Source: Desulfobotulus mexicanus (GTDB lineage Bacteria; Desulfobacterota; Desulfobacteria; Desulfobacterales; ASO4-4). From it: DNA of 64,000 bases. Location of the stretch: contig NZ_VDMB01000004.1 of the NCBI RefSeq assembly GCF_006175995.1, positions 1 through 64,000 on the forward strand, written 5' to 3'. The position numbers and the translations under genes were made by a program. This document shows positions 1 to 64,000 of this stretch, piece after piece (the first letter of the stretch is position 1; each line of letters opens with the position of its first letter). The notes beneath the pieces are model-generated. The model saw only the letters and a list, made by a program, of their open reading frames with translations. It was not told the DNA's origin and did no database searches.

Positions 1-240
1 TGTTCTTACAATTCCTTGCGCTGATCTATGTCAGTTCTATACGTTCCACAATAAAAAAAGACGAAAAAATTAAATATTTTACAGTCGAAAAGGTGATGGA
101 AGAGATGGAAACTCTGGTCAAAATCAAATATTCCAATCGATATGGGCAGGTTTTCACTGAAACAACACCGACTCATCGACGGTTAATGGAGCTCTTCAAT
201 ATAAAGTTGTCACCATAGTTACAATTTTCGGGAATTCAGG
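1..240 (+). mobile_element. Right end of an insertion sequence (IS4/IS1634-like)
   Basis: The window opens inside a transposase gene that ends at 218. About 20 bases later comes the broken end of a solute-binding protein gene, so the element's right terminus should lie near 236-242. The other end is outside the window, so neither the terminal inverted repeat nor a target duplication can be confirmed. The exact border is inferred from where the protein on the other strand stops resembling its family. Confidence 0.6.
3..218 (+). CDS. Transposase, C-terminal fragment (DDE, IS4/IS1634-like)
   Basis: The frame is open from the window edge to TAG at 216-218, giving 71 residues. The start FLQFLALIYVSSIR and the lysine-rich middle resemble the last helices of DDE_Tnp_1 transposases. 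The tail TETTPTHRRLMELFNI resembles the 'TE-x-TKKQREI' endings common in IS1634-type enzymes. It would catalyse transposition of the element whose right end lies just downstream. Only the C-terminus is visible, so the catalytic triad cannot be checked and the family assignment is tentative. Confidence 0.6.
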   Translation, partial: FLQFLALIYVSSIRSTIKKDEKIKYFTVEKVMEEMETLVKIKYSNRYGQVFTETTPTHRRLMELFNIKLSP

Positions 241-712
241 TTGTATAGCCCTTGCCTACGCCCACTTTTTTTCCTTCCAGCTCATGGGTGTAGGCGATGA
301 ATTCCCTGTCAGGCCGTGTAACAATAACCAGCGGAAAGGATATGTAGGGATCTGTGAAAAGCACTTCGGTTTTTACATCATCATCCAGAGCCAAAGCGGG
401 TATGAGATCAATTTCCTTTTTTTCAAATTTGTCCAGCACCTCCTGCCATGTTTCACTGAGAATAAATTCCATCCCGATGCCGGTGCTGCTGATGATGATG
501 TCAAGGTAATCGGCAATGAGACCTTTATAGACAGGATAGTCGGAGGTGTAAGAAAGGGGTTGCCAGTCCACCTCGCTGAAACGCAGGGGGGGAATTTCCT
601 GTAGCCAGATTTTTTCTTCAGGGGATAGATCCAGAGCAATGCTGTTTTCTGAAAAAAAGGAGAGGGCGGTAAGGCATAGGACAAAAATCAGTACAATCAT
701 AAACCTTTTCAT
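236..712 (-). pseudogene. Solute-binding (SBP_bac_3/BvgS-type) sensor gene truncated by the IS
   Basis: The fragment has 158 residues: a signal peptide (about residues 1-26, MKRFMIVLIFVLCLTALSFF and on) and the first lobe of a family-3 periplasmic binding domain. Visible family features are an LSPEEKIWL start, ADYLDIIISSTGIGMEF, the 'W-x-E-V-L-D-K-F-E-K-K-E-I-D-L-I-P-A' segment, and the hinge KVGVGKGYTT. Translation stops right after the hinge, where the family continues for at least another 100 residues, often into a histidine kinase or GGDEF domain. The break coincides with the IS end, so this is read as a gene interrupted by transposition. The missing part should lie beyond the far end of the IS. 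Confidence 0.65.
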
Positions 713-814
713 ACACCCTCATTTGATACCAAAATTTATGTTTTTTATCCCGTGTAGAAAATAAGTAAAGTTAGCCCAACTCTCTATATTGAATGAAAGT
801 TAAAAAATAATGCA

Positions 815-2236
815 TCATATAACTTTAACCATAGTAGCCAGTTTTTTAGCTAAAGAATTAAGCTTTTCTGCATTTGAGGATAACTCAGAACTGCTTTTTG
901 ATATTTTATTTGCTGACTCATTTACTACTGAAATATCTTTTGCAATTTCTGAAGAAACTGAAGAACTCTGAATTATATTATCATTTATGTCTGCTACCCG
1001 AGAAGAGGCTTCCATTATATTTTTTGACATTTCATGACTTGTAACTGACTGCTCTTCAACGGCAGATGCAATAGAAGTAACAACATCATTAATTTGAATT
1101 ATAACAGCTGATATTTTTTCTATTTCTGAGACTGTCCCATCGGTTGATGTCTGAATTCCTTCGACGGTTTGTTTTATTTCCTTGGTTGCATTAGAGGTTT
1201 GTTTGGCAAGTTCTTTTATCTCTGCTGCAACAACAGAAAATCCTTTCCCCGCCTCTCCTGCTCTAGCCGATTCAATTGTAGCATTTAAAGCTAACAGGTT
1301 TGTTTGCTCAGATATTTCTGATATGACCTCTGTAACCATAGCAATTTTCTTAGCTGACTCTCCAAGGGATTTTACTTGAATGGATGCATTTTGACCTTGT
1401 TCTACAGCACGACTTGTAATTGTGCGGGCATTTTCAGAATTTTTTGCTATTTCATTAATAGTTACATTCATTTCCTCCACCGCCGAAGCTATATGGTTCA
1501 TATTCATCGTTGTTTCTTCCATAGCGCTGGACATAGATTGCATACTGGAGCTCATTTCTTCAGAAGCAACAGCTACGGAATCGGATCTTTGTGAAGTTGC
1601 AACAGAATTTTGTTCGAGTTGTTTTGCTACATCAAGAAGAGATTCTGAAGATGGAGTTAATATCTTAGCTGTTTCTGACAATTGTTTTAATGAGTCTACG
1701 TTAGTTACCAGCTCTACGTGTCCAATTTTCTTTCCGCTATCATCTTTTATATAGTGTGTATCAACTTGCATGTAGGTACTGGGGGCATCAGCATATTCTT
1801 GAATGTAATTAGTTGTTTGTTTTCCTTTTCGAAGGCAGTGCACCCCACAGTTTTCTGTTTCACAAATATCTGCTTTCCAATTTGAGCAATGTTTACCAAT
1901 AACACTTTTTTTATCTAAATTTTGACGGACCAGTAAAGTTTCGGTTGTCTTGTTAATAAATACCCATTTCATTTTCATATCAGTTGTTGTTACTGGAAAT
2001 GGTAACGCATCCAGGGAGCCTTCTAAGTAAAAAATCAAGCGTTGCTTACTATGGTTATACTTCAAAAGTATAATATTCATTCCAAACAATACAAGTATAA
2101 CATAAGTTAAACTTTTAATCTTTTCAGGGCCTTGTATGTCTCCTGTGACTGTTTTATAAGCAAAGAAACCTATAACAATTAAAATACAGGTCCATAGGAC
2201 AAATTTAATTTTATACTGAATATTTATCATGGTCAT
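815..2236 (-). CDS. Methyl-accepting chemotaxis protein with Cys-rich cytoplasmic PAS domain
   Basis: 473 residues. Two transmembrane helices (about 11-29 and 43-59) have only a short loop between them, so there is no periplasmic sensor. A PAS-like domain follows (about 70-185), carrying four cysteines (C117, C125, C130, C134; spacing C-x7-C-x4-C-x3-C) that could hold a metal or cofactor. The MCP signalling domain occupies about 200-473, with the conserved hairpin tip [19 protein letters not shown] near 309-327. No HAMP domain is apparent and there is no NWETF-type CheR tether. It should pass a cytoplasmic redox or ligand signal to a CheW/CheA array. The gene is visibly AT-richer than the other chemoreceptor genes here, which may mean later acquisition. 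Confidence 0.85.
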
Positions 2237-2297
2237 AATCTCCTTGTCATAATCTCATATTTCCTTGAATTCAATCTGTATTCTAGCACTTTGTCCG

Positions 2298-2657
2298 TTA
2301 TGATGCAGGCTTTATCATTCCCCTTTCCTGAAGATAATCAGCAACAATTAATACTTTACTCCATGCGAGTGTACCTCCCATGCTGACACTGATTGCACAA
2401 ACTTCAAAAATTTCTGCTATGGTTGCACCGGAATCCAATGCCTTGGATGTTTGTGAAATCATACAGTCCTTACAACCATCCTGAATGCCAATAGCCAAAG
2501 AAATTAGTCTCTTGTTCTTTATGCCCAATGCACCTTCACCATATACGGCATTTTTTACAGAGCCATAGTAGGCTTCGGTAAGGTCGGGCATTTGTGTCTT
2601 TGTTAATTCAAATAATTCCAGCATTTTTTCTTCATATTTAAGAATCTGTTCACTCAT
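2298..2657 (-). CDS. AhpD-like carboxymuconolactone decarboxylase family protein
   Basis: 119 residues, one all-helical CMD/AhpD core. The signature is the redox pair C-K-D-C in the segment IGIQDGCKDCMISQTSKAL, followed by the SGATIAEIFEV helix. AhpD-type proteins reduce peroxides or partner proteins through this CxxC. Some family members are instead lactone decarboxylases, but the CxxC favours the peroxidase/disulfide-reductase group. It follows the cupin gene on the same strand (116 bp gap) and precedes the Cys-rich chemoreceptor, so a redox-response context is plausible. The substrate is unknown. Confidence 0.8.
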   Translation of the reverse strand: MSEQILKYEEKMLELFELTKTQMPDLTEAYYGSVKNAVYGEGALGIKNKRLISLAIGIQDGCKDCMISQTSKALDSGATIAEIFEVCAISVSMGGTLAWSKVLIVADYLQERGMIKPAS

Positions 2658-2773
2658 AATCAGTTTTTCTCCGGTAATATGCTTAGGGTGTATTTAGAGC
2701 ATCAATTTTAATGAACTCGAACGAATATTTTGAAATAGAAAAAAGACAGGTCTTTGATACGTATTCGGAATTT

Positions 2774-3139
2774 TCATTTTGTGCCATACCTGTCGGGTTC
2801 ATTGAAAAAGCTTATGTCTGCGTAACCGGCGTATATTTTGCCGGAATGCCTGACGCCTTCCGGAATATGATAGCGGTCTTCTTTCGTGAAAGTCTGCTGG
2901 ATGCCATCCATCACAAGTTCTATTTTTCCTTCCAGAACAATGCCCACCTGAGCTCCGTGGCTATGCTCGGGCAGATCCGTATCCTTATCAAACTGCATGA
3001 AAAGAATCTGATGGGTGTCGGACTGAGACAGATATGCGGTGATGCCGTTCAGCGGGATATCCGCTTTGGGAAGCTTTCTGATGGGTTCGGGGAAAATTTC
3101 CGCTGTCATATTTTTTCCTGTTGCTGAATATAAAGCCAT
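2774..3139 (-). CDS. Small cupin-domain protein
   Basis: 121 residues forming a single cupin barrel. Motif 1 is seen as PEHSHGAQVGIVLEGKIEL (two His and a later Glu as metal ligands). Motif 2 is seen as YHIPEGVRHSGKIYAGY. Such small cupins bind a divalent metal and act as isomerases, dioxygenases or sensors, and nothing here fixes the substrate. The gene lies between the acetyltransferase-methyltransferase fusion (61 bp) and the AhpD-like gene on the same strand. ATG at 3139 is the natural start. An open frame on the opposite strand over the same region has no recognisable domain and is disregarded. Confidence 0.8.
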   Translation of the reverse strand: MALYSATGKNMTAEIFPEPIRKLPKADIPLNGITAYLSQSDTHQILFMQFDKDTDLPEHSHGAQVGIVLEGKIELVMDGIQQTFTKEDRYHIPEGVRHSGKIYAGYADISFFNEPDRYGTK

Positions 3140-3199
3140 GGGGGCTGTGTACGATGGCTTGAAGTTTCAATTGAAATGATTGACTGTTTTTAAGGAATT

Positions 3200-4354
3200 T
3201 CAGAAAATATATCCTTTTTTTCCAAAGATTCCAATATAAAATTTTTTCCCGCTTTTCAGTTCCCTGATTTTTCCCGTCATTTCCTTTAATCCGTTTTCTT
3301 CCGCCATTATTCTGAATTTTTCTTCGGAAATCAGATGCATGTGGGGAGCGAGTTGTTTCAGGCTGTCATAGGGCGTTTCTGAGACTTTTTTGATGTATTC
3401 GTCATGCAGTTGAAGTACGGCAACCATCTGACCTTCGTCTTCAAGCCATTTGCTGATTTTTTTCAGCAGGGGGTCAGGGGACAGGTATTCAAAGATCAGC
3501 CCTGCAAAAATGAGTGAATATTTCTGCCCATGATTTTCAAAGGTATTGAGGTCCGCTTCTATGGTCCGCAGACATGGAAGCGTATCGGTGTAGCGTTGCT
3601 GGAGAATTTTTAAATATTCCGGGTTGATGTCAATGGCATCCAGGACCTCTGTACTTTCCCTTCGGATATGGCGGAAGCCGTTTCCCGTGGAGCAGCCAAG
3701 ACATGCCACAGAACGGCTGTTGCAGGCACCAAGGGATTGCTTGAAAACTTCTTCCAGAAAGGATAGCTGATTGACTTCCGGAAGAGCCATGTGGCCCTCA
3801 TAATCCGACGCCGGAATATGCAGCCATGGATTCTCCATGCTGCTTTGTGATGGTATGGGTGGGGGAAATCTGTACTCCATAAATACAACATCGGGATAAG
3901 GATTAAAACAGTAGGGTTCAATTTCTTTAAACCCGCAGTCTTTGTAAAGCCGCAGCGCAGACCCAAGTCTGGCAACACTGTCCAGACGTACGGCCTGATA
4001 AGCAAGGCTTGCTGCTCTGGTAAGGAAGGCCTCCGTCAGGGCTTTACCAATTCCTTTGCCCTGATAGGGTTTAAGGACATACATGCGCTTCATTTCTCCC
4101 ATACCCGGAGCGATTGGCCTTAGTGCAACGCATCCCACATAAGTTTCTTCCATCTTCGCCAGCAGCAGAAAGCCATTGGGCGGTCCATACATGGATGGAA
4201 GATTCTCCAGTTCATCGGTAAAACCTTGAAACTCCAGGTCAAAGCCGAGAAATACCGCATATTCTTTAAAAAGTCCTGCGCCAGCATCATACTGTTCCGG
4301 TCGTTCTGCTTCTTCAATTACAAGGGGCATGATTCCATTCCATTGCCGAATCAT
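3200..4354 (-). CDS. GNAT acetyltransferase fused to SAM-dependent methyltransferase
   Basis: 384 residues in two parts. Residues 10-163 form a GNAT N-acetyltransferase fold with the acetyl-CoA loop QGKGIGKAL (about 98-106) and the C-terminal strand LRLYKDCGFKEIEPY. Residues 195-384 form a class I methyltransferase with motif I CLGCSTGNG (about 218-226), the acidic residue after motif II (AIDINPEY) and motif IV FAGLIFEYL. The linker is proline-rich. Substrates cannot be named. GNAT domains of this subtype ('small-molecule', YPDVVFMEY end) usually act on metabolites. The ATG at 4354 directly abuts the stop codon of the decayed HPt copy, so the gene may be read from that remnant's transcript. 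M9 is an alternative start. Confidence 0.8.
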   Translation of the reverse strand: MIRQWNGIMPLVIEEAERPEQYDAGAGLFKEYAVFLGFDLEFQGFTDELENLPSMYGPPNGFLLLAKMEETYVGCVALRPIAPGMGEMKRMYVLKPYQGKGIGKALTEAFLTRAASLAYQAVRLDSVARLGSALRLYKDCGFKEIEPYCFNPYPDVVFMEYRFPPPIPSQSSMENPWLHIPASDYEGHMALPEVNQLSFLEEVFKQSLGACNSRSVACLGCSTGNGFRHIRRESTEVLDAIDINPEYLKILQQRYTDTLPCLRTIEADLNTFENHGQKYSLIFAGLIFEYLSPDPLLKKISKWLEDEGQMVAVLQLHDEYIKKVSETPYDSLKQLAPHMHLISEEKFRIMAEENGLKEMTGKIRELKSGKKFYIGIFGKKGYIF

Positions 4355-4590
4355 CTAATAAAATCCTGAAATCTGAGTTTCAAAAGTTTCCATCTGTGAT
4401 AAATAACCTTTTTAAAGGAAGCTAAGATCCTCCATTGCCTCCATGGCATTACGGATGATCAGTTTTTGTTCGATACCGCATACAAGCTGACACAAAACCT
4501 CTGCGCCCACATTGAAGGAAGCCGCCTTGATCCTTTGTGCCTCTTTTCTGGCAGTGGGCAGATTTTTTTGCACCATGATTTTCAGTATGC
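4355..4590 (-). pseudogene. Decayed partial copy of the PAS-HPt gene (3' end)
   Basis: Translating this strand gives a C-terminal segment closely matching the last ~75 residues of the gene at 5750-6496. The shared blocks are EAQRIKAASFNVGAE, EAMEDLSFL and FETQISGFY. A TAA stop sits directly after EAMEDLSFL, where the intact copy has GAA, and there is no start or N-terminal part. This is therefore a duplicated fragment that has lost function. It already carries Gln at the phosphoacceptor position, so that change came before the duplication. The original and the copy flank the Ntn-hydrolase gene at 4598-5620. Confidence 0.85.
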
Positions 4591-4597
4591 TATGTAC

Positions 4598-5620
4598 TCA
4601 GGAACTTGAATACCTTGTAGTTGAAATTTGTTTTTGTCGGCTTATCATAAGGTTCTGGTAAGCATCCAAACGTAGAAAGTCTTGTCCAATTGAAAAAATA
4701 TCCTGCATTTTTAAAATTATTTTTTCAGCATTAAAATTTTCCATAGTGTCTGTCTCTGCATGGATATCAAGCATCATGTGGTGAGCATCAGGTGAAAAAT
4801 CAAAATCTGCGGTTTTCAATGTTCGTTGTTTGTCGTTCTGGCTTGTCTTGAAGGTCATGCATCCAGACTGGGGGTGAAAAACTACGCTAAGTAGGGTGTC
4901 GTCAATGACAGAGTCTAAAAGAGACATTGCTGAATCGGGAATGTTGATAGGGATAGCGGTAGTTTTATTATATATGGCACATGCCAGACGAGCAAAGCGG
5001 TCGAGGGATTCCGTTGATGTCCGAGACGGCGTGGATTCTCCCCCAAAACCTGCAAAAGAAGACATATATCGGAGAGATTCATCATACCAGCTATTGGTTA
5101 CAACTGATGTCTGAAAAAAAGAACCCGTATAAAAAAGTGGTTTCCCATTGCGGAACTCAAGTAATGCGTAATTTCCTGAGCTATCGGCCAACAAAAAATG
5201 CATTTCCACACGATCCGATGGAATTGTCAATTGTTCGGCCTGAATACGGACATCCTCCACGCTGGTACAGGTGTCTAGCATGAATTGTATCCATTCAAAT
5301 TCCAACAGAGCTTTGCATCCGCGGTGGTCGGGATATTCGGTACCGGGCATCCAGAGATGTTCGATGACGAGTCCACATTCATTGATGCCTCCCATTGGAA
5401 AATCAGCACCAAGAAGGTTTATAGTCAGGCTACCCCAACGACTTATCCAGTGTGCCGGGAATAGATGGTTCTGAATAATGCTCTGTTTCGATATTCCACG
5501 CAAGTTGGTAAGGATGTGGCCGTTCGTAAAAGGGACATCAAGGTTACGGGCAATCCATGTATCAGAGCCATTCCGAAGGCAAAAAGCTGAACAACCAAGT
5601 TTCAATGAAACTCCATTCAT
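4598..5620 (-). CDS. Linear amide C-N hydrolase (choloylglycine hydrolase-like Ntn hydrolase)
   Basis: 340 residues of the Ntn-hydrolase superfamily that includes bile-salt hydrolases, penicillin V acylase and acyl-transferases. Family features are a nucleophile candidate C10 (LGCSAFCL; a 9-residue propeptide would have to be removed), the arginine-Asp pair ARNLD about 15 residues later, the GGINECGLVIEHL strand carrying the conserved Asn, and LLADSSGNYALLEF. Members cleave amide bonds, for example bile-acid conjugates, penicillin V or acyl-homoserine lactones, and the substrate here is not predictable. No signal peptide is seen. The gene lies between the PAS-HPt gene and a decayed copy of that gene's 3' end, which points to insertion or duplication at this spot. 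Confidence 0.75.
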   Translation of the reverse strand: MNGVSLKLGCSAFCLRNGSDTWIARNLDVPFTNGHILTNLRGISKQSIIQNHLFPAHWISRWGSLTINLLGADFPMGGINECGLVIEHLWMPGTEYPDHRGCKALLEFEWIQFMLDTCTSVEDVRIQAEQLTIPSDRVEMHFLLADSSGNYALLEFRNGKPLFYTGSFFQTSVVTNSWYDESLRYMSSFAGFGGESTPSRTSTESLDRFARLACAIYNKTTAIPINIPDSAMSLLDSVIDDTLLSVVFHPQSGCMTFKTSQNDKQRTLKTADFDFSPDAHHMMLDIHAETDTMENFNAEKIILKMQDIFSIGQDFLRLDAYQNLMISRQKQISTTRYSSS

Positions 5621-5749
5621 ATACCCCTCCCAAAATAAGAAAAATTAGTTTCGGATTTATATTTCATTATGAATTTTTCAAACATTGTGCGTACCATCTT
5701 CAAATATTCTTTATCTTTGTTGTGTAAAGCTGGAACAGGCTTTAAAAGC

Positions 5750-6496
5750 TTAATAAAATCCTGAAATCTGAGTCTCAAAAATTTTCATCAGTGATGAATA
5801 ACCATTTTCAAGGAAGCTGAGATCTTCCATGGCCTCATTGGCATCATTGGTGAGCAGTTTTTTTTCTATACCGCAGACGGTCTGCCAAAGGGCCTCTGCA
5901 CCCACATTGAAGGAAGCGGCTTTGATCCTTTGTGCCTCTTTTTGGGCAGATGCCAGATCCCTTTTTTCCATTGCCGTTTTCAGCGTATGGATGCGTTCTG
6001 GAATCTGTTTCAGAAAACTCTGCAGAATACGCTGCGCCATTTCCGTATCTCCCATGCTTCCAAGAATGTTGGGGTTCCAGATCAGTGGCTTAATTTCATA
6101 AGATGGCAGGCTTCTGGTATGGAGGCCGAATCTGTTATGCAAAGGCATTTCAAGGGGAGTAATAACTGTCAGAATATGGGGGAGAGCCTGAATGGTAAAC
6201 TGCTCTGCTGAAAGTGCAGCCTTAATGAGTTTGCCATTTTTATGATTAAGCAGCACTTCTATATCATATATACAGCTTTGTTTTACAACTGTCTCATAGA
6301 TTGTATGGTGCAGATCCCTGTTCTGAAATAGCCCAAGGACACTGGCGCTTCTTCCCAGAACTTCATCTCTTTCATAACCGAGAACCTTCAGGAAGGCTTC
6401 ATTTACATCCGTATATTTTCTTTCCCAAAGTCCGGATAAGGTCATCATGGAAGGATTGTTGCGGAAAAAAACTTCAAACTCTTTCTGGGAGGACAT
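5750..6496 (-). CDS. PAS domain protein with HPt-like domain lacking the phospho-His
   Basis: 248 residues. An N-terminal PAS domain (about 3-115: RKYTDVNEAFLKVLGYERDE, RSASVLGLF) is followed by an HPt-like four-helix domain (about 140-248). In HPt proteins the phosphorylated His lies in a motif like A-H-x-L-K-G; here the segment reads EAQRIKAASFNVGAEAL, with Gln (Q189) at the His position and Ala for the Gly. It therefore cannot take phosphate in the usual way. The gene is in the same frame as the HisKA-like gene upstream, separated only by one TAA codon and two sense codons. Its 3' end is duplicated at 4355-4590. It may be a protein-interaction module of the neighbouring chemosensory array or a decaying relay protein. 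Confidence 0.75.
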   Translation of the reverse strand: MSSQKEFEVFFRNNPSMMTLSGLWERKYTDVNEAFLKVLGYERDEVLGRSASVLGLFQNRDLHHTIYETVVKQSCIYDIEVLLNHKNGKLIKAALSAEQFTIQALPHILTVITPLEMPLHNRFGLHTRSLPSYEIKPLIWNPNILGSMGDTEMAQRILQSFLKQIPERIHTLKTAMEKRDLASAQKEAQRIKAASFNVGAEALWQTVCGIEKKLLTNDANEAMEDLSFLENGYSSLMKIFETQISGFY

Positions 6497-6502
6497 GAAT
6501 TC

Positions 6503-6781
6503 TTATTCTTTCGTAGACAGGAAATCCTGATGAATCAGTTCATTAAAACAATTTACTATGTCCAGTAGTTCGTAGGCACACATCGTTATGAATTCTACAC
6601 ATTCAAGCTGGTCTTCATCAAGATCCGTACTTAAAAGCAGTGCAGACATACCTATAATGCCATTCATGGGATTGCGGATTTCATATCCTGCCCTTGCAAT
6701 GAAACGGCTTTGGGCCAGGCTTATCATTTCGCTTTTCATAAGGCCGGATGCCAGCCTTTCTTTCAGTGCCTGTCTCGACAT
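6503..6781 (-). CDS. Stand-alone HisKA-like domain with His-to-Tyr change
   Basis: 92 residues that match only the dimerisation/phosphoacceptor hairpin of histidine kinases: AQSRFIARAGYEIRNPMNG, then IIGMSALLLSTDLDEDQ and a second helix. The usual H-box is 'M-S-H-E-I-R-T-P'; here it is A-G-Y-E-I-R-N-P, with TAT at the site of a His CAT (one base different). No ATPase domain follows. It cannot be a working kinase. It might form dimers with other HisKA domains or be a remnant of a longer hybrid kinase. It lies 71 bases after the chemoreceptor gene and one stop codon before the PAS-HPt gene, so the two are probably co-transcribed. Confidence 0.7.
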   Translation of the reverse strand: MSRQALKERLASGLMKSEMISLAQSRFIARAGYEIRNPMNGIIGMSALLLSTDLDEDQLECVEFITMCAYELLDIVNCFNELIHQDFLSTKE

Positions 6782-6805
6782 ATAATCTTCCCTTTGAACA
6801 GTTTT

Positions 6806-6845
6806 CCCCCTCCGGTCAGAGACAAAAGCTGGGGTCCGGAGGGGG
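6806..6845 (-). other. Stable intercistronic hairpin
   Basis: A perfect 10-bp stem (CCCCCTCCGG / CCGGAGGGGG) with a 20-base loop lies between the chemoreceptor stop (6853) and the HisKA-like start (6781). There is no T-run after it on the minus strand. It could be an mRNA-stabilising element or an imperfect terminator that lowers expression of the HisKA/HPt-like genes. Confidence 0.55.
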
Positions 6846-6852
6846 ATAATTT

Positions 6853-8859
6853 TTAAAATTTAAACTGGGCTACCAGCTTCTGAAGGGTTACTGAAAGCTT
6901 TGAAAGTTCTCCGGCACTCTCACTGACCTGAAGTCCTTTGTTTTTCATTTCTCCCATGGCGTGGGTGATGCCAGCGATGTCCTTTGCCGTTTCCTGAATC
7001 ACAGTTGCGTTCTGGCTGGCCCCTTCATGGGCCGATTCAATTCCTCGTGAAACCTGGGCCACGTTAGCTGCCACCTCGCTGGCAGCAGTGGACTGCTGCT
7101 CCACGGCTGCGGCTATGTTGCCCACCACATCACTGACCTCATTGATGACCTTTGTAATATCACCAACTTCCTTAACCGTGGTGACGGTGGTGTTCTGTAT
7201 ATCCTCAATTTTTTCCCTGATATCCTGAGTGGCACTGGCCGTCTGCCGGGCAAGTTCTTTTATTTCATTGGCGACTACTGCAAAACCCTTGCCAGCATCT
7301 CCTGCTCTTGCAGCTTCTATTGTTGCGTTGAGGGCCAGCAGATTCACCTGTTCAGAAATATCCGTAATTGTTTCAATTACCTTGCCTATCGCATTGGCTG
7401 CGGTTTTAAGACTTCCCATATGATCGGACATGTTGGCGGCACGGTCTGCGGCATCACTGGAAATACTCCTTGCTTTGCCCGCATTCTGGGCAATCTCTGA
7501 TATGGTGGCGGACATTTCTTCGGATGCCGTTGCCAGAAGGTTGGTGTTGCTGGATGATTCTTCCAAAGAAGCTGCTGCCATATCAATGGTGCTGCTGATC
7601 TCTTCGGAAGCTGCAGCTACATTAGTGCTTCTTTCCGACACATCCTGAACCCCCTTGCTGGTTTCTTCGGCAATGGCAGAAAGCTGGGTGGCTGAAGAAG
7701 ACAGGGTATGTACACCACTGCCTATGTCCCGGATAATTCCCTGCAGTTTTTCCACAAAGGTATTAAACCAGCGTGCCAGCTCCCCGACTTCATCTCTGGT
7801 ATTGATTTTAAGACGCATGGTGAGGTCTCCCTCGCCCTCGGCAATATCCTTCAGACCAGCCACAGCCGCATTGATGGGAGAAACAATGGAGCGGACCACA
7901 AAGGTGACAACAAGGCCCACAAGGGCAAGGGAGACAAGAATAACTATAATAAGAATGTTACGTACACCCACGGCACTTGAAAGGAATTCCACATGATCCT
8001 GGGTTGCGGAAACCACCCAGCCTGTATTTTTTACAGGAGCAAAACCCGCCATTTTGCGAACACCCTGAAAAACATAACTGTTGGCTCCTGGCTGTCCCTT
8101 GAACATTTCTCTGGCGATGTGCTGCATTTCAGGAATATTGTTGATATCCGTTTCAAGGACAAGTTTCTGGTTGGGATGGGCCAGAACAACGCCTTTTTCA
8201 TTGAGCATGTAGCCGTATCCCGTTCTTCCCAGTGTGCGGCTGGCTACAATCTCCGTGAGGTAGCCAGCCTTGATCACCGTTGCAAATACACCCAGAAAAT
8301 CACCATTTCTTGAATAGATCGGGGTGTTGATGGGCATTACCAGATTGCCTGTGGCCGCAGAGATAAATACATGGCCTATGGTGGTTTCACGGGAGGACAT
8401 CGCTCTTTTGAATTCGTTATTATTGGCAATATTGAAGCCAATGTATTCTTTGCCGTTTTCAAGGATACCCGTCAGCAGTTCACCCTTGGCATCGGCCACA
8501 AAAACGCCCTGATGGTTGGCTGACATCCGGCTTTCCTTCAGGTTTTCAAAAAGTGCCAGTGCCTCTGGCCTAGAAGCTTCCACACCCTTTTCCCTTGCTG
8601 CGTAAAGCAGTTCCTGAACAAGACTCTGGTCTGACATGGATTCACAAAGACGCATTTCTGCAAAAAGAAGGTTGTCCATGAGATTGGCAAGGTCCTGGGC
8701 AACACCCATGGTATTTTCGGCGGCGTTTTCTGTAAGTGCTGCGGTGGATCTTGTGATGGCAAGGGTACCCACCACCAGAAGGGGCAGAAGAACGGAGAGG
8801 ATGGCCATTGCAAAAATACGGAAACCAATGGATCGGATATTTACGGACTTCATGATCAT
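6853..8859 (-). CDS. Methyl-accepting chemotaxis protein, dCache-HAMP type
   Basis: 668 residues. TM1 lies at about 13-33, and a large extracytoplasmic double-Cache domain (about 36-295) shows [19 protein letters not shown] and [17 protein letters not shown]2 is at about 300-322, followed by a HAMP domain ([20 protein letters not shown] onward) and the MCP signalling domain with tip [19 protein letters not shown]. dCache domains of this kind bind small ligands such as amino or carboxylic acids; the ligand is unknown. No C-terminal CheR-binding pentapeptide is present (end LVAQFKF). It is downstream of cheW, but a terminator-like hairpin at 8893-8927 separates them. Confidence 0.95.
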
Positions 8860-8892
8860 AAGCTCCTTTTTCCAGATGTTTTCTGTCCGATT

Positions 8893-8927
8893 AAAAAAAC
8901 AGGGTTTATGGGGCAGGCCTGTTTTTT
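8893..8927 (-). terminator. Rho-independent terminator between cheW and the mcp gene
   Basis: A 10-bp stem AAAAAACAGG / CCTGTTTTTT with a 14-base loop is followed on the minus strand by seven T. It should stop or reduce read-through from cheA-cheW into the downstream chemoreceptor. The A-rich and T-rich arms make it symmetric, but no plus-strand gene ends here. Confidence 0.65.
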
Positions 8928-8951
8928 ATAAAAACTGATCAAAGAAAATAT

Positions 8952-9374
8952 TCATGTTTCCAGTATGGTTTTCAGATCCAGCAGACCAATGAGCTTTTTA
9001 TCCGTTTTAAATACACCTTTAAAAAAACGGCCCTGTACCCCACTCAGATTGGAGGGTGGAGGCTCAATTTTCAAGGAGTCCGCAATGACCACATCTTCAA
9101 TTTTTCCCACCAGCAGGCCCAGATGTTCATCCTCATACCCCACCACAAGGGTTCGGCTGTCTTTTACGGGCAGAAGACCCAGCCTGAGGCCCATGTCCAT
9201 CACAGTAAGAATGCGGCCCCGGAGATTCATGACTCCTACGAGCCAGTCCTCAGAACCGGGTACTGGTGTAATCTCCGTATGGTTGTTCATCTCCTTAATG
9301 TTTAAAATATCAATGCCGCAGAGGGTTTCTCCCACATAGAATGTGGCAAGTTCCAGAATGGATGGGGCTGCCAT
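8952..9374 (-). CDS. cheW: Chemotaxis coupling protein CheW
   Basis: 140 residues, a single CheW (SH3-like double barrel) domain: LATFYVGETLCGIDILNIKE, EDWLVGVMNLRGRILTVMDM and VVIADSLKIEPPP. CheW links chemoreceptor tips to CheA in the membrane-associated array. It starts 27 bases after the cheA stop, so the two are surely co-transcribed. The key 'NLRG' turn that contacts receptors and CheA is present. No unusual features. Confidence 0.95.
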   Translation of the reverse strand: MAAPSILELATFYVGETLCGIDILNIKEMNNHTEITPVPGSEDWLVGVMNLRGRILTVMDMGLRLGLLPVKDSRTLVVGYEDEHLGLLVGKIEDVVIADSLKIEPPPSNLSGVQGRFFKGVFKTDKKLIGLLDLKTILET

Positions 9375-9401
9375 GGGTTTTTCCTTTCCTGAAGAAATTT
9401 T

Positions 9402-11231
9402 TTATAAATCAACAGTACTGCCCAGAAGGGTCCGGACCAGAGTGAAAATATCCACCATAAGGGTGGTGCGTCCGCCCACAATAATGGAACCCATGATGCC
9501 CGGCTGTTTCAGGGTACGCTGATCCATCTCAATGGTAACTTCCACCGCATCCACAGGTCCATTGACCATCAGGCCCATTTCCCTGCCATCTATCCGGAAA
9601 ACAATGACTTCCACTTGTTCATTTACACAGATGGGATCAAGGCTGGTGCATTCTGTGAGCTCATGCAGGGGCAGCGAGCCTCCCCTGTACTGCAGCACCC
9701 TTCTGCCTCCCGCATACTCGATATCTGCTGCCCTGATGCGTTCAATGCGTTCCACAAGATCCAGAGGTACGGCGCATTGCCCATGTTCTCCATTACGGAA
9801 AAGAAGCAGGGCTGTTTTGTCTTCCTTCATGCTTTTAATTTTATCGGTATGCATCTGATGATTATGGCTGGCAGAGCTGTCAGCTGAAGAAAGGGCTGCC
9901 ATCACCGCAAGAGAGGCCACATCCAGAATCAAGGCAACACGCCCGTCTCCCATGATGGTGGCACCAGAATATCCTTTGCAGTCTTTAAGGTGTCGGCCTA
10001 AGGGTTTTACCACAATTTCTTCAGAATCCATTAATCCATCCACAAGAAGTCCGTAACTGAAAGCACCTGTGGAGACCACGGCTATATGTATGGCGCTTTC
10101 TGCTCTGTACCGACGGTCTTTATTTTTTCTTGGTTGCAGTTCTTCAGACAGGTCAGACTTATGGTTTTCCGGAACCCGGCTGCTCAAGTCCGGAGACCTG
10201 CGGTCTGCAATATTGGTTCTGCGGTCGGGTTTTTCTTCTCCGGTAACGGGGTCTTTGTAGGTGCGGGGGATGCCCAGTACTTCAGCCAGATTCAGTATGG
10301 GAAGCAGTACACCCCTGAGCCGGAGAACCGGGGCATTGCCTACCTTTTCAATGCGTTCTTTCACCTGTGCCGCAGGAATACGGATCAATTCATTGAGATT
10401 GACCTGGGGGATGGCATAGCGTTCTCTGCCCACAGAAATAATCTGGCTGGGGATGATGGCAAGGGTCAGGGGAAGTTTGATACGGATGCGGGTACCTTTA
10501 TCCATAGCAGATTCGATGTCAACAATGCCACCCAGCCGGTCAAGGTTGGTTTTCACCACATCCATGCCGACTCCACGGCCTGACACATCTGTAAGCTGTT
10601 GGGCTGTGGAAAATCCGGGGAGAAAAATAAGATTGATTTTTTCCCTTGTCCCCATAGTTAGAAGTTCTGTTTCAGTAACCATCCCCTTGTTCAGAGCAGA
10701 TGAGGCAATGGCTTCAGGGTCCATCCCCTTGCCATCATCTTCTATTTCAATATTTACTTGACCTGCTTCATGAAAAGCCCTCAGCTTAATGATACCTGCT
10801 TCCGGTTTGTTTTTTTGCAGGCGGATTTCTGGCTTTTCAATGCCGTGATCCACGGCATTTCTCAGAAGATGGGTGAGGGGGTCCTGAATGGCCTCTATGA
10901 TGGTTTTATCCAGCTCCACTTCATTGCCATGGATTGAAAGGTCAATTTTTTTATCAAGGGAAAGGGAGAGATCCCGGACAATACGGCTGAACTTATCAAA
11001 AATATTGGCAATGGGCTGCATGCGTGTGCGCATGATGGCTTCCTGCAACTCGGATGTGATCATGTCAATGCGCTGTCCTGCCACTTCAACGGCTCTGGAA
11101 TTGCTGGTGGAGATACTCTGAGAGAGCTGGTTGCGGCTTAAAACCAGCTCTCCGGCCAGTGTCATGAGACTGTCCAGAAGGTGTACATTTACCCTGAGGG
11201 AGCCTGTTTGTCGGGTCTGATCTTCGGACAT
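9402..11231 (-). CDS. cheA: CheA-type histidine kinase lacking the P1 (HPt) domain
   Basis: 609 residues beginning directly with the P3 dimerisation helices (about 10-75, VHLLDSLMTLAGELVLSRNQ). The P4 ATPase has all boxes intact: N-box HLLRNAVDHGIE (about 121-132), G1 DDGKGMD, F-box FLPGFSTA, G2 GRGVGMDVV. Two CheW-like regulatory domains follow (about 255-440, with a charged insert near 320-375, and about 470-605). A normal CheA starts with a P1 HPt domain carrying the autophosphorylated His. Here neither P1 nor P2 exists, and no separate P1 gene lies upstream. Rhodobacter sphaeroides CheA4 is a known P1-less precedent that phosphorylates the P1 of CheA3. It is flanked by an mcp (41 bp upstream) and cheW. 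Confidence 0.92.
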   Translation of the reverse strand: MSEDQTRQTGSLRVNVHLLDSLMTLAGELVLSRNQLSQSISTSNSRAVEVAGQRIDMITSELQEAIMRTRMQPIANIFDKFSRIVRDLSLSLDKKIDLSIHGNEVELDKTIIEAIQDPLTHLLRNAVDHGIEKPEIRLQKNKPEAGIIKLRAFHEAGQVNIEIEDDGKGMDPEAIASSALNKGMVTETELLTMGTREKINLIFLPGFSTAQQLTDVSGRGVGMDVVKTNLDRLGGIVDIESAMDKGTRIRIKLPLTLAIIPSQIISVGRERYAIPQVNLNELIRIPAAQVKERIEKVGNAPVLRLRGVLLPILNLAEVLGIPRTYKDPVTGEEKPDRRTNIADRRSPDLSSRVPENHKSDLSEELQPRKNKDRRYRAESAIHIAVVSTGAFSYGLLVDGLMDSEEIVVKPLGRHLKDCKGYSGATIMGDGRVALILDVASLAVMAALSSADSSASHNHQMHTDKIKSMKEDKTALLLFRNGEHGQCAVPLDLVERIERIRAADIEYAGGRRVLQYRGGSLPLHELTECTSLDPICVNEQVEVIVFRIDGREMGLMVNGPVDAVEVTIEMDQRTLKQPGIMGSIIVGGRTTLMVDIFTLVRTLLGSTVDL

Positions 11232-11272
11232 GGCAGTTCCTTTTTTATGGTAATAGATTTGTCGCTCTATTT

Positions 11273-13342
11273 TTAAACCCTGAAACGTCCCACCAGCTCA
11301 GTAAGATCCCGGCCCAGCATGGCCAGATTGCCGGAATTGTCCGATACGGCAAGGGCATCCTTTGTGAGATTATCCCCACGGGTATTGATGCCTGAGATGT
11401 CAGAGGCCATTTCTCTGGCTGCTGTGGAAATCTGGCTGATATTGGCATTGACCTCCTGCACACCGGAAGAAGCCTGTGAAATATTATCTGCAATTTCCCG
11501 TACAGCGCTGCTTTGCTCCTCCACTGCCGTGGCAATGGTGGTATTGATTTCAGAGATTTCTGCAATCACCCGAACCACTTCATCAATGGAATGCAGGGTT
11601 TTTCCGGTAAGCTGTTGTATGCCTTCGATGCGGGTTTTTATTTCCTGTGTGGCTTTGCCTGTCTGCCGGGCAAGTTCCTTGATTTCTCCGGCCACTACGG
11701 CAAATCCCTTGCCCGCATCCCCGGCCCTTGCCGCTTCAATGGTAGCATTCAGTGCCAGCAGGTTGGTCTGATCAGCAATATCCGTAATGGTTTCAGTTAC
11801 ACTGCTGATCTGTCGGGCTGCCTGCTCAAGGGATCGCATGTACTGGGATGCGGACTGGCTTGTGGTCACGGCGTTTTCGGAAATGTTTCTAGCCCTTTCG
11901 GAATGGGCTGCAATTTCGGTAATGGTGGCCGTCATTTCTTCGGTGGCTGTGGCGACCATGTAGGTGCTGGTACTGGCCTGTTCCATGGCAGCGGCTACAG
12001 CCTGTATATTGCTGCTCATTGCATGGGATGCCGCAGCAACCCGGCCTGCATTTTCAGCACTGCCACGGGTTTCACCGGCCATACGGGTAGCAATGGTATC
12101 AAGACCCTGTGATGCGGAACCAAGCGTACCTGCATTGGTCTGAATCTGACCCATCATGTTTTGCAGTTTTTCCATAAACTGGTTGAAGCTTACGCCAAGA
12201 AGACCGATTTCATCCCGACTTTGCACGGGCAGACGTTGGGTGAGATCTCCCTCTCCCTCAGATATTTCCTTAAGATTTTCTGCCACCCTGCGGATGGGTC
12301 GAACCACCATACGGTCTGCAATAAAAAAAACGAGAATAAACAGGATGAGGATGGACAGAATACCGAGACCTGCGCTGATATTTCGGATATGTCGTGAACC
12401 CTCCAGCACCTTATCAAGGGACACGGCCAGTCCTATGCTCCATGGGGCATCGCTGTTGCCGAGCTGTATGGGGGCATAAACAGTGAAGCTTCGTCCACCC
12501 AGAAGGGCGGAACGGCCATATTCAGTAATGATTTTTCCACGGGCAACGGCCTGAATGATGTTTTCACCGATGCCAAAGTCCCTCATGTGCGCACCGATGG
12601 CCTTGTCCATGGGATGGGCAGCTCCGATGCCATCATTGGACAGCAGAAAACCGTAACTGTACTCTTTGCCAAAGGGATGAACCCCGGCAATGATGGCGGC
12701 CATCTGTTCCATGGAGATATCAATGCCTGCAACGCCCACAATCCGGCCCTTTGAGCGGATGGGTACGCTGAGGGAAACCAGAATGATTTCTTTACCGCCA
12801 ATCTCATAGGCTGTGGGCGGCGTGATGAATTCTTTTCCGCTTCGGAAAGGTTTCCAGTACCAGCTGCCGTTACTGCTGTTTTCCTCATAGGCACTGGCAT
12901 CTGAAATATCCAGTTCGGGTTTTCCGCTGAGCCTGTGCCAGTAGGGCATAAATCGGCCTTTGTCATCGCTTCCCGGCGTATTGATGAAATCTGCATCCCT
13001 TCCCTCAAAGGCATCAGGGTGCCAGACCGCCCATATCCCCCAGTAGCTCTCGTTGGCAGCAAGGAGACCGTGCATAAGTGCATTGACCATGGAACGTTCC
13101 GGAGCATTTTTTGTACCCTGAACGGCTCCCATCATCTGTGCCAGCGCCCTTGCCGCATCCAGAGGTTCCTCCATTTTGGCCTTGATTGCACCGCCATGGT
13201 GATGGGCTGCTTCAATGGCCAGGCGCTGGCCGTTTTCAAACAGCTCTTCCGAGGCCATGGAGCTGATGAGCCAGATGGTAAGGATAAAAGCAAGGGAGGC
13301 TGCGCCACAGACGCTGCCGATCATTTTTTTTTTGAGATTCAT
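11273..13342 (-). CDS. Methyl-accepting chemotaxis protein, dCache-HAMP type
   Basis: 689 residues. TM1 is at about 7-28. A double-Cache extracytoplasmic domain (about 35-315) contains WGIWAVWHPDAFEGRDADF and VGVAGIDISMEQMAAIIAG, typical of dCache receptors. TM2 is near 323-347, followed by HAMP (MVVRPIRRVAENLKEISEGE) and the signalling domain with tip [19 protein letters not shown]. No CheR pentapeptide at the end (LVGRFRV). This is the first gene of the chemosensory operon, followed after 41 bases by the P1-less cheA. It should be the main receptor of that kinase. The ligand is unknown. Confidence 0.95.
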   Translation of the reverse strand: MNLKKKMIGSVCGAASLAFILTIWLISSMASEELFENGQRLAIEAAHHHGGAIKAKMEEPLDAARALAQMMGAVQGTKNAPERSMVNALMHGLLAANESYWGIWAVWHPDAFEGRDADFINTPGSDDKGRFMPYWHRLSGKPELDISDASAYEENSSNGSWYWKPFRSGKEFITPPTAYEIGGKEIILVSLSVPIRSKGRIVGVAGIDISMEQMAAIIAGVHPFGKEYSYGFLLSNDGIGAAHPMDKAIGAHMRDFGIGENIIQAVARGKIITEYGRSALLGGRSFTVYAPIQLGNSDAPWSIGLAVSLDKVLEGSRHIRNISAGLGILSILILFILVFFIADRMVVRPIRRVAENLKEISEGEGDLTQRLPVQSRDEIGLLGVSFNQFMEKLQNMMGQIQTNAGTLGSASQGLDTIATRMAGETRGSAENAGRVAAASHAMSSNIQAVAAAMEQASTSTYMVATATEEMTATITEIAAHSERARNISENAVTTSQSASQYMRSLEQAARQISSVTETITDIADQTNLLALNATIEAARAGDAGKGFAVVAGEIKELARQTGKATQEIKTRIEGIQQLTGKTLHSIDEVVRVIAEISEINTTIATAVEEQSSAVREIADNISQASSGVQEVNANISQISTAAREMASDISGINTRGDNLTKDALAVSDNSGNLAMLGRDLTELVGRFRV

Positions 13343-13669
13343 TGTCCGTAAGCCTTTTGGTATGCAGAATGTTTTTTCTTGTTGATTATGAGATTAGAGT
13401 TTATTAAGCATTTTTTGTCGTTTATGTCTGACAGGTATTTTATGTGGTTCTTCATGTCAAGTTTTTTTTAAAAAAGGAATTTCTGCGTGGGGTGAAAAAA
13501 TCCCTGTGAATGGGAAAGGACAGGATTATTTGAAAAAAAGCTTCCCAAAAAATAAAAAAATGTATGACAATATAAACTCTGTTTTTATTGATGATGAAAT
13601 GAAAAAGGGGTCGTAAAGCCCCCACGGTGCAAGTGAATTTTATATGCAGTACCTGCATGGAGATGGAAT
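13343..13669. other. Divergent intergenic region (mcp operon / hybrid kinase)
   Basis: These 327 bases contain no convincing gene. They should hold the promoters for the chemosensory operon (leftward) and the hybrid-kinase cluster (rightward). Apart from the candidate sites listed separately, the stretch is AT-rich with several A and T runs and shows no clear riboswitch or palindrome. A plus-strand candidate is ATGACA at 13563-13568 with an AT-rich -10 region about 16 bases on, which is weak. Confidence 0.6.
13432..13460 (-). promoter_or_regulatory. Candidate sigma-70 promoter of the chemosensory operon
   Basis: On the minus strand a perfect -35 TTGACA (13460-13455) is followed after 17 bases by TACCTG (13437-13432), a mediocre -10. 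It would leave a leader of roughly 85 bases before the mcp start at 13342. The -35 is strong and the -10 weak, so the assignment is tentative. Confidence 0.4.
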
Positions 13670-16600
13670 ATGCCTTTTTCGGTCATGGATTATAATGGGA
13701 TACAGCTGGTTTTTCATGCTGTTCCGGTTCTTTTGATCTGTATTCTTTGCTTTGTTCTTGTCTGGTCCAGAAAACAAAACAGGCTGCTTTTGCAAAGAAA
13801 CAGAGCCTATGAAGATACTTTTCAGCGTTTTTTTAACAGTAACAGAATTCCCATGGTTTTAACGGATCTGGAAACGGGGGTGCTTGAGGATGTAAACCCT
13901 TCTTTCCTTGAGGTCACAGGGTACGATAGGGGAGAAATGCTTGGCCGGTCTTCTCTGGATATTGGCATCATAAAGGGTGGGGAACGGGACAGGATGAAGG
14001 CTCTGCTTTTGGAAAAAGGAGCTTTGGAAAATATCCGGGTACATATTCCCGTAAAATCCCATGAGAAAAAATTTTATACCTGTTTTGGTGAGGCTATTCT
14101 GATGCCTTACGGCAGTAAGGTTCTCTGCATAGCAAGGGACATTCATTTATTGTTAAGTTCCCGGCAGCTCCTTGCGGATCAGGAAAACCTGCTGGATACC
14201 ATTTTCCGCAATACACCGGACTTTCTGATTTTGAAGGACAGAAATTTTGTCTATAAAAAAGTAACGCCGTCTTTTTTTAATTATTTCAAGGATTTTAACA
14301 GAAATTCTTCAATTGAGGGGAAAACGGATTTCGATTTCTTCCCGGAGGGAAAAGCCAGAGAACACAGGAAAGAGGATGAGGAGATCCTTGCTACCGGCAG
14401 AGTCATGACCATCAGCAAATCCTATAAAGGAGACATCGGGCGGCGCTGGTATCATATTATAAAAGCCCCCATCAAGGATGTGGCAGGGGAGGCCTCGGGG
14501 ATTCTTTGTACCATCCGTGATGTGACAGCGGAAAAACGCATGGAAATGCTGCTGGAGGCCCGGCTTCGCATCAGTGAGTTCAGGTCTTCCACCACAAGCC
14601 ATGGTCTTATAAAAAAAATTATAGAAACGGCTGGAGAAATTACTGAAAGCCGTTTTGCTTTTTTCTGTTCCAGAAACAGTTCGCTTCTGAAGGGGATTAT
14701 GCTCCATGGTCCTGATGTTTTTTCCCATAATGATAATCTTCATCAGAGTGCCCGCCTGTGCGCATCCCGGCTTTTTTCTTTATGCAGACAAAAAGGTGAT
14801 GTGGTGGTCTGTAATAGGAACAGCCTCCTTGAGTTGCCTGCATTTCCGGGTGTTGAGAAGGTTCATTCCATGATTTTGATCCCTGTATATGAAAAAAAAC
14901 AGCTTGTGGGATTTTTCGGTGGAGGAAACAAGGATAAGGATTACGATGCCCAGGACAGGGATATGCTTAAGGAACTCTGTCATATGGGGATTGATATTGT
15001 CAGGCTTAAACGGACAGAGGAAAAATGGGTGGAGGTCCGGCGCATTCTCCAGAACATTGCCGACTATTTTCCGGGTATGCTTTTCAGATGCTCCGCATCA
15101 CCGGGCTGGATTATGGAGCATGTTACAGGTACCTGTGAACAGCTCACAGGATATGCGCCTGAGGTCTTTTTGGAAGAACCTAAACTTCCTTTTTCCACAC
15201 TTATTCATCCTGATGATAAAAAGAAGCTTGAAGCAACCCTTGCCAGGTCTTTTCTGAATAATCAGCCCTATGAGAAGGAATACCGGATTTTCCATAAAAA
15301 CGGTACATGGCGCTGGGTACTTGAAAGAGGGGTTGGGTTGTATGCAGAGGACGGGCGTGTTGTATCCATCGAAGGTGTAATTACGGACATCCATGAGTAT
15401 GTGGATATCCGGAAAAACCTCAGAAAACAGGAAATGATGATGAAGACCATGTTGGATGGTGTATCCGACATGATTATGCTTTTGAAAAAAGATTTCAGTA
15501 TTCTGGCCATAAACAGGGCAGGGGCGGAGATTGTGGGTAAAAGTCCCGAAGAAGTCACGGGTATGAAATGCTATGAACTGTTGCACTATTCTTCGCCATG
15601 CGAAGGCTGTGCTGTAAAACAGGCCTTTGAAACGGGCAGCAATGCCAAAAAATTGCATTTTAACAGCTTTTTCAATGCATGGTTTGATTATAATGCCATG
15701 CTTGTAATGGGGAGTGAGCATGATTTTCCGATGGTCATTGCTCAGGTGCGGGATGTCAGTGAGAAAATAAAAAAAGATCAGGAGCTTCGTCTGCTGGAAT
15801 CCGCCATGCAGCAGACCGCTGAAATGATTCTGATTACTGATAAAAATGGAATGATTCAATACGTGAACCCTGCTATTGAAAGGGTTACTGGATATAAAGC
15901 GGCAGAAATGCTGGGCAGGCATCCCAGAATGCTTGCAGGCAATCGACCCACAATGCAGCCATCCCATTACAGAAAAATGTGGCAGGTGCTGCGGTCCGGT
16001 AAGACCTGGCAGGGCCGTTTCATTAACCGTAAAAAATCCGGCGAAATTTTTACGGAGCAGTCTTCCATTGCGCCGATACTGGATGAAGCTGGCAGTATCG
16101 TCTCCTTTGTGGGCGTCTCCACGGACATTACAGAAGAGTTACAAAGGGAGTCACAGGTTTATCAGGCCCACAGGATGGAAGCCATCGGTTCCCTTGCCGG
16201 AGGTATAGCCCATGATCTCAACAATATTCTTTTTCCGCTCATGGGCTATGCGGGTCTGTTACGGGAAGCCGTAGCAGATAATGTACAGCTTGCCGAATAT
16301 ATTAATGAAATTTTTATTGCATCGGGCAGGGCAAAGGATCTTGTCAACCAGATACTCACCTTCAGCCGTAATCTTCCCGAAGAAAAAACCTCCATGGAAA
16401 TACAGGCCATTTTAAAGGAGGTTCTGCATTTTTCAAGGGCCAGTATACCCAGTACCATCCGCATCCGTAATAAGATTGATGATTCATGCCGACCGGTCTG
16501 GGCCGATCCCACACAGATGCACAGGGTTTTTATCAATCTGGTTGCCAATGCCTTCCATGCCATGGAAAAAGAGGGTGGCATTCTGACCCTTTCCCTGAAG

Positions 16601-17314
16601 GAGATTTATCTGTCTGAAGATGAGCATCCCATGTTGCCGGAGGGTTTTTATGCCTGTGCCGGGGTTATGGATACGGGTACAGGGATTGATACTGCCATTC
16701 TCGATAGGATTTTTGATCCTTATTTTACCACAAAGGAGAAAGATAAGGGTACGGGTCTTGGGCTTTCTCTGGTGCATGCCATTGTTAAATCCCATGACGG
16801 GCATATAGAGGTAAAAAGTACGACGGGGGAAGGTACTCATTTTATGGTGTACATACCCTGTACCATTGAAAATAATGAGATGAAAAAAACTGAGTATGGA
16901 GATGAATTTTCCTTATCCGATCCCCATCTGAAGGGGTGTGAGCATATCCTTGTGCTGGATGATGAGGAAGCCATTGCCAGAATGCTTGCCCACCTTCTGG
17001 AGCTGCTGGGCTACACTGTGACCATGTGTACCCAAAGTTCAGATGCTCTGCATTTGATTTCCGGGGATAATTTTGTCTGTGATCTTGTGATTACTGATAT
17101 GACCATGCCGGATATGCAGGGCGGTGAGGTCTGTTCCCGAATCAAAGAGATTCGGCCGAATCTGCCCCTTCTTCTGTTTACTGGAAGGGCAGATGTGATA
17201 CATCAGGAGAAACTGGCATTCATGGGATTTGCCGGGATGGTCACAAAGCCAGCGAAGCATACGGAAGTTGCCGTGAAGATAAGGGAAATTCTGGATATAA
17301 AAAAGAATCACTGA
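13670..17314 (+). CDS. Multi-PAS/GAF hybrid sensor histidine kinase with receiver
   Basis: 1214 residues: one N-terminal membrane helix (about 12-33), PAS 1 (about 45-160), PAS 2 (about 170-290), a GAF domain (about 300-450), PAS 3 of the PAS_3 type (about 465-580), PAS 4 (about 590-705, with the SSPCEGCAV cysteine motif) and PAS 5 (about 710-830). The kinase core has an H-box GGIAHDLNNIL with the phosphorylated His near 848, N-box FINLVANAFHAM, G1 VMDTGTGID and G2 GTGLGLSLV. A C-terminal receiver follows, with Asp near 1143 (ITDMTMPDMQG). All catalytic residues are present. Signals are probably cytoplasmic redox or small-molecule cues read by the PAS/GAF stack. It is first in a group with the HTH-receiver gene. 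Confidence 0.93.
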   Translation: MPFSVMDYNGIQLVFHAVPVLLICILCFVLVWSRKQNRLLLQRNRAYEDTFQRFFNSNRIPMVLTDLETGVLEDVNPSFLEVTGYDRGEMLGRSSLDIGIIKGGERDRMKALLLEKGALENIRVHIPVKSHEKKFYTCFGEAILMPYGSKVLCIARDIHLLLSSRQLLADQENLLDTIFRNTPDFLILKDRNFVYKKVTPSFFNYFKDFNRNSSIEGKTDFDFFPEGKAREHRKEDEEILATGRVMTISKSYKGDIGRRWYHIIKAPIKDVAGEASGILCTIRDVTAEKRMEMLLEARLRISEFRSSTTSHGLIKKIIETAGEITESRFAFFCSRNSSLLKGIMLHGPDVFSHNDNLHQSARLCASRLFSLCRQKGDVVVCNRNSLLELPAFPGVEKVHSMILIPVYEKKQLVGFFGGGNKDKDYDAQDRDMLKELCHMGIDIVRLKRTEEKWVEVRRILQNIADYFPGMLFRCSASPGWIMEHVTGTCEQLTGYAPEVFLEEPKLPFSTLIHPDDKKKLEATLARSFLNNQPYEKEYRIFHKNGTWRWVLERGVGLYAEDGRVVSIEGVITDIHEYVDIRKNLRKQEMMMKTMLDGVSDMIMLLKKDFSILAINRAGAEIVGKSPEEVTGMKCYELLHYSSPCEGCAVKQAFETGSNAKKLHFNSFFNAWFDYNAMLVMGSEHDFPMVIAQVRDVSEKIKKDQELRLLESAMQQTAEMILITDKNGMIQYVNPAIERVTGYKAAEMLGRHPRMLAGNRPTMQPSHYRKMWQVLRSGKTWQGRFINRKKSGEIFTEQSSIAPILDEAGSIVSFVGVSTDITEELQRESQVYQAHRMEAIGSLAGGIAHDLNNILFPLMGYAGLLREAVADNVQLAEYINEIFIASGRAKDLVNQILTFSRNLPEEKTSMEIQAILKEVLHFSRASIPSTIRIRNKIDDSCRPVWADPTQMHRVFINLVANAFHAMEKEGGILTLSLKEIYLSEDEHPMLPEGFYACAGVMDTGTGIDTAILDRIFDPYFTTKEKDKGTGLGLSLVHAIVKSHDGHIEVKSTTGEGTHFMVYIPCTIENNEMKKTEYGDEFSLSDPHLKGCEHILVLDDEEAIARMLAHLLELLGYTVTMCTQSSDALHLISGDNFVCDLVITDMTMPDMQGGEVCSRIKEIRPNLPLLLFTGRADVIHQEKLAFMGFAGMVTKPAKHTEVAVKIREILDIKKNH

Positions 17315-17418
17315 AATTTATCAAGCATTAGAATTGCCAATGCTGGATTTTAGTGGGAAGTATTATATGACAGGCTTGTTTAGTATGTCTTTTTTTTTAG
17401 GAAAGGTTTAAAATAATC

Positions 17419-18015
17419 ATGAAATCATCCAAACCCTTTTACAGTGTTCCCGAAGCAGCCGCTCTCTGTGGAGTCAGCCGGTCTACCATGTGGACCTGGG
17501 TGAAATCCGGCAGTGTTAAAGCCATGACCACTCCAGGCGGTCATCATCGAATTTCTCCTGAAGAAGTGGAACGTCTTCTTGGTGGAGAGGGAACACTTCC
17601 CCAGAATAATGATGGTGTTCACCGGGTACTGATAGTGGATGATGATCCCCAGATGGTAAAGATCCTTCAGGCCAAGCTTTCCCGCATGGGCATAGAAACT
17701 GAAACTGCAAAAAACGGCTTTGAAGCCGGTGTAAAAGTTACGGAAATGATGCCAGATCTTGTTATTCTGGATCTTTTTATGCCGGGCATGGATGGATTTG
17801 AGGTCTGTCAGATGATTAAAGAAAAAAAGGAGCTGAGTGGTATCAAGGTGCTTGCCATGACTGCCTTTGATAAGAAAGATACGGAAGAGACCCTTTTGAA
17901 GATGGGTGCTGAGGCCTGCATATCCAAAGCCCTTGATGTGGAATCTTTTATTGAAAAGGTGATGATGGTTCTGTTGGCTCCGCCCCGGTCAGGTGTCAGA
18001 AAAAATCATGGATAG
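17419..18015 (+). CDS. HTH (excisionase/MerR-type) protein fused to a response-regulator receiver
   Basis: 198 residues. N-terminal helix-turn-helix of the HTH_17/excisionase type (about 6-55: SVPEAAALCGVSRSTMWTW, then VKSGSVKAMTTPGGHHRI, the usual wing). It is followed by a receiver domain (about 66-188) with the acidic pair VDDD, phosphorylation site Asp in VILDLFMPGMDG and the conserved Lys in CISKALD. The order DNA-binding then receiver is the reverse of OmpR/NarL regulators. It sits between two hybrid kinases, so it is the likely output regulator for one or both, controlling transcription in the nucleoid. Such HTH-REC proteins are found in Desulfobacterota, but their targets are generally unknown. 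Confidence 0.88.
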   Translation: MKSSKPFYSVPEAAALCGVSRSTMWTWVKSGSVKAMTTPGGHHRISPEEVERLLGGEGTLPQNNDGVHRVLIVDDDPQMVKILQAKLSRMGIETETAKNGFEAGVKVTEMMPDLVILDLFMPGMDGFEVCQMIKEKKELSGIKVLAMTAFDKKDTEETLLKMGAEACISKALDVESFIEKVMMVLLAPPRSGVRKNHG

Positions 18016-18209
18016 GTTATGGAAGTTTTTTTGATTTGAAGTGTTTTCCACTGGAAGACTCATATGCCCAAGGGAGAAATCCACGGCTGTTTGAGATTAA
18101 AACGGAAAAAGAACTCATGTTAAAACCCTCTCCCAAGGAGGTGTGGTCACAGAAGGCATTGCAATTTTTGATATACCTATATCCGTACTATTTTAAGGAA
18201 ATGTCTCAG

Positions 18210-21008
18210 ATGGATAGAAAAAGTATCCGGTATACTCTTTTGGCAAGCATGATGTTCATAATGGTTTCTTCAATTATTATTCTTTCTGTTCTCTGGCTCT
18301 CCCTTGAATACAAGGCGTTTTTAAAGAATGCCGAAGACAGCAGAAATGATTTTATCGTTTCTCAGAAATCCATGTTGCAAAGAGATGTGCTGGCCATTTC
18401 CACCTTTATCAATTACCGGATTCAGCAGACGGACAGAATACTGAAAAACAATATTGAAAGCAGGGTGCATGAAGCACATGCCCTTGCAAGTCATCTTTTC
18501 AATATATTAAGGGGACATCTTGAGGAAGATCAGATTGCTGAAATAATAAGTGAAGCTTTAAGGGTTATTCGTTTTGATAACGGTATTGGATATTATTTTA
18601 TTTTTTCCATGGAAGGCACCGATATTCTCTTTCCAGACAGGCCCGAAATGAAAGGGAATAATATGCTTTCCGTTCAGGGCGGTAGCGGAGAATATGTTGT
18701 GCGGGACATGCTGGAAATAGTAGGTGAAAAAGATGAAGGCTTTTATACCTATAGATGGACAAAGCCCCGGAAAGAAGGCAACGATTACCTTAAAACAGCT
18801 TATGTAAAATATTTTGAGCCCCTGGGTTGGGTTATCGGTACCGGATCTTACCTTGATGATGTAACGGACAAGCTGCAGAATGAAGTCCTGGAGTATATTG
18901 TTCCCCTGCAGCTTGACGAAGAAGGTTATTTTTTTGGAAGTATAAAAGGTGGTTACCCTCTCTTTACCAATGGAGAGCTGACCCGTGGAGGGGGAAATAT
19001 AATTGGTCTTACAGATCCTTACGGTATCCCCATTATTCAAAAATACAATGATATTATTGCAGAAAATGGTTCGGGATTCGTTAACTATTCATGGCCAAAG
19101 CCAGAGAATTCTCTGCCTTCACCTAAAGTCTCCTTTGTGACTGAAATTCCTGAATGGAGCTGGATTATCGGTGCAGGCGTATACCTTGATTCCATAGAAG
19201 AAAAGTTGGTAACAAGACATCAGATGCTACAGAAGGAGCTATTTCAGAAGGCTGGCCTGTCTGTTGGTTTTCTGATTTTTGTATTTTTCCTTGTTTTTAT
19301 CTGGATACGTAATTTTCTGAGTCGTATCAATGACGATTTTCAAGGTTTTAAGTCTCTTCTCAAAAGATCTGCTGCTGAACGCACTCCCATGGTTGAGGAT
19401 CGTTTTGATTATTCTGAGTTTAATGAGATGGCCATCAGTATGAATGACGTTTTTTATGAAATGCAGGAAACAAAAAATATTCTGAAAGAAACCGAGGGGC
19501 GCTATCAACTGATATTTGATAATTCTCCCATGGGGCTGCTCTATTTTGATGAGAAGGGCAAGATTGTGGAATGTAATGATTCCACTTTGCAGTTGCTGGG
19601 GTCTTCATACCATCATCTGGTGGGACTGAATATGCTGGACCTGCCGGATTCTGGACTGGTTTCTGCCGTAAAAAAAGCCCTTTCAGGTGAAAAGGGAATC
19701 TATGAGGGAGTTTATACTTCAGTTACAGGTAATAAAACGATTCCCGTACATGGTTTTTTTGCTCCAGCTTTTAAAAATGGTAATCTTCATGGGGGCGTTG
19801 GAATTTTTGAGGATATTTCTGAGCGCTTGTATGCAGAGAAAGAAAATAAAAGACTTGAAGCACAGGTGCGGCAGATACAAAAAATGGAATCTGTGGGCCG
19901 CCTTGCAGGTGGTGTTGCCCATGATTTTAATAATATGCTTAGCATTATAATGGGTTATGCTGAAATTGCCATGGCTAAAGATAAAGATAAGAAGCCAGTT
20001 TCATTGGAGCTGAAAGAAATATATGCAGCAGCAACACGTTCTGCCAATCTCACCCGGCAGCTGCTTGCCTTTGCCAGAAAAGAGGTGATCTCTCCTGAAG
20101 TTCTGAATTTGAATAAGGCCCTTGAAGGTATGTTGCAGATGATGAGACGCCTCATCGGAGAGGATATTCAGCTGGTATGGCGGCCCGGGAAAAATCTTTG
20201 GCCCGTTCAGATGGATCCTTCTCAGCTGGATCAGATTCTTGCCAATCTCTGCATCAATGCAAGGGATGCCATTTCCGGTGTGGGCACTCTGACCATTGAG
20301 ACGGAAAATGTAAATCTGGATGAAAGGTATTGCGCTATAATTCCGGAATCAGTTCCCGGAAGATTTGTCAAGTTATCCGTCAGTGACAATGGCTGTGGTA
20401 TGGATAAGGAAATTCTTGAGAAGATTTTTGAGCCTTTTTTTACTACAAAGCCCACTGGAGAAGGCACAGGTCTGGGGCTGGCGACAATTTATGGAATTGT
20501 CAGGCAGAATGGAGGTTTTATAAGTGTGTACAGCGAACCTGGATCAGGGAGCACTTTTACCGTTTTTTTCCCTGAATCCGTAAAAGAAGGGCAAGAACCT
20601 GAGGATGTAAGTGTTTCCGAATCCATTAAGGGGGGCGATGAAAAGATTCTCCTTGTGGAGGATGAAGAGGCCATTCTGAAGCTGGTCAAAAGCATGCTGG
20701 AAAAGCTGGGCTACGGGGTGCTGGCATTTTCAAATCCCATGGAAGCCTTAGAGAAAATGCAATACTATGACGGTGAAGTCCACCTGCTCATTAGTGATGT
20801 TATTATGCCGGGTATGAATGGTCGGGATATGGCGGAAGAGTTGAAAAAAAATAAATTTCCGGAGCTGCGTACTATTTTTACTTCAGGATATACGGCCAAT
20901 ATCATTGCCCGTTATGGAGTGCTGGATAAGGATATGATATTTCTTCAAAAGCCTTATGTGCTGGCAGCCTTAAGTGATGCCGTCAGAAAAGCTCTGGATA
21001 TGCGTTGA
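18210..21008 (+). CDS. Cache-domain hybrid sensor histidine kinase with receiver
   Basis: 932 residues from the ATG at 18210, which has AAGGAA nine bases upstream. The frame is open further up to a TTG at 18036, but that stretch has no domain. TM1 (about 8-30), two tandem single-Cache repeats in the periplasm ([19 protein letters not shown] with [15 protein letters not shown], and the second copy [10 protein letters not shown] with [14 protein letters not shown]), TM2 (about 350-370), then a PAS domain. Kinase core: [11 protein letters not shown], phosphorylated His near 571, [27 protein letters not shown]-terminal receiver with Asp in [12 protein letters not shown]. The repeated Cache domains suggest sensing of an external small molecule. 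It lies downstream of the HTH-receiver gene, same strand. Confidence 0.92.
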
Positions 21009-21107
21009 CTTATGGAGCGTGGGAAGGCTGAACATCTGCCGTAAAGGAGATAGCGGATATCTGACCATGTTGCCATGCTTAAGATTTTTGTTGGGAAGGG
21101 TATGCGT

Positions 21108-21704
21108 ATGTCCCCCTTGTTTTATCCGCTGAGAAAAGCGGAAGCGGAAACGGAAGTCAGAAAATCCCGTTTTCTTTCCTTTCTTTTTCCCTGCAAGAAA
21201 GAAGATGAGGTAAGGGAGCAGATCAGAGCCATGAAGGCTGCACATAAAAACGCCGCCCATGTGGTGCATGCCTTTGTGCTTGGCCAAAGGGAGCCTCTGA
21301 TGCGGGGAATGTCCGATGACGGGGAGCCGTCCGGAACGGCGGGAAGACCTGTAATGGCCCTTGTGGAGGGCAGGGGACTTGTGAATATTCTGCTGGTGGT
21401 TGTGCGTTATTTCGGAGGCATAAAGCTTGGAACGGGTGGTTTGGTCAAAGCCTATGCGGATGCGGCCATGGCTGTGCTGGAAAAGGCGGAATTGGCTGCC
21501 TTCATCGAAGAAAAAGAAGTTGAAATTGTTTTTCCCTATACCCTGCAGGGTGCCGTTTCTGGCTGCCTTGCATCTGAAAAAATTATCATCAGCGATGAAG
21601 CCTATGGTGAAGAGGTCCGGATGACCCTGCGTATCCCGGAAGAAAAAGAGGATATCCTGCGTCAAAAGCTCAGGGATTGCAGCAGTGGTCGTGTTTTTTT
21701 CTGA
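21108..21704 (+). CDS. YigZ/IMPACT family protein
   Basis: About 198 residues. The N-terminal IMPACT/UPF0029 domain shows KSRFLSFLFPCKKEDE, HKNAAHVVHAFVLG, the signature MSDDGEPSGTAGRPV and VVVRYFGGIKLGTGGLVKAY; a DUF1949-type C-terminal domain follows. Bacterial members (YigZ/YvyE) are small cytoplasmic proteins thought to bind nucleic acid or ribosomes; their exact role is not settled. ATG at 21108 is preferred because GGAAGGG lies seven bases upstream; ATG at 21075 or 21102 would be longer. It follows the hybrid kinase by about 100 bases and converges on the RND operon. Confidence 0.9.
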   Translation: MSPLFYPLRKAEAETEVRKSRFLSFLFPCKKEDEVREQIRAMKAAHKNAAHVVHAFVLGQREPLMRGMSDDGEPSGTAGRPVMALVEGRGLVNILLVVVRYFGGIKLGTGGLVKAYADAAMAVLEKAELAAFIEEKEVEIVFPYTLQGAVSGCLASEKIIISDEAYGEEVRMTLRIPEEKEDILRQKLRDCSSGRVFF

Positions 21705-21823
21705 TATACTGCCATGGCCGAATATAATGCAGTAGATGAAGGAAGCTGGCATGGATGCAAATTGTGGCGGTTCGCCGTTCGGGCGGCCTGCCTGCCTTTA
21801 ATCAGCTCAATAATTTTCATTGT

Positions 21824-21864
21824 GGTTCTATTTCCTGAGGCAGGAAGCCTCAGGGCATAGAACC
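21824..21864. other. Strong two-segment hairpin between convergent genes
   Basis: GGTTCTAT and ATAGAACC form an outer 8-bp stem. After a 2x2 internal loop, CCTGAGGC and GCCTCAGG form an inner 8-bp stem with a 5-base loop. It lies between the ends of the yigZ-family gene and the RND pump gene. No T-run follows on either side, so it is either a bidirectional terminator of atypical type or a REP-like palindrome. Confidence 0.6.
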
Positions 21865-21872
21865 TGGCTTCA

Positions 21873-24800
21873 TCAGGTGTATTTTTCCACAACCTGCTTC
21901 CATTTATCCTGAATACTGTGGATCAGGGAATATAGAACAGGCACCACAACCAGAGTGAGGAAGGTGGATACCAACAGGCCAAATATAACCACTATGGCCA
22001 TGGACCTCCACCACTGGGAGGATTCGCTGACAAGGGAGAGGCTTAAGTTTCTGAAGTCGTAGGATATGCCCGTTACCATGGGAATCAATCCTAAAGAGGT
22101 GGTGATGGCCGTCAGCAGCACGGGTCGCAGACGGGTGGCACCACCGGCAATGACCGCTTCCCGGATGGCATAGCCCTTTTCCTTGAGCCGGTTGATGTAG
22201 TCTATGAGGACAATGGCGTTATTCACCACCACCCCTGCCAGAGATATAACCCCCACACCACTCATAATAATCCCGAAGGGAAGATTTAAAACCGTAAGCC
22301 CCAGAAAAACACCGCCTAAGGAAAGAATAACCGAGGTCATTATTATTAGCGGCTGGGTGACGGAATTGAAAAGGCTGACAAGGATCAGGAAAATAAAGAG
22401 CAGGGCTGCCAGAAAGGCCTTGGAAAGAAATTCCTGGGATTCCTGCTGCTCTTCCTCCTCGCCTGTGAATCTGTAGCTGTAGCCATGGGGCATGGGAACT
22501 TCTTTCATCAGTTTTTCCGCATAGAGTCGTGCAGTGGCACCGGGCATTCTGCTTTCGTCCACCTCTGCCTTCACCGTCACCACACGCTCGTGGTTGATGC
22601 GTACAATATTGCCCATAGTGCCGGAATAGCTGAATTCTGCCAGTGTGCTCAGTGGAACCAGCTGACCGGACGGGGCTGATATCATAAGTTTCTTTAAAAC
22701 CTCGCTGCCCTTTCTGTCCTGTTCGGGCAGACGTACGGTGATGTCGAAATCTTCATCCCCTTCGCGATAGGTGGATACTTCCATACCGTTGTAGGCGGTT
22801 TTAAGGGCGGACCCGATGGATGCTGTGGAAAGACCGAAAAGGGCGGCCTTCTGCCTGTCTATACGGACTTCTATGGATGGAATGGATTCGATGTAGTCGT
22901 TTTCCACATCCCGCACATGGGGTACTTTTCTGATGAGATCTTCCACCTGACGGGCAAGGGAACCCAGCATCCTGAAATCATCTCCGGTTATTTCAATATT
23001 GATGGGTGGACCCGTGGGCGGGCCTTCATCCTGTTCCTGTACGGTGATGTAAGCACCGGGAATGTGCTGCAGGCGCTGTCGTATGGCTTCCATGGTTTCA
23101 GGTGTTGGGGTTTTCCGCTCCTCCAGATCAATGAACTGAATGCCTATGTGATTAGGGCTGGTGCCGCCGAACATGGACAGGGAGGGACCGGATACGGCCT
23201 TGGCGTAGATGTGCTCAATGTTGTCAAAATCGCTGGGACCGGAAAAGGTTTTTCCCGTGCGGGTGGTATGGGTGACAGGGCTCAGGGTGCTGGCATAGCT
23301 TTCAGCTGTAATAGGTTCAAGATTTTTCTCACTGCTGAATTTTTTGCGGGCAATGGCCATTTCCGCCCTTTTTATCACATGGTCTATGTATTCCAGATCC
23401 GCACCTTCGGGCATACGGAAATTGACGTAGATGTTTCCGGGATCCACCGAAGGGAAAAATTCCACGGGTCTTTCAAGGCCTACCCGGAGCAGCCAGAAAA
23501 AGAAGAGTAAGACCAGCACCATGAAGGCGGTAATGATCATGATAATGCGGTTATCCAGCGCCGTTTCCATGAGTCCCCGATAGGTATTGAGAATGGTACC
23601 CTCGATGCGGACGGGTTCTTCGCCTCCTTCGGGGATTGATACACCATTGAGTTTGCCGTTTTCAGGGCTTTCTTTTTTTCCCTTTACCCGCATGAAAAAG
23701 GATGCCAGTGCCGGATTGATCACCAGAGCCACAAAAAGACTGGAAGAAAGGGTGATGATCAGGGTCTGGGGGAGGTATTTCATGAATTCGCCCATGACGC
23801 CGGGCCAGAAAAGAAGGGGCATGAAGGCGGCAAGGGTGGTGAGGGTGGCACCGATGATGGGCCAGGCCACTTCCGCACTGGCACGGATGGCGGCCTGAAA
23901 ACGGGGAACGCCCTGTTCCATGAAGCGGTAGATGTTTTCTATTATGACAATGGTGTTGTCCACCATCATTCCCAGAGCAAGGGTTAAGCTGAAAAGTACC
24001 ACCATGTTCAGGGTAATGCCCAGAGCATACAGCACGCTAAATGTTATGAGCATGGAAAAGGGTACGGCCATGGCCACGAGAAGTGCATTTCGTCCGCCAA
24101 GGGCAAAGAAAAGGATCACCACCACCAGCACCAGACCTGAAAGGATGTTATTTTCAAGATCCGCCACCATGGAGCGGATATCCTTGGCTGCATCCATGGT
24201 CTTGATGATTTCAGTACCTTCAGGCCATGAGCGCTTTTCTATTTCAATGAGCCGGTCGATCTCTTCGGTAATCCCGATAATGTTTTCACCGGAACGTTTT
24301 TTTACGGATATGTTCACCGAAGGTCTGCCGTCAATGCGGGAACGGCTGGTCTCTTCTTTGAAATCATCCAGCACCCTTGCGACATCCTTCAGGTAGATGG
24401 GACGATTTTCCTGGGTGGCTACCACCAGCATGAGAATTTCTTCGGGCGTGCTGAACTCTCCGGGAACCTGGATCTGATACCGTCCATGCCCAAGGGTAAT
24501 GGCACCGCCGGATGTGTTGATGTTTTCTCTGGCAACGGCATCTTGAAATGCGGTGATGGGTATGCGGTAATAGGCCAGCTTGTCCGGGTCCATTTCAATG
24601 ACAATTTCCCGTTCCAGTCCGCCTGTGATCTCCACTTCAAGAATGCCGGGTATGGTTTCTATGGCATCTTTGAGGTCATCGGCAATTTCCTTTAAGCGGG
24701 CAATCCCCGATGTTCCGGAAAGGGAAAAAACCACTATGGGGAATTCCGAAAAATTCACCTCAAAAACAGCCGGATCATCCTCAAGGTCTGTTGGCAGTTC

Positions 24801-25151
24801 GCCCTTGGCTTCATCCACCTTGTTGCGTACATCCTGCAGGGCAATATTGATATCCGTATTGGGAAGGAATTCAATGTTGACCTGGGAGAGGCCCTCGGAG
24901 CTTATGGATGTAACCTTTTTGACTCCTTTCATGCCCCGGAGCTTTTTTTCAATGGGTATGGTGATGCTGGTTTCAATGTCTGAGGCTGCAACTCCCTTGT
25001 ACGATGTGGAAACAAAGACATAGGGTATGGAAATATCCGGCGTACTTTCTCGTGGCAGGGTGTTGTAGCTGTAGCTGCCTACGATCAGCAGCAGAAAAAT
25101 CAGAACCATCACTGTGGTGCGTTTTTTGACGGCAGTTCTTGGTACGATCAT
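21873..25151 (-). CDS. RND efflux pump inner-membrane transporter (AcrB/HAE1-like)
   Basis: 1092 residues with the RND plan: TM1 near the N-terminus, large periplasmic loops after TM1 and TM7, and two six-helix bundles. TM4 carries the proton-relay acid in LGMMVDNTIVIIENIYR, and the C-terminal bundle has VVVNNAIVLIDYINR. It would export a drug, solvent, bile-acid-like or metabolic compound with proton antiport, in complex with the adaptor and TolC-like channel encoded just upstream (3-base gap to the adaptor gene). Slightly longer than E. coli AcrB (1049). The single Asp in the TM4 motif places it among HAE1/NFE-like pumps; the substrate cannot be named. Confidence 0.95.
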   Translation of the reverse strand: MIVPRTAVKKRTTVMVLIFLLLIVGSYSYNTLPRESTPDISIPYVFVSTSYKGVAASDIETSITIPIEKKLRGMKGVKKVTSISSEGLSQVNIEFLPNTDINIALQDVRNKVDEAKGELPTDLEDDPAVFEVNFSEFPIVVFSLSGTSGIARLKEIADDLKDAIETIPGILEVEITGGLEREIVIEMDPDKLAYYRIPITAFQDAVARENINTSGGAITLGHGRYQIQVPGEFSTPEEILMLVVATQENRPIYLKDVARVLDDFKEETSRSRIDGRPSVNISVKKRSGENIIGITEEIDRLIEIEKRSWPEGTEIIKTMDAAKDIRSMVADLENNILSGLVLVVVILFFALGGRNALLVAMAVPFSMLITFSVLYALGITLNMVVLFSLTLALGMMVDNTIVIIENIYRFMEQGVPRFQAAIRASAEVAWPIIGATLTTLAAFMPLLFWPGVMGEFMKYLPQTLIITLSSSLFVALVINPALASFFMRVKGKKESPENGKLNGVSIPEGGEEPVRIEGTILNTYRGLMETALDNRIIMIITAFMVLVLLFFFWLLRVGLERPVEFFPSVDPGNIYVNFRMPEGADLEYIDHVIKRAEMAIARKKFSSEKNLEPITAESYASTLSPVTHTTRTGKTFSGPSDFDNIEHIYAKAVSGPSLSMFGGTSPNHIGIQFIDLEERKTPTPETMEAIRQRLQHIPGAYITVQEQDEGPPTGPPINIEITGDDFRMLGSLARQVEDLIRKVPHVRDVENDYIESIPSIEVRIDRQKAALFGLSTASIGSALKTAYNGMEVSTYREGDEDFDITVRLPEQDRKGSEVLKKLMISAPSGQLVPLSTLAEFSYSGTMGNIVRINHERVVTVKAEVDESRMPGATARLYAEKLMKEVPMPHGYSYRFTGEEEEQQESQEFLSKAFLAALLFIFLILVSLFNSVTQPLIIMTSVILSLGGVFLGLTVLNLPFGIIMSGVGVISLAGVVVNNAIVLIDYINRLKEKGYAIREAVIAGGATRLRPVLLTAITTSLGLIPMVTGISYDFRNLSLSLVSESSQWWRSMAIVVIFGLLVSTFLTLVVVPVLYSLIHSIQDKWKQVVEKYT

Positions 25152-25154
25152 GGA

Positions 25155-26285
25155 TCAGAGTTCCCCGGTATCATGGATTTCTTTAATGATGCTGAGCGAC
25201 TGGCCGTCTCTGAGATCCCTCTGGCCCACCACCACCACCCTTTCCCCTTTGGTGAGGCCGGAAAGAATCTCCACCTGCCATCCTTCCTGTACACCTAAGG
25301 TGACCTCACGCTTTTCGGCCCGGCCCTTGTCATCCACAAATACGGAATGGGTATTTCCCGATGAAATTACAGCATAGATGGGCAGCGTCAGGGCCATGGG
25401 ACTGCTTTTTTTGACTATGTCCACCCTTGCAAACATGTCAGGAAGAATAACTTCGTCCGGATTTTCAATGCGGATTTCCATATCATAGAGTCTTGCCATA
25501 CCCTCTGCGGATCGGGAAAAACGGTGCAGGGTGCCAGTGAAGGTCTGGCCTCCCAGGGCATCGATGCGGACGCTGAAAGTATCCACTCCGCGCACGGCAT
25601 GGATATCGGATTCGGGAATGCCGACGGTAACTTTGACGGGATTGAGCTTGAGGATTTCAGCCACAGGATCGCCCACAGACACAAATTGCCCCGGTTCAGC
25701 GAGCATACGGTTTAGAACGCCGTCCATGTCCGCTTCAATGAGGCAGCGATCCAGCTGAAGTCTGGCCGTTTCCATGGCAGACCGGGTCCGTTCCAGTTCC
25801 GCCACAGCCGTATCCAGAAGGGATCGGCTGGCCAGTTTTTCATCGTGCAGCTCCCTGAGACGACCGTGGGATGCTCTGGCCGTTTCAAAGGCGGCTTTGG
25901 CCGCATTGTAGCTGTTGCGATAATCCCGCTCATCCAGACGGTACAAAGCTGTTCCTGCTTTGATGTGACTGCCTTCCTCCGCCAGCCGGTCGGCAACTTT
26001 TCCTGCAACTTCTGCACTGACGGTGAGGCGCACCCAGGGGCTTATTATGCCGGGAAGGTTGATGCGGTCGCTGATTTCAGAGGGGTGAAGAACGAGAACA
26101 ACCACATTGGTTCCAGTTTCTTCCTGAGCCGATGCCGTACTGCGCTCTTCGGCCAGTCGTTCCCCCTTGCGGGACACGGCCATGGCCATGGTAATTACAA
26201 GGATTAACATCAGCAAAAGAACCAGAAGGGGTATTTTGCTGAACCATGGGCTTTTGAACGTTGTTTTTTCTTCGGGCATATTCAT
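25155..26285 (-). CDS. RND efflux periplasmic adaptor subunit (HlyD/AcrA family)
   Basis: 376 residues: one N-terminal membrane anchor (about 14-33), then a barrel/lipoyl half (GIISPWVRLTVSAEVAGKV and LAEEGSHIKAGTALYRLD), an alpha-helical hairpin (about 120-180), the second lipoyl half (AEPGQFVSVGDPVAEIL), a beta-barrel and the membrane-proximal domain. It bridges the RND pump to the outer-membrane channel. The start ATG overlaps the end of the TolC-like gene by 4 bases and the stop is 3 bases before the pump, so all three form one operon, transcribed channel, adaptor, pump. Confidence 0.95.
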   Translation of the reverse strand: MNMPEEKTTFKSPWFSKIPLLVLLLMLILVITMAMAVSRKGERLAEERSTASAQEETGTNVVVLVLHPSEISDRINLPGIISPWVRLTVSAEVAGKVADRLAEEGSHIKAGTALYRLDERDYRNSYNAAKAAFETARASHGRLRELHDEKLASRSLLDTAVAELERTRSAMETARLQLDRCLIEADMDGVLNRMLAEPGQFVSVGDPVAEILKLNPVKVTVGIPESDIHAVRGVDTFSVRIDALGGQTFTGTLHRFSRSAEGMARLYDMEIRIENPDEVILPDMFARVDIVKKSSPMALTLPIYAVISSGNTHSVFVDDKGRAEKREVTLGVQEGWQVEILSGLTKGERVVVVGQRDLRDGQSLSIIKEIHDTGEL

Positions 26286-27649
26286 GGGCTCATCACAGTT
26301 TCAGGGTTATGGGTTTTCTTGTTCTCTCTGGTGTTTTTCAGTCTGCCAGTGGCATGATCCAGTGCCAGACGGGCCAGATGGGTGTCTAGGCGGGTTGTGG
26401 CAAGGCTGCTTTGGGCTGTTAACATAAGGCTGTTTGCATCCATAAGATCCAGAATATTGGCAAGGCCTACCTCAAATTGGCGGCTCACCGCCTGATAGTT
26501 TTCCGTGGCAAAGAGCAGCTGATCTTCCAGGGCCTGCAGGCTGCCCAAGGCTTTTTCAAGGCCGTGCCAGGCCCGCCGGACTTCCAGGGTGATATCCCGC
26601 ACTATCTGATTGTACTGAAAAGCCGCCATGCGTTTTTCTGCCTGGGCTTCCCGGATGCGGGCAGGTACAAGACCGCCGGTGTACAGGGGGACCGCCAGCT
26701 CAAGACCCACGGAAAGGGATGTTGTATCACTGTGCTCGGAAGGGGAGGGTCGGGTATCCTGATAACGGGCGGACCAGGAAAGGGTGGGCCAGATTCCGCC
26801 TTTTTCAATCTGGATTTTATCTTCGGCCATTTCCAGCCTGAGCTTCAGGGACTGTATTTCCGGTCTTGCATCCAAAGCTTCCTGAATAAGGCTGGCAAGG
26901 CTTTCTTCGGGACGGGAGGCCTGAGCTGCAGAAGGTGGCATTAGGGTAAAATCCGGTGGAAGATTGACCAGAGCTATTAGCATGGACCGCTGGTCCTCAA
27001 GAATTTCCCGGGCAGCACTATGGCGGCTTTTCGCCCCGGAAAGGGCTGCCTGGGTGCGCAGCAGATCCGGTCTTGTGGCATCGCTGAGGCGAAGCCTTGT
27101 GCGGACTTCCTCCAGATGGCGCTCAAGCCGGAGGATTTCAGCTTTCTCAATGCGGATTTCCTCTTCAGCACGGATCATCTGATAAAAGCGGCTGCCCACT
27201 TCCAGAAGATAGGCTGTGGTAATGCTCTGAAGATCCCGACCGGATTGTTCTATGGCTTTTTTACTCATCTGGAGAGCAGTCCATTCTTTCCCGTTCAGGG
27301 TAATGCTTTGCCCGAGGCGCAGCCCAAAGGTATTCAGGCGGTCAGGATCCATATGGCTTCGGTCCGGATAAAAGCTGTGGCCGGCAAAGGCTTCCACATG
27401 GGGGCGAATGGCGGATCTGGCCTGATCCTGTACGGATCTTGCCATGTTTAGGGATTCTTTTGCCATGTGGATACGGTCGGCTTCCCGCACAGCCATGGTA
27501 TATAGTTCATCGAGGTGGAAAGAATGATTCTGATCCGGCTCTGTCCCGGCTTGCAGCACAGGGGGGAGAAAGAGGAGGATCAGGGCAAAAATCATGAGAA
27601 AAGTTGTAGCAAAAGGAATCTTTTGCTTTATGTAAAGGGAATTACGCAT
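26282..27649 (-). CDS. TolC-family outer-membrane efflux channel
   Basis: 455 residues. A signal peptide (about 12-35, ending LPPVLQAG) is followed by the duplicated OEP helical-barrel repeat (LDELYTMAVREADRIHMAKE; second half LIQEALDARPEIQSLKLRLE and VGLELAVPLYTGGLVPARI). It forms the trimeric exit duct through the outer membrane for the RND pump encoded downstream. It is the first gene of the three-gene operon; the 160 bases upstream, towards slyX, would hold the promoter, but no clear hexamers are evident. Confidence 0.93.
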   Translation of the reverse strand: MRNSLYIKQKIPFATTFLMIFALILLFLPPVLQAGTEPDQNHSFHLDELYTMAVREADRIHMAKESLNMARSVQDQARSAIRPHVEAFAGHSFYPDRSHMDPDRLNTFGLRLGQSITLNGKEWTALQMSKKAIEQSGRDLQSITTAYLLEVGSRFYQMIRAEEEIRIEKAEILRLERHLEEVRTRLRLSDATRPDLLRTQAALSGAKSRHSAAREILEDQRSMLIALVNLPPDFTLMPPSAAQASRPEESLASLIQEALDARPEIQSLKLRLEMAEDKIQIEKGGIWPTLSWSARYQDTRPSPSEHSDTTSLSVGLELAVPLYTGGLVPARIREAQAEKRMAAFQYNQIVRDITLEVRRAWHGLEKALGSLQALEDQLLFATENYQAVSRQFEVGLANILDLMDANSLMLTAQSSLATTRLDTHLARLALDHATGRLKNTRENKKTHNPETVMSP

Positions 27650-27810
27650 AAGAGATATGATTCTCGCTTTTTAGAATGGAAGGTCTCTACAGCATCTCCG
27701 CTGGTCTGCAGGATATATAAGGTCTTGTTCTTTGGATGTCTGTCTGGAATCTGTGAATATTTGTAACAGAATGTGCAGAAGATGAGATGTCTTCTTTGGA
27801 ATGCGTTATC

Positions 27811-28014
27811 TTAATAATGGGGTGGTTTTTCATTGAGTATACCCTCATTGGTATTGTCTGCCAGAGATTGTAAACGACGGTCCAGCATTTTGTAAAGATA
27901 CTGAAGACGGTCAATTTCTTTTTGCTGCCCAAAGACCACGTCGCTGAGCTCCTGAAGCAGTTTTTCCTGATAAGCCAGGCGGGTTTCCAGTGCGATGATA
28001 TCTTCTGTTTTCAT
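27811..28014 (-). CDS. slyX: SlyX-family small coiled-coil protein
   Basis: 67 residues, almost entirely a coiled coil: IIALETRLAYQEKLLQELSD, VVFGQQKEIDRLQ, then LDRRLQSL and a short tail ending in PPHY, the classic SlyX ending. The function of SlyX is unknown; the family is defined by this pattern. It stands alone between the RND operon (same strand) and the divergently transcribed pgsA. Confidence 0.88.
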   Translation of the reverse strand: MKTEDIIALETRLAYQEKLLQELSDVVFGQQKEIDRLQYLYKMLDRRLQSLADNTNEGILNEKPPHY

Positions 28015-28129
28015 TGACCATTGCTCCTGTTTAAGCGAATAATATTCTGACCGGATTTTATGGTATTATTTTTTCGTGTGACTGTTCATAAGTCCGTAGT
28101 CTCTACTCTTTTACCTCTTATTAAAGTGG

Positions 28130-28152
28130 AGGCAGGAAAAAAGCCCCTGCCT
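28130..28152. other. Small hairpin in the slyX/pgsA intergenic region
   Basis: AGGCAGG and CCTGCCT form a 7-bp stem around a 9-base loop. There is no T-run. The remainder of the 28015-28272 stretch shows no gene, and TATACT near 28238 could serve as a -10 for pgsA. Significance unclear. Confidence 0.3.
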
Positions 28153-28272
28153 GTGCTTGCAAAGAGACAGAGGATTGTGTAACCAAGTGATGCAGAAGTC
28201 AAGCCTGCAGAGGTTTCCTTTCCCCACTGGCCCCATAGTATACTAACGATTGAACTACAAAGGTTGTTTCTT

Positions 28273-28839
28273 ATGATACTGGAAGATAAACCCTGGCTGG
28301 CACGCCTGCTCCATCCCAACGCACTGACCCTTTACAGGGTAGCATCTGTTCCTCTTCTTGTGGTTCTCATGCTTAGTCCCAGCCGCTGGGCTGCTTTTTT
28401 TGCAGCACTGGTTTTTTCCCTTGCAGCCATTACTGATTTTCTCGATGGTTTTATGGCCCGCCGTATGGGACTGATTTCCCAGTTTGGTAAGATAATGGAC
28501 CCCCTTGCCGATAAACTTCTTATATCCAGCGCTTTTATCATGCTGGTGAGCCTGGGGCGTGTGGAAGGCTGGATTGTCTGCCTGATTATAGGCAGGGAGC
28601 TTGCCATTACAGGGCTTCGGAGTATTCTTGCCTCCAGTGGTGCGGATGTGGCTGCCACAACGGTGGCCAAATGGAAAACTGGTTTTCAGATAGGTGCAGT
28701 GATCCCGCTTCTTCTCCATTACCCTTATTTCGGGTTGAATTTCCATGTGGCAGGAACCTGGGTTCTGTGGGTGGCTTTGGTGCTGACCGTATGGTCCGGC
28801 GTTGATTATGTGGTCCGTGCCCGGAGGCTTATTTTTTGA
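28273..28839 (+). CDS. pgsA: CDP-diacylglycerol-glycerol-3-phosphate 3-phosphatidyltransferase
   Basis: 189 residues with about four to six membrane helices. The CDP-alcohol phosphotransferase signature D-x2-DG-x2-AR-x8-G-x3-D-x3-D is complete in DFLDGFMARRMG plus FGKIMDPLADK (about residues 57-82). The enzyme makes phosphatidylglycerophosphate, the first committed step to phosphatidylglycerol and cardiolipin, at the inner membrane. ATG at 28273 has AAAGG nine bases upstream; a TTG at 28264 is in frame but less well placed. The tRNA genes follow on the same strand, under their own promoter. Confidence 0.93.
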   Translation: MILEDKPWLARLLHPNALTLYRVASVPLLVVLMLSPSRWAAFFAALVFSLAAITDFLDGFMARRMGLISQFGKIMDPLADKLLISSAFIMLVSLGRVEGWIVCLIIGRELAITGLRSILASSGADVAATTVAKWKTGFQIGAVIPLLLHYPYFGLNFHVAGTWVLWVALVLTVWSGVDYVVRARRLIF

Positions 28840-28877
28840 AAAAGATTTTCTTTTTTGGAAGGAAAGCGTTTTTTCAA

Positions 28878-28906
28878 TTGACATACAGACCGGGATTTCC
28901 TAAATA
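28878..28906 (+). promoter_or_regulatory. Sigma-70 promoter of the tRNA-Gly/tRNA-Cys unit
   Basis: A perfect -35 TTGACA (28878-28883), a 17-base spacer and -10 TAAATA (28901-28906) lie 18 bases before the first tRNA. This spacing is what a tRNA operon promoter should show. Confidence 0.75.
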
Positions 28907-28924
28907 CAGTCCCGTTCTCACTGA

Positions 28925-28999
<75 letters not shown>

Positions 29000-29007
29000 A
29001 ATTTTAT

Positions 29008-29082
29008 GGCGGCATAGCCAAGTGGTAAGGCAGAGGCCTGCAAAGCCTTTATTCCCCGGTTCAAATCCGGGTGCCGCCTCCA
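29008..29082 (+). tRNA. tRNA-Cys (anticodon GCA)
   Basis: Acceptor GGCGGCA pairs with TGCCGCC, the anticodon loop CTGCAAA carries GCA at 29040-29042, and the T arm CCCGG/CCGGG encloses TTCAAAT. CCA is encoded at 29080-29082. It follows tRNA-Gly by only 8 bases and must be cut from the same precursor. Confidence 0.97.
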
Positions 29083-29099
29083 TAAAAAATACTGATAAA

Positions 29100-29124
29100 G
29101 ATCAGCTTCGGCTGGTCTTTTTTT
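29100..29124 (+). terminator. Rho-independent terminator of the tRNA unit
   Basis: GATCAGC and GCTGGTC pair (one G-T pair) around a TTCG tetraloop and run straight into seven T. This is a textbook intrinsic terminator 17 bases after tRNA-Cys. Confidence 0.92.
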
Positions 29125-29192
29125 GTTTTATGGCTTTGATGGATATTCGGGGGTGAGAAGTGAAGAATCAAAGGCTGCCAAAGGGCAAGGGC

Positions 29193-29489
29193 ATGGTCTG
29201 TGCTGTGGGAGTACTGGTTTTCCGTATTCATGGATGCCGTTCCCTCAAGGAAAAGCGGGGAGCTATCCGCCCTGTTATGTCAAAACTTAAAAATCATTTT
29301 AATGCGGCCATTGCCGAAGTTGCCTCCCAGGATATCTACCAGCGTGCAGAGATCGGTTTTTCTCTGGTGGGTAACGAGACAGGCCATGTGAATGCCATGG
29401 CGGATAATCTTATGCGCATGGCGGATTCATTTGCTGGTGTGGAACTTGTGGATTCGGATTTTGAAATTTTCCACTACAGTGAATTCTGA
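29193..29489 (+). CDS. DUF503 (YlxP-like) family protein
   Basis: About 98 residues: VGVLVFRIHGCRSLKEKRG at the start and AEVASQDIYQRAEIGFSLVG in the middle, the two conserved blocks of DUF503. The family includes YlxP, found in operons with translation factors, and its biochemical role is unresolved. The family's usual N-terminus fits an ATG at 29193 with AAGGGC just upstream; a GTG at 29160 would add 11 residues without family match. It stands between the tRNA unit and a hybrid kinase. Confidence 0.85.
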   Translation: MVCAVGVLVFRIHGCRSLKEKRGAIRPVMSKLKNHFNAAIAEVASQDIYQRAEIGFSLVGNETGHVNAMADNLMRMADSFAGVELVDSDFEIFHYSEF

Positions 29490-29499
29490 TTCTTGTTTT

Positions 29500-29524
29500 A
29501 AAAGAAAAATATCTGTTTTCTTTT
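29500..29524 (+). terminator. AT-only inverted repeat after the DUF503 gene
   Basis: AAAAGAAAA and TTTTCTTTT are exact complements separated by 7 bases, 11 bases after the DUF503 stop. The stem is weak in GC but ends in T-rich sequence, so it may act as a terminator. Confidence 0.35.
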
Positions 29525-29673
29525 AGGAAAGATTGACTTTCATCTCCGTGTATGTTCCTTATCAATGGTTTTATGCCGGGGTTTAATGCTGGTCCTTGTT
29601 AAAAAATTCTGTATTTTTTCTAAAATTCGGGACCTGACATGGATTTGACCTTTGTGAAGGATGATAAGATTTG

Positions 29674-32600
29674 ATGGCATGGCTGAGAAAGAATGTAAAA
29701 GTCTGGGGCGTTCCGGCTGCGGCTTTTTTATTGATGGTTCTGGTCGCAGTGGTTTTGGTTTTACGTCTGGGTGAACATATGAAAGAGGCATTCAGGGAAG
29801 ATATCTTGCTTATGGCGGGGATATCCCTTGGCCTCTTTTTTATTATGATTGCTTATTTTGTCTGGCAGTCCATATGGATGAGGGGTGAACTGAAAGCCCG
29901 CAGAAATGCCGAGATTGCTCTGTCAAGAAAATCCCGCATCGATGAAATTTTTGCACGCTATTCAAGGTCTCTGATTTTATCGGAAAATATGATGGAAGCC
30001 ACGTTGTATGTACTGGAAGCTGCCCATGAACTTACGGGCAGCCGTGTAGGCTATGCTGGCTATATTGATCCCCTTACGGGTCATCTGGTTTGTCCGGTGG
30101 GTTCCGGTCAGCTGAATAACCACAGGGTATTGCATGCGGAACCCCTGGAGCTGGAGAATTTTTCAGGTGTCTGGGGGGAGGTTCTGCGTCATGGGCATCC
30201 TGTTTATGCCAGTGTGGATGGTGGCAGAAACCTTTCCATTCCTACCCGTGACGGGCAGATGTCCGTCAGCTATCTTCTTTCAGTACCTGCCATGGCAGGG
30301 GATCAGCTGGTGGGACAAATCACCCTGGGAGACGGCTCTCATCCCTACACGGATACGGATCTGCGGGTTATGGAAAAACTGGCGGATCTTTTTTCCCTGG
30401 CCATCCGCAAGATGCTGGCCATGGATGCTTTAAAAGAAAGTGAAAGTCGTTTCCGTGTCGCCTTTAAAACCATACCCGATGCCCTTGTAATGACACGTTT
30501 TTCGGATCATATGCTGGTGGACGTGAATGATGGTTTTGTCAAGATGAGCGGGTTTAAAGCCGAGGAAGTGCGGGGAAGAACCACGGAGGATTTGCGTTTG
30601 TGGGTTGATCCTGAGGAACGGGATAGCTTTTTTGAGCGCATGCGCAGCGAAGGAATGGTGGAGGATTTCGAAGCCCGTTTCCGGATAAAGGACGGCAGAA
30701 CAATTCATGCACTGATGTCGGCTTCCAGAACTCTGCTCCATGGATGCCCCCATATTCTTTCCGTTATCAGAGGCGTGGATCATATCCGTGAAGCGGAAAA
30801 TCAGTTGCGCAAGGAACGTTCTTTTCTGTCCAAGGTGGTGGAAACCAGTCCTTCCGGCATTATTGCAGCCAATGCTGATGGTCGCATTGTTTTTGCAAAC
30901 CAGAAGGTTGCAGAGATTCTTGGAATGGAAGTTTCTTCCATTATGAAGCGGACGCTTTTTGACGAGGTCTGGGAAGTAACTGATCATGACTTAAAGCCCT
31001 TGTCCGTTGAAAAAACCATCTTTTATCTGGCCAGAGAAAGCCGGAAGCCCCTTTCCAATATCTGTCATGCAGTAAAGGGTGGCCATGGCAGGCGTGTATA
31101 TCTGTCGGTTAATGCTGCATCCCTCTGGCTGGAGGATGGCTCTCTGGACATGGTTGTTGTGGGTCTTGACAATATTTCAGAACAGGTGAAAGGAGAGCGT
31201 TCTCTTCTGGAAACAAGGGGACGCCTGCACAGCCTTCTTGCCAGTCTTCCCGTGATATTATGGGCCATAGATGGTGAAGGACGAATAACCTTTTTTGAAG
31301 GCAAGGGAACTCAGTCTGTTGTTATGCCCGAGGGAGGGCTGGTGGGCGTACAGGCAAGGGAGCGATATGCCGGAGTTCCCCTGATGCTCAGGAGTATTGA
31401 AAAAGTGCTGGGCGGTGAAAGTGTTTCCATCACTGTACAGATCCGGGGAAGGTATTTTGAGCTGTCAGGCGTTCCTCTCTGGGATGCTTCAGGCAATGTT
31501 ACGGGCGCTTCGGGTGTGGCTTCGGATGTGACAGAACGTATCCGGGCCGAGGTGGACCGTATCCGTCTTTCAGCAGCCATAGAGCAGGTGGCGGAAAGTA
31601 TTGTTGTAACGGACAGGCAGGCCAGCATCCTCTATGTTAATCCGGCCTTTGAAAGAATTACAGGCTGGCACAAAGATGAGGTACTGGGAAAAACTCCTGC
31701 CATTCTGAGCAGTGGGTATCATGGGAAAAGTTTTTATGAGGAAATGTGGCAGACCCTTCTTTCGGGAAAGGTCTGGCAGGGTTATATAACCAATCGCAAA
31801 AAGGACGGGTCCTGTTACGATGAAGAGGTGAGTATTTCACCCATTCTGGACAATACGGGCAGTGTTATTAATTTTGTAGCCGTAAAGCGGGATGTGAGTC
31901 TGGAGAGAAGCCTTGAAAGGCAGCTCCGGCAGGCCCAGAAAATGGAAGCCATTGGTACTCTTGCCGGTGGTATTGCCCACGATTTTAACAATATTCTCTT
32001 TCCCATTATCGGATTTACTGAACTGGCTCTGGAGAGTCTTCCCCAGAACCGTATAGAAAAAAAATATTTGAGAAGTATTCTGACAGCCGCCCACAGGGCA
32101 AGGGAACTTGTCTGGCAGATTCTTACCTTCAGCCGCAGAAACGATGAAAAGGAACACAGCAATGTTTATGTTCAATCTGTTGTGAAAGAAGCCTTGAAGC
32201 TTCTGCGGGCTTCCATTCCATCCACCATTGAAATCCGCCATGACATTGAAAGTGGTGATGCCAGAGTTTTTGCGGACCCTACCCAGATTCATCAGGTTGT
32301 CATGAATCTTTGTACCAACGCCTATCATGCCATGGAAGCCGGAGGCATTCTGACGGTGGAACTGCATACCCTGAATCTTACAGAAGACAGGCCGGCCGAC
32401 CTGCATCCGGGTATCAGGGCGGGCGCCTGGCAGCTGCTTTCCGTTCAGGATACGGGATCTGGTATTGATTCAGCCACTATGGAGAGAATTTTTGATCCCT
32501 ATTTCACCACTAAAGAACAGGGTAAGGGAACAGGGCTGGGGCTGGCAACGGTTCATGGTATTGTAACTGGATGTGGTGGCTATATTCAGGTCCGTAGTAC

Positions 32601-33066
32601 ACCGGGAAAGGGTACTGTTTTTCTTGTGTATCTGCCTGTTGGCACAAGGGATGAAGGTGTACGTTTCACAGATGATCATGAAGCTGTGATTGGTGGCAAG
32701 GGGCATGTGCTGCTGGTGGATGATGAGACTCTGATTGTGGAGATGCTTCAGGATACCCTGACAGGTCTGGGTTATGAGGTCACAGGATGCTGGTCCAGCA
32801 TAGAAGCTCTGGATATATTCAGGCGTATGCCTGAAAATTACGACCTTCTGATTACGGATCAGACCATGCCGGGAATGACTGGTACGGTTCTGGCTGCTGA
32901 AATACAGAAAATAAGAAAAGGTCTTCCCGTGATTCTCTGCTCGGGTTTCAGTGAAGCCCTTGATAGGGAAGTTCTCCGTAAAAGCGGCATTGTGGATTGC
33001 GTAATGAAGCCCGTTATACGCAAAGACATTGCAAAGGCCGTTCACATGGCTTTGTCTGGAATCTGA
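29674..33066 (+). CDS. GAF/multi-PAS hybrid sensor histidine kinase with receiver
   Basis: 1130 residues. Two membrane helices near the N-terminus (about 13-32 and 44-66), then a GAF domain (about 95-250), followed by four PAS units (about 258-375, 385-500, 512-620 and 625-750; the last shows YVNPAFERITGWHKDEVLGK). The kinase core reads GGIAHDFNNIL with His near 769, N-box VVMNLCTNAYHAM, G1 VQDTGSGID and G2 GTGLGLATV. The receiver has Asp in LITDQTMPGMTG and Lys in CVMKP. It resembles the kinase at 13670-17314 closely in its last PAS, kinase and receiver parts, so the two are probably paralogues. There is no adjacent regulator gene, so its output partner is not evident. Confidence 0.93.
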   Translation: MAWLRKNVKVWGVPAAAFLLMVLVAVVLVLRLGEHMKEAFREDILLMAGISLGLFFIMIAYFVWQSIWMRGELKARRNAEIALSRKSRIDEIFARYSRSLILSENMMEATLYVLEAAHELTGSRVGYAGYIDPLTGHLVCPVGSGQLNNHRVLHAEPLELENFSGVWGEVLRHGHPVYASVDGGRNLSIPTRDGQMSVSYLLSVPAMAGDQLVGQITLGDGSHPYTDTDLRVMEKLADLFSLAIRKMLAMDALKESESRFRVAFKTIPDALVMTRFSDHMLVDVNDGFVKMSGFKAEEVRGRTTEDLRLWVDPEERDSFFERMRSEGMVEDFEARFRIKDGRTIHALMSASRTLLHGCPHILSVIRGVDHIREAENQLRKERSFLSKVVETSPSGIIAANADGRIVFANQKVAEILGMEVSSIMKRTLFDEVWEVTDHDLKPLSVEKTIFYLARESRKPLSNICHAVKGGHGRRVYLSVNAASLWLEDGSLDMVVVGLDNISEQVKGERSLLETRGRLHSLLASLPVILWAIDGEGRITFFEGKGTQSVVMPEGGLVGVQARERYAGVPLMLRSIEKVLGGESVSITVQIRGRYFELSGVPLWDASGNVTGASGVASDVTERIRAEVDRIRLSAAIEQVAESIVVTDRQASILYVNPAFERITGWHKDEVLGKTPAILSSGYHGKSFYEEMWQTLLSGKVWQGYITNRKKDGSCYDEEVSISPILDNTGSVINFVAVKRDVSLERSLERQLRQAQKMEAIGTLAGGIAHDFNNILFPIIGFTELALESLPQNRIEKKYLRSILTAAHRARELVWQILTFSRRNDEKEHSNVYVQSVVKEALKLLRASIPSTIEIRHDIESGDARVFADPTQIHQVVMNLCTNAYHAMEAGGILTVELHTLNLTEDRPADLHPGIRAGAWQLLSVQDTGSGIDSATMERIFDPYFTTKEQGKGTGLGLATVHGIVTGCGGYIQVRSTPGKGTVFLVYLPVGTRDEGVRFTDDHEAVIGGKGHVLLVDDETLIVEMLQDTLTGLGYEVTGCWSSIEALDIFRRMPENYDLLITDQTMPGMTGTVLAAEIQKIRKGLPVILCSGFSEALDREVLRKSGIVDCVMKPVIRKDIAKAVHMALSGI

Positions 33067-33086
33067 AGGAGCTTTATAAAAAGATA

Positions 33087-33112
33087 CCGATGCACCGGGG
33101 AAGATGCATCGG
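33087..33112 (+). other. Hairpin just after the hybrid kinase gene
   Basis: CCGATGCA and TGCATCGG form a perfect 8-bp stem with a 10-base loop, 20 bases after the kinase stop. A second imperfect stem (CTTCCGGC with GTCGGAAG) follows before the true terminator. It may protect the mRNA 3' end. Confidence 0.5.
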
Positions 33113-33154
33113 CAGACGACTTCCGGCGGGGGCGTTGTCGGAAGCCATGATATG

Positions 33155-33184
33155 AAAGCCGGGTAAAGTCCCGGCTTTTTTTTT
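33155..33184 (+). terminator. Rho-independent terminator of the hybrid kinase gene
   Basis: AAAGCCGGG and CCCGGCTTT form a 9-bp stem with a 6-base loop, followed by nine T in all. It lies between convergent genes, and on the minus strand the tail is only TTT, so it mainly serves the plus-strand kinase. Confidence 0.9.
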
Positions 33185-33187
33185 GTA

Positions 33188-34990
33188 TTAGCCGCCGAAT
33201 CCTGCATCTTCCATGTCAACGGCAGCGCCGTCCATGACCTGAATGGCGGTGAGCCTGCCGGCGGTGATGGGCAGTTGTGTGTTAATGAAGAAACGGGCCG
33301 TAGTTACCTGTCCGTTGTAGAAGGCATCATCTTTTTTCTTCTGTCCGATTTTAGGGGCAGCGATGGCAGCTCTCCACAGGAGCATCCATGCCATGCAGAG
33401 ATCTCCAGTAGACTCCAGGAAGGGGTGACTGAAGGCAAATGCATCCAGTACCTTGTCACTGCCTGCGGCTTTGCCCAGAATGGCAGCGGTTTCTGTATAG
33501 GTATTGAAAAGTTTTTCAAGGTTTTCAGCCAGTGCTTTTGTGGCCTCAACACCCTTTGCAAGTTCTATGGTTTTACGGATCTCTTCAAGGAAGGCCATAA
33601 ATGCAGCGCCCTTTTTCATGCCCATTTTACGACCAATGAGGTCTATGGACTGGATGCCGTTGGTTCCTTCGTAAATCTGGAATATGCGGCAGTCCCGGAG
33701 AAGCTGGGCTACAGGGTACTCTTCGATATAACCATAGCCGCCATATACCTGTACGCCGTGGGAGCAGACCTCAAAGGCCTTGTCCGTGATATAACCTTTT
33801 ATAATGGGGGTGAGAACTTCCTCAAGGTTGCGGAGACGCTCCTTTTCCTCGGGGCTGTCGGTGAGCTTATGCCTGTCCTGTACCATGCCGTTGAAATAGA
33901 TCAGGCTGCGCATACCATCTACCATGCTTTTCATGATCATAAGCTGACGGCGTACATCCGGGTGGCGGATAATGGCGGCGGGGCCTGCTTCCGGAGGATC
34001 TGTCATGTGCTTGGTCTGTATGCGCTGACGGGCATAATCCAGGGCATACATATAGGAGGCCGTGGCATTGGCAAAGCCCTGAAGGCCTACCATCTGACGG
34101 GCTTCGTTCATCATCTGGAACATGTGGGCCATACCCTTGTTCTCTTCACCGATGAGGGTGCCGATGCACTCGCCTTTGCCGCCCAGGGTGAGGGAGCAGG
34201 TGGCGTTGCCGTGCAGACCCATTTTATGTTCAATACCGGTGCATACCACGTCGTTGAATTCGCCCGGACTGCCATCAGGGTTTATACGGTATTTGGGTAC
34301 AAGGAAAAGGGAGATACCGCGGGTGCCTGCGGGAGCGCCTTCTATGCGGGCCAGAGTAGGATGAATGATATTTTCCACCATGTCCTGCTCTCCACCGGAG
34401 ATGAAGATTTTGGAGCCGGTGATGGAATAAGTGCCATCGGGATTGCGTTTGGCTACTGAGGTAAGAGCGCCTACGTCGGAACCGGCTTCGGGTTCCGTAA
34501 GAAGCATTGTGCCTGCCCATTTGCCCGAATACATGTTTTTAAGAACCTGATCCTTCTGCTCCTTTGTGCCGTAGCTTTCGATCATGCGGGCTGCACCGTG
34601 GGTAAGCATGTTGAAAAGCATAAAGGAGTTGCAGGCACCATAAAAATACTCATTGGCTGCAAGGCCCACGGAGGTGGGCATTCCCTGTCCCCCCCATTCC
34701 TGGGAATCACTCATGGCCAGCCACTGACCATCGCAATAGGTTTTGTAGACTTTATGGTAGGCTTCGGGAACTTTCACCTCGCCTGCATCGAATACACAGC
34801 CGGGGCTGTCGCTGATTTTTTGCAGGGGAAGGATTTCTTTGATGGCAAGGTTTCTGGCTTCCGTGACAATGAGGTCAACGGTTTTGCGGTTAAAGTCAGA
34901 AAAAAGTTCGTTTTTTGCAAGCTCTGCTACTTCAAACTGCTCATGAAGAACAAAATCTACATCGCGGCGGTCGGCAATCAGTTGGGCCAT
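33188..34990 (-). CDS. Acyl-CoA dehydrogenase (long form with C-terminal extension)
   Basis: 600 residues. N-terminal helices, the FAD-binding middle domain (TMLLTEPEAGSDVGALTSVA, TYSITGSKIFISGGEQD), and the C-terminal helical domain with the catalytic Glu in FQIYEGTNGIQSIDLIGRK. It ends in an extra helical domain of the kind found in 590-600-residue deltaproteobacterial and FadE-like enzymes. It oxidises acyl-CoA to enoyl-CoA with FAD and passes electrons to ETF, part of fatty-acid or carboxylate beta-oxidation. The neighbouring CoA-transferase (same strand, upstream) would supply acyl-CoA from free acids, but the 312-base gap argues for separate transcription. Confidence 0.95.
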   Translation of the reverse strand: MAQLIADRRDVDFVLHEQFEVAELAKNELFSDFNRKTVDLIVTEARNLAIKEILPLQKISDSPGCVFDAGEVKVPEAYHKVYKTYCDGQWLAMSDSQEWGGQGMPTSVGLAANEYFYGACNSFMLFNMLTHGAARMIESYGTKEQKDQVLKNMYSGKWAGTMLLTEPEAGSDVGALTSVAKRNPDGTYSITGSKIFISGGEQDMVENIIHPTLARIEGAPAGTRGISLFLVPKYRINPDGSPGEFNDVVCTGIEHKMGLHGNATCSLTLGGKGECIGTLIGEENKGMAHMFQMMNEARQMVGLQGFANATASYMYALDYARQRIQTKHMTDPPEAGPAAIIRHPDVRRQLMIMKSMVDGMRSLIYFNGMVQDRHKLTDSPEEKERLRNLEEVLTPIIKGYITDKAFEVCSHGVQVYGGYGYIEEYPVAQLLRDCRIFQIYEGTNGIQSIDLIGRKMGMKKGAAFMAFLEEIRKTIELAKGVEATKALAENLEKLFNTYTETAAILGKAAGSDKVLDAFAFSHPFLESTGDLCMAWMLLWRAAIAAPKIGQKKKDDAFYNGQVTTARFFINTQLPITAGRLTAIQVMDGAAVDMEDAGFGG

Positions 34991-35302
34991 CTGGAGTCTC
35001 CTTTTAGGGATTTTGGTGAAAGATTTATATTCCTTACGACAGGTATCATTATTATTAAAGTCTTATGATGATGCAATCGGGTGTTTTACTTTTCTGCCCG
35101 GATAAGAAAAATTTGTGGTTCTGTTTCGGGTGCTGATAATTCTCTCCCTTCCTTAATACGAAAGACTTTTTCCGGGGGGAGGTAAGAATTTTCTGATCAA
35201 ACGATGACTGAATTCTAAAACCATGTTTTGTTGTTTTTTGCAATGCCTGTGTACATATCCGGTAAAATCTGGTTTTAAATTAAAATAAGATCCGCTTATT
35301 TT
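34991..35302. other. Intergenic region upstream of the acyl-CoA dehydrogenase
   Basis: 312 bases with no supported gene. A candidate promoter lies at 35049-35076 (listed separately). The rest shows an imperfect purine/pyrimidine pairing around 35140-35185 (CTCCC with GGGAG) but no good terminator for the CoA-transferase gene upstream. Confidence 0.5.
35049..35076 (-). promoter_or_regulatory. Candidate promoter of the acyl-CoA dehydrogenase gene
   Basis: Minus strand: TTGCAT (35076-35071), a 16-base spacer, then TAATAA (35054-35049). It would give a leader of about 50 bases. The hexamers are reasonable but not perfect, and this is the best match found in the gap. Confidence 0.4.
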
Positions 35303-36679
35303 TTAGGCAGTTTTGAGCAAAAGCCCCTGACTTTGAATTTTATGTTTTCGGTCTCCAGCACGCCATATTCCCATTTTTTGGGCTTCTTCTACCAGTTCGT
35401 CACGAAAATCCGGATGTGCTATGGAAATAAGTGCTTCTGCCCTCTCCCATGTGGATTTACCTTTCAGGTTGACCTTGCCGTATTCCGTGACCACCCAATG
35501 GGTTACAGTACGGGGAACCGTGATAATGGAACCTGGTGTGAAGGTGGGGCGGATGCGGGAAATCAGCTCTCCGTCCTTTCCTTTTGTGGTGGAGGAAAGG
35601 CAGATAAAACTTTTACCGCCAGGGGCATGGTAGGCACCGAAGGTATAGTCAAACTGACCACCGGTACCGGATATATGACGGGGGCCTGAAGACTCACTGG
35701 AAATCTGCCCGAATAGATCCACCTCCACGGCATTGTTGATGGCAACCATGTTTTCATTCATGGAAATATTTGAGGGTTTGTTGACAAAATCCACGGAATA
35801 GCTGGCACAGAATGGGTTTTTGTCAAGAAAATCATAGAGTTTCTGGGAGCCAAGGGCAAAGGTATAGGCCATTTTGCCGGGGCAGTATCTGGTGTATTTG
35901 CAGGTGATGCGACCGGCCTCAAACATATCCACAAAGGAGTCTGCCAGCATTTCCGTATGAACTCCAAGATCCTTGAGATCAGACTCTGCTATCATTTTAC
36001 CCACAGCATTGGGCATACCCCCTATACCCAGCTGAATACAGGAGCCATCCTGAATTTCTTCCATGATGAGTCTTGCAATGCGGGTATCAATTTCCGAAGG
36101 CGTGGAGGAGGGGAGCTGGAAAAGGGGTTTGTGGTCGGATTCCACAATCAGATCTACGTCATCAATGTGGATACCCTCATTGAATCCGCCATAGCATTGG
36201 GGAATATTGCGGTTTACTTCCACAATCACTTTTTTTGCTTTTCTGGCAACGGCCATCTGTATGGAATTGGATGTGCCGAAATTGAAATATCCCCTTTCAT
36301 CCATGGGTGCTACGGCTACAAGAAAGGCATCTGAATCAATGACATCATAGTGTCCCGGTCCTTCATGGAAAAGGAAGGGTATATAAAAACAATTGCCCGC
36401 ATCGTGGAGCTTTCTGTCTCCTCCGGAAAAATGCCAGTTATTATAAATAATACGGGTAGCTGACGGGTCTGCTTTGGCAACGGCTGCAAGGCCCGGGAAA
36501 GTCATGGCTCTGACTTTAACATCTTCCAGTTCATGGACCCGGGCTGCAAGGGCAGCATCCAGTGTCAGGGGAGCGCAGGCAAAATTACCGTAATCCACCC
36601 AGTCTCCGGAACGGATTTCAGCTACTGCCTGCTCGGGGCTGCGCATTTTTTTATTATAAGATACCAGATAAGAGCTCAT
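35303..36679 (-). CDS. Acetyl-CoA hydrolase/CoA-transferase family protein (4-hydroxybutyrate/butyryl-CoA transferase-like)
   Basis: 458 residues of the class I CoA-transferase fold in two halves. N-terminal half: RSGDWVDYGNFACAPLTLDA and VDYVG-type strand APMDERGYFNFGTSNS. C-terminal half: IQLGIGGMPNAVGKMI and the segment VDLFGQISSESSGPRHI, where the Glu is the expected residue that forms the glutamyl-CoA intermediate, plus ISGTGGQFDY, the CoA-site glycine loop. It would move CoA between acetyl-CoA or another acyl-CoA and a free acid. 4-Hydroxybutyrate, butyrate and succinate are the usual substrates, and the sequence alone does not decide between them. The upstream region has a sigma-54-type promoter. 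Context with the acyl-CoA dehydrogenase suggests fatty/organic acid activation. Confidence 0.88.
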   Translation of the reverse strand: MSSYLVSYNKKMRSPEQAVAEIRSGDWVDYGNFACAPLTLDAALAARVHELEDVKVRAMTFPGLAAVAKADPSATRIIYNNWHFSGGDRKLHDAGNCFYIPFLFHEGPGHYDVIDSDAFLVAVAPMDERGYFNFGTSNSIQMAVARKAKKVIVEVNRNIPQCYGGFNEGIHIDDVDLIVESDHKPLFQLPSSTPSEIDTRIARLIMEEIQDGSCIQLGIGGMPNAVGKMIAESDLKDLGVHTEMLADSFVDMFEAGRITCKYTRYCPGKMAYTFALGSQKLYDFLDKNPFCASYSVDFVNKPSNISMNENMVAINNAVEVDLFGQISSESSGPRHISGTGGQFDYTFGAYHAPGGKSFICLSSTTKGKDGELISRIRPTFTPGSIITVPRTVTHWVVTEYGKVNLKGKSTWERAEALISIAHPDFRDELVEEAQKMGIWRAGDRKHKIQSQGLLLKTA

Positions 36680-36774
36680 TTATTCCTCCTTGGTGGTCCC
36701 TGTGGGGAAAAATATCGTCAGCTGAATTTTCTGACAGGTCTGATTGAGTCTGCATCTTGTCTGATAGTCATTAT

Positions 36775-36790
36775 TGCCATAAGCGTGCCA
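36775..36790 (-). promoter_or_regulatory. Sigma-54 (-24/-12) promoter of the CoA-transferase gene
   Basis: On the minus strand TGGCACGCTTATGGCA has the -24 element TGGCACG and, after exactly ten bases following its GG, the GC of the -12 element (TGGCA; consensus TTGCA, one mismatch). The transcript would start about 85 bases before the ATG at 36679. Such promoters need an NtrC-like activator bound upstream. Confidence 0.55.
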
Positions 36791-36879
36791 TGGCACCATT
36801 TTTCCTGGGAAGGTATGTGTAGCTTAGGTTTATTATATAAACTCAACAAAGGCGGCTTTCTTTTGTCTATCTTGTAATT

Positions 36880-36894
36880 GATTGATATTCAATC
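36880..36894. promoter_or_regulatory. Palindromic operator candidate GATTGA-TAT-TCAATC
   Basis: A perfect 6-3-6 inverted repeat about 90-105 bases upstream of the -24 box of the sigma-54-type promoter. That is a usual distance for an activator-binding enhancer; a TetR-type operator is an alternative. Confidence 0.4.
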
Positions 36895-36912
36895 GGTATT
36901 AAATGGTCGTAT

Positions 36913-36935
36913 GATTAAGAAAAGATTTCTTAATC
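36913..36935. promoter_or_regulatory. Palindrome GATTAAGAAA-AGA-TTTCTTAATC
   Basis: A perfect 10-bp inverted repeat with a 3-base centre, about 125-145 bases upstream of the CoA-transferase sigma-54-type promoter. It may be a second enhancer site or a regulator site for the rightward gene. It is AT-rich, so it could also be incidental. Confidence 0.35.
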
Positions 36936-37148
36936 TTATTTCTCACATTCATGGATTTTATCTTTTTCGATGGAAATAAGCTATGGGGGAGATCTTGGGA
37001 TGTTTGGGTATTGGGGTACAGGCAGGGCGAATTCACCACATATGTTTATTCTGTCTGTAAAAATAATGTTTAAAAACAAGGCTTTTTTAATTGTGTGGCG
37101 GTTTCGCTCCATTATGGGAGGGTTTATTGCCTTTTTTTAGGAAATACC

Positions 37149-37694
37149 ATGTTGGTACAGTTTGAAAAAAATGGTTTTTCTCTGTATCTCCAGAACTTTT
37201 GCCGCATATCCTTTATCTCATTGGCGTTCTTTGAGGGTGCGGATAAGGATTTGCCTTTCAAAATGATTCATGGAATGACGGAGATTCATTTCACTGAGGA
37301 AATCGTCCGGACTTTTGGTGCTGAGCTGATGGATATTTCCCCTGAAGCTTTCCGAAAAAAATTATCCAGAGGACGGCATAGGGTGAGTCATTATATGAAG
37401 GGAATCTGCGGCCATGTGGATGCCTCCAATCCCTGTCGCTGCACCCACAAGGTGAGGCCTTTTTCAGATATGGGTATGCTGGATGCGGATCATCTGCGCT
37501 TTCACAGGCCGGAGGGTGTACGGGTGAGGGAAGTGATGGGGGAACGCATCATGCGCTTTGAGAAAAGCTACTATGACCCGTTTCTTGCCCGGTTCAGGGA
37601 TCAGCCCTTTTATGACTCACCGGACATGGCGGATTGGCTGAATGGTATTTTGAAAAATGATGACTTTAAAAATCTGTTCCATCTAAATCAATGA
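37149..37694 (+). CDS. ECF sigma factor-like protein lacking region 2
   Basis: 181 residues from ATG at 37149 (AGGAAA six bases upstream). The middle, LMDISPEAFRKKLSRGRHRV, matches the sigma region 4 DNA-recognition helix of a large ECF subgroup. The next segment GICGHVDASNPCRCTHKV matches that subgroup's Cys-rich extension ('CGLVNPANPCRC'), and the end SPDMADWLNGILKNDDF also fits. The N-terminal 55 residues do not resemble sigma region 2, and no such region is encoded upstream in any frame I could follow. Either it is a decayed sigma factor, or a shortened protein that binds DNA or another sigma. It stands alone. Confidence 0.55.
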   Translation: MLVQFEKNGFSLYLQNFCRISFISLAFFEGADKDLPFKMIHGMTEIHFTEEIVRTFGAELMDISPEAFRKKLSRGRHRVSHYMKGICGHVDASNPCRCTHKVRPFSDMGMLDADHLRFHRPEGVRVREVMGERIMRFEKSYYDPFLARFRDQPFYDSPDMADWLNGILKNDDFKNLFHLNQ

Positions 37695-37731
37695 GGGATG
37701 CTTCAAAGGAAAAAGTGCTGACTTGAATACC

Positions 37732-37774
37732 TGCCCCTGGGAATGGTTTTTACGTCTCCTGTTTTACAGGGGCA
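37732..37774. terminator. Possible terminator between sigma-like gene and YchF-like gene
   Basis: TGCCCCTG and CAGGGGCA are exact 8-base complements with a 27-base loop, followed on the plus strand by CCCTTT. The two genes converge here. The long loop and short T-run make it weak. Confidence 0.3.
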
Positions 37775-37822
37775 CCCTTTACGGGTACCCGCTGGCAGAC
37801 TCTGGGACAGACCTTGTTTTTA

Positions 37823-38893
37823 TTAGACTTTGAAACGGATATTAAGAATATCTCCGTCTTCTACCCTGTAATCTTTGCCGTTGACAGAGAGTTTCCCCGC
37901 TTTTTTAATTTCCGCCTCACTGCCCAGAGCCATGAGTTCATCGTATTTGATAACTTCCGCACGGATAAAACCACGCTCCAGGTCAGAATGGATGACTCCG
38001 GCGGCTTTGGGTGCAGGTGCATCCCTGCGTACCAGCCATTGGCGCACCTCATCTTTGCCCACGGTGAAAAAGCTGATACGCCCGAGGGCTTCAAGGGCAG
38101 TGCGGGTTAAAAGACCAAGGGCTGGCTCTGCTATGCCCAGATCCTCAAGAAAAGCTGCTTTTTCTCCTGCATCTTCCAGAAGGGCGATTTCTGACTCCAT
38201 GCCTGCGCATATCTGAAGGACAGCCATATGATCCCTCTGGCTTCGCTCCTCTATGGTGGCGGGGATTTTGCCGTCTGCTATGGCATCTTCACCGGTATTG
38301 AGAACCACCAGCATCTGCTTGCGGGTAATCAGGGGATAGCTGCGGATCAGGGCTTCTTCCTCATCACTGATGTCAAAAAGGCGTAAGGGTTTTTCTTCTT
38401 CAAGGTGGGCCTGCATGCGCTGGAGCAGGGCAAATTCCTTTTTCTGATCCTCATCCTTAATTTTTTTGAGACTGAGCTCCAGACGTTCCAGTCGCTTTTC
38501 CACAAAAATCTGATCGTGAATGAGAAGTTCCGAACAGACCATTTCCGTATCCCGAACAGCATCCACATGGCCATCCACATGGAAAATGGATTCATCCTCA
38601 AAGGCACGTATCACAAGGCAGATGGCATCCATATCCGCAATATCCTGAAAAATACTGCCTTTGGAAATGGTTTCCTTTTCCATTTTTGGCAAAAGAACAA
38701 AGTCTATGCGTGCAGGCTGCTCTTTTTTGGGTTCATACATGGCCACCAGTTTATCAAAGCGGGGATCCAGAATATCCGCTGTTCCGGGTATGGGCTTGCT
38801 AAGCTGGGTGCCTTCAGGAATCTGTGTTCCAGTGAGTATGGTAAACAGGGTTTTTTTGCCGCTCTGGGGCAGACCGATAATGCCGACCTTCAT
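37823..38893 (-). CDS. Divergent YchF/Obg-family P-loop NTPase
   Basis: 356 residues laid out like YchF: N-terminal G domain, helical coiled-coil arm (about 130-175), then the C-terminal TGS/DUF933 domain (AAGVIHSDLERGFIRAEVI, VEDGDILNIRF). Canonical YchF has the P-loop GLPNVGKSTLF; here it is GLPQSGKKTLF, so the Mg-binding Ser/Thr is a Lys (codons AAA AAA). G2/G3 regions are also unusual (DFVLLPKME for the DTPGLV-like strand). YchF binds ribosomes and hydrolyses ATP. This protein is probably a paralogue with altered or no hydrolysis. It is followed by queF on the same strand after a short gap, but belongs to no evident operon. Confidence 0.8.
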   Translation of the reverse strand: MKVGIIGLPQSGKKTLFTILTGTQIPEGTQLSKPIPGTADILDPRFDKLVAMYEPKKEQPARIDFVLLPKMEKETISKGSIFQDIADMDAICLVIRAFEDESIFHVDGHVDAVRDTEMVCSELLIHDQIFVEKRLERLELSLKKIKDEDQKKEFALLQRMQAHLEEEKPLRLFDISDEEEALIRSYPLITRKQMLVVLNTGEDAIADGKIPATIEERSQRDHMAVLQICAGMESEIALLEDAGEKAAFLEDLGIAEPALGLLTRTALEALGRISFFTVGKDEVRQWLVRRDAPAPKAAGVIHSDLERGFIRAEVIKYDELMALGSEAEIKKAGKLSVNGKDYRVEDGDILNIRFKV

Positions 38894-38920
38894 GTGATTA
38901 TATCCTCTTTATTTTTATAT

Positions 38921-39745
38921 TTACTGCCGGAAATCCCTTTCATTGGGCATGGTGCAGGAATGGGTGCTTCTGAAAGGATTGATGTCAATACCGCCCCTGC
39001 GGGTAAATCTGGCTGAAACCATGAGGTTTTCCGGTCTGCATCTTTCAAGGATGCAGCAGAAGATGGTTTCTGCACAGGATTCATGGAAACCAGTATGCTC
39101 CCTTAAGCTGACAACATACCGCAGAAGACTTTCATGGCAGATGGACTGGCCCGTATAGGTAATGTGTACCGTTGCCCAGTCCGGCTGACCCGTGACAGGG
39201 CAGTGGCTTCGCAGAAGCCTGGAAAATAGTTTTTCTGAGACAATAACCTTACTGTTTTTTGTTTCCGGAAGTACCGGTTTTTCCGCATCAAAAGACAGAG
39301 AGTCTATGCACAGCCCTTCCGGTTCTTTCGGCCTGAGATATGAGAAATCTTCCGGCATGTAGAGCCTAAGGCCAATTTTTGCCTGCACGATGCCACTGAT
39401 ATCACGGATTAAGCTTGCTTTCAGCTCTTCGATACCGGATATGTGGGTCATATTGAAGCTGTTGAGGTAGAGCTTTAAAGATTTGGATTCCACAAGAAAA
39501 GGGCTGTCTGCAGGAATACGGATTTCCGCCACAGCCAGCAGGGGCTTTCCGTTTTCATCCAGCCATGAAAGCTCCCAGCAGTTCCAGATGTCTTCCCCAT
39601 AAAAGGGCAGGCCCTTTTCAGTAGAAATACCCAGTGTCTGACGTGCAAGACTTCGTGGTACGGGGCAAAGCTGGGAGGGGTCATACTGGCGGCTGAACTC
39701 CACGGTCCGGCCCAGGGGCAGGGCAGAGATATATTTATCTTCCAT
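38921..39745 (-). CDS. queF: NADPH-dependent 7-cyano-7-deazaguanine reductase (QueF)
   Basis: About 274 residues, the long two-domain E. coli type. The N-terminal half has the NADPH motif ESKSLKLYLNSFNMT (about 80-95), and the C-terminal half has the thioimide-forming Cys in LRSHCPVTGQPDWATV plus FHESCAETIF. It reduces preQ0 to preQ1, the last free-base step before insertion into tRNA. The ATG at 39745 follows the queC stop (39747) with one base between, so they are translationally linked. Last gene of queD-queE-queC-queF. Confidence 0.95.
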   Translation of the reverse strand: MEDKYISALPLGRTVEFSRQYDPSQLCPVPRSLARQTLGISTEKGLPFYGEDIWNCWELSWLDENGKPLLAVAEIRIPADSPFLVESKSLKLYLNSFNMTHISGIEELKASLIRDISGIVQAKIGLRLYMPEDFSYLRPKEPEGLCIDSLSFDAEKPVLPETKNSKVIVSEKLFSRLLRSHCPVTGQPDWATVHITYTGQSICHESLLRYVVSLREHTGFHESCAETIFCCILERCRPENLMVSARFTRRGGIDINPFRSTHSCTMPNERDFRQ

Positions 39746-39746
39746 T

Positions 39747-40424
39747 TTATTTGTCCGGATTTTCGTAGCTGGTGGGGTCCATTCCTTCTTCATGCCTCAG
39801 GGCATGGCTGCGTTCGATGCAGGCACTGCAACGGCCACAGTGAAGGGCTCCTCCCTTGTAACAGGTCCAGGTTCTGGTAAAATCCACATCCAGTGAACGG
39901 CCAAGATCCGCAATCTGTTTTTTGTCCAGATCCGCATAGGGAAAAGAGAGCCGCACCTTGTTATCGGTGCCCAGACGGACGGCCTCATCAAAGGCCGTAT
40001 TGAATTCCTTGCGGCAGTCAGGGTACAGGGCGTGGTCTCCGCTGTGGGATGCCAGCAGTACTTCCGAAGCACCAATGGATTCAGCATATCCAACGGCAAT
40101 GCTCATCATGATGGGATTGCGGAAGGGAACAATGGTCTGGGACATGTTTTCGCTTTTATAGGGGCCTTCAGGAACAGGCGGGCCTGTGTGGAAGAGGGCA
40201 GAGGAAAAAAGTTCAGCCATGAAACCAAGAGATACAATTTTGTGAGAGATTCCCAGTTTTCTACAGGTGGATGCTGCCAAAGGCAGTTCTTTATGGTTAT
40301 GACGGGAACCGTAATCAAAGCTTAAAGCAGCGGTTTTTTTTCCCCTTGAAATCAAATCGTAAAGAAGGACGGTGGAATCCATACCACCGGAAAGAACAAG
40401 AACACAGTCTGTGCAGCCGGACAT
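39747..40424 (-). CDS. queC: 7-cyano-7-deazaguanine synthase (QueC)
   Basis: 225 residues. PP-loop ATP motif VLSGGMDSTVLLYDL at the N-terminus, the RNPIMMSIAVGYAESIGA helix, and the zinc-binding cysteines C-x8-C-x2-C-x2-C in the C-terminal segment CYKGGALHCGRCSACIERSH. It converts 7-carboxy-7-deazaguanine to preQ0 using ATP and ammonia. Third gene of the operon; its end abuts queF. Confidence 0.97.
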   Translation of the reverse strand: MSGCTDCVLVLSGGMDSTVLLYDLISRGKKTAALSFDYGSRHNHKELPLAASTCRKLGISHKIVSLGFMAELFSSALFHTGPPVPEGPYKSENMSQTIVPFRNPIMMSIAVGYAESIGASEVLLASHSGDHALYPDCRKEFNTAFDEAVRLGTDNKVRLSFPYADLDKKQIADLGRSLDVDFTRTWTCYKGGALHCGRCSACIERSHALRHEEGMDPTSYENPDK

Positions 40425-40442
40425 GAAAACTCCTTTATTTAA

Positions 40443-41060
40443 TCAGACACCTTTTTTCCTGTCATGGACAAGAATATGCAGCCGGGGGCAGAAGTGATAC
40501 CCATGCTTCCTGCAGGTTTCCCAAAGCAGGGGCATACGCTGAAGCTGCTCTTCCCGGCTGGCTCCCAAGGCCATCAGCCATATTTTTTCCGGAGGAAAGC
40601 CGGTTTCCTGAATGGCAGTAAGCACCGGTTCCGGGTCTTCTTCCATGAGAGGTTTCAGGGCAAAGGCCCTTTTGGAAATTTCAGGTGATGGCCATTGTCC
40701 GGGTTTAGGTGAAAGCACTACCTTTCCCTGAACATTTTCAGGAATACCGGCCCTGCCACTGCTTTCATACTGGACTTCAAGTCCTTGATCCATAAGGCTG
40801 GATTCAAGGTCCTGCAGGCCTGTCTGCCACTGTAGAAAGGGTTCTCCACCGGTGATGACCACAAGGGAGGTTTTGTATGAAAGAATTTCATCCAGAACTT
40901 TTTCTTCGGAAAATTCTTTTCCCTTTTCCAGAGCTTCGCTGGTATCGCAGAAGCTGCAGTAGGGCTTAACACATCCGGAAAGTCTAAGAAAAACAGCAGG
41001 TCTTCCGGAAAAGGGGCCTTCTCCCTGTATGGAATGAAAAAGCTCATGAACACAGAGCAT
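40443..41060 (-). CDS. queE: 7-carboxy-7-deazaguanine synthase (QueE), radical SAM
   Basis: About 205 residues. The N-terminal segment HELFHSIQGEGPFSGRPAVF is diagnostic for QueE. The iron-sulfur Cys motif reads SGCVKPYCSFCDT, spaced C-x4-C-x2-C rather than the classical C-x3-C-x2-C; the G-G-E-P SAM loop is seen in VVITGGEPFLQW. The enzyme makes the 7-deazaguanine ring from 6-carboxytetrahydropterin. The ATG at 41060 overlaps the end of queD by 17 bases, and a longer open frame upstream has no family match. Confidence 0.93.
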   Translation of the reverse strand: MLCVHELFHSIQGEGPFSGRPAVFLRLSGCVKPYCSFCDTSEALEKGKEFSEEKVLDEILSYKTSLVVITGGEPFLQWQTGLQDLESSLMDQGLEVQYESSGRAGIPENVQGKVVLSPKPGQWPSPEISKRAFALKPLMEEDPEPVLTAIQETGFPPEKIWLMALGASREEQLQRMPLLWETCRKHGYHFCPRLHILVHDRKKGV

Positions 41061-41460
41061 GGCTTTCCTCCCAGCTGGCCCAGGCGTTTTCGGTTTCATG
41101 GACACAGATACGCAGCAGGCGGTAATTGGGGCCCTGCAGGTGGGGCTGTAAACGGTTGAAAATGGTTTTTGCCATATTTTCCGCCGTTGGAATTTCGTTT
41201 CTGTAGTCATCCAGCTCGTTCAGGCAGGCATGGTCGTATTCCGAAAGGACATACTGATAAACGATTTTTTTCAGTTCAGAAAAATTTAAAATCCAGCCGC
41301 AGGCATTTGTTGTACCAGAAAGCGTCACCCGCAACCGGTAACTGTGACCATGGATGCGGGCGCAGGGGCCAAAAATATCTGTATTTTCTTCATCCGTCAG
41401 GTGGGCAAGGGCCAGACGGTGAGCCGCTTCAAAGCGGAACTCTCGGGTAATTGAAAGCAT
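41044..41460 (-). CDS. queD: 6-carboxy-5,6,7,8-tetrahydropterin synthase (QueD)
   Basis: 138 residues of the PTPS fold. Zinc-binding His are visible in FEAAHRLALAH and IHGHSYRLRVT, followed by NACGWILNFSELKKIVY (the usual DF-x-x-L-K segment) and YDHACLNEL. The C-terminal ICVHETENAWASW carries the substrate-binding Glu. It converts 7,8-dihydroneopterin triphosphate to the QueE substrate. First gene of the que operon; GTP cyclohydrolase (folE) is not in the window. A sigma-70 promoter lies 77 bases upstream. Confidence 0.95.
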   Translation of the reverse strand: MLSITREFRFEAAHRLALAHLTDEENTDIFGPCARIHGHSYRLRVTLSGTTNACGWILNFSELKKIVYQYVLSEYDHACLNELDDYRNEIPTAENMAKTIFNRLQPHLQGPNYRLLRICVHETENAWASWEESHALCS

Positions 41461-41536
41461 GGGCCACCTCTTTATTCAACAGTCAGGGGAGGGAGAATTT
41501 TTATAGCGGGCTGCCACTCGTCCGCAAAACCGAAAA

Positions 41537-41565
41537 AATATATACCAGAATCCATTTTATGACAA
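41537..41565 (-). promoter_or_regulatory. Sigma-70 promoter of the que operon
   Basis: Minus strand: TTGTCA (41565-41560), a 17-base spacer, TATATT (41542-41537). The resulting leader is about 70 bases. I looked for a preQ1 riboswitch fold in that leader and did not find one. Confidence 0.6.
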
Positions 41566-41590
41566 GCCTGGTTTCATGATGAAAATATAC

Positions 41591-43627
41591 TCAGCCCGGA
41601 TGTCTTCCCGAATAACGCAGACAGAGCATGGTGATGTCATCGGAGGGTTCTGCCGTACCCACATGGGCTGCCACATCATTTTCAACAATCTCAAGGATAT
41701 ATTTCGGGCTTTGTCCCTGAAGGCCCGTAAGGGTTCTGATGAGGCGGGGATCGGAGTAGAGAACCTGCTCCGTATCCATGGCCTCGGTGACTCCGTCTGT
41801 ATAAACAAAAAGAGTGTCATCGGGTTCAAGCTGAATTTCAAGGGTATGGTAGGGCATATCCTCCATAGCACCCACCAGGGGACCACTGCGGCCTGTCATG
41901 AACTCAGGAGGTTTGCCTGAAGATATTTTTACCGGCGGGTTATGTCCGCCATTGGCATAAACAAGAAGCCCCGTATCCAGATCCAGAACGCCGATAAAGA
42001 GGGTGACGAACATGGAGTTGGGATTACTGGAAGCAAGATCATTGTTCATGGTGGTCATTATTCTGGCAGGGTCCTTTTCCCTTGCTGCCGCTGACCTGAG
42101 AAGGGTTCTGCTGATGGCCATGAACAGGGATGCGGGAACACCCTTGCCGGAAACATCCCCCACTGCAAAGCAGAAATGTTTTTCATCCATGAAAAAGAAA
42201 TCATAGAGATCTCCACCCACTTCTCTTGCCGGTTCCAGGCTGGCAAAAAGATCAAATTCAGAATGATTCGGAAAAGGTGGAAAAGTTTTGGGCAGAAGAC
42301 CCAGCTGAATTTCTCTGGCAACACTGAGCTCACCTTCCATCCGTTCATTGGCAGCCGTAGTTTCCATAAGGCAGCGGATGTTGTCACGCAGGGAGGCTTC
42401 CATGAAAATAAGGGCCTTTGCAAGGCGGCCCACCTCATCCTGATGGCGTCCAGGAAGATGTTCAATGGCTCCGCACAGGGCCTGATCTGAGGTGAAATCC
42501 GAATCCGGCAGGGCTTTGGCAAAGGCTGCAAGGGTATCGAGGGGACGGGTCATGCGATTAGATATCCAGAAACCCAGTGCCATGCTTACCAGAAAAAGAC
42601 CTGCAATGATAAAACTTAAACGCTGCACAAGAGCCTGGGCGGGTGCACGGATTTCATCGCTATAGGCAATGGCTGCCACATACCACCCAAGGGTTCTGAA
42701 GTAGGTGCAGAAAATGACACGCTCCCTCATTTCTCCTTTAAGATCCGGGAGAACCATGCGGATGGATTCCCGGCTTCCGGAAGCAGCCAGATTCTGAAGT
42801 TCTTTAAAAACGGGTCTCATGGTTTCCGGGTGAAGGATGGTGAGCAGATCCGGATCTTCATTTTTTGAAGGGATAAGTATTTCGCCACTCCTGTCAAAAA
42901 GAATCAGGGAACCGGATCTTGCAATGCGGATTGTTTCAAAGTTGGACTTAAGATTGTCCAGCATTTCTTTTTTTTTACGTTCTCCCTCATGTTCCAGTGC
43001 TTCTATGTCTGCCACGGCTCCCAGCACCCAGTCCATGTCAGGATAATGAACAAACCAGCCGAATTTTTTTCTGCCCTTTCCATCGTTTCCAAAGGTCCAG
43101 AAAAAAGTGGTGCTGGCTGTTCCCAATCGTCTGGCTTCATCATTTACGGCATCGGCCAGTGGAAATCCTTTGATATCCTCCATCTGATTCAGATTGCTGT
43201 TACGGATATCCGCATCCGGATGGGCAATGAGAACACCTTCCTTGTTCAGAACAAGAAATTCTGTACCATCCAGGGAAGCAAGGCCGCTGATCCAGTCAAG
43301 GGCAAGGTCTTGTTTCTTTTTAAGATCATCAGGAGATATGTCTTTAGGAGAAAAAATCAGATCAAAACTACTTCGGGCCACAGTAACCATGGATTCCAGG
43401 GCCTGCCTGTGTGCCTTGACAGCATCAACCCTGCTGTAGAGAAGACTGCGGTATCCGCTGCGTATGTTAAGCTCAGCCAGATCCAGAACGTTCTGCACAC
43501 TGCGCTGCTCTGCTTCGGACATGGCCTGTACACCGTCTTTATGGGTAAAATACAGAACAGGTACAGCCACAAGGGTAAGCACCAGAGCAATAAGGATGCA
43601 TATTCTGGTTTTCAGGGAATGAAGCAT
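41591..43627 (-). CDS. Membrane PP2C-type phosphatase (RsbU/SpoIIE) with Cache and HAMP domains
   Basis: 678 residues from the ATG at 43627, which has AAAAGGGG upstream (an in-frame ATG at 43690 adds 21 residues). TM1 (about 7-25); a periplasmic double-Cache sensor (about 30-325: LASLDGTEFLVLNKEGVLI, DMDWVLGAVADIEALE); TM2 (about 330-352); HAMP; then a SpoIIE/PP2C phosphatase domain (about 450-675) with the metal-binding Asp in EVGGDLYDFFFMD and VGDVSGKGVPASLFMA. It should dephosphorylate the STAS antagonist encoded two genes upstream and so release an anti-sigma partner in response to an external signal. Confidence 0.92.
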   Translation of the reverse strand: MLHSLKTRICILIALVLTLVAVPVLYFTHKDGVQAMSEAEQRSVQNVLDLAELNIRSGYRSLLYSRVDAVKAHRQALESMVTVARSSFDLIFSPKDISPDDLKKKQDLALDWISGLASLDGTEFLVLNKEGVLIAHPDADIRNSNLNQMEDIKGFPLADAVNDEARRLGTASTTFFWTFGNDGKGRKKFGWFVHYPDMDWVLGAVADIEALEHEGERKKKEMLDNLKSNFETIRIARSGSLILFDRSGEILIPSKNEDPDLLTILHPETMRPVFKELQNLAASGSRESIRMVLPDLKGEMRERVIFCTYFRTLGWYVAAIAYSDEIRAPAQALVQRLSFIIAGLFLVSMALGFWISNRMTRPLDTLAAFAKALPDSDFTSDQALCGAIEHLPGRHQDEVGRLAKALIFMEASLRDNIRCLMETTAANERMEGELSVAREIQLGLLPKTFPPFPNHSEFDLFASLEPAREVGGDLYDFFFMDEKHFCFAVGDVSGKGVPASLFMAISRTLLRSAAAREKDPARIMTTMNNDLASSNPNSMFVTLFIGVLDLDTGLLVYANGGHNPPVKISSGKPPEFMTGRSGPLVGAMEDMPYHTLEIQLEPDDTLFVYTDGVTEAMDTEQVLYSDPRLIRTLTGLQGQSPKYILEIVENDVAAHVGTAEPSDDITMLCLRYSGRHPG

Positions 43628-43713
43628 GAACGTACCCCTTTTACTGGATGATTGGATACAGGGATTGGTGAATGGATGATGGTGCAGCATAAAAGCTGTC
43701 CGTGGATACTGAG

Positions 43714-44118
43714 TCAGTGGATACCAAAATGCATGCTTAAGATATTTCTGTTTTCTTCCCTTCGGTATGTCACTTTGTCTGTGAACTTACGGATAAAGTG
43801 GATACCAAGGCCACCGATCTCCCTTTCATCAATGCCAAGGGAAGTATCGGGGTCAGGCAGGGAAAGAATATTGAAAGCCTCTCCTTCATCATGGATTTCA
43901 ACCATAAAAAAAGACTCATCAGTATAACAGAAAATTTCTGTAATACCTGAGCCTTCAGGATATGCGTAGGAACAGATGTTAACAAAGGCTTCTTCCAGAA
44001 CGAGGGCAAGTTTTATGCATTTTCCGGGGTCAAGACCTGCAGCTTCGGCCTCTTCTCCAGTGAAAACCAGAACGGTTTCAAGCTTATCGAGTACAGCCTC
44101 AACCCGGATTTTTTTCAT
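43714..44118 (-). CDS. Anti-sigma factor serine kinase (RsbW-like ATPase)
   Basis: 134 residues of HATPase_c_2 type. N-box LVLEEAFVNICSYAY, G1 IHDEGEAFNILSLPDPDT and the ATP-lid IGGLGIHFIRKFTDKVTY. RsbW/SpoIIAB-like kinases phosphorylate a STAS antagonist and sequester a sigma factor or another target. It lies between the STAS gene (9 bases upstream) and the phosphatase gene (86 bases downstream), a full partner-switch unit. No cognate sigma factor gene is adjacent. Confidence 0.9.
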   Translation of the reverse strand: MKKIRVEAVLDKLETVLVFTGEEAEAAGLDPGKCIKLALVLEEAFVNICSYAYPEGSGITEIFCYTDESFFMVEIHDEGEAFNILSLPDPDTSLGIDEREIGGLGIHFIRKFTDKVTYRREENRNILSMHFGIH

Positions 44119-44127
44119 GGTAACCGC

Positions 44128-44460
44128 CTATTCCATACCCGCAAGGGCAGCCTCAATGGAATCATACATGGTGAAAATTGCGCCGAATCCTGAAATATCA
44201 AAAACTTCTCTGACCGTTCCCGTGACATTGGCCATGACCATTTTACCGGACTTGGCCTTCAGGCTTTTAGCCGTTGCAAGAATAACCCGCAGACCTGCGC
44301 TGCTTATGTATTCCAGTTTTTCAAAATCAAGAATAAAAAGACTTTCTTTTTCAAGGAACTCTTTCATGCCATTTTCATAGGCAGGGGCGGTTACTGCATC
44401 GATTCTTCCCTGAACAGATACAATCATGGTATTGTTTTCTTTTTTACTGGTAATTTCCAT
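44128..44460 (-). CDS. Anti-sigma factor antagonist (STAS domain)
   Basis: 110 residues, one STAS domain: TMIVSVQGRIDAVTAPAYEN, then FILDFEKLEYISSAGLRVIL, where a Ser in YISSAGL is the expected kinase target. It should be inactivated by the RsbW-like kinase and reactivated by the PP2C phosphatase encoded downstream. First gene of the three-gene module, ATG at 44460. Confidence 0.93.
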   Translation of the reverse strand: MEITSKKENNTMIVSVQGRIDAVTAPAYENGMKEFLEKESLFILDFEKLEYISSAGLRVILATAKSLKAKSGKMVMANVTGTVREVFDISGFGAIFTMYDSIEAALAGME

Positions 44461-44615
44461 ATTTTTTTCCTTTTAAATTGTCAGAAAAATGATAGGGCTT
44501 GATTTCTTTACAGACTATGCCATGGCATCCTAAGGCTTGCCAGTTTTTTTTATATGAAAGCCAGCTGTTTTTAATGCGGGCAAGGGTATTTTTGAAGAAT
44601 ATTAAAGAGGACAGA

Positions 44616-45845
44616 ATGAAAATACTTTATCTGCTGAGCCAGAAACCGGGTTTTACAGGTAGCGGGTTTTATGTCCGATCGCTTATCAGAGAAGCTTTCA
44701 GCGCAAATCATGATGTTTTTCTTTTATCTGTCATGGAAAAGGGGGAGTCTGTCCCCATACCTCATATATCGCCTGAAAACAGTCGGGAGATCCGCTTTTC
44801 TACAGAAGAATTGCCTTTTTTAATACCTGGTATGAGTGATGTAATGCCATATCCCAGTACATGTTTTAAAAATATGACTTCGTATCACTTGGATTTATAT
44901 GAAACTGTTTTAAAAAATCATATCAGAAATGCGGTGGAAAAATTTCGCCCTGATATCATCCACAGCAATCATCTCTGGCTGATGTCCGCCTTTGCAGCAG
45001 AGCTGTACCCGGATATTCCCATTATCATCAGCTGCCATGGTACGGATATCAGACAGATGAATCTCTGTTCCCATCTGAGACAAAGGGTAGCTGAAGGCTG
45101 CATAAGGGCAGATGGTATCATTGCCCTGAGCCTTGCCCAAAAAGAAGAAATTTCTCTTCTTTACGGTATTTCTCCTTCAAAAATCATGGTTGCAGGAATA
45201 GGATTCAATGAAAAACTTTTTTCACCTGCCTTTAAACCTCCCGTGCCTCCCGTAAACATTCTCTATGCAGGTAAAATATCCTTTTCCAAGGGAGTATTCT
45301 GGCTTCTCAAGGCCATAGAACATATTAAAGCCCCACAGGCTTCTTTTCATCTTTTTCTTGCGGGTTCCGGCTCCGGTACGGAATATGAAACCTGTCTTCG
45401 TATGGCAAAATCCATGGAAGACCGGGTAAGTCTTATGGGGATGCTGAGCCAGAAAGAGCTGGCGGCAAGGATGAAAAAGGCCCATATTTTCATCCTTCCG
45501 TCGTTTTTCGAAGGCCTTCCCCTTGTGCTCTTTGAAGCCCTTGCCTCTGGCTGCCGGGTGATAGCCACGGATCTTCCCGGAACATCCGAAATTGCAGCCC
45601 ATGCAGACCAGGATCTTATCCGTCTGATACAGCTGCCTCCCCTTGAAACCATAGACAGACCCTTTGAAAAAGACATGCCGGATATGATTGTAAAACTTTC
45701 GCATATTCTGACAGAGGAGGTAGGACGGGTATCTGAGAATCCCTTTGTGGATAATGAAAAAATGAGCAACCTCATTCAGCCCTTCACATGGAAAGAAGTG
45801 TTCAGAAGGATTGAGACTTTCTATGCAAAATTGTCATCTTTCTGA
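44616..45845 (+). CDS. Glycosyltransferase, GT-B fold (family 4-like)
   Basis: 409 residues from ATG at 44616 (AGAGGA upstream; an in-frame ATG at 44499 is less likely). N-terminal acceptor domain starts MKILYLLSQKPGFTGSGFYV, a family-4 signature, with IIISCHGTDIRQMNL. The C-terminal donor domain has NILYAGKISFSKGVFWLLKA, the E-x7-E motif in FFEGLPLVLFEALASGC and VIATDLPGTSEI. It transfers a sugar from a nucleotide donor, probably for surface polysaccharide or glycolipid. No other polysaccharide gene is nearby; it converges on the NtrC-type regulator. Confidence 0.9.
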   Translation: MKILYLLSQKPGFTGSGFYVRSLIREAFSANHDVFLLSVMEKGESVPIPHISPENSREIRFSTEELPFLIPGMSDVMPYPSTCFKNMTSYHLDLYETVLKNHIRNAVEKFRPDIIHSNHLWLMSAFAAELYPDIPIIISCHGTDIRQMNLCSHLRQRVAEGCIRADGIIALSLAQKEEISLLYGISPSKIMVAGIGFNEKLFSPAFKPPVPPVNILYAGKISFSKGVFWLLKAIEHIKAPQASFHLFLAGSGSGTEYETCLRMAKSMEDRVSLMGMLSQKELAARMKKAHIFILPSFFEGLPLVLFEALASGCRVIATDLPGTSEIAAHADQDLIRLIQLPPLETIDRPFEKDMPDMIVKLSHILTEEVGRVSENPFVDNEKMSNLIQPFTWKEVFRRIETFYAKLSSF

Positions 45846-45975
45846 TTTTCATGGAATACCCGTTTCATATCCTCATTTTGCATATCCGGATTCATCCTGC
45901 AGAAAAGCAGACACTGGACAAAAATACCATGTCCGGCCTCAGGAAGGTGTCCATGGTCTGACAACAGCTAATTCT

Positions 45976-47385
45976 TTAGCCGGCTCTGTAAGATTCCGCA
46001 TCCATTCTGTAACGACGGATGATTTTCTGCAGAGACTGGCGCTGGATACCGGAGAGTCTCGCTGCCTGGGAGATGTTTCCCGATGTTTTTTTGAGAAGAT
46101 GATCCAGATATTTTCTGGTAAAACGGGACAAAACCTCTTCTTTGATCTGCTGATAGGGAAGATCCATATCCGGGCAGTTGAAGTCTGAAAAAAAATCCGG
46201 ACATTTTTGCAATAGGCTGGTATTTCCGGCAGCTTTTTTAATTTCTTTTTCGGCTGTCATGACACAGAGACCTTGCAGGGTGTTTTCCAGTTCCCTTGCG
46301 TTGCCAGGCCATTGGGCAGCCATGAATTCTTCAAGAAGAAGAGGAGAGATACGTTTTTTTTCCATCTTCAGCAGACATGCGGTTTTTTCCAGAAAATGCT
46401 CCGTCAGAAGGGGGATATCCTCCCGGATTTCCCGCAGGGCAGGCATGGTGATGGTGGCGACATTGAGACGATAAAAGAGGTCTGCCCTGAAGGTGTTATC
46501 CTCGATCTTTTTTTCAAGATTCTGATGGGTTGCTGCAATAATTCTCACATCAAGTTTTTTGCTCCGGTCACTTCCTAAGGGCTGGATTTCCTTTTCCTGA
46601 AGAACCCGCAGCAGTTTAGCCTGAAGGCTTAAGGGCAGATCTCCTATTTCATCGAGAAAAAGACTTCCTCCTTCTGCCGCCACAAAATACCCGGCCCTGT
46701 CCTTTACAGCTCCAGTAAATGCCCCCCGTGTATAACCGAAAAGCTCGCTTTCCAGCATGGATTCCGGTATGGCAGGGCAGTTCACCGTAATCAACGGGCC
46801 TCCCCGCCTTGGGCTGTTTTCGTGTATTGCCCTGGCAGCCAGCTCCTTTCCCGTTCCCGTTTCTCCTGAGATAAGAACCGAAACATCGGTGCGGGCCAGC
46901 ATGCGGATTTTTTCATAGATACTGCGCATGGGAGCCGACTGGCCGATTAGTCCCGGAACCGAGGTGCAGACCATCCTGGAAAGACGAATGTTTTCCCGTA
47001 TGAGCCTGTTGTGTTCAAAACCCTTTCTTATGACATGGATCAGGGTTTCTGTTTTAAAGGGCTTGGGAATAAAATCATAGGCTCCCTCACGGATGGCGGA
47101 AACCGCAGCTGCAATGGTTCCGTAGCCGGTCATGAAAATAATGGAAAGTTTGGGATCTTTTTTATGGATTTCCCGGAGCAGGGAAAGGCCGTCCATACCG
47201 GGCATACGAATATCCGTGAGCACAAGATCCACGGGTTCCTTTGAAAGAAGTCTCAGCGCTTCTTCTGCACTGGAGGCAGTATGAATATCACATAAAATTT
47301 CTGCGAGCAGGGTCCGACGCAGTCCGGAAAGCAGATCCGTCTCATCATCCACAATCAGCAGAACATCTTTTGGGATATCCATCAT
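45976..47385 (-). CDS. Sigma-54-dependent response regulator (NtrC family)
   Basis: 469 residues. Receiver (about 7-122) with phosphorylation Asp in DLVLTDIRMPGMDG and Lys in DFIPKPFK. AAA+ domain (about 145-375): Walker A GETGTGKE, the sigma-54 contact loop GYTRGAFTGAVKD, Walker B GGSLFLDEIGDL. C-terminal Fis-type HTH, GNISQAARLSGIQRQSLQK. It activates transcription with sigma-54 when phosphorylated. Its ATG overlaps the stop of the upstream sensor kinase by 4 bases, so the two are a dedicated pair. Confidence 0.96.
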   Translation of the reverse strand: MMDIPKDVLLIVDDETDLLSGLRRTLLAEILCDIHTASSAEEALRLLSKEPVDLVLTDIRMPGMDGLSLLREIHKKDPKLSIIFMTGYGTIAAAVSAIREGAYDFIPKPFKTETLIHVIRKGFEHNRLIRENIRLSRMVCTSVPGLIGQSAPMRSIYEKIRMLARTDVSVLISGETGTGKELAARAIHENSPRRGGPLITVNCPAIPESMLESELFGYTRGAFTGAVKDRAGYFVAAEGGSLFLDEIGDLPLSLQAKLLRVLQEKEIQPLGSDRSKKLDVRIIAATHQNLEKKIEDNTFRADLFYRLNVATITMPALREIREDIPLLTEHFLEKTACLLKMEKKRISPLLLEEFMAAQWPGNARELENTLQGLCVMTAEKEIKKAAGNTSLLQKCPDFFSDFNCPDMDLPYQQIKEEVLSRFTRKYLDHLLKKTSGNISQAARLSGIQRQSLQKIIRRYRMDAESYRAG

Positions 47386-49316
47386 TCTTTCTCCAGGGGC
47401 AGAGACAGGGTAAAGGTGCTTCCCACGCCGGGAATGCTATCCACAGAAATTTCTCCACCATGGCGTACAACAATGCCATAGGCTATTGCAAGACCAAGAC
47501 CTGTGCCTTTCTGGTCTGCACGGGTGGTGAAGAAGGGCTCAAAAATCCGGCTGACATTGCTTTTGGATATGCCTTTGCCTGTATCTTTTATATCAAAAAC
47601 GACTTTCTCCCCCATTTGCCGGGATACAATTTCTATCTGTCCACCGGCATCAGTGGCCTGGATGGCGTTGAGAATAAGATTCATCCATAGCTGCTGCATC
47701 TGTTGGGGGTCCGCCGTTACTGAAGGAAAATCCGGAAGGGGCGCGAACAGAACCCGGATACCTCTGCTCTGGATTTCCCTTGAAAGCACCTGAAGTATGT
47801 CCCCTATGATTTCATGCATATCAAGAGATTTGTACTGTACAGGGCCTGTTCTTGAAAAATCCAGCAGAGCTTCCACCACTTTTTTACATATATGACTGTG
47901 CTTAAGGATGACTTTAACATCTTGCTTTATCTGTTCATTTTCTTCAGAGGCCTTTTCAATGAGACTGGCATAGAGTTCGATTACACCAAGGGGATTGTTG
48001 ATTTCATGGGCAACACCTGCAGCCAGCTCTCCTATGGAAGTCAGCCTGTCCGTCTGGGCAAGGTGGGCATCCATACGTTTTTTTTCCGTTATATCCCGCA
48101 AGGTGGCTTCAAAATCCGGAATTTCAGCACAGGTTCCGGGTCTTGCCAGGCTGGACAGGAGGATATCCCTTTTTTCTCCCCTGCGGTTGACTATGCGTAT
48201 TTCCATATCATGGATACAACCTTCATTCTGCAGAATTCCCCAGATTTTACGGACATGCTTGCCATCCCAGAAAAGCTGATACACAGACTCGATGTCAAGG
48301 GCTTCTTCCATACTGGTAAAACCAAAAAGTGACAGTCCTGCCGTATTGATGTCCGTAAGGCGTCCGCCCCTGCTTACCAGAATGGCCTCGGGAGCTGTTT
48401 CAAAAAGACTTCTGTATTTGGTTTCACTGGTTTTCAGCTCCTGATGGAGCTGCTTGAGTTTATCTGCCAGAAGATAAAGGTTCTGCTGAAGCTGGTTTGC
48501 TTCATCCTCTTGGGGTAGAGCAGGAAATAGGTCTTGGACCGAAGATGTTGGACCATATATTTTTTTAAAATTATTTAAAATTTCCCTTAAATTCAAGACC
48601 ACTGTTTTATGGAACAAAAGGTAGAAAAGAAGAAGCAGTGAAAAAAGGGAAAGGGCAGTAACAAAAAAAATGACCCATGCCTTTTCCTGAATACGGGTAA
48701 GGGTAGGATCTATGGGAAGATACAGGGTTTCTGCAGCTACCACATCACCAACCTGATAGTAAAAGCTGGCCTGATCTCCGTAGATAAAAAGCATTTCTTC
48801 GGGGGCATCCGCAGGTGAGCCATGGCAGGAAAGACAGTCTTTTTCAACATAAACAGGTGTCATATGCACAAAATATGCGTGGCCGTTTTTCTTAAGGTTG
48901 CCGCTCCAGTCCGTCTGTGAAGGATTTTCATGGAACCACCGAATCCGTTCAGCCTCAAAGGCATCCGCAAGGTTTGCAGGATTTCTTGGATCAAGAGCCG
49001 CTCTTTTGTAGGTAAACTCAGGGAAGTGATCATGGAGACGGTTCATTATTTCTCTGGAAACATAGGAAGTACTCATGGCCTCCAGAATAAAAAAATCCGA
49101 ATCGGAATTTTTTTGCATGCGGGGCCGCAGAACTTCCTTCACATAATCACGACTGGACTGAGCCATGGCCATGAAAAGCGTGGTTTTCTGATGCAGAATA
49201 CCGAAATATTCACTGCGCAGATAATAATATTCCATTAGTGCAGCAGCCACGCAAAAAAGGAAAACAATGGCAGCGGCTCCCAGGCGGAATCTTTTTTTTA
49301 TACTGAAATCTGGCAT
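47382..49316 (-). CDS. Sensor histidine kinase with DUF3365 haem-binding sensor domain
   Basis: 644 residues from ATG at 49316 (an in-frame ATG at 49382 adds 22). TM1 (about 10-28). A periplasmic DUF3365 (Tll0287-like) domain with the covalent haem motif C-L-S-C-H in VEKDCLSCHGSPADAP, and AYFVHMTPVYV before it. TM2 (about 210-232). HAMP-like linker, PAS domain (about 300-420). Kinase core AGVAHEINNPLGVIELYAS with the His intact, and G1 IKDTGKGIS, G2 GTGLGLAIA. It likely senses redox state or a gas through haem and phosphorylates the NtrC-type regulator encoded directly downstream. Confidence 0.93.
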   Translation of the reverse strand: MPDFSIKKRFRLGAAAIVFLFCVAAALMEYYYLRSEYFGILHQKTTLFMAMAQSSRDYVKEVLRPRMQKNSDSDFFILEAMSTSYVSREIMNRLHDHFPEFTYKRAALDPRNPANLADAFEAERIRWFHENPSQTDWSGNLKKNGHAYFVHMTPVYVEKDCLSCHGSPADAPEEMLFIYGDQASFYYQVGDVVAAETLYLPIDPTLTRIQEKAWVIFFVTALSLFSLLLLFYLLFHKTVVLNLREILNNFKKIYGPTSSVQDLFPALPQEDEANQLQQNLYLLADKLKQLHQELKTSETKYRSLFETAPEAILVSRGGRLTDINTAGLSLFGFTSMEEALDIESVYQLFWDGKHVRKIWGILQNEGCIHDMEIRIVNRRGEKRDILLSSLARPGTCAEIPDFEATLRDITEKKRMDAHLAQTDRLTSIGELAAGVAHEINNPLGVIELYASLIEKASEENEQIKQDVKVILKHSHICKKVVEALLDFSRTGPVQYKSLDMHEIIGDILQVLSREIQSRGIRVLFAPLPDFPSVTADPQQMQQLWMNLILNAIQATDAGGQIEIVSRQMGEKVVFDIKDTGKGISKSNVSRIFEPFFTTRADQKGTGLGLAIAYGIVVRHGGEISVDSIPGVGSTFTLSLPLEKE

Positions 49317-49386
49317 AGTCTGGATATGAAATTCCGGAGTGAAAATAAATGGCAGTTTTTGTACTTGCCAGCTTTGTATCATTGCA

Positions 49387-49459
49387 AGACACCCTGACTA
49401 TTGGGAAGTAACCTTACAATCGTTTAGGATTGCGTCACGAACAAATAGTCAGGGTGTCT
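49387..49459. repeat. Perfect 16-bp inverted repeat with 41-base spacer
   Basis: AGACACCCTGACTATT at 49387-49402 is exactly mirrored by AATAGTCAGGGTGTCT at 49444-49459. The spacer contains a nested CAATC/GATTG stem. It lies between dapB and the sensor kinase gene (same strand). No T-run and no flanking direct repeat of more than two or three bases is visible. Confidence 0.8.
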
Positions 49460-49521
49460 GTACATCCACCAGACAGCTGCCTTTTTTAGACAGCGAAGAT
49501 GGTTCTGAACAGTTTCAAATT

Positions 49522-50349
49522 TTAGCCTTTAAGCACGTCTATCATGGAAAAGACCTGTCCCTTGCATCCCATGATCATTTTCTGCCTGAGAAAACTGACG
49601 GCGTCCAGTGTTCCCCGGGCGTACACATCCCGACCATTTATATTATGGGTAAACTGAAAACAAACGCTGCCGTCTTCGGATCTAAGGGTATAGGTATGCC
49701 AGGCATGGCCTGAAATATGTTCAGCAGGAATCCCCCATACATTTTCCTGACGTTCGGGGTTTCTTTCCATTTCAATGGCATCCACATTAAAGGGAATGCC
49801 AAGGCTGTTGAAATAACGAACCATGGCTTTGGCAGTTCCAGAAGTATCTGCCTTACCCGACTGATGGCTTTCCTCAATGCGCAGGGTATAGCCTTTAAAA
49901 AGATCCGGAAAGTTTTCTGCGGCATGGGCCATCATGGCTTGAAAACCGACAATCTGCTTGGCCATATTGGGGGCGATTACAGCGCAGGTGGAAGATTGCA
50001 GAATACTTTCTGAAAGAGCTTCCCGGTCTCCTCCTGTAGTGCCCATGACAAAGGGAATCTGATGTTTGGCATAGAAGATGGCGTTGGCATTGACGGCACT
50101 GGGATGGGTATAATCTATGGCCACAAGACCACTGTTTTTGAGAAGGACATCTGAAATCCATGCATCTCTGTCTGCAGGTTTGATGAGACTGAAATTCACG
50201 CCGCAGCATGATACCTGCTCTTCAAGGGTGTCAGGACCGGTAAGGGAAGCAGGAATCAAAGAAAAATTTTCATCCGCAAGGATATGGGGGATCAGGGTGG
50301 AGGCCACATTACCGGGCAGCCCGTTGACCATGACGGATATTTTTGACAT
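49522..50349 (-). CDS. dapB: 4-Hydroxy-tetrahydrodipicolinate reductase (DapB, plant-type)
   Basis: 275 residues. An N-terminal Rossmann segment ISVMVNGLPGNVASTLIPH, the DYTHPSAVNAN and PFVMGTTGGDREAL strands, and the substrate region RIEESHQSGKADTSGTAKAM with the catalytic His-Lys motif. This layout fits the plant-type DapB subgroup. It makes tetrahydrodipicolinate for lysine and diaminopimelate (cell wall). No other lysine gene is adjacent. RBS AAAGGAG precedes the ATG. Confidence 0.9.
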   Translation of the reverse strand: MSKISVMVNGLPGNVASTLIPHILADENFSLIPASLTGPDTLEEQVSCCGVNFSLIKPADRDAWISDVLLKNSGLVAIDYTHPSAVNANAIFYAKHQIPFVMGTTGGDREALSESILQSSTCAVIAPNMAKQIVGFQAMMAHAAENFPDLFKGYTLRIEESHQSGKADTSGTAKAMVRYFNSLGIPFNVDAIEMERNPERQENVWGIPAEHISGHAWHTYTLRSEDGSVCFQFTHNINGRDVYARGTLDAVSFLRQKMIMGCKGQVFSMIDVLKG

Positions 50350-50445
50350 TAAAACTCCTTTAAGTAAGACACTGCTGGCTTTGCAGTACCTTCATCCAAG
50401 GGGAAAGGGAAAAAATTGTGAATAGTTACCTTTGTTTTTAAATAC

Positions 50446-50461
50446 GCCAGCCTTTTCTGGC
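50446..50461 (-). terminator. Short hairpin right after the orphan cheA stop
   Basis: On the minus strand GCCAG-AAAAGG-CTGGC follows the cheA stop at once and is trailed by GTATTT. The stem is short (5 bp) and the T-run broken, so it is a weak terminator candidate. Confidence 0.35.
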
Positions 50462-52138
50462 TTACCTTGACAGCTCCTTTCTGTCCAGCGCTTTGTTAAA
50501 GGCCTGCCCCTTCACCTGAGACAGGCTTGCACGAATAAGCCCCTGAGGATCAAGTATCAGCCCAACTTCCCCGTCGGGCATAATGGCTGCTCCTGCAATA
50601 CCCTGAATTTCCTTAAAACTCTCTCCAAGGGGTTTAACCACTATCTGTTGTTTACCAAGAATTTCATCCACAAGAATACCTGTACGTTGGTTTTCAAATT
50701 CAAGAACCATCATCAGGCAGGTGTTTTGACCTAGGGTATCAGACCTTTGTAACAGAGCTTCCAATGGTGATGCAGGAATCAGATTATCCTGAAAAGTAGC
50801 CATGGTCATTCCAGTTGGCAGATTGCAGATGTCTTTGGGCCTGACTTCAAGGCTTCCCAGCACACTGAGGGTGGGAATCACATAGCGGCGTTTTCCGCAA
50901 CGACAGACAATACCGTCAATAATTGCTACGGTCATGGGAATACGCAAGTGAAAACGGGTTCCTGCATCCCTTGTGCTGTCAACGTGGATGTTTCCCGAAA
51001 GGGAAAGTATCTGATCCCTAACCACATCAAGGCCCACACCACGGCCGGATATTTCCGTAAGGCTTGCAGCCGTTGTAAATCCGGGGTGAAAAATAATTTT
51101 TTCAAGAATTTCAGGTGTAAGGGGAGTATCTGCATTAAGCAGCCCCTTTTCCCTTGCCTTTTTTGCTATGGCATCGGCATTGAGCCCCTGACCATCATCT
51201 TCGATAATAATATGGATATCACCCCCGCCATGTCGTGCTTCAATGCGCAGCAGACCCTGTTCCGGCTTGTTTTTGGCTTTCCGGGTCTCCGGTTCTTCAA
51301 TACCATGCCCCATGGCGTTACGGACAAGATGGAGCAGGGGATCCCTTAGATGTTCCACCAGAGACCTGTCCAGCTCTGTTTCATCCCCGGCAGACTGGAA
51401 GAGAACGGGTTTCCCAAGGGTTTTGCCCAGCTCCTGAACCATGCGCTGCATCTTCATGAAAAGAGGACGGATTGGCACCATACGCAGATTCAGACCCAGA
51501 GTCTGCAACTCCCTTGTGAGTTTGGTCAACTGGGCAAGGTGGTTGTTCAGGGAACCTCCGCCGATATGGACCAGTTCCGGAGCCTGCCTTACCATGGTTT
51601 CCACAATGACCAGCTCGCCAATGGTATCCATGAGACGATCCAGGCGTTCCGCCTCCACCAGTACATTTTCCCGTACCTGCCTGTGGGTTCCGGTGGAAAC
51701 AGGCTCCTCTTTTTTTCCCTTGAGTTCGGGAAGGGATTTTTCCATGCCAAGCCTTGCATGGAGATGCTTAGGATCTTCAGGAGCCGCTGTTTTTTTCCCG
51801 GAATACCAGTCAAAGGCATTTTTAAGCCAGCTTTGAATATCCAGAAAAACCGAAGTCATATCTTCAGAAAAGATATCGGCATCCAGAGTGTCTTCTGCCA
51901 GATGGCAAAGATTCTCAACGGCTTCAAGCCTGAAAAATCCAGCCTCTCCCTTCAGGGTATGAAAGGTGCGACGCAGCTCTGTTAATGCTGCGGTCTCATG
52001 ACCAGCACGGAGAATGTATTCTTCCATGGAAGCAAGAACCGGGGGCTGCATGGAAAGGAAATCTGCATAAAGATCCATATCCAGATGGTAGGGCAGTTTA
52101 TCCGGATGGCGGGTGATCCCGTTTTCATTCATGTCCAC
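50462..52138 (-). CDS. cheA: Orphan CheA-type histidine kinase with P1
   Basis: 558 residues. P1 HPt (about 25-125) with the phospho-His H60 in RRTFHTLKGEAGF, no P2, P3 (about 158-235), P4 ATPase (about 240-410) and P5 CheW-like domain (about 415-550). G1 DDGQGLN, F-box FHPGFTTA and G2 GRGVGLDVV are intact. The N-box reads HLVRNAMGHGIE; the usual 'D-H-G-I-E' has Gly at the Asp position (codon GGG), so ATP binding or hydrolysis may be altered. There is no chemoreceptor, CheW, CheY, CheR or CheB gene beside it. It could supply a P1 to another CheA, such as the P1-less one at 9402-11231. Confidence 0.92.
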   Translation of the reverse strand: MDMNENGITRHPDKLPYHLDMDLYADFLSMQPPVLASMEEYILRAGHETAALTELRRTFHTLKGEAGFFRLEAVENLCHLAEDTLDADIFSEDMTSVFLDIQSWLKNAFDWYSGKKTAAPEDPKHLHARLGMEKSLPELKGKKEEPVSTGTHRQVRENVLVEAERLDRLMDTIGELVIVETMVRQAPELVHIGGGSLNNHLAQLTKLTRELQTLGLNLRMVPIRPLFMKMQRMVQELGKTLGKPVLFQSAGDETELDRSLVEHLRDPLLHLVRNAMGHGIEEPETRKAKNKPEQGLLRIEARHGGGDIHIIIEDDGQGLNADAIAKKAREKGLLNADTPLTPEILEKIIFHPGFTTAASLTEISGRGVGLDVVRDQILSLSGNIHVDSTRDAGTRFHLRIPMTVAIIDGIVCRCGKRRYVIPTLSVLGSLEVRPKDICNLPTGMTMATFQDNLIPASPLEALLQRSDTLGQNTCLMMVLEFENQRTGILVDEILGKQQIVVKPLGESFKEIQGIAGAAIMPDGEVGLILDPQGLIRASLSQVKGQAFNKALDRKELSR

Positions 52139-52241
52139 TCCCAGAGTACGGGGAAAAGGGGAAAGTTTTTAAAAAGACCAGAACCTGAAAGATCCTTGAA
52201 CATTAGAGCTGGATTATCTCTTCAGGCTTTATGGGCTGCGT

Positions 52242-52286
52242 ACCTGATGTTTATATCAGGTTATATTTTTTTAAGGGTATTGTAAA
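52242..52286 (-). promoter_or_regulatory. Candidate promoter of orphan cheA overlapped by a palindrome
   Basis: Minus strand: TTTACA (52286-52281), a 15-base spacer, TATAAC (52265-52260). A perfect 7-6-7 palindrome ACCTGAT-GTTTAT-ATCAGGT (52242-52261) touches the -10, as a repressor operator would. The spacer is short for sigma-70, so the promoter call is tentative. Confidence 0.35.
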
Positions 52287-52360
52287 TACAGGCTGAGGCA
52301 TACATACAAACAGATATATCTTTTAAAGTGGGGGGAGAGGTAAAAAGCAGGAAAAAAAGT

Positions 52361-52431
52361 ACCCGCATCGTTTTCCACCCATTATTTTTTCGAACGGGGG
52401 AGTCATCAAAAACAATGGGAACGATGCGGGT
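52361..52431. repeat. 71-base nested imperfect palindrome
   Basis: The outer arms ACCCGCATCGTT and AACGATGCGGGT pair over 12 bp. Inside them CCCATT/AATGGG and a T-run/A-run continue the pairing. On the minus strand seven T follow the closing arm. It may be a large terminator, a structured RNA or a small non-autonomous mobile element. Confidence 0.6.
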
Positions 52432-52442
52432 CAGCTGTAAAA

Positions 52443-52465
52443 CCCCTGATATTAGATTTCAGGGG
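52443..52465 (-). terminator. Rho-independent terminator of the phasin-like genes
   Basis: On the minus strand CCCCTGA and TCAGGGG pair over 7 bp around a 9-base loop and are followed by TTTT. It lies 11 bases after the stop of the 84-residue gene. Confidence 0.6.
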
Positions 52466-52475
52466 ATCTTTATCT

Positions 52476-52730
52476 TTAAAAAGGGATGAGCCTGGATTCC
52501 ACCTTGTTCAGAAACACTCTGCTGCTGTCTCGTGCATCCTCACGGCTTCTGTTAAAAATTTCCAGCCATCTTCTGACATGAAATTCCGAACGTTTTCCAG
52601 TCTGTAGGCCTGAAAGAGCAAACCAGGTCAGTATCAGATTTTCGCTCTGTTGCTGAAGTGATTCCTGAACAGACCACATATAATCAATCCCTGTACATTG
52701 CATTTCCAGTATCATGGTTCGGGGATCCAT
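52476..52730 (-). CDS. Small phasin-like hypothetical protein
   Basis: 84 residues, predicted mostly helical, with no clear domain. The middle WSVQESLQQQSENLILTWF and the tail SREDARDSSRVFLNKVESRL resemble the amphipathic helices of phasin-like polymer-granule proteins. The gene follows another small helical protein (18-base gap) and both lie opposite phaR. A role on polyhydroxyalkanoate granules is inferred from context; no motif proves it. Start ATG at 52730. Confidence 0.55.
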   Translation of the reverse strand: MDPRTMILEMQCTGIDYMWSVQESLQQQSENLILTWFALSGLQTGKRSEFHVRRWLEIFNRSREDARDSSRVFLNKVESRLIPF

Positions 52731-52748
52731 AGGCCCTCCCTTCTTTTT

Positions 52749-53018
52749 TTAGTTTTGGGGAGTCTCCTGAATAAAGCGTTCCATCCGGTTAATGCTGTCA
52801 TCCTGAAATTTTTTTACCTTTTCCTGTCCCTGCCGCACGGTTGTTATCCAGTTATGCACAAGATCTTTTGTCTGCTGGGGAACCTGGGGCAGTGGATCGA
52901 GAATCTGCTTTGTTATTTTTTCTCCCTGATCCTGCACCGCAGTATTGGTTGCGTAAAAATTGTTCAAAATGGTTTTCTGAAAATCAAGGATTTGTTTTGC
53001 AATGATTTTGGGTTCCAT
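52749..53018 (-). CDS. Phasin-like small helical protein
   Basis: 89 residues, starting MEPKIIAKQILDFQKTILNN. The pattern (aromatic/hydrophobic first helix, glutamine- and lysine-rich remainder, VKKFQDDSINRMERFI at the end) is typical of short phasin-family proteins that coat PHA granules. It is divergently transcribed from phaR, with a TGCA-N-TGCA operator-like palindrome 42 bases before the start. That is the usual setting for a phasin repressed by PhaR. The assignment rests on length, composition and context. Confidence 0.65.
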   Translation of the reverse strand: MEPKIIAKQILDFQKTILNNFYATNTAVQDQGEKITKQILDPLPQVPQQTKDLVHNWITTVRQGQEKVKKFQDDSINRMERFIQETPQN

Positions 53019-53059
53019 GGTATATTCTCCTTTGATTATTCTATTTGGTGTATTTTAAT

Positions 53060-53072
53060 GTTGCACTGCAAC
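53060..53072. promoter_or_regulatory. Operator candidate GTTGCACTGCAAC upstream of the phasin-like gene
   Basis: A perfect 6-1-6 palindrome with core TGCA-N-TGCA. The same core recurs at 53231-53243, before phaR. PhaR-type repressors are known to bind TGC/GCA-rich sites ahead of phasin genes and their own gene. Confidence 0.55.
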
Positions 53073-53230
53073 TTCATGGTTAGATAATAAGATTTTTGTG
53101 CGTTGTGTCAAGAAAAAAATAACAGGGAGCCATTATATTTATAAATAATGATATTTTTTGAATCAAAGGCCTGTTTCTTCCAGTTGTATCGTGGGATATT
53201 ATCTGGTGTAAGTCTTATAAAATTGTTTTT

Positions 53231-53243
53231 TTGTGCAGTGCAA
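53231..53243. promoter_or_regulatory. Operator candidate TTGTGCAGTGCAA upstream of phaR
   Basis: Core TGCA-G-TGCA, matching the site at 53060-53072, and 17 bases before the phaR start. It fits autoregulation by PhaR. Confidence 0.55.
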
Positions 53244-53259
53244 TAGTATGGAGGAAAAG

Positions 53260-53721
53260 ATGGAAAACCAAGTTCTGATTAAAAAATATGCCAACCGACG
53301 CCTGTATGATACTGAAAAAAGCAAATATGTCACCTTGGCGGAAGTTAGGCTTCTGATAAGGGAGGGTAGGGGTATCCATGTCATAGATGTGAATACAGAA
53401 GAGGATGTAACGGCTTTCATTCTTACACAGATTGTTCTGGAAGAGGCCCGCCAGAAAAATGCCCTTCTGCCGGTTCCCCTTCTTCATCTGATTATTCGCT
53501 ATGGGGATAATATTCTCAGTGAATTTTTTGAAAAATACCTACAGCAGATCCTTGGAAACTACCTTCATCAGAAATCCGCCTTTGATGAGCAGTTCAGGCG
53601 TATGCTGGATCTGGGGATTGATCTTTCCGGCATGGCACAAAAAACCATAACGGGTATTTCTCCCTTTGCACCATTCATGGACTTTTTTACTCAGGAAAAA
53701 AACAAAGAAAAAAAAGATTGA
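53260..53721 (+). CDS. phaR: Polyhydroxyalkanoate synthesis regulator PhaR
   Basis: 153 residues from ATG at 53260 (GGAGG six bases upstream). The N-terminal PHB_acc_N DNA-binding domain is clear: IKKYANRRLYDTEKSKYVTL and HVIDVNTEEDVTAFILTQI. The C-terminal half has the accumulation-regulatory helices (FFEKYLQQILGNYL). PhaR represses phasin genes and itself when PHA is absent and leaves DNA when it binds polymer. The two TGCA-N-TGCA palindromes in the upstream 241 bases suit this. No polymerase (phaC) is in the window. Confidence 0.92.
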   Translation: MENQVLIKKYANRRLYDTEKSKYVTLAEVRLLIREGRGIHVIDVNTEEDVTAFILTQIVLEEARQKNALLPVPLLHLIIRYGDNILSEFFEKYLQQILGNYLHQKSAFDEQFRRMLDLGIDLSGMAQKTITGISPFAPFMDFFTQEKNKEKKD

Positions 53722-53870
53722 GGCCAGTGGGTCTGGGGGACAGCCTGAAGGCTTGAACATAAATTTTAAAAAAATTTCCAGCAGGAATAAAAACAGGCTG
53801 AAAGCAACTCTGCGCCCGTGCCATTACAGGTTCCGGGCGTTACTTTTTGTCTGATGGCAAGGAAGCAGAA

Positions 53871-54494
53871 ATGTTAAATATCATATTTGAAAATGAGGGG
53901 CTTCTGGCCCTGGAAAAACCAGAGGGAATAGCGGTTATTCCTGAACGGCATAATGAGCGTGCCTGTCTTCTTCATATAATTGAAGAAGAGCTGGGAAAGC
54001 GGCTTTTTGTAGTCCACCGTCTGGATAAGGAAGTGAGCGGTATCCTTCTTTTTGCAAAGACTGCCCAAATGCATCGTTACCTGAACCTTCAATTTGAGCA
54101 GCGCAGAGTTCAAAAAACATATATGGCCCTTGTCCATGGCTGTCCGGAAGAAAAAGCGGGAAGTATACATGCTTCCATCCGGGCCTTTGGATCAGGACGG
54201 ATGGGAATTGACCCTGAAAAAGGTAAAGTCAGCCTTACCCGCTGGGAAGTGATCAGGGAGGCCAGGGATAAAAGTCTTATTGCTGCCTTTCCCGTAACCG
54301 GAAGACGGCATCAGATCCGTGTGCATCTTTACCACATAGGCCATCCCATTGTGGGAGATCTTCGTTATGGTGATAAAAATCTGCAGAAAAATTATCCCCG
54401 GCTCATGCTCCATGCCCATGGACTTGAATGCCCCATGCCTGACGGAGGCATACTGCGCCTTGACTCCCCGGTACCGGATACTTTCAGCTTTTGA
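53871..54494 (+). CDS. RluA-family pseudouridine synthase
   Basis: 207 residues from ATG at 53871 (AAGGA upstream). Signature VVHRLDKEVSGILLFAKTA with the catalytic Asp in HRLDKE, then FEQRRVQKTYMALVHG, GRRHQIRVHLYHIGHPIVGD and LHAHGLECP. It isomerises uridine to pseudouridine in rRNA or tRNA. It lacks an S4 domain and is short, so a specific RluA/TruC-like target cannot be given. It follows phaR by about 150 bases. Confidence 0.92.
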   Translation: MLNIIFENEGLLALEKPEGIAVIPERHNERACLLHIIEEELGKRLFVVHRLDKEVSGILLFAKTAQMHRYLNLQFEQRRVQKTYMALVHGCPEEKAGSIHASIRAFGSGRMGIDPEKGKVSLTRWEVIREARDKSLIAAFPVTGRRHQIRVHLYHIGHPIVGDLRYGDKNLQKNYPRLMLHAHGLECPMPDGGILRLDSPVPDTFSF

Positions 54495-54610
54495 TAAAAC
54501 AGTTTTTCCTTGTCACTTTGCATCATTCCAATCCAAATCATCTCTGGACTTTTTATGCAGAGTGAACATTATATATATCTGTAATAGGATGGGATAAAAA
54601 AAACATACTG

Positions 54611-54632
54611 CAATACAGCATTGTATTTTTTT
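54611..54632 (+). terminator. Weak hairpin with T-run before the flavin reductase gene
   Basis: AATACA-GCAT-TGTATT is a 6-bp stem followed by seven T in all, about 120 bases after the pseudouridine synthase stop. Low GC content, so efficiency is doubtful. Confidence 0.4.
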
Positions 54633-54673
54633 AAACCTTCTGTTTTTCAACGAAATCAAAAAAGGAGCGTACC

Positions 54674-55219
54674 ATGGAGAAAATTCAGGTTCTGGGTATC
54701 TGTGGCAGTCTGCGGAAGAGTTCTGCCAATATGGGGCTTCTGCGTTATGCACAGGAGGCGGCTCCCGAAGGTCTTGATATTCAGATTGCAGATATTTCAG
54801 GACTTCCTTTTTACAATACGGATATGGAAGAAAAACCCAAAAGTGTGCAGGATTTCTTTAAGGCCCTTGAAAAAGCAGATGCACTTCTTCTGGCCTGCCC
54901 GGAGTACAATTATTCCATGGCACCGGCCCTTAAAAATGCCCTGGACTGGGCTTCCCGTGAACCGGATAATGCCCTTCTTTCCGGAAAAACAGCGGCGATT
55001 ATGGGAGCCGGTGGCGGAATGGGAACGGCACGGGCACAGTATCACCTCCGTCAGGTCTGTGTGTTTTTGAATCTGCACGTATTGAATACACCGGAAATTT
55101 TCTGCAATGCCTTTGCAGGCGGATTTGAGGACAATGGTAATCTTAAGGACGAAAAAATCCAAAAACAGATAGGAAAACTCCTTACCGCTCTGAAGGACTG
55201 GACCCTGAAACTGCGATGA
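54674..55219 (+). CDS. NADPH-dependent FMN reductase (flavodoxin-like)
   Basis: 181 residues. The phosphate-binding loop is in GICGSLRKSSANMGLLRYA, the flavin segment in LLACPEYNYSMAPALKNALD and the third loop in AAIMGAGGGMGTARAQYHL. It resembles the ChrR/YieF-type reductases that use NAD(P)H and FMN to reduce quinones, chromate or similar. A good RBS (AAAGGAG) precedes the ATG. It is a single-gene unit ended by the long hairpin at 55233-55275. Confidence 0.9.
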   Translation: MEKIQVLGICGSLRKSSANMGLLRYAQEAAPEGLDIQIADISGLPFYNTDMEEKPKSVQDFFKALEKADALLLACPEYNYSMAPALKNALDWASREPDNALLSGKTAAIMGAGGGMGTARAQYHLRQVCVFLNLHVLNTPEIFCNAFAGGFEDNGNLKDEKIQKQIGKLLTALKDWTLKLR

Positions 55220-55232
55220 ATATTTCTTAAAA

Positions 55233-55275
55233 CCCTGCCTTCTGAGCAGGCTGACAGGCAGCTCAGAAGGCAGGG
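55233..55275. terminator. Terminator-type hairpin between convergent genes
   Basis: CCCTGCCTTCTGAGC and GCTCAGAAGGCAGGG form a perfect 15-bp stem with a 13-base loop. The minus-strand side is followed by TTTT, so it suits the ferredoxin gene at 55401-56519; the plus side has no T-run, though the stem alone may stop the flavin reductase transcript. Confidence 0.75.
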
Positions 55276-55400
55276 CATGGGTTTATGGCTTGAGTGCCGG
55301 AATCCGAAACGATTGCAATGTCACTCACAAACAGCCCGATTGTCTTTTGTTGGAACCAAGATTCTGAAATTAATTTTCCGGGATACGATATGCTGAATAA

Positions 55401-56519
55401 TTACCGGGAAAGAATACCGGCTTTAAGATTTTTCATGGAAAGCATACGCAAAGGTCTGTTTTTTTCCTTCTGCATACGATCATACATATCCTGAGGATCT
55501 GCTGCCACATCCGGCTGAAAAGCCTCCTCACGCTGCACAAGGCTGATGGCACCGGATGTACAACTGCTCTTGCACAGGCCGCAACCCATGCATTTTCCTT
55601 TACTAACCTTTGTTTTTTTGTCTTCACCAGCAAAGAGGGCACCAAAGGCACAGCGTTCCATGCAGGCACCACAACCTGTGCAAAACTCCTGATTGATATT
55701 GCATTGCCATGAAGCCCGCACAATCTGACTGTGGAGATTGAATCTAGCCACTGTGGAAAAAATACCACAGGAGCAGACGCAGCAGTTGCAGATATAACAA
55801 ACCTCTTCCTTTGCATTCTGGGTGTGGGCAATCAGCCCCTCCCTTTCACAGTCTTCCATGAGTTTCAGGGCGTCTTCTTTGCTTATAATTTCCGTTGGCA
55901 TACCCGATTCCAGATAAAACCTGGCAAACTCGTTCAGACTGAGACATACCCTCAAGGAATGATTACAGCCCCTGTTTTCAGCATGGGCTTTTTTTCTGCA
56001 AAGGCAATCGCTTACGGCAATAAGCTCCGCTTCTTCAATGTAGCGGCGTATTTTTTCATGGGGCATGATGGTCTGGGTGTCTTCAATGGCGGTTTCCACT
56101 GGAAGTATTCGAAACTGTGAAGTTTTGCTTCCGAAAACCTCCATGCCCATGGCATCCATCATATAATGGTTGTGGGCCTTGTTATAATCCGGAGAAAGGC
56201 GGTTAAGCTGGAACTCGAAGGTACCGACAATATAGGGCATCAGCACATAATGACTTTTTCCTTCCACCCGAAGCCTGAAAAGAAGCCCCCTTTCCGCCAT
56301 GGCATCCAGCATGGCAGCAGTACCTTGTTCATCGCTCTTATTTTTTAAAGCAATCTCACGGGCCGTCTGGGCTTCCGGTGTCAGAAGGAGACAGAGTGAA
56401 GCCTCTTCAGGTGTGTACATTGTTTTTAGAAGGGTTATATCCGTACCCGAAGGGCCTTCGGGGAATCCGCATGGAAGCTGATGCAGGTGCTGCTGAAGTT
56501 TTCGGTAAAGGTCTTCCAT
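55401..56519 (-). CDS. 4Fe-4S ferredoxin-type protein with winged-helix-like N-terminus
   Basis: 372 residues. The N-terminal ~90 residues look like a winged helix (TPEEASLCLLLTPEAQTARE). A cysteine-rich middle has CLCRKKAHAENRGC and CYICNCCVCSCGIF, and the C-terminal part is a two-cluster ferredoxin module, CTGCGACMERC and CMGCGLCKSSC. The family is widespread in sulfate reducers, and the role (electron transfer or redox-dependent control) is not established. It ends a unit with cbiM three bases upstream and hypB further up, which points to hydrogenase-related electron flow. Confidence 0.85.
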   Translation of the reverse strand: MEDLYRKLQQHLHQLPCGFPEGPSGTDITLLKTMYTPEEASLCLLLTPEAQTAREIALKNKSDEQGTAAMLDAMAERGLLFRLRVEGKSHYVLMPYIVGTFEFQLNRLSPDYNKAHNHYMMDAMGMEVFGSKTSQFRILPVETAIEDTQTIMPHEKIRRYIEEAELIAVSDCLCRKKAHAENRGCNHSLRVCLSLNEFARFYLESGMPTEIISKEDALKLMEDCEREGLIAHTQNAKEEVCYICNCCVCSCGIFSTVARFNLHSQIVRASWQCNINQEFCTGCGACMERCAFGALFAGEDKKTKVSKGKCMGCGLCKSSCTSGAISLVQREEAFQPDVAADPQDMYDRMQKEKNRPLRMLSMKNLKAGILSR

Positions 56520-56522
56520 ACA

Positions 56523-57401
56523 TTATTCTCCTTTGCCTGCAGGTCCTGGAATTCGTTTGAAAAGTATAATGCCGCCTCTGGCAAGAATCTGGCAGATCAG
56601 AATACCGGCAAGGCCAGCTGCAATAACTGAGAGGCTTTCAGGAAGCATAGGAAAGCTGTAGTCGGGCATGGGTGCGTTAAAAAGCAGTATACCTTCTGGA
56701 AGTTCGAATTTTTCTGCCACAAACTCAAGGCCGTCGGGATATCCTGAAGCAAAGGGCGTAATAAATAGGGCTCCAGACATGGGAAGAATCAGGCGGGGGA
56801 AATACCTTGCTGAGCTCATCAAAACAAGGGTGAGAACAACCTCGCCAAAGGCAATGATGGCATGGACGGAGAGCATGGGGCCGATGATACCCGAAAGACT
56901 GGCATCACTTCCTGCTGCAATAAAAATGGAACAGAGCAGGGCTGCAGCCATCACGGATATCCATGCAGCAAAGGCCGTAGACAGATGGATCGCAAGGGAA
57001 CTCCTTCTGCTTCCCATGAGGACATGGCGCAAAAGGCCGCCGAAACCTGCTCCCATTCCCCCCATTAAAAGGATGTTCATACCTAAAACGGTCAAACCAC
57101 CGTCACCAAAAAACACTGCCTGTATTAAAAGAACCAGGGATATGGAAAGTATGCCAGCCGGAACTCCCAGAAGCCCAGCGGCCAGAACACCACCCATGAG
57201 ATGTCCGGATGTAGCCCCACTTATCGGGAAATTAAGCATCTGAAAAACAAAAATCAGGGCAGTGACTGCTGCAAAATCCACAGGACCAGTTTTTGCTTCT
57301 GTTCGTATGGCTTTATAAGCGGCAACTCCGATAAGCCCTGCGGCAAGAATGGATGTTACCGAACACACAGGCCCCGAAATCATGGCGTCTGGAATATGCA
57401 T
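56523..57401 (-). CDS. cbiM: CbiM/NikM-type nickel/cobalt ECF transporter with PDGLE domain
   Basis: 292 residues. The processed metal-binding N-terminus MHIPDAMISGPVC, the glycine-rich helices (GATSGHLMGGVLAAGLLGVP, GDGGLTVLGMNILLMGGMGAG) and about seven membrane spans define CbiM/NikM. The C-terminus carries a fused PDGLE segment (YPDGLEFVAEKFEL), which replaces a separate CbiN/NikN. It is the substrate-capture part of a nickel or cobalt importer; ATPase and T-subunit genes are not beside it. HypB encoded 57 bases upstream argues for nickel. Confidence 0.93.
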   Translation of the reverse strand: MHIPDAMISGPVCSVTSILAAGLIGVAAYKAIRTEAKTGPVDFAAVTALIFVFQMLNFPISGATSGHLMGGVLAAGLLGVPAGILSISLVLLIQAVFFGDGGLTVLGMNILLMGGMGAGFGGLLRHVLMGSRRSSLAIHLSTAFAAWISVMAAALLCSIFIAAGSDASLSGIIGPMLSVHAIIAFGEVVLTLVLMSSARYFPRLILPMSGALFITPFASGYPDGLEFVAEKFELPEGILLFNAPMPDYSFPMLPESLSVIAAGLAGILICQILARGGIILFKRIPGPAGKGE

Positions 57402-57458
57402 GGGGATATCCTTTATTTGATGGAATTGTTTTTATGTGTTCAGCAAATCTCAGTTTTG

Positions 57459-58127
57459 TTATTTCTGGAAGCCATTTATTTTATTATCCAGAGCAGCAAT
57501 CCAGTCCTGAAAACCTTCTCCGGTTGTGCAGGACACAGGGATGATGGCAGCACGGGAATTAACCCGACGGACATGATCTGTAAAACGCTCCAGATTGAAA
57601 TCACACAAAGTCTGCATATCCGTTTTATTTACAATGATAATATCACAGACGGAAAACATCAGCGGATACTTAAGGGGCTTGTCATCTCCTTCCGGAAGAC
57701 TGGCAATCATCATGTTCAGGTGTGCGCCTGTGTCAAATTCTGCAGGGCAGACAAGGTTGCCAACATTTTCAATAAAAATAATATTCAGCTTTTCAAGATT
57801 CATTTCATCCAGACCGGATATCACCATGGAAGCATCCAGATGACAGAAACCACCAGTACGGAGCTGTATCACAGGGAGACCTGCAGCAGCCATTTTTTCT
57901 CCGTCCACACTCGATTCTATGTCAGCCTCAAGAACGCCCATTTCAAACTTTTCAGAAAGCAGGGCCGCCGTTTTAAGGAGAAAACTGGTTTTTCCTGCTC
58001 CCGGTGAAGCCATCAGGTTGACAAGAAAAAGGCCCTGTTTTTTTAAACGGGAGCGAAGTTCATCGGCCATGGCCCCATTGTCTGCCAGAATATCCTCTTT
58101 TACATCAATGATACGTACCTGATCCAT
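57459..58127 (-). CDS. hypB: Hydrogenase nickel incorporation GTPase HypB
   Basis: 223 residues from ATG at 58127 (GGAGA upstream; an in-frame ATG at 58187 is unlikely). P-loop NLMASPGAGKTSFLL, the switch ADIESSVDGEKM, GTP-dimer metal site GGFCHLDASMV, and IIFIENVGNLVCPAEFD with NKTD for guanine. HypB inserts nickel into [NiFe]-hydrogenase using GTP with HypA. No N-terminal His-rich nickel store is present. hypA and hydrogenase genes are not in the window. Confidence 0.95.
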   Translation of the reverse strand: MDQVRIIDVKEDILADNGAMADELRSRLKKQGLFLVNLMASPGAGKTSFLLKTAALLSEKFEMGVLEADIESSVDGEKMAAAGLPVIQLRTGGFCHLDASMVISGLDEMNLEKLNIIFIENVGNLVCPAEFDTGAHLNMMIASLPEGDDKPLKYPLMFSVCDIIIVNKTDMQTLCDFNLERFTDHVRRVNSRAAIIPVSCTTGEGFQDWIAALDNKINGFQK

Positions 58128-58247
58128 AGGTCTCCTCTTAATTTCAGGAATTGTTATCTGTTTTTCATGGTAAAACATCAAAAACATGACATAATAACAA
58201 AGTAATGTCGATAAAAGAAGTATACAAACTATTATGGAGAATTATTT

Positions 58248-59210
58248 TTGAGACTGCGTCGAAGCCTTCAAAACACCATGCTTGTCATGCTTGTTTCCGT
58301 AACAGCTCTGGTGATTTCTTTTTTTCTTTACATCCGCTGGTTCATGGAAGTCAGGGCAGGGCTGATGGATCTGGCAGGTAACCTGAATCTTGATCTGGAC
58401 CGGGTTATGGCCCCTGAAACCTTCAGTGTCATCCTGACACTTTCTGTATTGGTGGGGCTTATTCTTGTGGGCTTAAGTGTGATTTATCTCTATTACAGGC
58501 GAGCCATGTCTCTGTATCGTATGCAGCGCCGTTTTATCCGCAGCTTCACCCATGAGCTGAAAACACCCGTGGCATCTATCCGGCTTTATCTGGATACTTT
58601 TTTAAGGCATGAGCTCCCTAGGAGTGAAGAACTTAAATATCTTACATTCATGAAAAAAGATGCCGAACGTCTTTCTGAGCAGATTGAAAGAATCTTAAAC
58701 CTTGCCCGAATAGAGGGGGGAATGACACCGCTCTCTTTGGAATGTACCGACCTTGGAGCAAAAATTCTATCCGTTTACCATGCAAATCCTCAGGTGGCAA
58801 AACTTGCCCTCGAGCTTCACCCTGAAGATAAAAAAATTTATTATCCGCTGGATCCGGGACTTTTTTCCATGGTTCTGGGCAATCTTATGGAAAATGCTTT
58901 TAAATATAATGATTCAGAGAAACCTTCCATGACCGTTCATATGGAAAAAACAAAAAATAAACTGATTTTAAGTTTTCGTGATAATGGCCACGGTCTGGAT
59001 AAAAAAAACAGGAAACGGATTTTCAGAAGATTTTTCAGGATAAACCCCAGGGGGCCAGTGCCGGGTACAGGGCTTGGTCTGCACCTTGTCCACCATGTGG
59101 TTCGTATGCACAAAGGACGCATATGGGCTGAAAGCGAGGGGCCCGGAAAGGGCAGTACCTTCATTATCAACCTGCCCCTGCGGACTGGAGAGCTTTGCTA
59201 TGACAAATAA
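58248..59210 (+). CDS. Two-transmembrane sensor histidine kinase
   Basis: 320 residues. It starts at TTG 58248, supported by GGAGA seven bases upstream. TM1 (about 10-29) and TM2 (about 62-85) enclose a short periplasmic loop. HisKA has FIRSFTHELKTPVASIRLYL with the phospho-His; the ATPase has MVLGNLMENAFKYND (N), FRDNGHGLDKKN (G1), GTGLGLHLVHH (G2). No HAMP or PAS is seen. It is divergent from hypB and overlaps the response-regulator gene by 11 bases. The signal may concern nickel or hydrogenase status, by location only. Confidence 0.92.
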   Translation: MRLRRSLQNTMLVMLVSVTALVISFFLYIRWFMEVRAGLMDLAGNLNLDLDRVMAPETFSVILTLSVLVGLILVGLSVIYLYYRRAMSLYRMQRRFIRSFTHELKTPVASIRLYLDTFLRHELPRSEELKYLTFMKKDAERLSEQIERILNLARIEGGMTPLSLECTDLGAKILSVYHANPQVAKLALELHPEDKKIYYPLDPGLFSMVLGNLMENAFKYNDSEKPSMTVHMEKTKNKLILSFRDNGHGLDKKNRKRIFRRFFRINPRGPVPGTGLGLHLVHHVVRMHKGRIWAESEGPGKGSTFIINLPLRTGELCYDK

Positions 59211-59940
59211 AATTTTAGTAATAGAAGATGATCCCCACCTTCTTGAGGGTATTCGCCTGAACCTTTACCTTGGAGGTTATGAGATTCTCTGTGCGGTTTC
59301 AGGAAAAGAAGGTATTGCTATATGGGAAGAAGGTTCTGTGGATTTTGTGATCCTTGACCGAATGCTTCCGGACATGGACGGGCTTAAAGTCCTTGAGCGG
59401 ATAAGAAAAACCGACAACAATCTGCCAGTTCTGATTTTATCGGCCAAAGGGGAGGTGGAAGACCGCAAAGCAGGTCTCAGGCGAGGGTGTGATGATTACA
59501 TGGCCAAGCCCTTTGATCTGCAGGAACTTGAATTGCGCATGGAAAGGCTTCTTCTGCGGGGGAAAAACATAAAGCAGACAGGTTCCGGGGATTTTTTTTT
59601 CGGAGATCACCGCATCGACTGGGAACGGAGGGTTGCGGTTGTTGACGGTGAGGATGTCCCCCTGACGGATCAGGAATTCCGCATTTTAAAATATTTTGCG
59701 GAAAACCCCGGCAAACCCGTCAGCAGAGAAGCCATCCTTACCCGAGCCCTTGGATACGCAGCCCCCGTTGCCACCCGCACTGTAGATAATTTTCTTGTGC
59801 GTTTTCGTCGCTATTTTGAAAAGAACCCCAGAAAGCCAAAATTTTTTAAAAGCATACGCTCCGTAGGATATCTGTTTGATCCTTCGGGTCAAACAAAGGA
59901 AAGCAGACAGAAAAAAGATGAAGAAAACAGTGATACCTGA
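59200..59940 (+). CDS. OmpR-family response regulator
   Basis: 246 residues from ATG at 59200 (GGAGAG upstream), overlapping the kinase gene. Receiver (about 5-118) with the acidic pair IEDDPH, Asp in FVILDRMLPDMDG and Lys in YMAKPFD. C-terminal winged helix (about 130-228) with VPLTDQEFRILKYFAENPGK and TVDNFLVRFRRYFEKNP. It binds DNA and is the output of the kinase encoded upstream. It ends seven bases before the convergent lpd gene, with no visible terminator between. Confidence 0.95.
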   Translation: MTNKILVIEDDPHLLEGIRLNLYLGGYEILCAVSGKEGIAIWEEGSVDFVILDRMLPDMDGLKVLERIRKTDNNLPVLILSAKGEVEDRKAGLRRGCDDYMAKPFDLQELELRMERLLLRGKNIKQTGSGDFFFGDHRIDWERRVAVVDGEDVPLTDQEFRILKYFAENPGKPVSREAILTRALGYAAPVATRTVDNFLVRFRRYFEKNPRKPKFFKSIRSVGYLFDPSGQTKESRQKKDEENSDT

Positions 59941-59946
59941 TCAGAT

Positions 59947-61371
59947 CTATCCGTGAAGCCCCTGACCTATACCCTTGAATGCCATTTCTGAAAAAATTTC
60001 ACTGAATGTAGGATGAGCATGAATGGTTTCTGCTATATCCTTTAACAGAAGCTTTCTGTTTACGGCCAGGGTGGCTTCGGCCAGAAGCTCCGTAGCATGT
60101 CCTCCCACTATATGGCATCCCAGTATTCTGTCACTTTTTTCTTCCGTTACAAAAACAGCCTCGCCACCAAGCAGACCTGTGGCATGGGCTTTTCCGAGGC
60201 TTCGCATCAATACGGTTGTGGTTTTAACTAAAAAACCCTTTTCCCTTGCCTTTTCAGCACTCAAACCCACAAAGGCCACTTCAGGTTCAGTAAAAATTGC
60301 CGAAGGGATGGCATTATAGTACATGGTCTTCTTCTGGCCCATGGCGTTTGCCGCTGCCACCTCTGCTTCTGCTGAAGCCACATGGGCCAGCATGATTCTT
60401 TCAGGACCTGTGACATCACCTATGGCAAAAACGCCGGAACAGGCAGTTTCCATGGCATCATTAACTGCCAGATAACCCCGGTCATCCGTTTTCAGGCCCA
60501 GCTTATCAAGGCCCAGATGCATGGTATTCGGGCTGCGGCCCACACAGAGAATAAGGCAGGTGGCCTTGAGGGATTCCGGTTTTTCCAGGCATTGTGTTCC
60601 TGAAGGTATCTTTTCAAGCTTCACAAGAATACCATCTTCATCTTTTTCCAGATGTACGATTTTTCTGGATGTATGGATGCCGATTTTCTGTTTTTTAAAT
60701 TCCCTTGCAAGAAGCTTCGATGCCGAAACATCCAGATCCGGCAGGGGAAGAATCCTGTCTGCCATCTCAACAAGATCTATCTTTGCACCAAAGCCTGAAA
60801 GGATGGAGGCAAACTCACATCCAACAACGCCCGCTCCAATGATAAGGGCCGATGATGGCAGAGATTCCATGCGCAGAAAATCGTTGGAAGAAAGGCAGCT
60901 TATTCCATCGGGGAAAATACCGGGAAGACTTGCAGGGGCTGTGCCTGTGGCAATGATCAGACGATCCCATTTTAAGGAGGTTTTTTCTTCATCCGGAGTT
61001 GTTACTGAAAGAAGGCCTTTTTCTTCAATGCGGGCTGATCCGCAAATTACCTTAACCCTGTTTTGCCTGAGCAGAGCATCAATGCCTTTTTGCTGGGTGG
61101 CAATCACAGTCTGTTGTCTTTTCTGCAAAGTCTTCATATCTAAAACAGGTGGAGAGTCCAGATGAATACCGGATAATGAAGCATGGCGTATCTGGCGCAT
61201 GGTTGCGGCTGCACTGACCATGACTTTCGATGGAATGCACCCCCAGTTAAGACAGGTGCCACCCAAAGCTTCTTTTTCCACAAGGGTAACCTCTGCCCCC
61301 AGCTGAGCAGCACGGATGGCAGCCACATAACCACCGGGGCCTGCACCAATAACGGATATTTTAAGGGACAT
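59947..61371 (-). CDS. lpdA: Dihydrolipoamide dehydrogenase
   Basis: 474 residues from ATG at 61371 (GGAG upstream). FAD-binding VIGAGPGGYVAAIRAAQLG, redox disulfide GGTCLNWGCIPSK, NAD-binding IIGAGVVGCEFASILSG, FAIGDVTGPERIMLAHVA and the active-site His-Glu pair AHPTFSEIF. It is the E3 subunit of 2-oxoacid dehydrogenase or glycine cleavage complexes; no other subunit gene is nearby, so the partner complex is unknown. Confidence 0.95.
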   Translation of the reverse strand: MSLKISVIGAGPGGYVAAIRAAQLGAEVTLVEKEALGGTCLNWGCIPSKVMVSAAATMRQIRHASLSGIHLDSPPVLDMKTLQKRQQTVIATQQKGIDALLRQNRVKVICGSARIEEKGLLSVTTPDEEKTSLKWDRLIIATGTAPASLPGIFPDGISCLSSNDFLRMESLPSSALIIGAGVVGCEFASILSGFGAKIDLVEMADRILPLPDLDVSASKLLAREFKKQKIGIHTSRKIVHLEKDEDGILVKLEKIPSGTQCLEKPESLKATCLILCVGRSPNTMHLGLDKLGLKTDDRGYLAVNDAMETACSGVFAIGDVTGPERIMLAHVASAEAEVAAANAMGQKKTMYYNAIPSAIFTEPEVAFVGLSAEKAREKGFLVKTTTVLMRSLGKAHATGLLGGEAVFVTEEKSDRILGCHIVGGHATELLAEATLAVNRKLLLKDIAETIHAHPTFSEIFSEMAFKGIGQGLHG

Positions 61372-61641
61372 AAGGACTCCGTAAAAAGATTTAAGAATTT
61401 TGATGGCAACTTTATTTTCAGTTATGAATGCAGGGGCAGGCCCTGTGTCTGCCCATAGAATCGGCAATAAGAATAGGTTCTGATGGCAAGGAATATCAAG
61501 CCCCTTTTATGAAAACCAGCAATAAAAATATAAACTGATCTTTTTATGGAAAAGATATGGCTGCCTTTTTAAAAAGAACATGGTAAAAGGATCCGGGCAG
61601 AAGTTGAAAACATTCAAACGGATTGAAGGAGTAAAATAATC

Positions 61642-61956
61642 ATGGATCAGGCTAAAAACTTTTTTATGTCCCGCAAGGACATTGCCATTCGTCTTCTTTA
61701 CACCATTTTCTTTTTTATAGTTTTAGAATTTCTGAAAACCATCCAGATTTTTCTTTCCTGTGTACAATATATCTGGGTTCTGGTTACGCTCAACCATCTG
61801 GAGCCCCTGCGCAGCCTGACGGACCGTCTTGCCGTTTTGAGCTACCGCATTCTGAGGTATATCTCCCTCAATGAAAATAAAAAACCATTTCCTTTTACTG
61901 AATTTCCCGAATCCGTAGACGTTTCCGAGTCCGTTCGTTTTTCTGAAAAGGACTGA
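61642..61956 (+). CDS. DUF4389 membrane protein
   Basis: 104 residues. One or two membrane helices (about 17-36 and 37-52) in LLYTIFFFIVLEFLKTIQIF and LSCVQYIWVLVTLN, then the family block LTDRLAVLSYRILRYISLN and a charged tail. DUF4389 is a small inner-membrane family of unknown role. A strong terminator follows at 62038-62090; GGAG lies upstream of the ATG. Confidence 0.85.
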   Translation: MDQAKNFFMSRKDIAIRLLYTIFFFIVLEFLKTIQIFLSCVQYIWVLVTLNHLEPLRSLTDRLAVLSYRILRYISLNENKKPFPFTEFPESVDVSESVRFSEKD

Positions 61957-62037
61957 TTTTTTGGTAAAATTGCCGGTCTGATATCACAAATATGATATTC
62001 TTCCGGATTCCTTATCCGCTGTTAAAAAAATGTTAAT

Positions 62038-62090
62038 GGACAAGACCGGTTCCGCATGAATTTTTTAGCGGAAATGGTCTTGTCCTTTTT
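62038..62090 (+). terminator. Rho-independent terminator after the DUF4389 gene
   Basis: GGACAAGACC and GGTCTTGTCC (10 bp) plus an inner TTCCGC/GCGGAA (6 bp) with a 2x2 bulge, followed by five T. The avtA gene starts shortly after. Confidence 0.9.
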
Positions 62091-62167
62091 AGTGTATGGA
62101 TATGAGAAAAGGCCAGTTCCTGCTGAATGCTGTTTCGGGGGAATATCTGGAAAAAAGAGGGGTTATG

Positions 62168-63433
62168 ATGCGTCTTTCCACCTTCGGTGAAAAATTCAGT
62201 TCCAAAAGTGGTATACTACAGTTAATGGATGATCTGGGCAATACACTGTCCGGTAAAGGGGATATGGTCATGATGGGAGGCGGCAATCCAGCCCATATTC
62301 CAGAAGTGGAAGAAGCCATGGCCAGACGCTTAAAAAAAATCCATGGAGACAGCGAAGAAATCCGTCGGATGATCGGTATTTATGATCCACCCCAGGGAGA
62401 AAAAAATTTTATAGCAGGTCTTACAGATCTCCTGAACAAGGAATTCGGATGGAATCTTAGCCCGAAGAATATTGCTCTGACCAATGGATCTCAGTCCGCA
62501 TTTTTTCTTCTCTTCAACATGTTTGCAGGCCCATGCCCGGACGGCAAAAAAAGAAAAATTCTGCTGCCCCTGGCACCTGAATACATAGGTTATGCCGATG
62601 CAGGCCTTGTTCCGGATTTTTTCATTTCCTTCAAACCTAAGATAGATTTCCTTGAAAGGCCATTTTTTAAATACCGGATAGATTTTGAAAATCTCCATAT
62701 GTCCGATGAAACCGCAGCCATCTGCGTATCCAGACCCACCAATCCCACAGGTAATGTGCTCACCGATGAAGAGGTGATCACTCTGGATCTGATGGCAAAA
62801 AAAGCAGGTATTCCACTTATTCTGGACAGTGCCTATGGAACTCCTTTTCCAGATATTATTTTTACCCAAGCCAGACCTTTCTGGAATGAAAACATAGTTT
62901 TATGCATGAGTCTTTCCAAACTGGGACTGCCTGCGGCAAGGACGGGTATTGTCATTGCAAGGCAGGAAATTGTCCGTGCCCTTTCCCGGATGAATGCTGT
63001 TATGAATCTTGCGACAGGAAGTTTCGGAGCCATGATGGCCATGGATCTTGTCAGAAGCGGTGAGATTATTTCCTTAAGCCGGAATGTCATTAAGCCCTAC
63101 TACAGAAAGCGGGCCGAAGAAGCTGTGAAACTATTTGAAAAGGCATTGGAAGGTACGGATTTTTTTATCCATAAGCCAGAAGGTGCCATATTTCTCTGGC
63201 TCTGGTTCCGCAACCTTCCCATCAGCAGTCAAAAACTTTATGAAAGGCTCAAGGAAAAAGGCGTCCTGGTGGTGCCAGGCCATTATTTTTTCCCCGGAAT
63301 TGAAGATGAAAACTGGCCCCACCGTCAGGAATGCATACGGGTGAATTACAGCCAGCCTGAAGAGGTGGTAAAAAAGGGAATTGCTATCATTGGTGAAGAG
63401 GTAAGGCGGGCATTCAGTCGAGGGATTGAATAA
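62168..63433 (+). CDS. avtA: Valine-pyruvate aminotransferase
   Basis: 421 residues from ATG at 62168 (AGAGGGG five bases upstream; ATG 62096 is also in frame). Start RLSTFGEKFSSKSGILQLMD and MMGGGNPAHIPEVEEAM match AvtA, followed by IALTNGSQSAFFLL, CVSRPTNPTGNVL and the PLP-lysine segment CMSLSKLGLPAARTGIV. Class I/II PLP enzyme that exchanges the amino group between valine and pyruvate. The 3' end overlaps the convergent recX gene by 20 bases. Confidence 0.93.
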   Translation: MRLSTFGEKFSSKSGILQLMDDLGNTLSGKGDMVMMGGGNPAHIPEVEEAMARRLKKIHGDSEEIRRMIGIYDPPQGEKNFIAGLTDLLNKEFGWNLSPKNIALTNGSQSAFFLLFNMFAGPCPDGKKRKILLPLAPEYIGYADAGLVPDFFISFKPKIDFLERPFFKYRIDFENLHMSDETAAICVSRPTNPTGNVLTDEEVITLDLMAKKAGIPLILDSAYGTPFPDIIFTQARPFWNENIVLCMSLSKLGLPAARTGIVIARQEIVRALSRMNAVMNLATGSFGAMMAMDLVRSGEIISLSRNVIKPYYRKRAEEAVKLFEKALEGTDFFIHKPEGAIFLWLWFRNLPISSQKLYERLKEKGVLVVPGHYFFPGIEDENWPHRQECIRVNYSQPEEVVKKGIAIIGEEVRRAFSRGIE

Positions 63434-63881
63434 AATCCATAATATCCGGGGAAGGAAAGCCTCTGGAAATAAGAAAACGGTAAAGTTTTGCTTTTTTTTT
63501 CAAAGGATTCTTTTCCTGTACCGTGGCAAGTTTACGCAGGGCGGTTCTGGCAAGAATGTTTACGTCTGACTCTTTGAGGGTATTTTCAAGCATTCTTTCT
63601 CCGAGATTATCGGGGATACCGCCTTTGCGTAAATCCACATGGATGCGCAAGGGACCATATCCGGATCGCAGTCCGGATTGAATTATCTGAAAAGCCCTTT
63701 CCTCTTCATCAATATAGCCCTTTTCCATACAGATTTTAAGGGCTGCTTCAGCAGCATGAACCGCAACACCTTTTTTCAAAAGGCGACGGTGAAGTTCCAT
63801 GCGACTGAGATTTCTTCTGCTGAGCATGGACAGGGCCATGGCAAGGGCTTTTTTCTGTTCACCCGATAATTCTTCATTCAC
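63414..63881 (-). CDS. recX: RecX regulatory protein
   Basis: 155 residues of three-helix RecX repeats: SMLSRRNLSRMELHRRLLKK, GYIDEEERAFQII and the central SGYGPLRIHVDLRKGGI. It modulates RecA filaments in recombination. It starts at GTG 63881, which overlaps the stop codon of an upstream gene (sequence GTGA), so the two are translationally coupled. recA is not visible. Confidence 0.9.
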   Translation of the reverse strand: MNEELSGEQKKALAMALSMLSRRNLSRMELHRRLLKKGVAVHAAEAALKICMEKGYIDEEERAFQIIQSGLRSGYGPLRIHVDLRKGGIPDNLGERMLENTLKESDVNILARTALRKLATVQEKNPLKKKAKLYRFLISRGFPSPDIMDFIQSLD

Positions 63882-64000
63882 GGTTTTTTATTGTTCTCAA
63901 ATAATTCCATATAATAATCAAACTGGGCATTGATGAGTTTTTTTCCTGCACTGCGGCAGGCATTCATGCGAAGACCCAGGTCCTGAACCATATCCTTTAC
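63878..64000 (-). CDS. Unidentified gene, C-terminal 40 residues
   Basis: The minus strand is open from the window edge to TGA at 63880-63878. The visible part includes DMVQDLGLRMNACRSAGKK and ends in NNKKP. It looks helical and charged; I do not recognise the family. It is co-transcribed with recX, whose start overlaps its stop. Confidence 0.55.
   Translation of the reverse strand, partial: VKDMVQDLGLRMNACRSAGKKLINAQFDYYMELFENNKKP

Follow-up and report, generated by a model that had tools for sequence, protein, structure and literature searches.

A chemosensory operon in Desulfobotulus (Desulfobacterales) encodes a CheA kinase without the P1 domain and, on the same strand, a 92-amino-acid HisKA/DHp-only protein that carries tyrosine at the position of the phosphoacceptor histidine. 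Since both genes are held by selection in two species, the CheA probably has its target in a sister kinase from another part of the genome. The obvious candidate for the distant P1 is a full-length CheA from which, judging from their relationship, the P1-less CheA was duplicated. With moderate confidence, we therefore propose a dispersed split-CheA system, in which the duplicated P1-less CheA would act in trans on its full-length paralogue.

The window analyzed here is a stretch of 64 kb, comprising bases 1-64000 of contig C4 of a 3.83-Mb Desulfobotulus genome (G000). It was compared with the genomes of D. alkaliphilus ASO4-4 (G001; NZ_VLLC01000009.1) and of a third Desulfobotulus (G002). Genome-wide counts come from genome searches and apply among the matches listed. 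The operon reads, on the minus strand, mcp1, cheA, cheW, mcp2, a HisKA-only ORF (hisKA-Y) and a PAS-HPt ORF, confirming by coordinates and Pfam domains the arrangement given in a first-pass annotation of the window. The features are as follows:

11273..13342, minus strand: mcp1, 689 aa, with PDC/Cache sensor, HAMP and MCP signal domain (Pfam)
9402..11231, minus strand: cheA without P1/P2 and without REC, P3-P4-P5-P5, 609 aa (Pfam)
8952..9374, minus strand: cheW, 140 aa, dN/dS of 0.13 against D. alkaliphilus
6853..8859, minus strand: mcp2, 668 aa, with dCache_1, HAMP and MCP signal domain, 94% identical in D. alkaliphilus
6806..6846, minus strand: RNA hairpin in the intercistronic gap from mcp2 to hisKA-Y, predicted from folds in two species
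6503..6781, minus strand: HisKA/DHp-only protein, 92 aa, with Tyr33 (Pfam HisKA; tyrosine-bearing orthologue in D. alkaliphilus)
5750..6496, minus strand: PAS-HPt protein, 248 aa, with Gln189 (Pfam), lost in D. alkaliphilus
4356..4572, minus strand: decayed partial second copy of the 3' end of the Gln-HPt gene, 82% DNA identity, with internal stops

The P3, HATPase_c and CheW profiles (the latter in three stretches) all score above the Pfam cut-off in the window CheA, and its alignment to the T. maritima CheA (1b3q) covers the P3 dimerization, P4 ATPase and P5/CheW domains. Neither this protein nor its D. alkaliphilus counterpart has an Hpt domain by Pfam, so that both lack a P1 phosphoacceptor histidine. 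That a P1 is concealed, or frameshifted, ahead of cheA is ruled out, as the gap to mcp1 measures only 41 bp and leaves no room for it; the about 250 bp upstream of the D. alkaliphilus gene do not hold a P1 either. Both P1-less CheAs lie within their contigs and share the same start. Among the surveyed relatives with complete N-termini (ORFs cut by a contig end were excluded), no P1-less CheA other than these two was found. The first-pass annotation had also claimed that CheA keeps its ATP-binding motifs. Indeed, all 49 near-invariant P3-P4 positions, defined from 111 other CheAs, are intact in the window copy, and catalysis is expected from this sequence. The D. alkaliphilus protein retains 47 of the 49, as well as GxGxG, and the remaining two are changed within the G2 box of the ATP lid (R219Q and V221A). 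Because of these two changes and a branch twice as long as that of the window copy (0.10 versus 0.047), its activity is uncertain and may be fading. The further claim that no local phosphoacceptor exists holds for the operon, but neither for the window, where a CheA with a P1 histidine is encoded at 52138-50462, nor for the genome, in which six of the seven CheAs with a P3 domain (among the matches listed) carry a P1 with its histidine.

A search for the same gene order in relatives, as the first-pass annotation had suggested, identified D. alkaliphilus, where the locus (L088) reads cheA (P1-less), cheW, mcp2, hisKA-Y with its tyrosine kept, and GNAT, and is flanked on the opposite side by a divergent hybrid kinase and an HTH-REC gene. 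The shared proteins are 89% (CheA), 89% (CheW), 94% (Mcp2) and 90% (HisKA-Y) identical, with dN/dS values of 0.17 (cheA), 0.13 (cheW), 0.105 (mcp2) and 0.093 (hisKA-Y). Relaxed selection or frameshifts were not found in any of these four genes, and decay is limited to the PAS-HPt copies. For hisKA-Y, the 33 nucleotide differences are spread over the three codon positions as 6/4/23 and amount to 21 synonymous versus nine nonsynonymous codon changes. These nine amino acid changes compare with 22.6 expected without constraint, and none of 5000 neutral simulations yielded a number as low. Moreover, 57% of these simulations acquire a stop codon, while the real gene kept its frame, length and tyrosine. 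Both the gene and its tyrosine are thus maintained. The hairpin between mcp2 and hisKA-Y persists in D. alkaliphilus despite changes in its base pairs; the two versions are predicted to fold at -25.0 and -29.7 kcal/mol. No third species with the locus was found among the matches listed in the genome searches. In G002, both flanking genes tested are absent, as is a P1-less CheA (among the matches listed); given the missing flanks, this genome cannot separate gain from loss at the site.

The array as a whole is not conserved as a set. While cheA, cheW, mcp2 and hisKA-Y form a conserved block, mcp1 is absent from the D. alkaliphilus locus and is ruled out as a core member. A paralogue of mcp1 occurs on contig C13 of the same genome (66%), and it has counterparts in G001 and G002. 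The PAS-HPt protein is dispensable as well. Pfam annotates a PAS domain and a marginal Hpt domain (24.2 bits for a cut-off of 24.6), with glutamine at the phosphoacceptor position (Gln189, codon 5932-5930). The single-sequence model of the whole protein is poor (pLDDT 48), with only the HPt part usable. In D. alkaliphilus, the gene is reduced to an 89-bp 5' fossil (79% identical) between hisKA-Y and GNAT, and the second Gln-HPt copy in the window, beyond an AAT/CBAH-type gene, has decayed. On the basis of both remnants, the Gln-HPt protein was probably ancestral to the two species yet dispensable, and its loss rules it out as an essential partner.

The closest relative of the P1-less CheA is a full-length CheA encoded on contig C8 of the same genome (72% identical, with 52% for the next-best CheA of the genome, both among the matches listed). 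This paralogue has a P1-P3-P4-P5-P5-REC architecture, with the histidine in P1 and conserved P3, P4 and CheW motifs. Its gene sits with cheW, cheB and cheR, in a place that is conserved in Desulfobotulus and also in a further family of Desulfobacterales. Identity between the two paralogues reaches 81% in P3 and 88% in the C-terminal P5a. A tree of 41 CheAs places the P1-less pair as sister to three full-length Desulfobotulus CheAs (support 98/92), and these relationships indicate that the P1-less CheA arose by duplication of the full-length one and then diverged. The stem of the P1-less lineage measures 0.44, compared to 0.078 for the full-length lineage; the P1-less lineage evolves faster. 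The operon CheW shares 61% identity with its counterpart adjoining the full-length CheA, which is consistent with a joint duplication; by this match, cheW was probably copied along with cheA in the Desulfobotulus lineage.

These observations suggest the following scenario. A full-length cheA, probably together with its cheW, would have been duplicated in the Desulfobotulus lineage, after which the duplicate would have shed its N-terminal P1/P2 region and its C-terminal REC and come to stand with a receptor gene of its own. The P1-less CheA and its own CheW probably work in arrays under Mcp2, where the ATP-binding P4 domain of this CheA would phosphorylate, in trans, the histidine in P1 of the full-length CheA, either within P3-P3 heterodimers or between adjacent units where both CheAs share an array. 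Through the REC of the full-length CheA and through CheB, input from the new receptor would then reach the old pathway. The tyrosine-bearing DHp protein would bind, and perhaps dephosphorylate, a receiver of the same pathway, while the Gln-HPt protein is a dispensable accessory. The first-pass annotation had offered two readings, a kinase that acts on a distant P1 or HPt and an array that works through binding, with the Tyr and Gln proteins as non-phosphorylatable partners. As a whole, this interpretation is partly supported.

The second of these readings deserves most attention among the alternatives for the kinase. The P1-less CheA could be a structural or dominant-negative subunit that enters arrays of the full-length CheA, or heterodimers with it, and tunes how active they are or which receptors they contain, without catalysis of its own. 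It stays under consideration mainly because of the altered G2 box in D. alkaliphilus (R219Q, V221A), which occurs in a gene under purifying selection. Additionally, P5b is slightly more conserved than P4 between the two P1-less CheAs (93% versus 89%). If ATP use were dispensable, however, the full set of near-invariant positions in the window copy would be unexpected, and GxGxG persists even in D. alkaliphilus; we consider a binding-only array unlikely. Another phosphoacceptor than the P1 of the full-length paralogue is an improbable target. Short frames for a free-standing, His-bearing HPt (122 and 140 aa) do exist in the window genome at C1:307075 and C19:10525, and the P1 domains of the other five CheAs are further candidates. 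Yet, none of these lies with the operon, the P1-less cheA of D. alkaliphilus has no linked HPt that bears histidine, and among the matches listed no other CheA comes near the full-length paralogue in similarity. Least probable is plain decay, i.e., a degenerating operon that stepwise lost P1, the histidines and later the PAS-HPt gene: the fate of both PAS-HPt copies and the faster evolution of the P1-less CheA would fit it, but four genes intact in both species at dN/dS values of 0.09-0.17 and the integrity of hisKA-Y over 33 substitutions largely refute it for cheA and hisKA-Y, for which neither a restored histidine, nor a P1 beside cheA, nor frameshifts (the signs of decay named at the outset) were found.

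Trans-phosphorylation of the full-length paralogue thus remains the preferred reading for the kinase, and the tyrosine protein has to be considered separately. Its Pfam HisKA score (38.9 bits) is well above the cut-off of 26.9, and its phosphoacceptor position is occupied by Tyr33 (codon 6685-6683), as it is by tyrosine in D. alkaliphilus. Without the histidine, the protein is unable to accept phosphate at the usual place. Glu34 (H+1) and Asn37 (H+4) are kept, the latter in both species, while 16 aligned hybrid-kinase DHps have threonine at H+4. The ORF stops after the second DHp helix and comprises no CA domain. Its model is a DHp hairpin (helices 3-49 and 56-91, pLDDT 86), with DHp structures as top fold matches and the RetS-GacS DHp complex 7n0e as the best one. 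The Tyr-HisKA motif occurs once in the window genome, once in D. alkaliphilus and not in G002 (among the matches listed); no further orthologue was found in 389 genomes of the order (best 13 candidates per genome). The other HisKA motifs in the stretches read have histidine in 17 of 17 cases, and the other HPts inspected in the window genome in 22 of 22. With a single Tyr-HisKA per genome against this background, Tyr33 and Gln189 are not chance. The possibility that the Tyr-HisKA and PAS-HPt genes are pieces of one broken hybrid kinase is not supported, since the HisKA frame stops at one and the same codon in the two species.

By analogy with known DHp proteins, the tyrosine protein probably binds a receiver of the chemosensory pathway and perhaps dephosphorylates it. 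The main rival is a RetS-like role, in which it would pair with the DHp of one of the genome's many hybrid kinases and block that kinase. Besides the 7n0e match, its nearest relatives beyond the orthologue are hybrid kinases (among the matches listed), and pairing of this kind has a precedent in the ChrS pseudokinase, which heterodimerizes with HrrS (PMC9491836). On the contrary, the gene is encoded with cheA, cheW and mcp2 in both species, and a fold match says nothing about the binding partner. We regard this role as possible but doubtful.

A receiver-binding role finds its closest likeness in DivL of Caulobacter, which also has tyrosine, kept by selection, at the phosphoacceptor position of its DHp. 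DivL contains PAS and CA domains, however, while the Desulfobotulus protein is a bare DHp hairpin, and a literature text search found no stand-alone DHp proteins. The HisKA DHp phosphatases (the EnvZ DHp, CrdS and HK853) resemble it in their hairpin with Asn or Thr at H+4; EnvZ is reported to show phosphatase activity without its catalytic domain (Zhu et al. 2000, cited in PMC3510030). The Desulfobotulus protein differs in that it lacks both the catalytic domain and the histidine, and any activity is putative. The tyrosine DHp of DivL binds DivK~P, and the substitution Y550H leaves this binding unchanged (PMC4211667). CrdS needs asparagine at H+4 for its phosphatase activity, and replacement of the histidine by alanine just lowers that activity; in both CrdS and EnvZ, the histidine is not strictly required (PMC3510030). 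Conversely, the corresponding change diminishes phosphatase activity in HK853 (PMC5727384) and PleC H610A loses it (PMC3510030), which renders a phosphatase role for the tyrosine protein uncertain. The conjunction of a kinase-only CheA that feeds an unlinked sister P1 and a stand-alone tyrosine-DHp of histidine-kinase descent that opposes it as a CheZ/CheX-like receiver phosphatase, neither with a phosphoacceptor of its own, is something we put forward as a rather long shot. Regardless, the 92-aa protein offers a minimal test case, provided by nature, for whether a DHp alone and without histidine can sense or dephosphorylate a receiver.

For the kinase, the known systems differ in where the missing P1 resides. 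The E. coli CheA_S is P1-less and kinase-competent; in a dimer with a full-length partner, it can phosphorylate the partner's P1. It arises from an internal start, while the Desulfobotulus P1-less CheA is a separate, diverged gene. In a survey of thousands of CheAs by Berry, Andrianova and Zhulin (2023), Hpt was found in 98.3% of the proteins and P1 was considered a core domain of every CheA; those without Hpt were ascribed to contig ends or to an HPt encoded separately within the operon, and the partition in R. sphaeroides was called "unique" (PMC10782961). The Desulfobotulus locus is a clean exception, as it occurs within contigs in two species and neither explanation fits. It does resemble the bipartite CheAs of that survey in having a CheA core without an Hpt domain, but the sole HPt of its operon carries glutamine and is missing in D. 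alkaliphilus. In R. sphaeroides, the P1-less CheA4 passes phosphate to the P1 of CheA3, and CheA3 doubles as the CheY6-P phosphatase (PMC3591291). The likeness extends to the P3-P4-P5 architecture of CheA4, to its action on the P1 of another CheA-derived protein and to its presumed origin from a duplication of the core region. Yet, CheA3 and CheA4 share an operon, CheA3 has lost its kinase function and the pair makes up one CheA. The candidate partner in Desulfobotulus is instead an unlinked (on C8), complete CheA that has a cheW, cheB and cheR to itself, and the P1-less CheA differs from CheA4 by its own cheW and mcp, its two CheW domains and the accompanying tyrosine-DHp gene. The Desulfobotulus arrangement would thus add a second, dispersed type to the split CheA of Rhodobacter, and if the kinase indeed acts in trans on a complete paralogue, a duplicated CheA can turn into a pure input module for a pathway that already exists.

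The window carries a second small CheA of 558 aa at positions 50462-52138, a distant relative of the P1-less one, in which P1 is intact (FHTLKGEAGF). Elsewhere in the genome, hybrid histidine kinases with HPt domains are densely clustered on contig C16 (G000:C16:12000-76000, loci L185-L188), with about a dozen HPt matches falling within roughly 50 kb, and the same contig also encodes a CheA.

An intercistronic hairpin at window positions 6806-6846 lies between mcp2 and the Tyr-HisKA gene. D. alkaliphilus has retained this hairpin, with different bases paired (CCCCC/GGGGG versus ATCCC/GGGAT), and it may set the amount of the small Tyr-HisKA protein. Further along, an AAT/choloylglycine-hydrolase-type gene (4598-5620) has the PAS-HPt gene on one side and, on the other, the second HPt copy, which is decayed. 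This gene is missing at the D. alkaliphilus locus and may represent an insertion connected with the HPt duplication.

Two further genes differ between the species. The periplasmic-binding-protein-like gene whose start occupies 236-712 is broken in the window, close to the contig end, its frame being open for just 158 codons, while the D. alkaliphilus counterpart comprises 479 aa with a GGDEF-like C-terminal stretch. The acetyltransferase-like gene at 3200-4354 encodes 384 aa compared to 156 aa in D. alkaliphilus; its extra C-terminal part resembles a SAM methyltransferase and is absent from the D. alkaliphilus stretch.

The P1-less cheA of D. alkaliphilus (L088:10139-11968, in the stretch with the corresponding block) carries R219Q and V221A, both at positions of the G2 box, the ATP-lid motif of P4, that are near-invariant in other CheAs. 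The same species has lost the PAS-HPt gene. The two substitutions are possibly a step towards a catalytically dead CheA.
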